Virus record (IMG/VR): IMGVR_UViG_3300022929_000185
Span: 1-24,951 of that record
Strand: one strand, 5' to 3'
Source: a virus
DNA length: 24,951 nucleotides
Shown here: one piece after another, positions 1-24,951 of the stretch
Layout of the letters: every line of letters begins with the position of its first letter
How positions within the stretch are numbered: the stretch's first letter is position 1
The notes under the pieces: model-generated
Database searches by the model: none
Seen by the model: the letters and a program-made list of their open reading frames with translations, nothing else
What the model was told of the DNA's origin: nothing
Program-made: the position numbers and the translations under genes

Positions 1-18
1 CCAAAGGGGAACTAAAAC

Positions 19-162
19 ATGTGGATTTATATTTACACACAGCACGGCAGACAACGTCACAATGAGGCTTATTTTGGGATCGATGCCGATTGGCAATCAC
101 ACATCGCAAACCTTGTGCTAGATGGTTTTGTTGTTCACGTCGAACAGATCGACACAATGTAA
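19..162 (+). CDS. Small hypothetical protein, 47 aa
   Basis: An open frame of 47 codons begins at an ATG preceded by a purine-rich AAAGGGGA ribosome-binding site (about 3-10) and ends at TAA. The product starts MWIYIYTQHG and is rich in aromatic and polar residues. It has no membrane segment or motif I recognise. It is the first of a run of very small plus-strand genes that fill the first 5.3 kb, the place where T7-like phages keep early host-takeover genes. The role is unknown. The start is supported by the ribosome-binding site; the gene call rests on that site and on the compact context. Confidence 0.55.
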   Translation: MWIYIYTQHGRQRHNEAYFGIDADWQSHIANLVLDGFVVHVEQIDTM

Positions 163-163
163 G

Positions 164-176
164 TGACGTAACGTCA
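164..176. promoter_or_regulatory. 13-bp palindrome, possible operator
   Basis: TGACGT-A-ACGTCA is a perfect 6-bp inverted repeat around one central base. It lies just after the stop of the first small gene and about 68 bp before the next start. No T-tract follows, so it is not an intrinsic terminator. Position and symmetry would suit a protein-binding site, but no regulator is identified and a chance palindrome is possible. Confidence 0.3.
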
Positions 177-243
177 TTAGTGACACCGCAGAAATTAGCC
201 CGTAGTGTCACACCATACACACACACCGAAAAGGAATAAGACA

Positions 244-483
244 ATGGCAACATACTATGGACACGCAAGCTGGGATCACTGGAATGTTTCCCTTTTTATC
301 AACAACACCGAAGACCTATATTTTTATGCTTTAGACAAGGTTCGGATGATTGGTGCGACAGAGGCAGCAAAAGAAATGATGCAACAAGAACTAAAAGGAA
401 AGAAAACACCTGACGGTGCAGCCTACACATTCAAGACAGTATACGCAGCAATCAAAGACATCGAGGACGTAGAACAATGCTAA
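244..483 (+). CDS. Small hypothetical protein, 79 aa
   Basis: I place the start at the ATG at 244 because AAGGA (231-235) stands 8 bases upstream; an in-frame GTG at 205 has no such site. The product, MATYYGHASWDHWN and onward, has an aromatic N-terminus followed by a charged helical part with several Ala, Lys and Glu residues. No known domain is recognised. Its stop overlaps the start of the next gene (ATG at 477, TAA at 481), so the two are probably translationally coupled. It belongs to the early small-gene cluster; function unknown. Confidence 0.65.
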   Translation: MATYYGHASWDHWNVSLFINNTEDLYFYALDKVRMIGATEAAKEMMQQELKGKKTPDGAAYTFKTVYAAIKDIEDVEQC

Positions 484-662
484 AAGATATTAACGTGAGA
501 TTCTTTGTTGATGCTTTGGATGACCTAGACGTGAACGAGGTGACACACCAAGAGTTTGTTGACAGGTACGCAGAAACACCACATGGACGTGTGGATGTAG
601 AGTTGCACAGTGTATACGCCAATGGTGTACGTCAACTGTGCATAACACTGAACGAGGACTGA
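477..662 (+). CDS. Small hypothetical protein, 61 aa
   Basis: The ATG overlaps the stop of the upstream gene, and GAGGA lies 8-12 bases before it, inside the upstream coding sequence. The product MLKDINVRFFVDALDDLD is acidic and seems to alternate beta strands and a helix. It has no motif I can name. Tight packing between two similar small genes supports it as real. Function unknown; probably an early phage protein. Confidence 0.6.
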   Translation: MLKDINVRFFVDALDDLDVNEVTHQEFVDRYAETPHGRVDVELHSVYANGVRQLCITLNED

Positions 663-666
663 GACC

Positions 667-888
667 ATGCAAGCACACGATTTCGAATATCAGTATGGCG
701 GTGATTGGATGGACGGGCAGTGGCACCTACTAGGTTCAAGCCTATACATCCAAGACACCTTGAAATACTTGGGCTATTACTCTGTGTATCGTGATGACAC
801 AGAAACAGATGAAACAATAACGGTACTAGCTGAGACATACACACTAGGCGAAGCAATGCAGATCGCAAGAAAGGAAGCACAACAATGA
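667..888 (+). CDS. Small hypothetical protein, 73 aa
   Basis: The frame begins four bases after the previous stop, with GAGGA about 8 bases upstream of the ATG. The product is acidic and aromatic, with MQAHDFEYQYGGDWMDGQWH at the N-terminus and an Ala/Lys/Glu helix at the C-terminus. No domain is recognised. Its stop forms an ATGA overlap with the next gene, typical of coupled phage genes. Function unknown. Confidence 0.6.
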   Translation: MQAHDFEYQYGGDWMDGQWHLLGSSLYIQDTLKYLGYYSVYRDDTETDETITVLAETYTLGEAMQIARKEAQQ

Positions 889-1184
889 CACACTACGACA
901 ACCCAGACCTGATGGACATCATGTACGAATTGAAAGCTTTGATGGCTAACATACAGACAGCCAAAGAGGATACAGAACGTGGCATAAACACATCGTATTG
1001 GTTCGATGATAACGACAGCTACAAGAAACGTTTTGAACATGCACTGAACTATCTGATGGATGCAGCACAAGACCTTGACCACATCCGAGACTTTACACGC
1101 CAGATAGTAGACATGGCTGACGGTATAGCAGAGGGTCAGACCTATGCAGACATAGCCAAGCAAGCAACACGGGCAAGAGGATAA
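885..1184 (+). CDS. Hypothetical helical protein, 99 aa
   Basis: The start overlaps the preceding stop (ATGA), and AAGGA sits 8 bases upstream. The product looks almost wholly alpha-helical and acidic, with heptad-like stretches in the central part (for example YELKALMANIQTAKED), so a small helical bundle or dimer is plausible. There is no signal peptide or membrane segment. A long opposite-strand frame over this region is a shadow. Function unknown. Confidence 0.65.
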   Translation: MTHYDNPDLMDIMYELKALMANIQTAKEDTERGINTSYWFDDNDSYKKRFEHALNYLMDAAQDLDHIRDFTRQIVDMADGIAEGQTYADIAKQATRARG

Positions 1185-1188
1185 GACA

Positions 1189-1395
1189 ATGACGATGAAC
1201 ACAATGTTAGCAATAGAGATCGTCGAAGGTGTGGTACCAGCAGACTACGACGAAGAAGTAGAAGCATGGCAGTACCTTATTGATACAGCCCTAGTGTGGA
1301 GTTTACAAGGGTGGTACGGGAGAACAGCAACACGCCTAGTAGAGGAAGGCATATGTAATGCACCTGAGTGGGCTAACAAGGAGGAGTTAGTATGA
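1189..1395 (+). CDS. Small conserved-looking phage protein, 68 aa
   Basis: AGGATAAGACA precedes the ATG at 1189 with good spacing; a second in-frame ATG at 1195 is possible. The core, EAWQYLIDTALVWSLQGWYG followed by a helix and a short Cys-containing end (EGICNAPEW), resembles a small uncharacterised protein that I recall from many tailed phages. No biochemical role is known to me. The stop overlaps the next start (ATGA). The family resemblance is from memory and unverified. Confidence 0.65.
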   Translation: MTMNTMLAIEIVEGVVPADYDEEVEAWQYLIDTALVWSLQGWYGRTATRLVEEGICNAPEWANKEELV

Positions 1396-1553
1396 CATAT
1401 ACAGTTTATGTAACTATCCATAACTCATATGAGGTTGAAGCTGATAGCAGGTATGAGGCTGAAACAAAAGTGAGAGAGATGGACGCAGAGCAAATACTAA
1501 ATGACAGTGACTTTAACGTAACGGAGATAGAACTGGAAAGAGTGGAACAATGA
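1392..1553 (+). CDS. Small hypothetical protein, 53 aa
   Basis: The ATG overlaps the upstream TGA (ATGA), and AAGGAGG (1379-1385) gives a strong ribosome-binding site. The product MTYTVYVTIHNSYEVEADS and onward reads as two beta strands, a helix (AETKVREMDAEQIL) and a final strand with alternating charged and hydrophobic residues. That pattern is common in very small phage proteins of unknown role. The frame is complete and fills the space before the methyltransferase-like gene. Confidence 0.65.
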   Translation: MTYTVYVTIHNSYEVEADSRYEAETKVREMDAEQILNDSDFNVTEIELERVEQ

Positions 1554-1569
1554 AGAAGGAGACAACACA

Positions 1570-2301
1570 ATGACTAAAGGTATCGTACTATCCCTGTATG
1601 ATTACACAGGTGAAGCACTAAAGCCGTGGGCAGAGGCAGGTTATACCTGCTACGCCTTTGACATCCAACACTCAAAAGACAACTTAAACACAGACACATT
1701 TGAAGGTAGTGAAGGTTCTATCCGATATGCACACGCAGACTTACACAACAAAGATGTGTTGGCTTCAATCTACGGCACCTTTGCAGGACGTAACGTAGTA
1801 TTTGGTATGGCATTCCCAGTGTGTACAGACATGGCTGTATCAGGTGCTGCACACTTCAAGAAGAAAGCAGAACGTGACCCAGAGTTTCAGATCAAGGCAA
1901 GTAACTATGCCAAGTGGTGTGCTGAACTGTTCGACAACCTCGGTGTGCCATACTTTGTGGAGAACCCAGTGTCTGTGTTGTCTACTCTGTGGCGCAAGCC
2001 TGACCACAGTTTCCATCCATTCGAGTATGGTGGTTACATCCCAGAGGATGATGCAGAACATCCGAAGTGGCCTGAGTATATACCACCGAGGGATGCCTAC
2101 AAGAAAAAGACATGCCTCTGGACAGGTGGTGACTTCAAGATGCCACAACAAAATTCAGTTGATTGCTCTGAATATTATGGCAATGGGTACAGCAAACCAA
2201 TGATGAAGCTTGGCGGTAAGTCTATGCGTACCAAGAACATCAGATCAGCAACGCCAAGAGGATTTGCGAAGGCAGTCTTTGAAGCAAACAAACTAACCTA
2301 A
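1570..2301 (+). CDS. Cytosine-5 DNA methyltransferase-like protein, 243 aa
   Basis: The order of motifs resembles C5 cytosine methyltransferases: an N-terminal SLYDYTG (8-14) in place of the usual FSGxG SAM loop; FDIQ (30-33) where the acidic SAM-ribose ligand sits; FPVC (82-85) matching the catalytic PC loop; and VENP (130-133) matching the ENV motif. A C-terminal block (RKPDHSFHPFEYGGYIP, then KKTCLWTG) is shared, as I recall, by a phage-borne family usually annotated as DNA methyltransferases. The first Pro of the PPC loop is Val here, and no separate target-recognition domain is evident at 243 residues. AAGGAGA lies 7 bases before the ATG. It could protect phage DNA from host restriction, or be a related enzyme or a non-catalytic relative. 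The specificity cannot be read from sequence. Confidence 0.6.
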   Translation: MTKGIVLSLYDYTGEALKPWAEAGYTCYAFDIQHSKDNLNTDTFEGSEGSIRYAHADLHNKDVLASIYGTFAGRNVVFGMAFPVCTDMAVSGAAHFKKKAERDPEFQIKASNYAKWCAELFDNLGVPYFVENPVSVLSTLWRKPDHSFHPFEYGGYIPEDDAEHPKWPEYIPPRDAYKKKTCLWTGGDFKMPQQNSVDCSEYYGNGYSKPMMKLGGKSMRTKNIRSATPRGFAKAVFEANKLT

Positions 2302-2322
2302 CATACACAGAGAGATGCAGAG

Positions 2323-2556
2323 ATGACCCTTAGAGAACTAGAACCACAAGATATGCACCTGACCTACGGCAATCCTGTTTCGTGGCTGGAGACCATCTGG
2401 CTAGCTCTGGATGAACACAGAGAAATGCACAACGATGATGAACGGTGGGATGACATATGTTCAGCCATGACTTGGATAGCTGAGTCAATGGGAATAGAGT
2501 ACGACGAATACGGTGACCTAGTGAAAACACGGGAAGCTGTAGACCAAGACACCTAA
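2323..2556 (+). CDS. Hypothetical acidic protein, 77 aa
   Basis: An acidic, Trp-rich and mostly helical product (MTLRELEPQDMHL, then WLETIWLALDEHREMHNDDE) follows the methyltransferase-like gene by 21 bases. The ribosome-binding site is weak (AGAGA or GAG stretches), so the exact start is less certain than for its neighbours. No domain is recognised. It is the last gene before a possible promoter/leader region at 2563-2592. Function unknown. Confidence 0.55.
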   Translation: MTLRELEPQDMHLTYGNPVSWLETIWLALDEHREMHNDDERWDDICSAMTWIAESMGIEYDEYGDLVKTREAVDQDT

Positions 2557-2562
2557 TTGGTG

Positions 2563-2592
2563 TATACTTGAACCCTAAACTAAAAGCCTAGA
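2563..2592 (+). promoter_or_regulatory. Candidate promoter -10 and repeated leader motif
   Basis: TATACT (2563-2568) resembles a sigma70 -10 box, but the -35 region is poor. It is followed at 2577-2592 by AAACTAAAAGCCTAGA. A near copy (14 of 16 bases identical) lies at 8926-8941, also in an intergenic leader before an AAAGG ribosome-binding site. The recurrence suggests a transcription-start or leader element rather than coding sequence. It is untested. Confidence 0.35.
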
Positions 2593-2607
2593 TGGAAAGG
2601 AAAACAC

Positions 2608-2892
2608 ATGGCCTTACAAGTAGTATCAAACGAGTACCAACCAACAGCAATGCCACTGACACAGCAGTTGCCCTGTCTTGTACGCAACCGATTGACAGGT
2701 GACATTCTGTTAGCACGAAAGTCTTATGCTGTAGCTGGCGTACAAGAACGTAACATCTCTCTGGTTGTACTGCAACCATCTGGTAACTCTGACCTAGACA
2801 TAGGACAACAGGTATCCCAGAAGGAATCAGACTTTGAGAACAGTTACTTGCTGCACGAAGCTGATGTAACTTTACGCAACGAAACAGTCTGA
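2608..2892 (+). CDS. Hypothetical protein, 94 aa
   Basis: AAAGGAAAAC before the ATG gives a good ribosome-binding site. The product looks beta-rich: strands such as LPCLVRNRLTGDILLARKSY and NISLVVLQPS are followed by an acidic C-terminal tail. There is no signal peptide or membrane helix. It is the first gene after a leader with a candidate promoter, so it may head its own transcript. I do not recognise the family. Confidence 0.6.
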   Translation: MALQVVSNEYQPTAMPLTQQLPCLVRNRLTGDILLARKSYAVAGVQERNISLVVLQPSGNSDLDIGQQVSQKESDFENSYLLHEADVTLRNETV

Positions 2893-2906
2893 TAGTACAA
2901 CTATAG

Positions 2907-2981
2907 ATGGACTGGTTGTTTGTGATAGCAGTGGGTGTGAACGTACTATACTATGTGATATTATTGTCACACTCTAAATAA
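2907..2981 (+). CDS. Predicted single-pass membrane peptide, 24 aa
   Basis: A 24-codon frame, ATG to TAA, begins 14 bases after the preceding gene. Its product MDWLFVIAVGVNVLYYVILL and a short polar end is nearly all one hydrophobic helix, long enough to cross a membrane, with Lys at the C-terminus. Such tiny membrane peptides occur in phage early regions. The ribosome-binding site is weak, so this is a candidate only; a chance frame cannot be excluded. Confidence 0.35.
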   Translation: MDWLFVIAVGVNVLYYVILLSHSK

Positions 2982-2990
2982 AAAAGAAAT

Positions 2991-3136
2991 AGAAGGGTCT
3001 TGAAAGGTAAACTACAAAAGCCATCTAATAGTAATACTACTAGTAAGTTCTATTAGAAATAACTTATGTTTCTTTATCTCTTATAAAGATAATATAATAT
3101 AAGTATATACTATTAGTATTACCTTAAGACCCTTCT
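2991..3136. repeat. AT-rich nested inverted repeat, possible origin or structured RNA
   Basis: The outer arms are AGAAGGGTCTTGAAAGGTAA (2991-3010) and TTACCTTAAGACCCTTCT (3119-3136), complementary except for a 2-base bulge. An inner pair follows, CTAATAGTAATAC (3025-3037) with GTATATACTATTAG (3103-3116), which has one bulged base. Within the loop lie AAGTT/AACTT (3045-3049/3061-3065) and TTATCT/AGATAA (3074-3079/3087-3092). The core 3024-3120 is about 82% A+T by my count, in a genome that otherwise looks roughly 45% G+C. No gene covers it. It could be a replication origin, a cruciform, or a long folded RNA. Confidence 0.6.
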
Positions 3137-3164
3137 TGTAGTTCAAACTAAAGGTATGGATAAG

Positions 3165-3386
3165 ATGACCAAAGAAGATAAGGAACCAAAAGAATATGAC
3201 TCCATTGGTCATTTCTTACAGGAAAACAACAACCCAGAAAGTATGTCGTACATCATTGAGATGTTGTTAGAACGTGTCGTTGATATGCAGGAGTTCATGC
3301 TTGAGAATGGATTATCAGAGGAAGATTACTTTGAATGGAAAGAGAAGAACGACAACCTAAACCAATTCAAGAACTACTTGATGTAG
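3165..3386 (+). CDS. Hypothetical acidic helical protein, 73 aa
   Basis: Two in-frame ATGs exist. The one at 3156 stands one base from the AAAGG site (3150-3154), too close for use. The one at 3165 has 10 bases of spacing, so I prefer it (MTKEDKEPKEYDS). The product is strongly charged and mostly helical (MSYIIEMLLERVVDMQEFML, then EEDYFEWKEKNDNL), with no known motif. It is the first gene downstream of the nested inverted repeat. Function unknown. Confidence 0.6.
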   Translation: MTKEDKEPKEYDSIGHFLQENNNPESMSYIIEMLLERVVDMQEFMLENGLSEEDYFEWKEKNDNLNQFKNYLM

Positions 3387-3431
3387 TTTATGAACACGAC
3401 GATGTCACACACTGGATAGGAAAGTTAGACC

Positions 3432-3608
3432 ATGCAGACAGCAGCAAAGAAAGTAGAAAGCCTACACACTCTGATCGTTCAGACAACAAAGAAGATTGAT
3501 GACTTGGAGTGGGACGGTAAGCTACAGCAAGCAGACAAACTGCGGGTACACCTTGACGAATACCTAGACTTGTTCGATAAAGGTGAGGTATACTACCCAC
3601 TGTTCTAA
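3432..3608 (+). CDS. Small hypothetical protein, 58 aa
   Basis: The ATG at 3432 has AGGAAAG about 9-13 bases upstream, and the frame is complete to TAA at 3606. The product reads as two charged helices (MQTAAKKVESLHTLIVQTTK and WDGKLQQADKLRVHLDEYLD) and ends GEVYYPLF. This small two-helix form is common in phage accessory genes. No specific family is recognised. Confidence 0.55.
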   Translation: MQTAAKKVESLHTLIVQTTKKIDDLEWDGKLQQADKLRVHLDEYLDLFDKGEVYYPLF

Positions 3609-3633
3609 CTAAGATAAGAAAGGAACACACACG

Positions 3634-3888
3634 ATGTATTTGGATATGGTTAATGTAGCTCTGCTTGGATTTGGTGGTCTGACAGCATACCTTTTGTACC
3701 TCAACTACAGCTACGACAAAGAGCTTGAGAGAGTAGACGACAACATGCAACGCATTGCTGATGCCCTCAATGATCTTATCAATAAGCACAACGCCGCATC
3801 ATCTCGTATGGAATCTATGCTTGAGGTGATGATGGAGGAACTGGACAGATTAGAAGAGGAAGAACCCCAGGATGGAAAAGATAAGTAA
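3634..3888 (+). CDS. Membrane-anchored coiled-coil protein, 84 aa
   Basis: A hydrophobic segment at about residues 4-24 (MVNVALLGFGGLTAYLLYL) is followed by a long charged helix with heptad-like spacing (ELERVDDNMQRIADALNDLI onward) and a highly acidic end. One N-terminal membrane helix with a long coiled coil is the shape of an inner-membrane spanin (Rz type), and also of many unrelated phage membrane proteins. There is no partner outer spanin or lysis gene beside it, so I do not assign lysis. AAGGAAC precedes the start. The 3' end overlaps the next gene by 17 bases. Confidence 0.6.
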   Translation: MYLDMVNVALLGFGGLTAYLLYLNYSYDKELERVDDNMQRIADALNDLINKHNAASSRMESMLEVMMEELDRLEEEEPQDGKDK

Positions 3889-4093
3889 GTACATCAACAG
3901 AGTTCTGACAGCACTGTCTGTACTGCTCAACGTCCTGTTAGGTGGAGACAACAACCAAACCTTTAGTGCTAGGAATTGGCACTGGAAAAAGAATAACAAA
4001 CCCCACATCGTCTGGCTAATAGACTGGATCTTAAGTGACGATCACTGTATGGAGTGCTGGGTGTACTGGAAAGTAAGGAAGAAATGGAAATGA
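3872..4093 (+). CDS. Small conserved-looking phage protein, 73 aa
   Basis: It overlaps the preceding gene by 17 bases and ends in an ATGA overlap with thyX. After a short amphipathic N-terminus comes LTALSVLLNVLLGGDNNQTF, then SARNWHWKKNNKPHIVWLID and a Cys-Trp-rich, basic end (DHCMECWVYWKVRKKWK). The LNVLLGG-xNQTFSAR core followed by a D-HC-x-W segment recalls a small protein seen in many tailed phages, to my memory, with no assigned role. A membrane association is possible from the hydrophobic N-terminal helix. Confidence 0.6.
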   Translation: MEKISKYINRVLTALSVLLNVLLGGDNNQTFSARNWHWKKNNKPHIVWLIDWILSDDHCMECWVYWKVRKKWK

Positions 4094-4764
4094 TTGAAGC
4101 AACATACATTGACCACATGGGATCTGACCTGTCAGTGGTAAACGCAGCACGGGTGTCTTTTGGTAAGAAGAGCACCTTTGAGGGTAGAGTAGGCGGTCCT
4201 AACGTCTTAGCTGATCGGGATGCCAAGCTGATTAAGTACCTAGCCAAGCACAAGCACACCAGCCCATTCGGTCATGCCTTTGCATCTTTCCACGTCAAAG
4301 CACCAATCTTTATAGCACGGCAGTTGGTCAAGCATAAGTTCCTGCGTTGGAACGAGATCAGTCGTCGTTACGTTGATGATGAACCTGAGTTCTATGTGCC
4401 TGACCAGTGGCGTGGGCGCAGTGCTGACAAGAAGCAGGGGAGTTATGGTGTAGTTGAGTTAGAAGAGTTCACACTAAAGTCAGGACACTATCCATACGAC
4501 ACACCCGAAGAATTAGGACTAGAGGTGTACAAGAAACTGCTTGAGCAAGGTGTAGCCCCAGAGCAAGCACGGATGGTACTACCACAATCAACCATGACTG
4601 AGTGGTACTGGTCTGGATCACTAGATGCCTTTGCTGCTATGTGCCAGCTACGGTGCAAGCCTGACACGCAGCTAGAGACACGACTGGTGGCTGAACAGAT
4701 TGATGATAAGATGATTGAGTTATTCCCTGTATCGTGGGAAGCACTGAGATCATACGAGGAATAA
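4090..4764 (+). CDS. thyX: Flavin-dependent thymidylate synthase ThyX, 224 aa
   Basis: ThyX makes dTMP from dUMP using methylene-tetrahydrofolate and FAD/NADPH. Supporting features are the N-terminal VVNAARVSFGKKS, the HTSPFGH block (56-62) typical of the folate/flavin region, and KHKFLRWNEIS (81-91) followed by RRY. That segment occupies the ThyX signature RHR-x7-S but has Lys at both Arg positions. The length, 224 residues, suits the family. Start choice: ATG 4090 overlaps the upstream stop (ATGA) and gives MIEATYID; ATG 4084 and an upstream in-frame ATG at 4054 are alternatives. With MazG and RNR downstream it would supply dTMP for phage DNA. Confidence 0.93.
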   Translation: MIEATYIDHMGSDLSVVNAARVSFGKKSTFEGRVGGPNVLADRDAKLIKYLAKHKHTSPFGHAFASFHVKAPIFIARQLVKHKFLRWNEISRRYVDDEPEFYVPDQWRGRSADKKQGSYGVVELEEFTLKSGHYPYDTPEELGLEVYKKLLEQGVAPEQARMVLPQSTMTEWYWSGSLDAFAAMCQLRCKPDTQLETRLVAEQIDDKMIELFPVSWEALRSYEE

Positions 4765-4769
4765 AAGAA

Positions 4770-4955
4770 ATGAAATACGCAGTTATGTTTGAGATAGAGC
4801 ATGGACAATGGGAGTACATGCGAGAGAACACAGCAGTTTTTGACAACAACACACCAGTGAAAGTGTTTGACCTGTTAGCCGCAGCACAGGCAGCAGCAGA
4901 CACATGGAACACAGGCCGAGTAGTGGAGTGGCACGATGGCAAAGAAGGAACCTAA
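4770..4955 (+). CDS. Small hypothetical protein, 61 aa
   Basis: GAGGA (4756-4760) lies 9 bases before the ATG at 4770, so this start is chosen over an upstream in-frame candidate inside thyX. The product is MKYAVMFEIEHGQWEYMREN, then a short Ala-rich helix (LLAAAQAAADTWN) and an acidic end. It looks like a small alpha/beta protein of unknown family. It overlaps the next gene by 20 bases. Confidence 0.6.
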   Translation: MKYAVMFEIEHGQWEYMRENTAVFDNNTPVKVFDLLAAAQAAADTWNTGRVVEWHDGKEGT

Positions 4956-5082
4956 AGAGTGGCACGTAGATCGTGCTAAACATATCCGTGAGATGACTAA
5001 AGAAGAACGTCAACGTGCTAAGGAACGTGAGAAAGCAAATCAGGATGACTGGGATGATTGGCACGAGGGAGACATAGACTGA
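4936..5082 (+). CDS. Small charged protein, 48 aa
   Basis: A complete 48-codon frame starts inside the previous gene and shares one base (TGATG) with the next start. The product is very charged: a basic helical part (MAKKEPKEWHVDRAKHIREM, then KEERQRAKEREK) ends in an acidic Asp/Trp tail (DDWDDWHEGDID). It could bind nucleic acid or protein through its basic helix, but no motif supports a specific role. Confidence 0.5.
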   Translation: MAKKEPKEWHVDRAKHIREMTKEERQRAKEREKANQDDWDDWHEGDID

Positions 5083-5321
5083 TGTTTACTGTAGAGTTTG
5101 AGAGTGACGCAACTGTTGTCACTACCCTAGATGAAAGTGATAAGTTCGAAGACGTTGAGGTTATCATGGGTGACGACATGTCAGTCTACATGCGTCAGTA
5201 CGAGGAAGCACTAGGGGAGTACCAGATGATATACATGTCCTACCAACAGTTCCTTGACATCGTATCATCTCTTGAGGTATCGTCTGGATTGTTCAAGATA
5301 GAGATACAGAACAACCCTTAA
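5082..5321 (+). CDS. Small hypothetical acidic protein, 79 aa
   Basis: The ATG shares a base with the previous TGA, and GAGGGAG about 12 bases upstream serves as ribosome-binding site, which makes an upstream TTG start unnecessary. The product (MFTVEFESDATVVTTLDES onward) is acidic, with beta strands at the start and a Tyr/Met-rich helix in the middle. It is the last small gene before the replication operon. Function unknown. Confidence 0.6.
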   Translation: MFTVEFESDATVVTTLDESDKFEDVEVIMGDDMSVYMRQYEEALGEYQMIYMSYQQFLDIVSSLEVSSGLFKIEIQNNP

Positions 5322-5340
5322 CACACAAGGAGATAAGCAC

Positions 5341-6954
5341 ATGAGTGCAGCACACGCAGTAGAAGATACACACGAAGTAACACACCAGCCTTGTCCATAC
5401 GAATCATGCGGAAGCAGTGATGCCTTTGCTTGGAATCCTGGGAAGAGCACAGGTTATTGCTTTGGCTGTAGTTCATCGTACCCACGTCCAAACTTTCGGA
5501 CACAGATCTTTGATTGGGCAGAGGAAACATACCCTGTCCAAGCTATAGAGCAACCCAAAGATCAGAACCGTCCCATCAAGTCAGCTACCTTCAAAGGTAT
5601 TCGTGGACTAGACGAGGACGTAGCACGTCTGTACAAGATCCAGCTTCAGCTTGACGAAGATGGTGTGCCTGTTCGGTATGCCTTCAAGTACCCTAACAAC
5701 ACAAAGTACCGTGGCTATGACGAGAAGAAGTTCTGGACTGAGCAGAGAGGATCACCTAAGGATCTATTCGGCCCTGACTTCAATGCTGGTTCAAGCAAAC
5801 GTTTATACATAACAGAGGGTGAGTTCGATGCGGCATCTCTGTACCAAGCCTTAGGTAAAAGCTATCCAGTCAAGTCATTGCCCAGCGCATCTATCTCAGA
5901 GAAGTTCATCAAGAATGTCTTTGAGTATCTCAACTCATTCAGTGAGATCGTGTATGCTGGTGAGCAAGACGAAGCAGGAAAGGCAGCAGCCAACAGACTG
6001 TATGGTCTGTTCCCAGAGAAGTTCTACTATGTACCTTTGACTAAGCACAAGGATGCTAATGACTTCATCACGTCAGGTGATGTCGATGACTTGAAGTGGG
6101 CAGCATTGAAGCCCCAACGTTTCAGCCCAGACAACTTCTTTGTTGGTGACATCGAAGTAGAGAAAGCTATCACAACAGAGAACCCTTACGAGTATGTTCC
6201 AACAGGACACACAGGTTTGGATGATAAGATCCGAGGCTTAGTTAAAGGTGGTCTGACATTCATCAAGGCATTGCGTGGACAAGGTAAGACAGAACTTATT
6301 CGTTACTTTGAAGTTGGCCTACTGAAGTCTGAGACACGTATTGCTTTGCTTCACATGGAAGAGATGAAGTCCACAACCTACCGTGCTATGGCAACCTATG
6401 AGCTAGGTGCCAATGTTCGTACCAAAGAAGATGCCCAAGAGAATGGTATCTCTGAGGATCAGGTAATCGAAGCAGCCAAGAAAGCAGCACAAGACGAGAA
6501 GACAATCATCTTTGAGATGCAAGCACACGATGACCCAATGGCTCTGCTTGAGTATGTACGTCTAGCAGCTACAGTCTACGGCGCACAGTTCATCTTCATT
6601 GACCACGTCCAACGACTAGCCTACCTATCCAACGCAGGTGTCGAAGGTGCCACCAGTACACTGACAACACTGGGTGCACGTATGGCACAGCTAGCCAAAG
6701 AACTAGACATCGGTGTGATCTTTATCTCACAGGTCAATGATGACGGACGAACAAAGTATGCTGCATCTCTTGAGGAAGAAGCAATCATTTGTATCAAACT
6801 AGAACGTGACACTGAGGCCGAAGATGAGATGGAACGTAACACAACAAACTTTATTGTTGACAAGAACCGTCCATTCTCTAAGTTAGGTAATGCTGGTTCG
6901 GTATACTACGATCCAGACACCACAATCTTAGAAGAGGTTTCATTCAGAGTATGA
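5341..6954 (+). CDS. T7 gp4-like DNA primase-helicase, 537 aa
   Basis: The N-terminus carries a zinc-binding Cys4 module (C18, C23, C40, C43) as in T7 primase. A TOPRIM-like catalytic region follows, with YITEGEFDA (156-164), GEQDEAG (207-213) and KDAND (237-241). The C-terminal half is a RecA-like helicase: the Walker A region ALRGQGKT (310-317) has Ala where the first Gly usually stands, and FIFIDHVQ forms Walker B. T7 gp4 is 566 residues, so this is full length. It would unwind the fork with its hexameric helicase and prime the lagging strand. AAGGAGA lies before the ATG, and the stop overlaps the polymerase start (ATGA), which implies coupled expression. Confidence 0.93.
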   Translation: MSAAHAVEDTHEVTHQPCPYESCGSSDAFAWNPGKSTGYCFGCSSSYPRPNFRTQIFDWAEETYPVQAIEQPKDQNRPIKSATFKGIRGLDEDVARLYKIQLQLDEDGVPVRYAFKYPNNTKYRGYDEKKFWTEQRGSPKDLFGPDFNAGSSKRLYITEGEFDAASLYQALGKSYPVKSLPSASISEKFIKNVFEYLNSFSEIVYAGEQDEAGKAAANRLYGLFPEKFYYVPLTKHKDANDFITSGDVDDLKWAALKPQRFSPDNFFVGDIEVEKAITTENPYEYVPTGHTGLDDKIRGLVKGGLTFIKALRGQGKTELIRYFEVGLLKSETRIALLHMEEMKSTTYRAMATYELGANVRTKEDAQENGISEDQVIEAAKKAAQDEKTIIFEMQAHDDPMALLEYVRLAATVYGAQFIFIDHVQRLAYLSNAGVEGATSTLTTLGARMAQLAKELDIGVIFISQVNDDGRTKYAASLEEEAIICIKLERDTEAEDEMERNTTNFIVDKNRPFSKLGNAGSVYYDPDTTILEEVSFRV

Positions 6955-8912
6955 AGATAGCAGTCAGTGATATCGAAACAAACAAGCTGGAAGGCAGTGA
7001 TAAGCTTTGGCTATGTGGTGGGAAAGACCTAACCACAGGTGAGGTGTATAAGTTTGAGAAGTGTCACGAAGATCCTGTTGCTAAAGCAGAGGCTATCAAG
7101 TGGTATCAGTCTTTGGATTATGTTGTTGGTCATAACTTTGTGCAGTTCGATGCACCAGAGCTTAACCGATTACTACAACCACGGCTCATTGATCCACACA
7201 AGATCATTGATACTTTGATTGTGTCTCGTACACTGGACTACGACATTGCAATCCCTAAGGGTGCTCGTTCTCCTCACAGCCTAGATGCTTGGGGACGTAG
7301 GCTTGGTGTGTACAAAGGTGACTTCCATGCCTTTGAAGAGTTCTCAGACGAGATGGTTGAGTACTGGTATGGTGACTTGGATACAACAGAAGCCTTGTTT
7401 AAGCACTTCAAGAAGTACATCTTTGATCCTGACTGGAAGAGATCCCTTCGTGCAGAGCATGACCTACAGATTGAATTGGTTCGGACTAAGTACTACGGCT
7501 TTGCTTTCGACAGCAATAAAGCTGAGTTCCTTCTTAACTCAATCCAAGTTCAGATGAATAAGCTTGAGCAACAGTTTCAAGTAGACTTCCCACCGAAGAT
7601 GCTTGAGGTGAATAGGATCAAGTATCGCCTCAAGAAAGATGGCACAGAGATGGCAACAGTGATTAATGCCAAGAAGAAGTACGCATTGACCACAATGGAT
7701 GGCGAAGACCTTGTGTGTCACGATTGGATTGACTTCAAACCTGGTTCTCCTAAGGATCGTATTGATGCCTTGTGGGAAGCTGGCTGGCAACCTGTCGATA
7801 AGACTAAGACACACCTCAAGTTTGAACGCCTTAATGTTGGTGACCCTTACGGAACAGTTATCAAGTCTATGGACAAAGCATTCTATAAGGAGAAGAAGGA
7901 ACACCTATCCAAGTACGGGTGGGCAGTCACAGAGGATAACCTATCCACACTCCCAGAGGATGCCCCTGAGGGCGCAAAGGCTTTGGCTAAGTGGCTTACC
8001 TTAGAAGGACGTAGAAGCTCACTGGTGGAGTGGCTAGGGCAGGTCAAAGGGGATGGACGTATACACGGTACCATCATGAACATAGGTGCATGGACTGGGC
8101 GTTGTGCCCACAAGTCACCCAACACAGCTAACATTCCTTCTGCCTTTCATGGTGAAGCAAAGACAGCTGTCGAAGAGGTAAAGAAACAATATGATTCACA
8201 TCTACGTTCATGCTGGACTGTGCCTAGTGGTTCTTTCTTGGTTGGTACTGATGCTGATGGTATTCAGTTACGAGTTCTAGCAGACTACTTGTGGCGGCAC
8301 TTTGATGCAGATCAGTACGCCAAAGCTATCATGGAAGGTAAGAAGGAAAACGAAACAGACATTCACAACGTTAATAAGAAAGCTCTAGGTCTACCTCACG
8401 CAACACGTGACATGGCTAAGACTTTTATTTATGCTTGGCTTCTTGGTGCTGGTGTAGCTAAGACTGCACAGATCCTGAAGGTAAACCAGAAGCAAGCAAC
8501 ACAAGCACGTGACTCATTCGTTAAGTCTATTGACGGGTTAGCACAACTTAAGAATAGGTTGATACCTTACATTGCAGAGCAAGGATACTTCACTGGGTAT
8601 GACGGACGTAAAGTTAAGATACCTTCAGCACACAAGGCTCTAGCTGGTATGCTACAGTCAGCTGAAAGTATCTTGATGAAGCACACTCTAATCAAGTGGA
8701 CATCTGAGGCACGTAAGCAAGGCATCAACTTTAAGCTGGTGGGTTTCATCCACGATGAATACCAGACAGAGGTGATAGGAACACAAGAAGAAGCCGAAGC
8801 ACTAGGTAAACTACAGGCACAATGTATGCTTGAGGTAGGCCAAGAGCTAGGGTTCAAGATACCTACACCAGGATCTTACGATGTAGGAAAAAACTGGCTT
8901 GACACCCACTAA
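6951..8912 (+). CDS. Family A (T7-like) DNA polymerase with 3'-5' exonuclease, 653 aa
   Basis: The exonuclease domain retains all motifs: Exo I D7-I-E9, Exo II N62-x3-F-D67 and Exo III Y140-x3-D144, so proofreading should be active. In the polymerase domain, motif A is D434-A-D-G-I-Q-L-R, motif B is R486-D-M-A-K490-T-F-I-Y494, and motif C is H601-D602-E603. Y494 matches T7 Tyr526 (E. coli 762 position), the state common in lytic phages. Q439 replaces the Glu that normally forms the sugar steric gate. At 653 residues it is somewhat shorter than T7 gp5 (704). The ATGA overlap with the primase-helicase gene couples the replisome genes. Confidence 0.95.
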   Translation: MKIAVSDIETNKLEGSDKLWLCGGKDLTTGEVYKFEKCHEDPVAKAEAIKWYQSLDYVVGHNFVQFDAPELNRLLQPRLIDPHKIIDTLIVSRTLDYDIAIPKGARSPHSLDAWGRRLGVYKGDFHAFEEFSDEMVEYWYGDLDTTEALFKHFKKYIFDPDWKRSLRAEHDLQIELVRTKYYGFAFDSNKAEFLLNSIQVQMNKLEQQFQVDFPPKMLEVNRIKYRLKKDGTEMATVINAKKKYALTTMDGEDLVCHDWIDFKPGSPKDRIDALWEAGWQPVDKTKTHLKFERLNVGDPYGTVIKSMDKAFYKEKKEHLSKYGWAVTEDNLSTLPEDAPEGAKALAKWLTLEGRRSSLVEWLGQVKGDGRIHGTIMNIGAWTGRCAHKSPNTANIPSAFHGEAKTAVEEVKKQYDSHLRSCWTVPSGSFLVGTDADGIQLRVLADYLWRHFDADQYAKAIMEGKKENETDIHNVNKKALGLPHATRDMAKTFIYAWLLGAGVAKTAQILKVNQKQATQARDSFVKSIDGLAQLKNRLIPYIAEQGYFTGYDGRKVKIPSAHKALAGMLQSAESILMKHTLIKWTSEARKQGINFKLVGFIHDEYQTEVIGTQEEAEALGKLQAQCMLEVGQELGFKIPTPGSYDVGKNWLDTH

Positions 8913-8928
8913 AACTGTATGATACAAA
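8899..8928 (+). promoter_or_regulatory. Candidate sigma70 promoter before the SSB gene
   Basis: A perfect TTGACA (8899-8904) is followed after 18 bases by TACAAA (8923-8928), a 4-of-6 match to the -10 box. The predicted start near 8935 would leave a leader of about 25 bases. The leader contains the AAACTAAATACCTAGA motif (8926-8941) also seen upstream of the gene at 2608. The -35 lies inside the end of the polymerase gene. Confidence 0.4.
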
Positions 8929-8959
8929 CTAAATACCTAGAAAAAGAAAGGTTAAGACT

Positions 8960-9523
8960 ATGGCTGATAGAGTAAAAACAAAGTACCTAGAACTGTTCGC
9001 AACAATGGAGTGGGCAAAGGTTTTCGAAAGCAACCGTGATCGTTCCCCTTGGAACGTAGAGACAGACGGTGAATACAAAGTCACCTTGATCCTGAAGGAT
9101 GAAGATGCAGCAAAGCTGAAAGAAGCTGGATGTGCTACCAAGATGGAGAACACCGCAGAAGGTGTACGTGTCACAGTTAAACGTCCATGTGTTCACCCAC
9201 GTCATGAGTGGGCAGGTGGTACACCAAAAGTAGCAGACGTAAAGGGTCAACCTTGGGACTTGGAAACACATGGCTTGATTGGCAATGGTTCCACAGGGTT
9301 GGTTACTGTGTCTGTATTTGATGCAGGACAAGGACGTTTCGGCACACGCCTTGAGTCTGTACAAGTTGTAGACCATGTCGTCTACGAATCAGAAGGAGGC
9401 TCACCTCGTTTCAAGGATCTCTCCTCCCTAGCCTCTGGCGATGCTGGGTCTCCTTCTAAAGCAAGTGCCCCTTCTCCTAAAGAGGAAACTCCAGTTCTTG
9501 CTGGGGATGAAATTCCTTTCTAG
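8960..9523 (+). CDS. Single-stranded DNA-binding protein (gp2.5 position), 187 aa
   Basis: The gene lies between polymerase and nuclease, as SSB genes do in T7-like phages. The N-terminal and central part is beta-rich with basic and aromatic residues (SPWNVETDGEYKVTLILK, VRVTVKRPCVHPRHEW), in keeping with an OB-fold. A Ser/Ala/Pro-rich linker (about 150-176) leads to an acidic tail ending GDEIPF. That is very close to the DDDIPF tail of bacterial SSB, whereas T7 gp2.5 ends in Asp-Asp-Phe. The tail normally recruits replication and repair partners. Assignment rests on tail and context; the OB-fold itself is inferred. AAAGG precedes the ATG. Confidence 0.75.
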   Translation: MADRVKTKYLELFATMEWAKVFESNRDRSPWNVETDGEYKVTLILKDEDAAKLKEAGCATKMENTAEGVRVTVKRPCVHPRHEWAGGTPKVADVKGQPWDLETHGLIGNGSTGLVTVSVFDAGQGRFGTRLESVQVVDHVVYESEGGSPRFKDLSSLASGDAGSPSKASAPSPKEETPVLAGDEIPF

Positions 9524-9598
9524 GACTCTTCTAAGTGTGTGTTAAAAGAAAGCTCCTTCCCTTAACTGGGTGGGGGCAAACCATAACTTAGAAAGGTC
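9524..9598 (+). promoter_or_regulatory. Folded leader that may hide the nuclease ribosome-binding site
   Basis: Outer arms GACTCTTCTAAGT (9524-9536) and ACTTAGAAAGGTC (9586-9598) are complementary at 11 of 13 positions. Inside is a second hairpin, GCTCCTTCCC (9552-9561) with GGGTGGGGGC (9568-9577), with two G-U pairs and one U-U mismatch around a 6-base loop. No T-tract follows, so it is not a normal terminator. The outer right arm contains GAAAGG (9591-9596), the likely ribosome-binding site of the gene at 9604, so folding could restrain its translation. Confidence 0.5.
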
Positions 9599-9603
9599 TT
9601 AGG

Positions 9604-10470
9604 ATGAGTAAGAGTATTGATACATTAGTACAAGACATCGAGGAAACCATCCTTGGTCTTAACGGTTGGGACTCTGCTGTTGGAGAGTTCATGTCAAAGA
9701 ACATAGCTGTCCTAGCAGAGAGCAGATTTAAGAAACCGCAGGAGCCACGCAGCTACCTGTCTTTGTCGTCTTTAGGGACACCCTGTAAACGCAAGCTGTG
9801 GTACAAGATCAACATGCCAGACACAGCAGAGAGCCTCGGCCCAAACACCTTGTTGAAGTTCTTCTACGGTGATGTAGTTGAGGAGCTAGTCCTTGCCTTA
9901 GCTGTTGCTGGTGGACACAAGGTTGAAGGTATGCAAGACAAGATGGATGTACACGGAATCAAAGGACACCGTGATGCTGTCATTGATGGTATGACTATCG
10001 ACGTTAAGACTGCATCTCCAGCTGGCTTCAAGAAGTTTAAGAACGGTAACCTACGTAAGGAAGATCCATTCGGATACATCTCTCAGCTGTCTTCCTATGT
10101 GTACGCAGCAAAGGATGATCCCCTTGTAACAGACAAGAAGAGGGGCGGGTTCCTTGTTGTTGATAAAGTGAATGGGGATGTTTGCCTAGACATCTACGAT
10201 TTCACAGACGAGTTCGAAAAGAAAGAACAAGAAGTCTCCTACCTCAAGGAGATGGTGGCAGCTGGTGAACCACCAGAGAGAGCCTTCGAACCTGTCGATC
10301 AAAAGGCTGACTCACCTAACGGAAACAAGAAGCTTCCTTTTGCTTGTGGTTACTGTGAGTATAAGAAGGCTTGCTACCCAAATCTACGTAAGTTTGTATA
10401 CGCCAACGGCCCCTTGTACCTGACAAAGGTTGTTAAGAAACCTATCGCCTTTGAAGACTTGGAGTTTTAA
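9604..10470 (+). CDS. RecB/Cas4-type PD-(D/E)XK nuclease with Fe-S cysteines, 288 aa
   Basis: This enzyme takes the exonuclease place beside SSB and endonuclease I. The nuclease core is visible as GHRDAV (121-126, D124), IDVK (132-135, D133 and K135) and QLSSYVYA (161-168, motif IV Q and Y). Four cysteines, C61 and then C248-x2-C251-x5-C257, flank the core in the arrangement used to hold a 4Fe-4S cluster in Cas4, AddB and Dna2. It probably degrades DNA ends for recombination or breaks down host DNA, as T7 gp6 does by another fold. No CRISPR genes are nearby, so it is not a CRISPR Cas4. The start is the ATG after the folded leader. Confidence 0.85.
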   Translation: MSKSIDTLVQDIEETILGLNGWDSAVGEFMSKNIAVLAESRFKKPQEPRSYLSLSSLGTPCKRKLWYKINMPDTAESLGPNTLLKFFYGDVVEELVLALAVAGGHKVEGMQDKMDVHGIKGHRDAVIDGMTIDVKTASPAGFKKFKNGNLRKEDPFGYISQLSSYVYAAKDDPLVTDKKRGGFLVVDKVNGDVCLDIYDFTDEFEKKEQEVSYLKEMVAAGEPPERAFEPVDQKADSPNGNKKLPFACGYCEYKKACYPNLRKFVYANGPLYLTKVVKKPIAFEDLEF

Positions 10471-10472
10471 GT

Positions 10473-10892
10473 GTGGCTTTCAATAGAAGTAGAATGAGGG
10501 GCATCAAGGAAGGATATCGGTCAGGTCTTGAAGAAGATACAGCCGCCTTCCTTGACAAGCAAAAGGTTAAGTACACTTACGAAAAGAAGAAGATCAAGTG
10601 GGTAGACCTTAAGTACAGAACCTACACACCTGATTTTGTTCTTGAGAATGGTATAATCATTGAGACTAAGGGAAGGTTCCTTACAGATGATAGACGTAAG
10701 CACAAAGAGATTAAGAAACAGTATCCTCATTTAGATATACGTTTCGTCTTTACAAACTGTCGAGCTAAACTATATAAGGGTAGCAAGACAACATACGAAG
10801 ACTGGTGTATCAAGAATGGATTTAAGTATTCCAACAAGACTATACCCCAAGAGTGGTTGGAAGAAGAACCGAAACAACAAGATTGTGATTGA
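10473..10892 (+). CDS. T7 endonuclease I (gp3)-like Holliday junction resolvase, 139 aa
   Basis: The sequence follows T7 endonuclease I closely: YRSGLE with E20, then YTPDF with D54, and ETKG with E64 and K66. These are the metal-binding catalytic residues, at almost the same numbers as in T7 (149 residues). The later DDRRKHKEI, LDIRFVF, KLYKGSKTTY and IPQEWLEE blocks also correspond. It resolves branched DNA and can cut host DNA to release nucleotides. Translation begins at GTG, with GGAG (10461-10464) 8 bases upstream. It follows the nuclease by two bases, so the two are co-expressed. Confidence 0.95.
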   Translation: MAFNRSRMRGIKEGYRSGLEEDTAAFLDKQKVKYTYEKKKIKWVDLKYRTYTPDFVLENGIIIETKGRFLTDDRRKHKEIKKQYPHLDIRFVFTNCRAKLYKGSKTTYEDWCIKNGFKYSNKTIPQEWLEEEPKQQDCD

Positions 10893-10916
10893 CACAACTG
10901 TTCACTAAAGTATAAC
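10889..10916 (+). promoter_or_regulatory. Candidate sigma70 promoter before the nucleotide-metabolism arm
   Basis: TTGACA (10889-10894) is separated by 16 bases from TATAAC (10911-10916), a 6/6 and 5/6 match to the sigma70 boxes. The -35 overlaps the endonuclease I stop codon. The expected start near 10923 is only about 7 bases before the ATG at 10930, so the first gene would have almost no leader while mazG and nrdJ downstream would be served normally. This is the best sigma70-like site I see on the plus strand. Confidence 0.5.
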
Positions 10917-10929
10917 TAGGAGTTTCCGA

Positions 10930-11094
10930 ATGGAGTTTGAGATAAATGTTTTGCTGTGGGTAGATCCTGACGCTAACTTTATTGATGTACATGAAGATCA
11001 TTCCTTCTGTGTTGAACGGTTGGTAAGAGATATCTTGTACGATGTAGATGACGTGAAAGTAAAAGACTGTGAGGTGACCAGACATGATAACTAA
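10930..11094 (+). CDS. Small acidic hypothetical protein, 54 aa
   Basis: AGGAG (10918-10922) is 7 bases before the ATG, and the frame runs to TAA, overlapping mazG by 11 bases. The product (MEFEINVLLWVDPDANFIDV onward) has a strand-helix-strand pattern: a beta strand, a helix (CVERLVRDILYDV), and a last strand (DVKVKDCEV). Similar tiny strand-helix-strand proteins are frequent in marine phages. Function unknown. Confidence 0.6.
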   Translation: MEFEINVLLWVDPDANFIDVHEDHSFCVERLVRDILYDVDDVKVKDCEVTRHDN

Positions 11095-11467
11095 TAAAGA
11101 CTTGGAAGCATTTGAGTACTACGAAATGTTCCCTGAGACTGAGGCGTCTAGTAACCCATTTAAGGATTACTCAGAGTGGGTAGAAGATAAGATCCTAACT
11201 GAGGGTCATGACCGACTAGTCGAGAACACACTAGGGCTAGTTGGTGAAGCAGGTGAAGTAGCTGAGAAGATCAAGAAGCTTATTCGTGATAACAACAGAT
11301 ACACTTCAACTGATATCATCAAAGAACTAGGGGATGTTGTATTCTACGCAACAGCACTGGCTAACTACTACGGTGGTGACTTAGGTGTAACCCTGGCGAT
11401 GAACGTAAGGAAGCTCGATGACAGAGAGCTAAGAGGCAAACTTAAAGGAGACGGAGACAACCGATGA
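11084..11467 (+). CDS. mazG: MazG-like nucleotide pyrophosphohydrolase, 127 aa
   Basis: The all-alpha NTP-PPase signature is present: GLVGEAGEVAEKIKKL (51-66) with E55, E58 and E61, then ELGD with E81 and D84, the acidic set that binds magnesium. LDDRELRGKLKGDGDNR closes the domain as in single-domain MazG proteins. It hydrolyses nucleoside triphosphates to monophosphates and pyrophosphate. In marine phages it is thought to adjust the nucleotide pool or ppGpp signalling; the latter is debated. GAGGTG precedes the ATG, and the stop overlaps nrdJ (ATGA), which ties it to dNTP production. Confidence 0.9.
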   Translation: MITNKDLEAFEYYEMFPETEASSNPFKDYSEWVEDKILTEGHDRLVENTLGLVGEAGEVAEKIKKLIRDNNRYTSTDIIKELGDVVFYATALANYYGGDLGVTLAMNVRKLDDRELRGKLKGDGDNR

Positions 11468-13362
11468 ACAATATGTTACCAACAGATTACCAAGCATTTA
11501 TTCACACATCACGTTATGCACGATGGTTAGAGGATGAAGGACGGCGTGAGTCTTGGGCCGAGACTGTATCACGTTACATCAGTAACCTTGTACACACAAA
11601 GGTAGACCAAGACGTAGAGAATGAGATTGAACAGGCCATCCTGAACCTAGAGGTTATGCCCTCTATGCGAGCTATGATGACAGCTGGTCCTGCACTAGAA
11701 CGTGACAACACAGCAGGGTATAACTGCTCATACCTACCAGTAGATGACCCCAAGTCTTTCGATGAGGCTATGTTCATTCTGTTGTGTGGTACAGGTGTAG
11801 GCTTCTCTGTAGAACGTCAGTTCGTGACTAAGCTGCCAGAGGTACCAGAGTTATTCGACAGCGAGACTACAGTCGTAGTTAAGGATAGTAAAGAAGGTTG
11901 GGCTAAAGCTCTACGTCAAGTGATTGCATTGCTGTACTCAGGTGAGATCCCTAAGTGGGATGTATCACGTGTACGTCCTGCAGGTGCACGACTAAAGACA
12001 TTCGGTGGACGTGCTTCTGGTCCAGCACCACTGGTAGACTTGTTCAACTTTGTTATCCGCATCTTCAAGGATGCACAAGGACGTAAGCTATCCAGCATGG
12101 AAGCACACGACATCATGTGTAAGATCGGTGAAGTCGTAGTCGTTGGTGGTGTACGCCGCAGTGCTATGATCTCTCTGTCTAACTTGAGTGATGACCGTAT
12201 GCGTCATGCTAAGTCAGGTCAGTGGTGGGAGAACAATCCACAACGTGCCTTGGCTAATAACTCTGTGTCATATACTGAGAAGCCAGACAGCCTGTCGTTC
12301 ATGCGTGAGTGGATGGCATTGGTTGAGTCAGGCTCAGGTGAACGTGGCATCTTCAACCGTCAAGCATCTAAGAAACAAGCAGCTAAAAATGGTAGACGTG
12401 ATCCAGAATACAACTTTGGGACGAACCCATGTAGTGAGATAATTTTGCGCCCGTACCAATTTTGCAACTTAACGGAGTGTGTTGTTCGTGCTACAGACAC
12501 TATTGAAGATTTGGAACGGAAAGTTCGACTGGCTACAATACTTGGGACTATTCAGTCTACATACACCAAGTTCCCATACCTGCGAAAAGTGTGGCAAAAG
12601 AACACAGAAGAAGAACGACTGTTAGGTGTAAGCCTTACAGGTATTATGGATAACCCCTTGATGACCACAGAGAACGTTGGTCTGAATAAAACACTGGAGC
12701 ACCTACGAAATGTTGCTGTTACTACGAACTCTGAGTGGGCTGAACGCCTTGGTATCCCAGTTTCTGCTGCTATCACTTGTGTCAAACCTTCTGGAACCGT
12801 CTCTCAACTTGTTGACAGTGCTAGTGGTATTCATGCTCGTCACAGCCCCTATTATATTCGTACTGTCCGTGGTGATAATAAGGATCCACTTACGCAGTTC
12901 ATGATTGACCAAGGGATTCCAAATGAGCCTGACGCATTCAAGCCAGACCAGACTACAGTATTTAGCTTTCCAATTAAGTCACCTGACAATGCCGTTGTTA
13001 CCTCAGACGTATCAGCTATTGACCAACTAAAGATGTGGCTGGCATACCAACGTAACTGGTGTGAGCATAAGCCATCTGTGACTATCAACGTCAAGGCTAA
13101 CGAGTGGTTCGAGGTAGGTGCATTTGTGTATGAACACTTCGACGAGATGTCAGGTGTATCATTCCTGCCGTACAATGAGCACACATACCAGCAAGCACCT
13201 TATCAAGAGGTAGGTAAGTCTGACTACGAAACACTGCTATCAGTTATGCCTAAGTCAATCGACTGGGCTAAGATGAAAGAGTATGAAGCAGAGGACAACA
13301 CCTCTGGTATGCAGACACTAGCTTGCTCTGGCGACTCATGCGAAATCGTAGACCTAACATAG
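11464..13362 (+). CDS. nrdJ: Adenosylcobalamin-dependent (class II) ribonucleotide reductase, 632 aa
   Basis: The enzyme reduces ribonucleotides to deoxyribonucleotides using a B12-generated thiyl radical. The active site is clear: C88 in AGYNCSY, then NPC323SE325 with the radical Cys and catalytic Glu, and C334 eleven residues on, with the spacing of Lactobacillus RTPR C408/C419. The C-terminal pair C621-x4-C626 (ACSGDSC) is the swinging dithiol of the monomeric class II enzyme. It is about 100 residues shorter than the 739-residue Lactobacillus form. No R2 or NrdE/F subunit is needed. It is the hallmark gene of cobaviruses and would require host cobalamin. Codon use shifts inside the gene (about 12421-12960). 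The upstream GGAG is strong, and the glutaredoxin 248 bases on could reduce it. Confidence 0.95.
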   Translation: MNNMLPTDYQAFIHTSRYARWLEDEGRRESWAETVSRYISNLVHTKVDQDVENEIEQAILNLEVMPSMRAMMTAGPALERDNTAGYNCSYLPVDDPKSFDEAMFILLCGTGVGFSVERQFVTKLPEVPELFDSETTVVVKDSKEGWAKALRQVIALLYSGEIPKWDVSRVRPAGARLKTFGGRASGPAPLVDLFNFVIRIFKDAQGRKLSSMEAHDIMCKIGEVVVVGGVRRSAMISLSNLSDDRMRHAKSGQWWENNPQRALANNSVSYTEKPDSLSFMREWMALVESGSGERGIFNRQASKKQAAKNGRRDPEYNFGTNPCSEIILRPYQFCNLTECVVRATDTIEDLERKVRLATILGTIQSTYTKFPYLRKVWQKNTEEERLLGVSLTGIMDNPLMTTENVGLNKTLEHLRNVAVTTNSEWAERLGIPVSAAITCVKPSGTVSQLVDSASGIHARHSPYYIRTVRGDNKDPLTQFMIDQGIPNEPDAFKPDQTTVFSFPIKSPDNAVVTSDVSAIDQLKMWLAYQRNWCEHKPSVTINVKANEWFEVGAFVYEHFDEMSGVSFLPYNEHTYQQAPYQEVGKSDYETLLSVMPKSIDWAKMKEYEAEDNTSGMQTLACSGDSCEIVDLT

Positions 13363-13511
13363 GCACTGTTCCTTCACCCTGCGTAAAGGTCTGTCGAATA
13401 GAAGATGGATACTGCGTGGGGTGTAAAAGAACTATTGACGAGATCCGTGAATGGATGATAATGTCAGAGTATGAACAGCAAAAGCTACTGTACGAATTAA
13501 AAGCACGGTAG
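13338..13511 (+). CDS. DUF1289-like cysteine-rich protein, 57 aa
   Basis: The core PSPCVKVCRIEDGYCVGCKRTIDEI followed by REWMIMS matches the pattern I know for DUF1289 proteins: four cysteines (C-x3-C, then C-x2-C), an RT-x-xEI segment and a W-x-M motif. These small proteins are widespread in proteobacteria and are often described as possible Fe-S proteins, without a proved role. I choose the ATG at 13338, which overlaps the end of nrdJ by 25 bases. A TTG at 13323 is also possible; no strong ribosome-binding site decides it. The tRNA gene begins six bases after its stop. Confidence 0.75.
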   Translation: MRNRRPNIGTVPSPCVKVCRIEDGYCVGCKRTIDEIREWMIMSEYEQQKLLYELKAR

Positions 13512-13516
13512 CTTGA

Positions 13517-13593
13517 CCACCCTTAGCTCAACTGGATAGAGCAGCCGACTTCTAATCGGCAGGTTGTAGGTTCGAGTCCTACAGGGTGGGCCA
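13517..13593 (+). tRNA. tRNA-Arg (anticodon UCU), CCA encoded
   Basis: A full cloverleaf folds by eye. The acceptor is CCACCCT with AGGGTGG (7 pairs), then TA and the D arm GCTC/GAGC. The anticodon arm GCCGA/TCGGC has loop CTTCTAA, anticodon UCU. The T arm is GTAGG-TTCGAGT-CCTAC, followed by discriminator G and an encoded CCA (13591-13593). It reads AGA arginine codons and would supplement host tRNA. It sits inside the operon between the DUF1289 and glutaredoxin genes and has no integrase beside it. Confidence 0.95.
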
Positions 13594-13609
13594 ATTATAA
13601 GGAAACAGA

Positions 13610-13846
13610 ATGTACGTTATTATCACACGTAACCAATGCAACTTCTGCGATGATGCTAAAGCCCTGCTGAAAGGTAAGGGCTATTCTTTTGTGGCGTATA
13701 ACGTTCAAGAGCAAAGCAGCAAGTGGGTGTTGACTTTAATTAAACAAGCAGGTTACACTACAGTTCCACAGGTGTTTGATCCACAGGGTAATCATATAGG
13801 TGGGTACACAGAGTTAAAGGAGTATATCCATGGCAGTAGTTCGTAA
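13610..13846 (+). CDS. Glutaredoxin, 78 aa
   Basis: A thioredoxin-fold redox protein of glutaredoxin size. The active site C10-N-F-C13 lies after the first strand, the cis-proline TVP is at 51-53, and GGY (64-66) ends the fold as in NrdH/Grx proteins. It would pass electrons to the class II RNR encoded just upstream. AAGGAAA precedes the ATG, and the end overlaps the next gene by 17 bases. Whether it acts with glutathione (Grx) or thioredoxin reductase (NrdH type) cannot be decided from the sequence; CNFC differs from the usual CPYC and CVQC forms. Confidence 0.9.
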   Translation: MYVIITRNQCNFCDDAKALLKGKGYSFVAYNVQEQSSKWVLTLIKQAGYTTVPQVFDPQGNHIGGYTELKEYIHGSSS

Positions 13847-14267
13847 AGCGTTTGATAGAGGTTTGTATGACAAGTACGACAACCCAGCTAAGGCATCTTT
13901 ACTTAAGGTCTTAGAAGACAGAGGTCACCGTATCATGTCTGTTGCTGAGAACTATTACGCAGATGTAGTCAGTGAGTACGAAGGTCAAGTGTACCACAGT
14001 GAAGCCGAGGTGAAGACAGCTTGGAAGTCAGACTGGCCTACTACGTGGGTAGAGATACGGATACCAGAACGTAAGAGTAGACTGTTGCAAAAATACAACA
14101 GTAGAGTTAACTTCTACGTATTCAACTCAGACCTCACACAGTGTTGGTTAATCAAAGGTAAACAGATGACACCTGATACAATCAAACCTGCCTTCGGTAG
14201 GAAAATCGTTAAAGGTGAGAAGTTCTTTCACATTCCTTACACAGAAGCAGAGTTGGTTACAGTATGA
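13830..14267 (+). CDS. Hypothetical protein, possible PD-(D/E)XK-like nuclease, 145 aa
   Basis: The central region NYYADVVSEYEGQVYHSEAE followed by VKTAWKSDW shows an Asp (ADVV), about 14 residues, and then E-V-K, the spacing of PD-(D/E)XK nucleases. It is followed by strands (VNFYVFNSDLTQCWLIKG) like those in that fold. I do not recognise a named family, so the nuclease idea is only inference. The start overlaps the glutaredoxin gene, with AAGGAG close upstream, and the stop overlaps the next gene (ATGA). A DNA-processing role beside PhoH would be plausible. Confidence 0.6.
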   Translation: MAVVRKAFDRGLYDKYDNPAKASLLKVLEDRGHRIMSVAENYYADVVSEYEGQVYHSEAEVKTAWKSDWPTTWVEIRIPERKSRLLQKYNSRVNFYVFNSDLTQCWLIKGKQMTPDTIKPAFGRKIVKGEKFFHIPYTEAELVTV

Positions 14268-14458
14268 CACCAGAACAGAAGAAAGAGTTTAACAGTCTCA
14301 GAAATAGTGCATACCAGAAAAAGTGGTACAGAGCTAACAGAGAGAAGAAGATCCAGCAGGTTAGGGCTTGGACACAAGAGAATAAAGACCATAAAAAAGC
14401 TTACGATAAAGCTCGTTACCAAGCTAAGAAAATGGAAAAAAATAAAGATGGACAGTGA
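14264..14458 (+). CDS. Small basic protein, 64 aa
   Basis: This Lys/Arg-rich, wholly helical product (MTPEQKKEFNSLRNSAYQKK, then WYRANREKKIQQVRAWTQEN) overlaps the genes on both sides: ATGA with the upstream gene and 11 bases with phoH. Its charge (many Lys and Arg, few acidic residues) suggests nucleic-acid binding. The repeated Y/W-x-A-x-R spacing recalls short DNA-binding helices near HNH-type nucleases, but no catalytic motif exists. Function unknown. Confidence 0.55.
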   Translation: MTPEQKKEFNSLRNSAYQKKWYRANREKKIQQVRAWTQENKDHKKAYDKARYQAKKMEKNKDGQ

Positions 14459-15155
14459 ACCACCCAAGAAACAAACACGTTCTCGTCGCAAGACAAACTA
14501 CAAAGGTGCTGCAACTAAGAAGACATCTGGTTTTGTCCCACGTACAGACAACCAGAAACAACTGTGGGACCACATGAAGACACACGATCAGGTGTTCATC
14601 CTTGGTCCAGCTGGTACAGGTAAGACGTATGTCACAGCTACCTTTGCTGCTGACTTGTACACCCTTAAAGAGATCGACAAGATTGTTATCACAAGACCAC
14701 ACATTGCTGTAGGTAAAGACTTGGGGTACCTTCCTGGTACCTTAGAGGAGAAGACATACCCTTGGGCACTACCTGTACTCGATGTCTTAACTAAGCACTT
14801 AGGTAAAGGTGCAGTAGAGACAGGCATTAAGAATGGTAACATCGAGATGGCACCCCTAGCTCTTATGCGGGGACGTAGTTTTGAGAGTGCATTCATTATC
14901 GTGGACGAGACACAGAACATCACAACCCATGAGTTAAAGATGTTGTTGACAAGAGTCGGAGATGATAGTAAAATTGTCCTCAACGGTGATGTACAACAGT
15001 CTGACCTAAAGGAAGCTGATGGTCTATCTAAAGTTATTCACCTAGCCAAGAAACATATGCTGGACATACCTATTGTTGAGTTTGGTGTAGATGACATTGT
15101 ACGTAGTGGTATCTGTGCTGAGTGGGTTAAGGTATTCATGAAGGAAAGACTATGA
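14448..15155 (+). CDS. phoH: PhoH-like P-loop ATPase, 235 aa
   Basis: A PhoH-family ATPase: Walker A GPAGTGKT (53-60), ITRPHIAVGKDLGYLPGTLE (81-100) typical of the family, and Walker B FIIVDETQN (149-157), then LNGDVQQ (178-184). A basic N-terminal extension (RSRRKTNYKG) precedes the ATPase. I choose the ATG at 14448; a longer frame reading from 14307 runs antiphase over the small basic gene and lacks support. PhoH is common in marine phages and linked to phosphate stress or RNA metabolism, but its role is unsettled. The stop overlaps the next gene (ATGA). Confidence 0.9.
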   Translation: MDSEPPKKQTRSRRKTNYKGAATKKTSGFVPRTDNQKQLWDHMKTHDQVFILGPAGTGKTYVTATFAADLYTLKEIDKIVITRPHIAVGKDLGYLPGTLEEKTYPWALPVLDVLTKHLGKGAVETGIKNGNIEMAPLALMRGRSFESAFIIVDETQNITTHELKMLLTRVGDDSKIVLNGDVQQSDLKEADGLSKVIHLAKKHMLDIPIVEFGVDDIVRSGICAEWVKVFMKERL

Positions 15156-15499
15156 CAAACTGTGTATACTGTGGTCATCTTCTTGACGACGATGGTGTCT
15201 GTGGTGAATGTGAGGATCGCAAGGAGTTTGTAGGCAACTTGCTAGAAGTAATAGGAAGAAACGAAATGAAGACTGCTGCAGCCAATGATAACGTTAACAA
15301 TCCGTCTCACTACGGACAGGGATCTATTGAGTGCATTGACTACATCAAAGACTTCCTGACTGACGAGGAGTACATCGGCTACCTAAGAGGTAACATTGCT
15401 AAGTACCAGCATCGTTGGCGTTATAAGAATGGATTAGAAGACTTGAAGAAATCTAACTGGTACTTACAAGCCTTGATCCAACATCAATCTAAGAAGTGA
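15152..15499 (+). CDS. Zinc-ribbon plus DUF3310 protein (T7 gp1.7-like domain), 115 aa
   Basis: Two parts are visible. The N-terminal CVYCG (4-8) and CGEC (17-20) form a two-knuckle zinc ribbon. After a short linker comes NNPSHYGQGSIECIDYIKDF and EEYIGYLRGNIAKYQHRWRY, the hallmark of DUF3310. The T7 relative gp1.7 carries this domain and is reported to be a nucleotide kinase; I infer but cannot prove a similar role here. The zinc ribbon could add nucleic-acid or protein binding. It is translationally coupled to phoH by the ATGA overlap. Confidence 0.8.
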   Translation: MTNCVYCGHLLDDDGVCGECEDRKEFVGNLLEVIGRNEMKTAAANDNVNNPSHYGQGSIECIDYIKDFLTDEEYIGYLRGNIAKYQHRWRYKNGLEDLKKSNWYLQALIQHQSKK

Positions 15500-15506
15500 G
15501 GTGCCT

Positions 15507-15755
15507 ATGGAGCAGAAACCAAAACGACCAAGAGGTAGGCCACCTAAAAAGAAAACCCTTGAGCAGGAAGCCCAAGAGTTCTTGAAGAAAGATAATACGG
15601 ATAGTACTCCTCCAGGGCAGGTTGCTTTGGGGGACTACTTTGCTGGATGTGCATTGAGTGGATTGATATCATCTGGCAGGTATCTACGGTCTGACGAGAT
15701 CATAGATGAAGCATTCAGGTATAGTGAACGAATGCTTGAAAAGAAAAATAAGTAG
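15507..15755 (+). CDS. Small protein with AT-hook-like basic N-terminus, 82 aa
   Basis: I choose the ATG at 15507 with an AGG ribosome-binding site; a GTG at 15501 is the alternative. Residues 5-14 (KRPRGRPPKK) contain the PRGRP core of an AT-hook, which binds the minor groove of AT-rich DNA. The rest is a helical region with a Gly/Ala stretch (GDYFAGCALSGLISSGRY) and a charged end. It is the last gene of the rightward arm, just before the terminator. It may bind phage or host DNA, but a short basic motif can occur by chance. Confidence 0.6.
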   Translation: MEQKPKRPRGRPPKKKTLEQEAQEFLKKDNTDSTPPGQVALGDYFAGCALSGLISSGRYLRSDEIIDEAFRYSERMLEKKNK

Positions 15756-15770
15756 ATACCAACAGACTAA

Positions 15771-15804
15771 ACCCCCAGCTAATAACTGGGGGTCTTTTCT
15801 TTTT
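15771..15804 (+). terminator. Strong rho-independent terminator ending the plus-strand arm
   Basis: ACCCCCAG (15771-15778) pairs with CTGGGGGT (15786-15793) around a 7-base loop, followed by CTTTTCTTTTT. The stem is GC-rich and perfect, so it should stop rightward transcription efficiently. The T-tract reaches into the stop codon of the convergent minus-strand gene at 15803. Read leftward, the flank is GTTTAGTC, a weaker terminator end. Confidence 0.9.
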
Positions 15805-18800
15805 AACGTGTTGAGTAGATGTCAGTAGACTTCTCTAGAGGTACTTGGTTAAGAAGACGTAGACGTAGGTTGATCTCTTCTTTGACAGACTCAGCTGAAC
15901 CTATCATCTCTTTGTAGCCATCAAACCCAAGTTCTCTTGCAGCTTGGTTGAAGACATCCTTGCCTTTGTCCTTTACTTGAATAACAAAGTTGTTGCGGAT
16001 GTAGCCCCTTGCTTTGACTGGGTCTCTAGCCACGAAGGTATCAAACATGTCTTGAACTTCAGATGCTTCTGCAGCAATCTCTTGCCGAATAAACTGCTTT
16101 AGTATCTCTGCCTTCTCTTTGTTTAATTCCTTCATAGGAATACCTGTAGACTTTGGTGTTAACTCGTCAAAGGTAAGACGACCAAACTTATTGCTGACAG
16201 GGGCTTCACTCTTCCAAGCCTCAAACTTTTGAGGAAGTGTTTTAGCTAACCTCTGTTGAACAACAAGTTCTGTGTTTGCATTTGCTAATGCACCTAGAGA
16301 TCCTTTGTTGAACATCTGCCAGTTCTTAATACCGTATCGGCTTTGGTACTTCTGCAGTGCAGTCAGAGGAGGCTCTGAAGTACCACCAGAGATTTGTTTG
16401 TACAAAGGGCTAACAGTACTTCTAGCAACAGGGTTGTCGTAGTCATAGATCTTAATGTCTTGTTCCCCATCAAATGATTGGGTGTACTGTACGAAACCTA
16501 CGTCTGGTAAGAAACGTGTGGCTTGTGGTCCAAAGATACCCTGTGACAAAGCACCAGCACCTTTACGGCTAACATCTTCACCAAGAGCTAAGTCTCTTAC
16601 GTAAGGATTACCAGATGCTGCGGGGTTGAACTGGTTGTATGTATCTCTTGCAAGAGCCAGAGGCATCGTGAAGGTAGCTAAAAAGTTACCTAGCTCTTTC
16701 TCAAACTCTTCTGTCGGTGCGCCTTCTTTTAAGGAGTTATAGACTGATTCTGGAAAGCCGAGATCTAGTGAGAACTCAGGTATACCACCAAAAACAGCTG
16801 ATACTTCGTTTCTATCAAAGTTAACTGGAAGACCTTTGTTTAGTCTCCAAAGCAAATCACCTACATAAAGGTGGGCAAGAATAGAACCAGCATACTGTTT
16901 CATGTCAGCCTCTTCACCTAAGGCATTACGAATAGAGCCGTAGTCTACCTCACCATCCCTTTCGTATGCTAAGGCATACCCTCCTAGTAGAAGGGACATA
17001 CCTGTCATCTGACGTGCCATCCTTTGAGCAGGATCTTCGGACGACTTAATAAGCTTCCCTTTGTGCATAAGCTCACCTAGTACAGGTGTGTACTCAGCTA
17101 CCATCTGTAGGTGGTTTGCAGTATACCGTGGGAAGGGCATCCCCAAACCTTGTGATACAAGGAATGGAACCTTACGGTTGATTGATATAAACGTCTTTGC
17201 AGTCGTACCTAACGCAGAGTCGTCACCCTTAAAGTCGTACTGCATGGTCAGACGTTGAGCTTCGTTGATAGACTTCTCGAAGGAGATACCTTCGGGTAGT
17301 TCTTCCATAGACTTGTTTTCTTTTAACCAGTCTTTTAAGGATAACCCTTTATCTCTGAACTGCCTATCCAAGCTACCGTAGAACATACCTTCCTTTAGGA
17401 CACTATCTACGGCTGTGTTGAATACGTTAACAACACGACCAGCTTTAGCCATAACAGAAGAACCCTCAAGGGCCATCTCAACTCTTGCTGCGTTGGAGTA
17501 CAAACGTCTAGATGTCTCTGGCATCTCATCCATGATGATAGCCTTCAGCATCTTAGCCTCTGCGTTGTTTATTGTAAACCCTCTTAACATTGATGTTGTG
17601 TTAGGGATAATGTCTTTGACAGACCTTACATCACCTTGGAAAAGACCTTTGTAAAGACCTCTGTTTACCTCATCAACTACGTCTGTCGCCAGAAGGATAC
17701 CAGAGTTCCTAAGGTTTCGCATTGTAGTTGCTGGTTGAGAGGTCATGAATGCAATACGCATAGCGTCTAGGTCTTGGAAGAAACCATAAATCTTCTGGTC
17801 TTTAGTTGACCTACGGACAGCTTGACCTACAATCTCTTCTGCTTCTCCACTTGAGATAGAGGATGCACCTTTAGAGAAGATAACATCAAGGTCACTCGTC
17901 TCTTTTTCGTCTATCTTACCTAGTGCAACCTTGGCACCTCTCTTGATAGCACTTTGAAAACCTAGTACACGACCAGCACGAGAAGCTTCTGCCAAGTAGA
18001 TCAAAGAGAACTCGTCCTTACTCAGACCGTATTTCTTTCTGATTCCTTCAATCATCTTGAAGTTTTCTTCTGCACCTTCCCCACTTAAGGCACGAGCAAC
18101 AGACTCAGTGATACGTTCAGATCCTTCAATACCAAGCTTCTGGTTCTGCATTAGCTCAGATGCTGCAGCTGCAACACTACGCATAGTATCAACAGATAGG
18201 CCAGATGAGAACACTGGGTTTGCCTTGGTATCTGTCATGGCATTTAGGATAGCCTGACCTCTTTTAACTCTCTCAGGATCTAAGGGATCTTTAATACCTG
18301 TAGCCCCTTTGACACCTTCACGTGCAGCAAAGATATCATCTAAGTCAGATAGGATCTTACTAGCTTCTTTCTTAACAGACTCAGGTGCTTCATTAAGAGT
18401 GAACAAAGCTTTCTCTGCAGCCTCTTGTCGTTTCTCAGCTACAACTCTGCCACGTTCTTGCAAGAAGTCTTTGACTGTGTTCTGTCTCTTTGCTCCGATA
18501 GCACCTGAGATAACACCAAGACCTGCGCCAACGGTACCTTCAATAGCACCAGAGATAAGGACATCCCTCAGGGCATCCTTACCGCCGTATTCAAAGCCTT
18601 CAACAACTTCTTCTCTGATCTCACCTTCTGCGATAGCTTGTCCACCACCGATGACAGCACCACTGGTAAAGCCGAGGGCACCACTGCGTAGGGCTTGTGC
18701 ACCAACAGACTTTGTAGCAGCTGACTTAGCTATGTTCTTCATCAAGCCTTGCTTCAAGGCACCACGGAGAGCAGTCTGTGTGGCATAGTTAGCAGCTTTG

Positions 18801-19210
18801 GCACCAACCTTACCTAAACCAAAACTACCTAAGCCTACGTAGGTTGAGGGGGCTGTAAGGATAGCCTCACTGAAGTCACCAACACCCTCGAAGAAACCTG
18901 TACCAGCAGACTGTGAGTTATCCCAAGCTTTGATAAGACGACCAAAGGCATCCTTACCTCTTTGATCCATGTCCTTGTTGTTTACGTAGTTCAAGTCTTT
19001 GACGGCTGTCACTTCATTCCAAGCTTGGTGCCTCATGTGTTCAGCAAAACGTTTGGATAGACCTTCAAAGCCTTCCTTCTTCATGTCCTCTTTGGACATC
19101 TTGTAACGCCCACCTGAGTAGAATTGAATAAGGTCTTTCTTGAAGTCGTCATCTTCCATCAAGTCCATGAAGGACTCGACCTCGGCTGCTCTATTAGTAT
19201 AATCTGTCAT
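15803..19210 (-). CDS. Large virion protein, probable DNA-ejection/internal protein, 1135 aa
   Basis: At 1135 residues this is the largest gene and the last of the leftward structural run, like T7 gp16 (1318 residues). Residues about 120-240 are Gly/Ala-rich with hydrophobic segments (for example GALGFTSGAVIGGG near 177-190 and GAIEGTVGAGLGVISGAIGA near 221-240), as in ejection proteins that enter membranes. A further hydrophobic patch (MTGMSLLLGGYALAY) lies near 740. It lacks an N-terminal murein hydrolase; that activity seems to be on the 248-residue gene upstream. I infer a role in DNA translocation into the cell. The family is not identified directly. Confidence 0.6.
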   Translation of the reverse strand: MTDYTNRAAEVESFMDLMEDDDFKKDLIQFYSGGRYKMSKEDMKKEGFEGLSKRFAEHMRHQAWNEVTAVKDLNYVNNKDMDQRGKDAFGRLIKAWDNSQSAGTGFFEGVGDFSEAILTAPSTYVGLGSFGLGKVGAKAANYATQTALRGALKQGLMKNIAKSAATKSVGAQALRSGALGFTSGAVIGGGQAIAEGEIREEVVEGFEYGGKDALRDVLISGAIEGTVGAGLGVISGAIGAKRQNTVKDFLQERGRVVAEKRQEAAEKALFTLNEAPESVKKEASKILSDLDDIFAAREGVKGATGIKDPLDPERVKRGQAILNAMTDTKANPVFSSGLSVDTMRSVAAAASELMQNQKLGIEGSERITESVARALSGEGAEENFKMIEGIRKKYGLSKDEFSLIYLAEASRAGRVLGFQSAIKRGAKVALGKIDEKETSDLDVIFSKGASSISSGEAEEIVGQAVRRSTKDQKIYGFFQDLDAMRIAFMTSQPATTMRNLRNSGILLATDVVDEVNRGLYKGLFQGDVRSVKDIIPNTTSMLRGFTINNAEAKMLKAIIMDEMPETSRRLYSNAARVEMALEGSSVMAKAGRVVNVFNTAVDSVLKEGMFYGSLDRQFRDKGLSLKDWLKENKSMEELPEGISFEKSINEAQRLTMQYDFKGDDSALGTTAKTFISINRKVPFLVSQGLGMPFPRYTANHLQMVAEYTPVLGELMHKGKLIKSSEDPAQRMARQMTGMSLLLGGYALAYERDGEVDYGSIRNALGEEADMKQYAGSILAHLYVGDLLWRLNKGLPVNFDRNEVSAVFGGIPEFSLDLGFPESVYNSLKEGAPTEEFEKELGNFLATFTMPLALARDTYNQFNPAASGNPYVRDLALGEDVSRKGAGALSQGIFGPQATRFLPDVGFVQYTQSFDGEQDIKIYDYDNPVARSTVSPLYKQISGGTSEPPLTALQKYQSRYGIKNWQMFNKGSLGALANANTELVVQQRLAKTLPQKFEAWKSEAPVSNKFGRLTFDELTPKSTGIPMKELNKEKAEILKQFIRQEIAAEASEVQDMFDTFVARDPVKARGYIRNNFVIQVKDKGKDVFNQAARELGFDGYKEMIGSAESVKEEINLRLRLLNQVPLEKSTDIYSTR

Positions 19211-19215
19211 CTTAT

Positions 19216-20202
19216 TTACTCGATGTAAGAGTTATTTAGGTAGTCATCGATACTTGCTGTAGATGGTACTGTGTAATCTTTCACAGGGCTTTGCTTAAAC
19301 ATCATCTCTTCAAGAGTTAGGTTTTCATTATCGTCTTCAAGAGGGTTCTTCACTTTAGGCAAAGGAACTAAAGGAAAAGTTTGGTAATTCTCAGCTATGT
19401 CTTTATAGTCTACGCCGTACTTGTTTTTCAGTGTCAGAACAGAGTCAGTAACTTGGTTAACGATGTCAATAGGGTCTGCTCTTACAAGAGGATCTCTAGA
19501 TACTTGGGCATAGTACTTAACTGCATTGTCGATAATAGTTACAGCAGAGGCAGGGTCATTCCAGATGATCTGGTTGTCTGGACTTATTGTGTACTCAAGG
19601 ATACCCTTCAGACTTTGCTCAAGGTTCTTACGTATTCTTGCTGTCTCTTGAGAATCAATGGGTCTCAGGGCTGCTATGTTTACGTCTACTGGCGCAATAC
19701 CTGGACGATCAGCTGTGGGTCCACTGATAGAGGACATTGCTTTACCAAAGGCAGAGGTTAAGTCTTCGTCTGTGTTTGCGTATAGAACATCAATCAAACC
19801 ATCAGAGGTAGGATCTTGAATTACACCTGTATCTAAGGCGTAACGTAGAGCCTGTGCTGCCTTCTCTTTAGGGACAGAGCTTACGATAGCTTCACTCAGG
19901 TCTCTAACACGACTAGTTGGTAAGTCTTTTATTTGAGATACATCTGAAATGAAACGATCCAGTTCACCACTTGACTCAAGGATAGCAGCTGCTTGAGTAG
20001 ACAGGCCATAGCTTCTAGCAGTAGACAGTCTTTCTGTCTTTGCTTTCTGGATAGCCCTAGTCTCGTCATATCTTTTCATAAGCTCAGGGATAAGGACAGC
20101 TTTACGTCTCTCCATAAGCTCCATCAAGAACTGCTCACGGCGTTCCTTTCTGTCTTCAATACGTGCAATAGCACGGTTAGCACCTACATAAGAGAAGCCC
20201 AT
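19216..20202 (-). CDS. Hypothetical virion-cluster protein, 328 aa
   Basis: GAGGG precedes the ATG on this strand. The N-terminus is a very charged helix (ARIEDRKERREQFLMELMER onward) followed by helical segments and a long acidic, Pro-rich C-terminus. No known motif is visible. It lies between two other structural-cluster genes with 2-5 base gaps, so it is probably a virion or ejection component expressed from the same message. Its place just before the 1135-residue protein matches T7 gp15, but I see no sequence likeness. Confidence 0.6.
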   Translation of the reverse strand: MGFSYVGANRAIARIEDRKERREQFLMELMERRKAVLIPELMKRYDETRAIQKAKTERLSTARSYGLSTQAAAILESSGELDRFISDVSQIKDLPTSRVRDLSEAIVSSVPKEKAAQALRYALDTGVIQDPTSDGLIDVLYANTDEDLTSAFGKAMSSISGPTADRPGIAPVDVNIAALRPIDSQETARIRKNLEQSLKGILEYTISPDNQIIWNDPASAVTIIDNAVKYYAQVSRDPLVRADPIDIVNQVTDSVLTLKNKYGVDYKDIAENYQTFPLVPLPKVKNPLEDDNENLTLEEMMFKQSPVKDYTVPSTASIDDYLNNSYIE

Positions 20203-20204
20203 CT

Positions 20205-20795
20205 TTATACCCTCGCCATTAGACCTTTAGCTGAAGGAGCTTGCTCTTCTTGAGGTTGCTGCTCCATAGCCATAGGTTCTTGCTGTTGTTCTTGTGGTTG
20301 TTCTTGCTGCTCTTGGTCTGGCATCTCAGAGCCTTGTTGTTCATCAGCTAGAGCCATTGCTTGCTTCTTGTCTGCCTGAGTAATCTCCATGACATCCTTA
20401 GGCACACTACGTAGAGCCATCAACTCGGCATGGGCTTCACGGGCGGCACGTCCACCTTCATCTTCATAACCAGTTAAGAAAGGAACACCTACTTCTTTAG
20501 CTGTACCAGCAATCCATTCTTCGATTGGCTTCTTGATGATTAAGCTTACGTCTACACCGTGGATACCAGCTGCTACTGCACCACGCAGAATGTTATCAGC
20601 TACGATAGTTACAGGGGCATCGTTCTCTAACAACATCAAGATAGATTCCATGCGGTCTGCGTCTGCTAGTCTATCTAGGTGAACCATCAGAGCTTCCTCT
20701 GGATCAACGATCTCAGGAGGACTCTCGTAAGGAGCATTCTTAGGTTCTCTGGTTAAGGATTGCCCTGGGATGGGTGCACCAAATAAGTCTATCAT
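20205..20795 (-). CDS. Hypothetical virion-cluster protein with Gln-rich tail, 196 aa
   Basis: The first 115 residues are a folded-looking helical domain (EEALMVHLDRLADADRMESI, APVTIVADNILRGAVAAGIH). The last 50 residues are dominated by Gln, Glu, Pro and Met, a low-complexity acidic tail that is probably disordered. The domain recalls small conserved proteins of marine phage structural regions, but I cannot name it. It is coupled to the upstream hydrolase gene by an ATGA overlap (start at 20795) and ends two bases before the next gene. Confidence 0.6.
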   Translation of the reverse strand: MIDLFGAPIPGQSLTREPKNAPYESPPEIVDPEEALMVHLDRLADADRMESILMLLENDAPVTIVADNILRGAVAAGIHGVDVSLIIKKPIEEWIAGTAKEVGVPFLTGYEDEGGRAAREAHAELMALRSVPKDVMEITQADKKQAMALADEQQGSEMPDQEQQEQPQEQQQEPMAMEQQPQEEQAPSAKGLMARV

Positions 20796-21538
20796 GAGTC
20801 TCTTGCTCCTAGTCCTTGTGGTCTTACTTTAGGTTTCTTAGAGAAACTAAACTGTTTAGCAGCAGCCAACAGTGTGTCGTCGTCAACAGATTTAAACCCC
20901 TGCCATTCATTACGTAATTCACTTAACATCTGCGTATCTGTCTTAGCCTTATTTAAACGTCTTGAGACTAGGTAAGCAAACATCTGATCCTGCACCTCTG
21001 GTGTAAAGACTGTATCTTTGTCGAAACCAAGAGCCTCTGAAACATCCTTAAGGGTTGAACCGATAATCTGATAACGACCAAGAGGTGTTCCAACTACGCC
21101 TTTGTTGCGAGCTTTCACCCATTGACCATACTCACCGCTAGGATCTGTGAAAGCCTCTAGTTCTCCTATGGTCATCTTAGTGACATCAACATCTTTGAAT
21201 GGGGTATCTTTATCCTGAGCAAAACCAAAGAGAGTGTTGTAGTCTCCAGCACCTTCAGTCTGGTCAACCAAAGATTGCAGGTCACCTGCACCTCTGAACA
21301 CCATGTCGTTGCGGCTAAAGTCAGAGGAAGAAGACACATCCCTTTCAGCTACTTGCTTAAGAGCTTCCTCTACACTGCCCCGAATAGTGCTTGTATATGT
21401 ATCAAGAACATCAGGTGTAAAACCTAGATCGAGATCTTCTTGTGCTGCATCCCCTAACCGAGCAACTTGTGCTTGCGGGTCAGGTCTACCAAGAGCAAAG
21501 GCGGAAGCTCTTGTTCTCTTTTGTTTGTTATTTTCCAT
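20792..21538 (-). CDS. Virion-associated peptidoglycan hydrolase (transglycosylase-like), 248 aa
   Basis: The central domain has the lysozyme/transglycosylase pattern: E95 in TEGAGDYNTLFG, which begins the catalytic region, then MTIGELEAF and GRYQI (154-158), the conserved G-x-Y-Q-I of such enzymes, followed by a helix and PEVQDQMFAYLV. The N-terminal 70 residues are polar and low in structure, and the C-terminus is basic. In T7 the corresponding activity is the N-terminal domain of gp16; here it stands alone in the same cluster. It would open the murein during DNA ejection. The exact family is uncertain. Confidence 0.7.
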   Translation of the reverse strand: MENNKQKRTRASAFALGRPDPQAQVARLGDAAQEDLDLGFTPDVLDTYTSTIRGSVEEALKQVAERDVSSSSDFSRNDMVFRGAGDLQSLVDQTEGAGDYNTLFGFAQDKDTPFKDVDVTKMTIGELEAFTDPSGEYGQWVKARNKGVVGTPLGRYQIIGSTLKDVSEALGFDKDTVFTPEVQDQMFAYLVSRRLNKAKTDTQMLSELRNEWQGFKSVDDDTLLAAAKQFSFSKKPKVRPQGLGARDS

Positions 21539-21543
21539 CTACG

Positions 21544-23619
21544 TTAGTCCCATCCTACGGCTTTGTATGCGAGGTTAGTCCAGAACTCTGATGCTGCGGC
21601 ATCTTCTTCTGCAGATAGTTTAGCCTTAAACATATCCATGTTCTTGTCAGCCAACAAGATGTTCAAAGCCCTATCTTTTGCATTCTCAGCAGAGGTCTGA
21701 CCATAGTCCATCAGGTCTCTCTCACGTTGCCAAAGTTGATCCAAGGCATTGGTTGTGAGGCTATTGATCTGACGAGCATTCTCCATGTTTGCTTCGTTCT
21801 GGGCAGCAGTGTTAATCGTAACAACATTCTGCCTCCACTGAGCATTAGCTTGAGCTACAACAAGTCTGTTCTGTGCATTGAACTGATCACGTTGGTTCTC
21901 CACCTGAGCATTAAACTGCTTGGCAGCATTGACTTGCCCAGCATTAAACTGATTGGTAGCATTAATCTGTGTTGCGTTAAACTGACTTACTTGTGTAGCC
22001 ATGCTAGACATAAACTGTCTGGTCTGGTTCTCTGAAGAAGCATTGAACTGACGTGCAGCATTCTCTGCAGCTGTATCTGAAAGGATAGATTGCTGAATTG
22101 CCTGTGCCTTAAACATGTTAGTTTGTTGACGGTTAGACAGGTTAGCCATATCCACCTGTAAGAATGCCTGAGCATTTTGTACAGCAGCTTGCTGAGTATT
22201 CGACAAGTTCTGTTGTTCTAACTGTGAGATAGAGGCAGCTTGAGCCATCACCATAGCCTGATCATTGGACAGGTTCTGTAGGTTCATTGTGTTAGCTGTA
22301 CGGCTATTCTCTAGTGCCACTTGCTGTTCTGCAGTGAAGTTCATGTTTGCTGCATCAGCAACACGAGAAGCATTCTGTACTCTTGCTTGGAATGCTTGGT
22401 CAAACTCTTGACCCATAAACTCTGCACGTTGTTGTGCTGCAAGCATAGCACGTTGTTGACGGTTAGACAAGTTCTGCATTTCAAACTGTGTCTGTGTCTG
22501 TGCATCAGCCATAGCAATAGGGAGTGCTGATTCCATAGCAGCTTGTACTAGAGCCTGACCAGCCATAGACGAAGCACCTAGACCACGAGCAGCCATCTGT
22601 GCAGTAGCATTACGTAGAGCACCAGCAGCCCATGCAGGTGGTTGACTACCTTGGAACTGGTTCATCAAACCAGCAAGTTGATTTTGCACTTGTGTTTGTG
22701 CAGATGGTGTTGCAGTAGCAGCTTGGATTTGTTCTGTGTATGCAGCAGCTTTCTGTGCATCAGCTACACCAGAGATAATTTCACCTTGTTGGATCTGTCT
22801 CTGAGTGGGGTTGTTCATCATCAGAGCTTGACCCTGAGCAGCTTGTAGCTGATTTACACCACTGGTAGCAGGGTTCATGGTAGCTGCTTGTGCCTGTGCA
22901 CCTTGTGATACCTGACCTTGCTGTGCTTGTAACTGAGCACCTGCTTGCTGCATAGCACCAGTACTTGTTGCAGCCTGTGTCGTAGCTGTAGAGATAGGTG
23001 CAGCAGCTTGTGCTGTAGCAGCAGGACCAGTCGTTGTAGCACTCATAGTAGCTGCAGGACCAACTTGACCCGTACCAGAAGCAATAGTAGTTCCAGCAGC
23101 ATTGGGGTCAATCTTAGCAACATCAGCTTTTTGAACTAGAGACGAAGGATCAGAGAGAGCTTGCTGCGTCATCTGTCGTGATTGAGCAGAGATCTGTGTG
23201 TTACGTTCCGTCTGTGCTTTCTGCAGACTTTTTTGCAGTGAGCCTAAGGTACTATTTAAAGCATCGGTAACCTCTTTAGAACGGCTAGTGTCAATAAGAC
23301 CTGGGGCAGCTACACCCTGTGCTGCTTGAATCTGCTGTTGTGCTTTACCGATAGCATCGGTTCCATCCCCAGTTACGCCTTGTACAGCAGCTTTAATTGC
23401 AGCCTTATAATCGGCAATAGCCTTATCGTCAGCTTTCTTATCGTCAATAGCTTTCTCAGCAGCTTTCATATCAGCTTCTGAAGTGTATGTCTGATTAGCT
23501 AGCTCTGGGTAAGTAGACGTATACGTTGTGGCATCACCACCACCACCTCCACCACCAAATACGACACGGCTAGCTAAACCGACTTGAGGCATAAAGGGAT
23601 TATACAAACCAGATTTCAT
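21544..23619 (-). CDS. Gln/Ala-rich virion protein with 11/22-residue coiled-coil repeats, 691 aa
   Basis: The N-terminus has a Gly run (22-28), then Ala/Lys helices and a long Gln/Ala/Thr low-complexity region (about 180-300). From 383 a regular repeat begins: NLSN at 383, 449, 471 and 493, with related blocks at 405 and 427, a 22-residue period. Then Q-F-N/M/A at 524, 535, 546, 557, 568 and 579 repeats every 11 residues. A period of 11 is that of right-handed hendecad coiled coils, so a long fibrous rod is predicted. It holds the T7 gp14 position between the gp13-like gene and the hydrolase. Its start overlaps the upstream stop (ATGA). Confidence 0.75.
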   Translation of the reverse strand: MKSGLYNPFMPQVGLASRVVFGGGGGGGDATTYTSTYPELANQTYTSEADMKAAEKAIDDKKADDKAIADYKAAIKAAVQGVTGDGTDAIGKAQQQIQAAQGVAAPGLIDTSRSKEVTDALNSTLGSLQKSLQKAQTERNTQISAQSRQMTQQALSDPSSLVQKADVAKIDPNAAGTTIASGTGQVGPAATMSATTTGPAATAQAAAPISTATTQAATSTGAMQQAGAQLQAQQGQVSQGAQAQAATMNPATSGVNQLQAAQGQALMMNNPTQRQIQQGEIISGVADAQKAAAYTEQIQAATATPSAQTQVQNQLAGLMNQFQGSQPPAWAAGALRNATAQMAARGLGASSMAGQALVQAAMESALPIAMADAQTQTQFEMQNLSNRQQRAMLAAQQRAEFMGQEFDQAFQARVQNASRVADAANMNFTAEQQVALENSRTANTMNLQNLSNDQAMVMAQAASISQLEQQNLSNTQQAAVQNAQAFLQVDMANLSNRQQTNMFKAQAIQQSILSDTAAENAARQFNASSENQTRQFMSSMATQVSQFNATQINATNQFNAGQVNAAKQFNAQVENQRDQFNAQNRLVVAQANAQWRQNVVTINTAAQNEANMENARQINSLTTNALDQLWQRERDLMDYGQTSAENAKDRALNILLADKNMDMFKAKLSAEEDAAASEFWTNLAYKAVGWD
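21852..22473 (-). repeat. In-frame 33/66-bp periodic coding repeat
   Basis: This is the DNA for residues 383-590 of the 691-residue protein. It encodes the 22-residue NLSN-type units followed by six 11-residue QFN-type units. The repeats are protein-level and degenerate in DNA, so the period is imprecise at base level. It accounts for the unusually Gln/Asn/Ala-rich codon pattern here. Confidence 0.7.
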
Positions 23620-24038
23620 TTCTTAAACTCTTTCATGTGTCTTTTGGTGGGATCGTGAAGTCTTCGCCAATTTACTTTTTCGTCTTTACCGTAAACAGAA
23701 CTATGTTCTTTTCGTATTAGTCGCATCAACTCTCTTGCATTACCGTAGGGTGCGACAAACTCTATTCCCCATAGTTCAGCCTTAGTATCACTTACGTAGT
23801 CTTCTTCAGTTATTCTGTAGTCGTTCGTAAGGAACTTCTGTCCAGCTTCTTTGTCTAACCAACACCAAGTAATAAGTCCAACTGGTTCATCACCTGAGTA
23901 GTAGATACGCATACGGTTATACTTAATGGGGGCTACAATGTATCGGAAGATATCTTCCACATTATAGTTCCTGTGCCATCTGCTTTGTCGGAAGAGTTTT
24001 AAGCTATCTACTACAGCTTTGTTATGATCAATTAGCAT
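23616..24038 (-). CDS. HlyC/RTX-toxin acyltransferase-like protein in the gp13 position, 140 aa
   Basis: The pattern follows HlyC of E. coli: H22 in QSRWHRNYNV matches catalytic H23 in the SSPLHRNWPV segment; IVAPIKYNRMRIYY and EPVGLITWCWL match the next strand region; EEDY matches AEDW; and WGIEFVAPYG matches WFIDWIAPFG. HlyC D92 is E93 here, a conservative change. HlyC attaches fatty acids to toxin lysines, and its fold is related to GNAT acetyltransferases. The position matches T7 gp13, a 138-residue virion protein. It may modify a virion protein or be a structural relative; activity is not proved. A near-perfect sigma70-like promoter lies just before it. Confidence 0.7.
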   Translation of the reverse strand: MLIDHNKAVVDSLKLFRQSRWHRNYNVEDIFRYIVAPIKYNRMRIYYSGDEPVGLITWCWLDKEAGQKFLTNDYRITEEDYVSDTKAELWGIEFVAPYGNARELMRLIRKEHSSVYGKDEKVNWRRLHDPTKRHMKEFKK

Positions 24039-24043
24039 ACTCT

Positions 24044-24072
24044 AGTTTAACTCAAAAAAGCTAATTTGTCAA
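24044..24072 (-). promoter_or_regulatory. Candidate sigma70 promoter for the ejection-protein genes
   Basis: Read on the minus strand, TTGACA (24067-24072) is followed after exactly 17 bases by TAAACT (24044-24049), a perfect -35 and a 4-of-6 -10. The expected start near 24037 coincides with the ATG at 24036-24038, so a transcript would be leaderless or start just inside the gene. It lies in the only sizeable gap (24039-24091) of this minus-strand run. The T-rich spacer may help. Confidence 0.5.
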
Positions 24073-24091
24073 GGTAGTTACTCTGCCTCTG

Positions 24092-24301
24092 TTACTCGTT
24101 AGAGTCACTGTCTTGTATTACCAATTCACCAGCCTCAACCTGACGCAGTATCTCTGCATAGTGGCGGTTGGTTGGGTCAAGTGGGACTGACATCTCTTGT
24201 CCGTCTAAGCTAATCATAATAGAGATAATATCGCCAACATCTTGTCCTATTTTGGGTAGATCTCTGATGTATGTAGCTTGTACTATGTTCAAATGCTCCA
24301 T
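24092..24301 (-). CDS. Small protein next to the tail-fibre gene, 69 aa
   Basis: I choose the ATG at 24301 because GGAG lies 8 bases before it; the upstream ATG at 24316 overlaps the fibre gene and lacks a site. The segment SVPLDPTNRHYAEILRQVEA with GELVIQ resembles a short domain often found beside or at the end of phage tail genes, in which a helix precedes a final strand. A chaperone or tail-fibre assembly role is possible, but the likeness is from memory. Confidence 0.65.
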   Translation of the reverse strand: MEHLNIVQATYIRDLPKIGQDVGDIISIMISLDGQEMSVPLDPTNRHYAEILRQVEAGELVIQDSDSNE

Positions 24302-24302
24302 A

Positions 24303-24951
24303 TTATAACTCCGCATCTAAATGAAAGATTATGTCAGCTTCAAGACGATACGAACCCCCGTCCACAGGAGTGGCATTTCCAGCCTGTCTAATTTGTATAA
24401 AGTTTATGGTACCTGTGGAGGATGTGTTAGGTTGTTGGGCTGAGTATTGAAAACCAGAAGTTGAATTTGCAGAAAAAGCAACAACTCCAGGGTTGACCCA
24501 ATAAAAAGCCCCACTTGGGTGTGAGTAGGAAACAGAAGGGGCTGTTCGCATAGTTTGAAACTGCACCTCACCACCATAAAACTTATTAAAAGTAGAGTAA
24601 TAAGTACCTGTGTTAGCATTGCCATGTTTGTATACGTTTTGATAATAGCGTTTGCACTTCTGAAGCGTTACCGAAGATGGCTCATGCTCGAAGGGGGTGG
24701 CTGTGTCGCCAGTCTCTAATTGGACACCGCCAAAAGTTAGGGTGAATGTACCCGTAGCTGAAGTCTTTGCTCCATCAAACCTAATTGCCACCCCGTTAGC
24801 TGCATTAGCTGGTAGAGTAAACGTAAACGTAAAGCGTTGGGCTGATCCACTGTATGAAACAGCATTTGACGAGATGACGGTTTCACTTGTAAAATCATTC
24901 ACAGCACCAGCATAAGACAACGATGCGTTTAGTGTTGCTGAACCTGCATCA
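24303..24951 (-). CDS. Tail-fibre protein C-terminus (partial at the window edge)
   Basis: The frame is open to the right edge (DAGSATLNASLSYAGAV precedes the first Met-like codon), so the gene begins outside the window and the TTG at 24920 is not a true start. The C-terminal part holds FGGVQLETGDTATPFEHEPS followed by a KCKRYY segment, a motif I recognise from many phage tail fibres and carbohydrate-binding modules, where a jelly-roll domain meets a terminal trimeric domain. The remaining C-terminus is Tyr/Ser/Gly-rich beta structure ending IIFHLDAEL. It probably binds the host surface. It transcribes leftward into the small gene at 24301. Confidence 0.8.
   Translation of the reverse strand, partial: DAGSATLNASLSYAGAVNDFTSETVISSNAVSYSGSAQRFTFTFTLPANAANGVAIRFDGAKTSATGTFTLTFGGVQLETGDTATPFEHEPSSVTLQKCKRYYQNVYKHGNANTGTYYSTFNKFYGGEVQFQTMRTAPSVSYSHPSGAFYWVNPGVVAFSANSTSGFQYSAQQPNTSSTGTINFIQIRQAGNATPVDGGSYRLEADIIFHLDAEL

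Follow-up and report, generated by a model that had tools for sequence, protein, structure and literature searches.

A conserved A+T-rich inverted repeat made of dyad sites, a candidate promoter-operator array of CRP-9/CRP-13-type phages

The inverted repeat at positions 2991-3136 and its dyad sites

The analysed stretch of viral DNA (24,951 nt of an IMG/VR contig, hereafter the window) contains at positions 2991-3136 a non-coding inverted repeat, which is present once in the contig and has an A+T content of 75%, compared to 55% for the window overall. It is flanked by a 24-codon ORF and by an ORF beginning at position 3156 (Table 1). A reading of the DNA made from the sequence only had described here a nested inverted repeat without a gene, and no forward ORF of at least 40 aa was detected over the element. 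The core, estimated in that reading at about 82% A+T, is A+T-rich with the slightly lower value of 79% across positions 3010-3125.

The outer arms, for which about 18-20 bases had been proposed, form 18 pairs, and 11 nt of them are perfectly complementary (AGAAGGGTCTT / AAGACCCTTCT). The inner arms turned out to be shorter than the proposed 13-14 bases, with 9 perfectly matching nt (3025-3033 / 3108-3116). In the minimum-energy fold of the RNA this inner pair is replaced by two internal hairpins, 3024-3057 and 3062-3104. The T-rich centre with a CTCTTATAGA-like sequence is also present in relatives. The RNA fold of the region 2971-3156 reaches -45.5 kcal/mol compared to -28 +/- 3.7 kcal/mol for dinucleotide shuffles (z -4.7, 0/200). 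The inverted repeat is real. Free energy alone is unremarkable for this contig, in which other segments of 146 nt fold better; the distinguishing trait of the element is its A+T-richness combined with long-range symmetry.

The repeat unit is the dyad TACTNNNAGTA, i.e. TACT-3-AGTA. The window harbours six mirror-arranged sites, two of which are perfect while one has a single mismatch, two have 2 mismatches and one has 3 mismatches. Their starts are spaced by 12 and 13 bp in the left group and by 13 and 12 bp in the right group. With 2-3 mismatches each, the outer sites would be too weak on their own. The nested inverted repeat results largely from palindromic sites being placed as mirror images. 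The sequence TTGAAA at positions 3000-3005, within the conserved CTTGAAA box, is a possible sigma70 -35 hexamer. Together with the candidate -10 hexamer it would constitute a weak promoter, TTGAAA-N18-TCTAAT; this pair was not reported by a stricter promoter scan.

Table 1. Features of the element and of neighbouring or possibly related genes in the window
Feature	Position	Strand	Remarks
One-helix membrane microprotein, 24-codon ORF (MDWLFVIAVGVNVLYYVILLSHSK)	2907-2981	+	no Pfam or PHROGs match
Left outer arm	2991-3010	.	18 pairs with 3119-3136, 2-nt bulge on the left
Conserved CTTGAAA box	2999-3005	+	CTTGA(A/C/G) or GTTGA in the same place in aligned relatives
Dyad-like site 1, ATCTAATAGTA	3023-3033	.	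2 mismatches to TACTNNNAGTA
Candidate -10 hexamer TCTAAT	3024-3029	+	18 nt past TTGAAA; 5/6, without A at position 2
Dyad 2, TACTACTAGTA	3035-3045	.	perfect
Dyad-like site 3, TTCTATTAGAA	3048-3058	.	2 mismatches
Central T-rich hairpin, between the two dyad groups	3062-3104	.	folds
Dyad 4, TAATATAAGTA	3095-3105	.	1 mismatch
Dyad 5, TACTATTAGTA	3108-3118	.	perfect
Right outer arm	3119-3136	.	pairs with 2991-3010
Degenerate dyad-like site 6, TACCTTAAGAC	3120-3130	.	3 mismatches; mirrors the position of site 1; weak alone
76-aa acidic protein, first gene past the element	3156-3386	+	family ending ...DLQEFM..W..YH
thyX, begins the nucleotide/replication gene block	4090-4764	+	match to annotated thyX genes
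84-aa protein, AT-hook-like N terminus	15501-15755	+	AT_hook 15.2 bits, below the cut-off

Conservation of the element in related phages

The sequence-only reading had made its proposal dependent on conservation and compensatory changes in relatives. Relatives were gathered via thyX and via the primase-helicase, and A+T-rich, strongly folding intergenic DNA was searched. As a rule, an element had to contain a CTTGA(A/C/G) box, two or more TACTNNNAGTA dyads each deviating at no more than one position, and an A+T content of at least 68%. The rule was applied to 46 loci that extend far enough upstream and whose helicase shows at least 66% identity; they correspond to about 16 groups below 80% identity. 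In 45 of the 46, such an element precedes the helicase gene by 1.5-3.3 kb and is thus conserved in position, and 833 kb yielded a single match at another place. In L048, which did not comply, there is an A+T-rich repeat whose dyads are degenerate. Since the rule was derived from the same loci, the weight rests on the low background and on the independent scan described below.

In 48 elements we counted 196 TACTNNNAGTA dyads, while 30 were expected according to dinucleotide shuffles; outside the elements, the same loci contain 302 dyads in 523 kb. The most common spacing is 12 bp (56 pairs), followed by 14 bp. Many early elements harbour a second conserved dyad, TGACA-3-TGTCA (TGACANNNTGTCA), which precedes the CTTGA box by approximately 15-20 nt. 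When the element alone was used as query, a nucleotide search retrieved a weak match to the second element of CRP-9 and chance matches, but nothing else, and a scan of viral contigs with a 15-mer (CTAATAGTAATACTA) was unspecific. The same 3.3 kb are present with zero differences in a second contig.

In three loci (L011, L048 and L066) the element is followed by a tRNA-Arg gene, and therefore translation control is not its shared function. In L011 and L048 this gene lies directly past the element and is followed by a tyrosine recombinase gene. The window has its tRNA-Arg (TCT) at 13517-13593, while in most relatives checked it is located between the element and thyX.

A different A+T-rich inverted repeat was observed directly before the helicase gene in four loci (L012:9226-9286, L050:3666-3745, L055:7724-7855 and L080:6742-6873). 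Their helicase is more distant (about 36%), and the repeat has different palindromic words.

A second dyad cluster precedes the late operon

A second dyad cluster is present in each of the nine near-complete clade genomes checked, 4-7 kb upstream of the element. It lies in the early/late intergenic region before the leftward late operon, the first gene of which is 'gp73'. A clear cluster is found in CRP-9, G001, G002, G003, G004, G005 and G009. CRP-13 and G008 have a weaker one, with 2 and 3 mismatches, respectively, under the tandem pattern, although many single dyads are present in the leaders of these two.

The late leaders of several relatives contain a perfect TTGACA-N16-18-TATAAT, and their first dyad begins at the -10 hexamer or immediately behind it. 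A strong promoter with TATAAT at or adjoining the first dyad was found in 9 of 19 late leaders, which together harbour 20 strong promoters compared to 2.5 expected from shuffles. In the mid-early elements, including that of the window, the -35-like box is kept, and the -10 match amounts to 3.9 of 6 positions versus 3.4 by chance. Six loci (L338, L370, L371, L378, L388 and L407) have a second promoter, TTGAC(T/C)-N16-17-TATAAC, just upstream of gp73, which is close to the start codon and downstream of the array.

For the independent scan, 2.9 million viral contigs were searched for exact matches to two dyads 12 bp apart. Among the matches listed, 31 of 80 carry genes of these phages, and in 26 of those 31 listed loci the array is closely followed by a gp73 homologue. 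At up to 2 mismatches, the tandem array was found in 11 of 12 clade records and in none of 17 records of cobaviruses, HMO-2011-type phages and other thyX-bearing roseophages. It is absent from the true cobaviruses SIO1, ICBM1, ICBM2, P12053L, CRP-4 and CRP-5. The comparison with SIO1-like phages in the sequence-only reading thus holds for the type of the replication genes, but does not extend to the array.

The polymerase encoded in the window shows 73-76% identity to those of CRP-9, CRP-13 and G001, versus 41% to those of SIO1 and ICBM1, and one of its late proteins has a weak match (22-26%) to CRP-13 and G001 and none to the cobaviruses tested. Phages of the CRP-9/CRP-13 type combine cobavirus-like replication genes with HMO-2011-like particle genes (PMC8528129) and infect the marine Roseobacter RCA lineage. 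In the literature searched we found no description of the element, and no account of expression timing or of the replication start site in these phages.

The HMO-2011-type phages CRP-1, CRP-2, CRP-207, CRP-345 and CRP-603 also have promoter-like sequences and palindromic words upstream of their gp73 homologues (L438-L442), but the word in these late leaders is other than TACTNNNAGTA. Found by eye and by a simple scan, with no statistics attached, it is TTAACATTAATGTTAA in CRP-2 and ACATTTAAAGTGT in CRP-1. No mid-early array matching that of the clade was found in these five phages. This suggests that putative operator words differ by lineage.

A probable promoter-operator array

Judged from its sequence and distribution, we consider it fairly likely that the element is a conserved cis-acting promoter-operator array, which heads the replication operon (the thyX-primase/helicase-polymerase block) and the late operon and is bound by a putative regulator. 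Through such an array, a single DNA-binding protein probably times the course of infection. The promoter-like lead, with CTTGAAA and the -10-like sequence, would run into TACTNNNAGTA sites placed 12-13 bp apart in two mirror groups around the T-rich centre. A phage-encoded dimeric DNA-binding protein could occupy these sites cooperatively, since with the 12-bp pitch adjacent sites would face almost the same side of the helix. By looping of the two groups or by their forming a cruciform, this protein may then repress or time initiation by the host RNA polymerase, both here and at the copy before the late operon, and the expression of replication and late genes would thereby be coupled. Promoter activity in the window, the existence and identity of the binder and the sign of the regulation are what we infer from these patterns. 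Against this reading speak the -10 match of the early elements, which is barely above chance, and the TCTAAT of the window, in which the key A is missing. The non-dyad outer arms, moreover, pair in several members, which simple operators would not need.

Operator arrays of phage and plasmid regulators of the ribbon-helix-helix or HTH type, e.g. MetJ boxes or lambda OL/OR, are similar in that short palindromic sites with a fixed helical pitch overlap or adjoin promoters, which is clear here in 9 of 19 late leaders of relatives and weak in the early elements, and in that the same word occurs at two transcription units per genome. The element differs from them by its two mirror groups, which form an inverted repeat of about 110-150 bp with a T-rich centre, and the likeness comes from general knowledge and not from a sequence match. 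The dyad word at two operons can be used as a bait for finding the regulator and the origin, and as a sequence marker of this phage group in metagenomes.

Origin of replication as an alternative

The first alternative, which we regard as possible but rather improbable, is a replication origin, as already considered in the sequence-only reading. The dyads would then be iterons for an initiator, or RNA that starts at the lead promoter and crosses the A+T-rich DNA would prime a T7-like replisome. The DNA is A+T-rich and non-coding, contains iteron-like repeats and immediately precedes the replication genes, which fits this. Furthermore, the phage encodes a Toprim-DnaB primase-helicase, a family A polymerase, a gp2.5-like SSB and endonuclease I, and the mid-early copy occurs in phages with this replication module. 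Since this replisome is T7-like, a transcription-primed origin has its place among the explanations. On the other hand, no GC-skew switch was detected across the element in 27 loci with genes in the same orientation (15/27 positive, mean difference 0.015), although short-lived lytic replication may leave no trace in the skew. Also against an origin, the second copy precedes the late operon and is oriented with its transcription, and no initiator gene was recognised.

The primary origin of phage T7 consists of the promoters phi1.1A/B and an A+T-rich region. Similarly, a promoter-like sequence here leads into an early A+T-rich intergenic region of a genome with T7-type replisome; the differences are the dyad array, the second copy at the late genes and the lack of a detectable phage RNA polymerase gene in the window. 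Iteron origins (lambda O, plasmid Rep) share with the element the tandem short repeats at A+T-rich DNA upstream of replication genes, but here the units are palindromes with a spacing of 12 bp, copies exist at two operons and there is no adjacent initiator gene.

Pairing of the two halves at the level of DNA or RNA

Compensatory change was analysed with an alignment-free comparison of own and cross pairing. Because the split point in its first version favoured own pairing, the splits were fixed in a second version, which also included a reversed control. Summed over 16 sequences, left halves paired with their own right halves yielded -449 kcal/mol, compared to -346 +/- 20 kcal/mol with those of other phages (0/20,000 permutations), while the reversed control showed no effect. 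In the first version, the outer segment alone also preferred its own partner (3/20,000 permutations). The halves thus co-vary, as the sequence-only reading had anticipated for a functional structure, and the paired structure seems to be maintained; template-switch correction of palindromes could contribute to this. Kept pairing would also be expected of a DNA cruciform.

The co-variation also bears on the second alternative, an RNA leader on the plus strand (a structured 5'-UTR acting as processing site, stabiliser or HK022 put-like cis antiterminator) at the start of two operons, which we consider unlikely. In line with it, arm mismatches show a mild excess of G-T over A-C (39 vs 24), the structure ends near a start codon or tRNA, and in the subgroup of the window the plus strand often has the more stable fold (L212 -57 vs -46, L061 -48 vs -33, L299 -46 vs -37 kcal/mol). 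Overall, however, neither strand is preferred (18/32), and in the window itself the minus strand folds better. Moreover, the arms share a sequence-specific dyad beyond mere complementarity, and covariance models of Rfam 15 gave no match in the region 2400-4000 up to E = 1. RNAalifold detected little covariation in MAFFT alignments of subgroups, because the arrays of different members fall out of register in them. At the clear promoters TATAAT abuts or overlaps the first dyad; transcription is thus predicted to start inside the array, and its 5' end would not be transcribed, which also speaks against an RNA leader. Of the origin or long structured RNA proposed from the sequence only, conservation and co-variation were corroborated, the origin lacks support from GC skew, and a promoter-operator array at the DNA level is favoured over RNA because of the 12-bp-spaced dyads, the copy before the late operon, which adjoins consensus promoters in several relatives, and the equal folding of both strands.

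Still more doubtful appears to us a paired DNA switch, in which the two mirror arrays of each genome, by looping or as cruciforms, would act as operators and transcription-primed origins at once. One protein would then couple the start of replication to late expression in phages seemingly devoid of an RNA polymerase of their own, with a word varying by lineage. Finally, a functionless selfish or mutational palindrome (a MITE-like repeat, or a quasi-palindrome perfected by template switching) is highly improbable: terminal inverted repeats in A+T-rich, non-coding DNA would suit it, but the single copy in the contig, the absence of dispersed copies, the same gene neighbours in 45/46 loci, the likewise fixed position of the second copy and the conserved word with fixed spacing contradict it, and fixed synteny together with motif conservation largely refutes it.

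Candidate binding proteins and neighbouring genes

Returning to the promoter-operator array, two proteins are candidates for its binder due to their co-occurrence with it, which is a correlation. The family of the acidic protein encoded by the first gene past the element is present in 9 of 10 clade genomes and in none of the 15 outgroup genomes tested; its predicted structure is helical, at low confidence. The 84-aa protein with the AT-hook-like N terminus co-occurs with the array in 9/10 clade and 0/10 outgroup genomes, and its role as a binder is speculative. The product of gp73 was considered and rejected: its AlphaFold model (pLDDT 86.6) had no convincing PDB match to a DNA-binding protein, and a second look gave low Z. 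In addition, gp73 alone is less likely to define the array, since outgroup phages without the array have homologues.

For the microprotein encoded upstream of the element no match in Pfam or PHROGs was found. Hydrophobic one-helix ORFs of 21-27 aa are located upstream of the element also in L061, L263, L272, L273, L279, L290, L296 and L299. Amid the late genes of the window, the minus-strand gene at 23616-24038 matches the HlyC/RTX acyltransferase family (Pfam PF02794, E 5e-19) and probably encodes a virion-associated acyltransferase-like protein.

Follow-up and report, generated by a model that had tools for sequence, protein, structure and literature searches.

A HlyC-family acyltransferase gene in the gp13 slot of an HMO-2011-type phage and a leader peptide on the adjacent ejection-type gene

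The locus studied here raises the question of what a gene resembling a toxin acyltransferase does among the structural genes of a phage. To our knowledge, it is only partly understood how the ejection proteins that podoviruses carry inside the head come to form channels across the envelope. A reading of the sequence alone had placed a HlyC-type gene at 23616-24038 of a viral DNA stretch of 24,951 bases (the window), in the slot that gp13 occupies in T7. A 140-codon ORF with precisely this start and end is present, although it lies on the minus strand; plus-strand frame 1 of the same stretch is interrupted by stops. The features of the region are as follows.

15803..19210, minus strand: 1135-aa large protein at the T7 gp16 position, with homologues in CRP-13, CRP-2 and HMO-2011
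19216..20202, minus strand: 328-aa cassette protein without a family match
20205..20795, minus strand: 196-aa conserved cassette protein (cluster 1)
20792..21538, minus strand: 248-aa lysozyme/transglycosylase-like cassette protein (phrog_14527, E 2.5e-19; phrog_90 endolysin, E 8e-10)
21544..23619, minus strand: 691-aa protein at the T7 gp14 position, candidate substrate, its start overlapping the HlyC stop by 4 nt
23536..23619, minus strand: N-terminal leader of the 691-aa protein, with NPFMP block, hydrophobic stretch, poly-Gly and Lys at residue 2
23616..24038, minus strand: HlyC-family acyltransferase, 140 aa (ORF, Pfam match, structure model)
23760..23762, minus strand: codon of Glu93, where the TAAT dyad has its catalytic Asp
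23973..23975, minus strand: codon of His22, the putative catalytic member of the TAAT dyad
24092..24316, minus strand: small protein of 74 aa, upstream of the slot
24303..24950, minus strand: C-terminal part of a protein that is probably tail-fibre-like, judged by its position, cut by the window end

The 140-aa protein matched the Pfam family HlyC (PF02794) with 68.9 bits against a cut-off of 25 (E 4.9e-19), and no second family, PF11090 (T7 gp13) included, was found in Pfam up to E 10. A sequence search of solved structures returned ApxC (4whn) as the sole match (E 0.0025). The predicted model (pLDDT 93.2, pTM 0.86) was matched to 4whn by Foldseek (E 5.4e-9, TMq 0.79), and ApxC aligned with it over 130 residues (Z 16.8, rmsd 2.3), while the second-best entry reached Z 9.8. 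These matches confirm the predicted product as a member of Pfam HlyC whose modelled chain has the ApxC fold throughout, rather than an unrelated fold. Bacterial relatives were found at seven loci with at most 33% identity; judged from their N-termini, the neighbours of these relatives include ABC-transporter-like genes at two loci and an RTX-like repeat protein at one.

With respect to position, the gene lies after the tail genes and directly upstream of the gene at the gp14 position, as gp13 does in T7, a correspondence of position only. The slot between a tail-fibre-like gene and ejection-type genes had thus been located correctly, and the position and homology of the 691-, 248-, 196-, 328- and 1135-aa genes suggest that they are ejection-type; the 1135-aa protein has a local match, over 10% of the query, to 'putative internal virion D'. 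T7 gp13 itself gave PF11090 as its sole Pfam match up to E 1. A six-frame scan of the window, which is a fragment, revealed no RTX-type array and a single poly-Gly hexamer, so that the claim that no RTX toxin lies nearby holds for this stretch, and an RTX protoxin encoded within it was discarded as the substrate. The window gene shares with the HlyC/ApxC TAATs a Pfam score over the cut-off, the fold, the catalytic His and an acidic partner, but differs from them in the missing RTX array, in its length (140 residues, compared with 170 in the 4whn chain), in the Glu that replaces Asp in most phage members, and in its location in a phage morphogenesis operon.

The phage had been assigned to the cobaviruses, which was not borne out. 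Its DNA polymerase is 74% identical to that of CRP-13 but only 48-52% identical to those of cobaviruses (CRP-5, 51.9%; ICBM2, 50.5%; CRP-4, 48.3%), the 691-aa protein is closest to HMO-2011-type phages, and the 1135-aa protein gives the same placement. By these protein comparisons, this marine phage is of the HMO-2011 type.

The gene directly downstream of the slot HlyC opens with a hydrophobic, Gly-rich leader (NPFMP..NPRxSGLIxF..GGGG), which is replaced by a bare MGGGG in the HlyC-linked downstream protein of a sister group. In 81 of 82 scored loci, the gene after HlyC encodes an ejection-type protein of cluster 0 (52) or cluster 6 (29); the one other neighbour belongs to HTVC112P, and locus L079 was left unscored. 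A leader HMM trained solely on genes following a GNAT in the slot matched 42 of the 52 HlyC-linked cluster-0 N-termini at E<0.01 and 48 at E<1. Ten were missed at the stricter threshold, two of them (L036 and L038) without poly-Gly, and 9 of 62 distinct GNAT leaders likewise have no GG. Training in the reverse direction matched 53 of 62. Among homologues of the downstream protein without a slot enzyme, the GNAT-trained HMM matched none of 65, and none of 75 when every Met was tried as a start, a procedure used instead of scanning full stop-to-stop ORFs, which was insensitive (1 of 4 known positives). Nor was the leader detected in any of nine isolates whose whole records showed no over-cut-off HlyC and no GNAT-slot gene. 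When the leader alone was used as the query, 70 contigs were retrieved, in which the preceding slot gene was a GNAT (60), a HlyC (9) or cut off by the contig end (1). The presence of the leader is therefore coupled to the slot enzyme, HlyC or GNAT, within this slot.

In sister phages, a NAT-like GNAT occupies the slot, and the next gene again begins with this leader. Neither this replacement of HlyC nor the leader peptide next to the slot enzyme had been noticed in the sequence-only reading. Across 333 fetched stretches, in which contigs are repeated, HlyC was present in 92, GNAT in 150 and both in none. The GNAT-slot family has no detectable sequence relation to HlyC or to T7 gp13. On a tree of the nearby lysozyme, the slot enzyme changes at least eight times, and at least four changes are forced by starred branches for HlyC; support for a joint switch of enzyme and leader on this tree is limited to four supported independent pairs (p 0.125). 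Within 16 isolates, CRP-4 not among them, the GNAT-slot family occurs in CRP-3, CRP-212 and CRP-738 only. CRP-4 has a slot GNAT that was found by Pfam and shares with the slot HlyC an acyltransferase fold by that assignment; its gp41 showed no relation to the GNAT-slot profile in hhalign. The cobavirus slot GNATs (CRP-4 gp41 and, according to PMC6775973, SIO1 pc40) and T7 gp13 share with the window gene the position directly before a gp14-type gene, but the slot HlyC has no detectable sequence relation to them. In CRP-13 and CRP-345, the genes at or close to the slot were rejected as acyltransferases by Pfam; they encode proteins with a C-terminal hydrophobic stretch.

HlyC relatives were also searched for in whole isolate records. 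Three of the first 12 isolates gave matches at E<=0.001, of which CRP-235 and HTVC112P exceeded the cut-off and CRP-13 yielded a piece of 15.8 bits with an internal stop; seven further isolates added one match (HTVC104P) and five more added two (HTVC115P and HTVC103P). CRP-235 gp30, an annotated HlyC homologue, shares the Pfam family and the slot, but is only 35% identical to the window protein and its neighbour starts with MGGGG. The annotated homologues HTVC112P gp46, HTVC104P gp36 and HTVC115P gp46 belong to the same Pfam family but lie outside the slot, without the leader. The HTVC112P copy stands before a tail-tip-type gene, and that of HTVC115P just after a cluster-0 gene. HTVC103P and HTVC104P carry theirs at a distance from the structural genes, in HTVC104P adjoining replication genes. 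In these four pelagiphages, no leader was present in the genes checked beside the out-of-slot HlyC, and outside the slot the enzyme family therefore occurs independently of the leader.

This absence is consistent with a merely physical link, in which the slot gene is transferred together with the 5' end of its neighbour as a single piece of DNA while the enzyme targets a host protein, a lipid or another virion protein, as is the contiguity of the two genes, which overlap by 4 nt in the window. However, one and the same leader follows two enzyme families that have no detectable sequence relation and precedes different protein bodies, and at GNAT loci where cluster 0 is not adjacent it was found on the adjacent gene and never on cluster 0 (0 of 48). 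We consider a purely physical link distinctly improbable. As a caution for any reading in which the enzyme is devoted to its neighbour, contiguous genes and leaders could be transferred jointly without any functional interaction.

The catalytic residues bear on whether the enzyme is active. PMC8510554 describes the role of His in TAAT catalysis, and H22 of the window protein, which the sequence-only reading had named as the conserved catalytic His, is retained in 65 of 66 distinct phage relatives. Position 93 is acidic in all 66 (E in 50, D in 16), so that the proposed replacement of Asp, the acid of characterised TAATs, by E93 also stands for the window. The dyad of His and acidic partner is kept across the slot HlyC family down to approximately 35% identity. 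Because of this conservation, a purely structural use of the fold, which had been offered as an option, is less likely, although part of that suggestion survives in the pelagiphages, where alignment points to a subfamily without the His (HTVC112P, HTVC104P and HTVC115P have none at the aligned place; HTVC103P was left out of the alignment).

Alternatively, the acyltransferase fold could be inactive and chaperone or scaffold the N-terminal end of the ejection protein. Such a role would agree with the His-less relatives, with the Pfam description of T7 gp13 as a probable scaffold protein, and with the near absence of the usual CoA loop from both slot families (0 of 45 GNAT, 1 of 66 HlyC). HlyC-type enzymes take acyl-ACP, however, and the CoA loop is therefore not expected in them. 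In addition, the dyad is conserved, and replacement by a different acyltransferase fold would not be predicted for a chaperone, which makes this explanation improbable.

If the enzyme is active, the nature of the acceptor residue has to be considered. Among distinct HlyC-linked cases, the leader has no Lys in 30 of 37 for cluster 0 and in 25 of 25 for cluster 6. Since most HlyC-linked leaders are without Lys, RTX-style lysine acylation is weakened and the N-terminal amine becomes the simplest acceptor candidate. The characterised TAATs that PMC8510554 names act on Lys, which is a caution for an N-terminal acylation reading. Classic TAAT chemistry, in which an internal Lys of the downstream or another ejection protein would be acylated while the leader docks the enzyme or serves otherwise, also agrees with the window's own leader, which has a Lys at residue 2, further Lys residues following soon after it in the 691-aa protein. 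One Lys column of the neighbour is found in 21 of 36 HlyC-linked proteins vs 9 of 86 homologues that lack a slot enzyme, but Lys is not general in this column, and the 691-aa protein has Arg instead. The best conserved Lys, in the MFKAQ block, is about equally common with HlyC (33 of 36) and without a slot enzyme (77 of 86). Three more columns carry Lys in 22 of 35, 19 of 36 and 22 of 36 HlyC-linked proteins vs 39, 15 and 26 of 85 without the enzyme, and one column of cluster 6 has Lys in 11 of 18. A single neighbour Lys as general acceptor was rejected, no candidate column being general. The idea of acyl-lysine on the neighbouring ejection proteins thus retains its link to the adjacent gene and one Lys column that is commoner with HlyC, and loses ground on the acceptor; we regard classic TAAT chemistry as unlikely here.

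A close known parallel is CdiC of class IV CDI systems. According to PMC8510554, CdiC lipidates CdiA, a non-RTX substrate, on Lys1467, and insertion of the attached lipid into lipid A has been proposed. The slot gene resembles CdiC as a HlyC homologue with a non-RTX substrate (here a candidate) encoded next door, the acylated protein having to engage the outer membrane; it differs in that most phage leaders have no Lys and the phage substrate is a candidate.

We give about an even chance to the reading that the gene product is a catalytically active protein acyltransferase, similar in kind to HlyC, ApxC and CdiC, that is devoted to the downstream ejection-type protein and acts on, or is guided by, its leader or Gly-rich N-terminus. 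We infer activity of the enzyme, an ejection function and substrate role of the neighbour, and a role at the membrane. By analogy, the acyl chain would be taken from host acyl-ACP and transferred to the N-terminal region of the first ejection protein, or the leader would guide the enzyme to that protein; the N-terminal amine is our best guess for the acceptor. The acyl chain, a probable membrane anchor, may help the ejection-type protein to enter the host envelope or to stay attached to it. In a literature search of titles and abstract openings, with most subscription journals outside its scope, no study of HlyC-type phage genes or of acylated ejection proteins appeared among the matches listed.

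Taken more widely, many marine podoviruses might lipidate the N-terminus of the first ejection protein, with the Gly-rich leader as substrate and HlyC-type enzymes and NAT-like GNATs interchanging as the dedicated modifier, a phage counterpart of N-myristoylation. We put this forward tentatively, as a possibility on the unlikely side; if true, it would explain the acyltransferase fold in the gp13 slot of other podoviruses. The leader can be used as a marker for annotating enzyme/partner pairs in viromes. A devoted enzyme would assign a function to the gp13-slot acyltransferases and would add phage DNA delivery to the toxins and CDI effectors on which HlyC-type enzymes act. The pairing of the enzyme with a leader-bearing neighbour suggests chemical modification of the injection proteins in some phages, and with a dedicated acyltransferase and a recognisable partner peptide, post-translational lipidation would become a testable part of the answer to how ejection channels form.

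The 140-residue open reading frame on the minus strand at 23616-24038 encodes an HlyC-type protein. HlyC was the sole family found for its product in a Pfam search (68.9 bits with a cut-off of 25), and ApxC (4whn) was the sole solved structure matched by sequence (E 0.0025). The AlphaFold2 model, built from a 63-sequence alignment, was confident (pLDDT 93.2, pTM 0.86). Foldseek placed 4whn first (E 5.4e-9, TMq 0.79) and the GNAT-like domain of CurA second (E 1.9e-4), and VIA-align superimposed the model on 4whn_B over 130 residues with Z 16.8 and rmsd 2.3 (next entry, 9.8). Since the Pfam search, the sequence-to-structure match, Foldseek and VIA-align all give HlyC/ApxC, the by-eye alignment with HlyC made in the sequence-only reading was right; the observation of an HlyC-type gene here is confirmed, and the interpretation attached to it is partly supported. 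That reading had also seen no RTX toxin, and indeed no RTX array is present within the window. Sequence and fold make the gene a Pfam HlyC member, but for want of such an array it is not classed as a toxin-activating enzyme.

A scan of viral contigs, with aligned relatives as the query, yielded 192 relatives, of which the best 80 were taken, so that the set is biased to close ones. Together with CRP-235, HTVC112P and the window it comprises 83 proteins (66 distinct), all of them open frames. The catalytic His at position 22, earlier described as conserved, is present in 65 of the 66 distinct proteins, HTVC112P being the sole exception; the Glu reported in place of Asp at position 93 is found in 50/66 and Asp in 16/66. 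HlyC genes in phages are already on record in databases, since CRP-235 gp30, HTVC112P gp46, HTVC104P gp36 and HTVC115P gp46 carry such annotations and BFVD contains a phage protein named as HlyC-type; in the portion of the literature covered by our search, these genes were found undiscussed.

The phage is of the HMO-2011 type: CRP-13, CRP-2, CRP-9 and HMO-2011 have the nearest counterparts of its 691-aa neighbor protein, a 1135-aa protein and its DNA polymerase. In the window, HlyC and the gene for the 691-aa protein share a 4-nt overlap and hold the position of T7 gp13 and gp14. T7 gp14 is described as ejected first and as making an outer-membrane pore (PMC8954989), and by position the neighbor proteins here are probably ejection proteins. 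The next gene 3' of HlyC belongs to the window's 691-aa type (cluster 0) in 52 loci and to the CRP-235 gp29 type (cluster 6), mostly followed by lysozyme, in 29 loci, a count that leaves out L079; in HTVC112P a tail-tip-type gene lies directly 3' of HlyC. In the HMO-2011-type phages CRP-13 (L086:7628-8101) and CRP-345 (L088:7870-8346), the gene in or next to this slot encodes a phrog_32327 protein, whose hydrophobic C-terminal stretch may provide an alternative anchor.

A different protein of ~150 aa, annotated in CRP-738 as a putative acyltransferase, occupies the slot in CRP-3, CRP-212 and CRP-738. These phages have lysozymes sharing 68-71% identity with the CRP-235 lysozyme and slot-adjacent proteins sharing 25-29% with its counterpart over repetitive bodies. 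The ~150-aa protein had no Pfam family over the cut-off and no detectable sequence relation to HlyC; its model is a GNAT (pLDDT 86.6, pTM 0.82). Ten of the 12 best structure entries are protein N-terminal acetyltransferases (Ard1, Naa50, NatC, NatE; Z 14.0-14.4), with scores that tie with other GNATs. The GNAT of SIO1 had already been proposed as a possible T7 gp13 counterpart in the cobavirus paper (PMC6775973). The canonical CoA loop [QR]xxGx[GA] occurs in 0/45 slot GNATs and 1/66 phage HlyC proteins, which suggests that the GNAT may also take a donor other than free acyl-CoA. GNAT-type proteins were also seen in a similar slot in other podovirus groups, where the following gene has a hydrophobic, Gly-rich N-terminal leader in CRP-7 (L105:6986-7435), an MGGSVGK start in Vibrio phage VA-RY-3 (L106:6980-7396) and a long hydrophobic N-terminus in CRP-4 (L265:24821-25279).

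The two enzymes exchange in the slot. Among 333 scanned stretches, which are parts of genomes and include repeated contigs, 92 have HlyC, 150 have GNAT and none has both. A tree of the lysozyme whose gene lies just downstream held 90 rows (GNAT 65, HlyC 23, none 2, the last both at contig edges); on it the enzyme switches at least 8 times, with starred branches forcing at least 4 for HlyC, a count that holds for this linked marker, which may recombine with the slot, and not for the phage genomes.

The slot enzyme is coupled to the N-terminus of the next protein. In the best 80 of 377 relatives from the slot-GNAT scan, the slot gene is followed, at a distance of -11 to +3 nt, by a gene whose product begins with a leader of the type [LY]NPFMP..HLNPRASGLIVF[K/G]GGGG. 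Among 62 distinct GNAT-linked leaders, NP lies within the first 20 residues in 55, GG within the first 45 in 53 and GGG in 49; nine continue KGDG, KNDG, KGE or KGSS instead. By a loose rule, 149 of the 150 GNAT stretches have the leader and one has a bare MGG start. Behind HlyC, the same kind of peptide occurs in window-type phages and MGGGG in CRP-235-type phages. A leader HMM trained on 57 distinct GNAT-linked leaders matched 42/52 HlyC-linked cluster-0 N-termini at E<0.01 (48/52 at E<1), missing four types in which NPFMP or poly-Gly is still visible by eye, and also L047, with its MGGSS start; reverse training gave 53/62. Cluster-6 N-termini gave 0/29 at E<0.01, and 28/29 have GGG, GGS or GGD within the first 40 residues. 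In L036 (HlyC 6513-6950) and L038 (HlyC 6290-6727), the next protein starts leader-like (MIYNPFMPTTRFDSYIAR) and continues without a poly-Gly run, perhaps through a shift of frame or as a genuine variant; L040 has a near-identical start followed by GGGGG.

A further scan used the C-terminal domain that is conserved in cluster 0. Of the best 80 among at least 587 relatives, four have HlyC, all with the leader, and for the other 76 the stretch examined contains no slot enzyme. Eleven of the 76 start at a contig edge, leaving 65 to be scored; none matched the leader HMM at E<0.01 or E<1, and three show GGG, GGS or GGD among their first 40 residues. Ten isolates likewise gave no leader and one Gly triplet (nine are without either enzyme by whole-record search, HTVC104P having an HlyC relative elsewhere). 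With every Met tried as a start, 75 loci without a slot enzyme gave 0 matches at E<0.01 and 2 at E<1; at E<0.01 the scan matched 49/78 HlyC loci, which include CRP-235-type loci with a non-adjacent cluster-0 gene, and 0/48 GNAT loci, in which the cluster-0 gene does not adjoin the slot. Cluster-0 proteins without a slot enzyme (L186-L263) have a very variable N-terminal part (about 600 to >1,500 aa in total), a conserved Asn/Gln-rich C-terminal domain and a common alternative start, M.MFKAFKP..M.KIA.

A scan with the leader alignment only, which was drawn from slot-linked genes and finds leaders of that kind, found 70 contigs. Immediately in front of the leader lay GNAT in 60 (four judged from contig-end fragments: L297, L330, L331 and L332, of 17, 77, 41 and 115 residues), HlyC in 9 and the contig end in one (L292). 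With L055 excluded, 69 loci could be compared with the earlier ones; 30 of them were additional and carry 20 distinct leaders. Within the contigs covered, the leader appears not to occur without a slot enzyme. Among the lysozyme-tree rows, all 23 with HlyC have the bare start and all 65 with GNAT have the leader; all four independent pairs on supported branches agree (p 0.125, significance being unreachable at n=4).

What speaks most strongly against a strict pairing of enzyme and leader is that four pelagiphages carry HlyC relatives outside the slot.

HlyC relatives over the cut-off outside the slot
HTVC103P, MN698242 9485-9868: far from structural genes
HTVC104P gp36, L342:2831-3280: flanked by small genes on one side and the genes for the ssDNA-binding protein and primase on the other, far from structural genes
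HTVC115P gp46, L348:2011-2460: directly after the cluster-0 gene
HTVC112P gp46, L008:11962-12348: before the tail-tip-type gene

Their settings are an early-type region, the place behind a cluster-0 gene, or a tail operon of siphovirus type. HTVC103P, HTVC104P and HTVC115P have cluster-0 proteins without the leader, and the gene that follows HlyC in HTVC104P and HTVC115P also lacks it; the gene after HlyC starts MGGIVEAIV in HTVC112P and MGAISRVFK in HTVC115P. HTVC104P gp36 is nearest to HTVC112P gp46 (38%), and in the three relatives that were aligned, those of HTVC104P, HTVC112P and HTVC115P, the catalytic His is missing from the aligned place. These proteins perhaps form a separate subfamily, possibly of inactive pseudoenzymes or representing another use of the family.

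If the slot enzyme acylates the N-terminal part of the adjacent protein, Lys would not be a general acceptor in the leader: 30/37 distinct HlyC-linked cluster-0 leaders and 25/25 cluster-6 leaders have none, the window's own has Lys at residue 2, and 16 of the 62 GNAT-linked leaders are without Lys and 38 have Lys just before a Gly. The best conserved Lys in the cluster-0 C-terminal part is equally common with (33/36) and without (77/86) the enzyme. One cluster-0 column has Lys in 21/36 proteins with the enzyme and 9/86 without, an enrichment that may be a kinship effect; the window has Arg there. The second residue of CRP-235-type proteins is Gly in 23/25 and Ser in 2/25, which makes the N-terminal Gly amine an obvious candidate acceptor. 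N-terminal acylation would be the simplest reading, with at best an even chance within the main explanation, an active slot enzyme that modifies the adjacent protein.

The best precedent is CdiC, an HlyC homologue that attaches 3-hydroxydecanoate to Lys1467 of CdiA, the product of the neighboring gene (PMC8510554). Like the slot enzyme, CdiC is encoded by a gene adjoining that of its substrate, known to be CdiA in that system and proposed here. CdiC H37A and D107A are deletion-like in cells, overproduced H37A is still active, and characterized toxin-activating acyltransferases use acyl-ACP (PMC8510554). A T7-like virion proteome, in the part consulted, reports detection of the gp14, gp15 and gp16 homologues and does not include gp13 (PMC4517105), which would fit a gp13-position enzyme acting during assembly. 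The family, the fold, the conserved dyad, the adjacency, the coupling within the slot and the enzyme exchange are shown here, and we infer that an active slot enzyme would modify the adjacent protein. The CdiC authors proposed that the lipid enters the lipid A of the target (PMC8510554); in these phages, the added lipid would serve insertion into the envelope.
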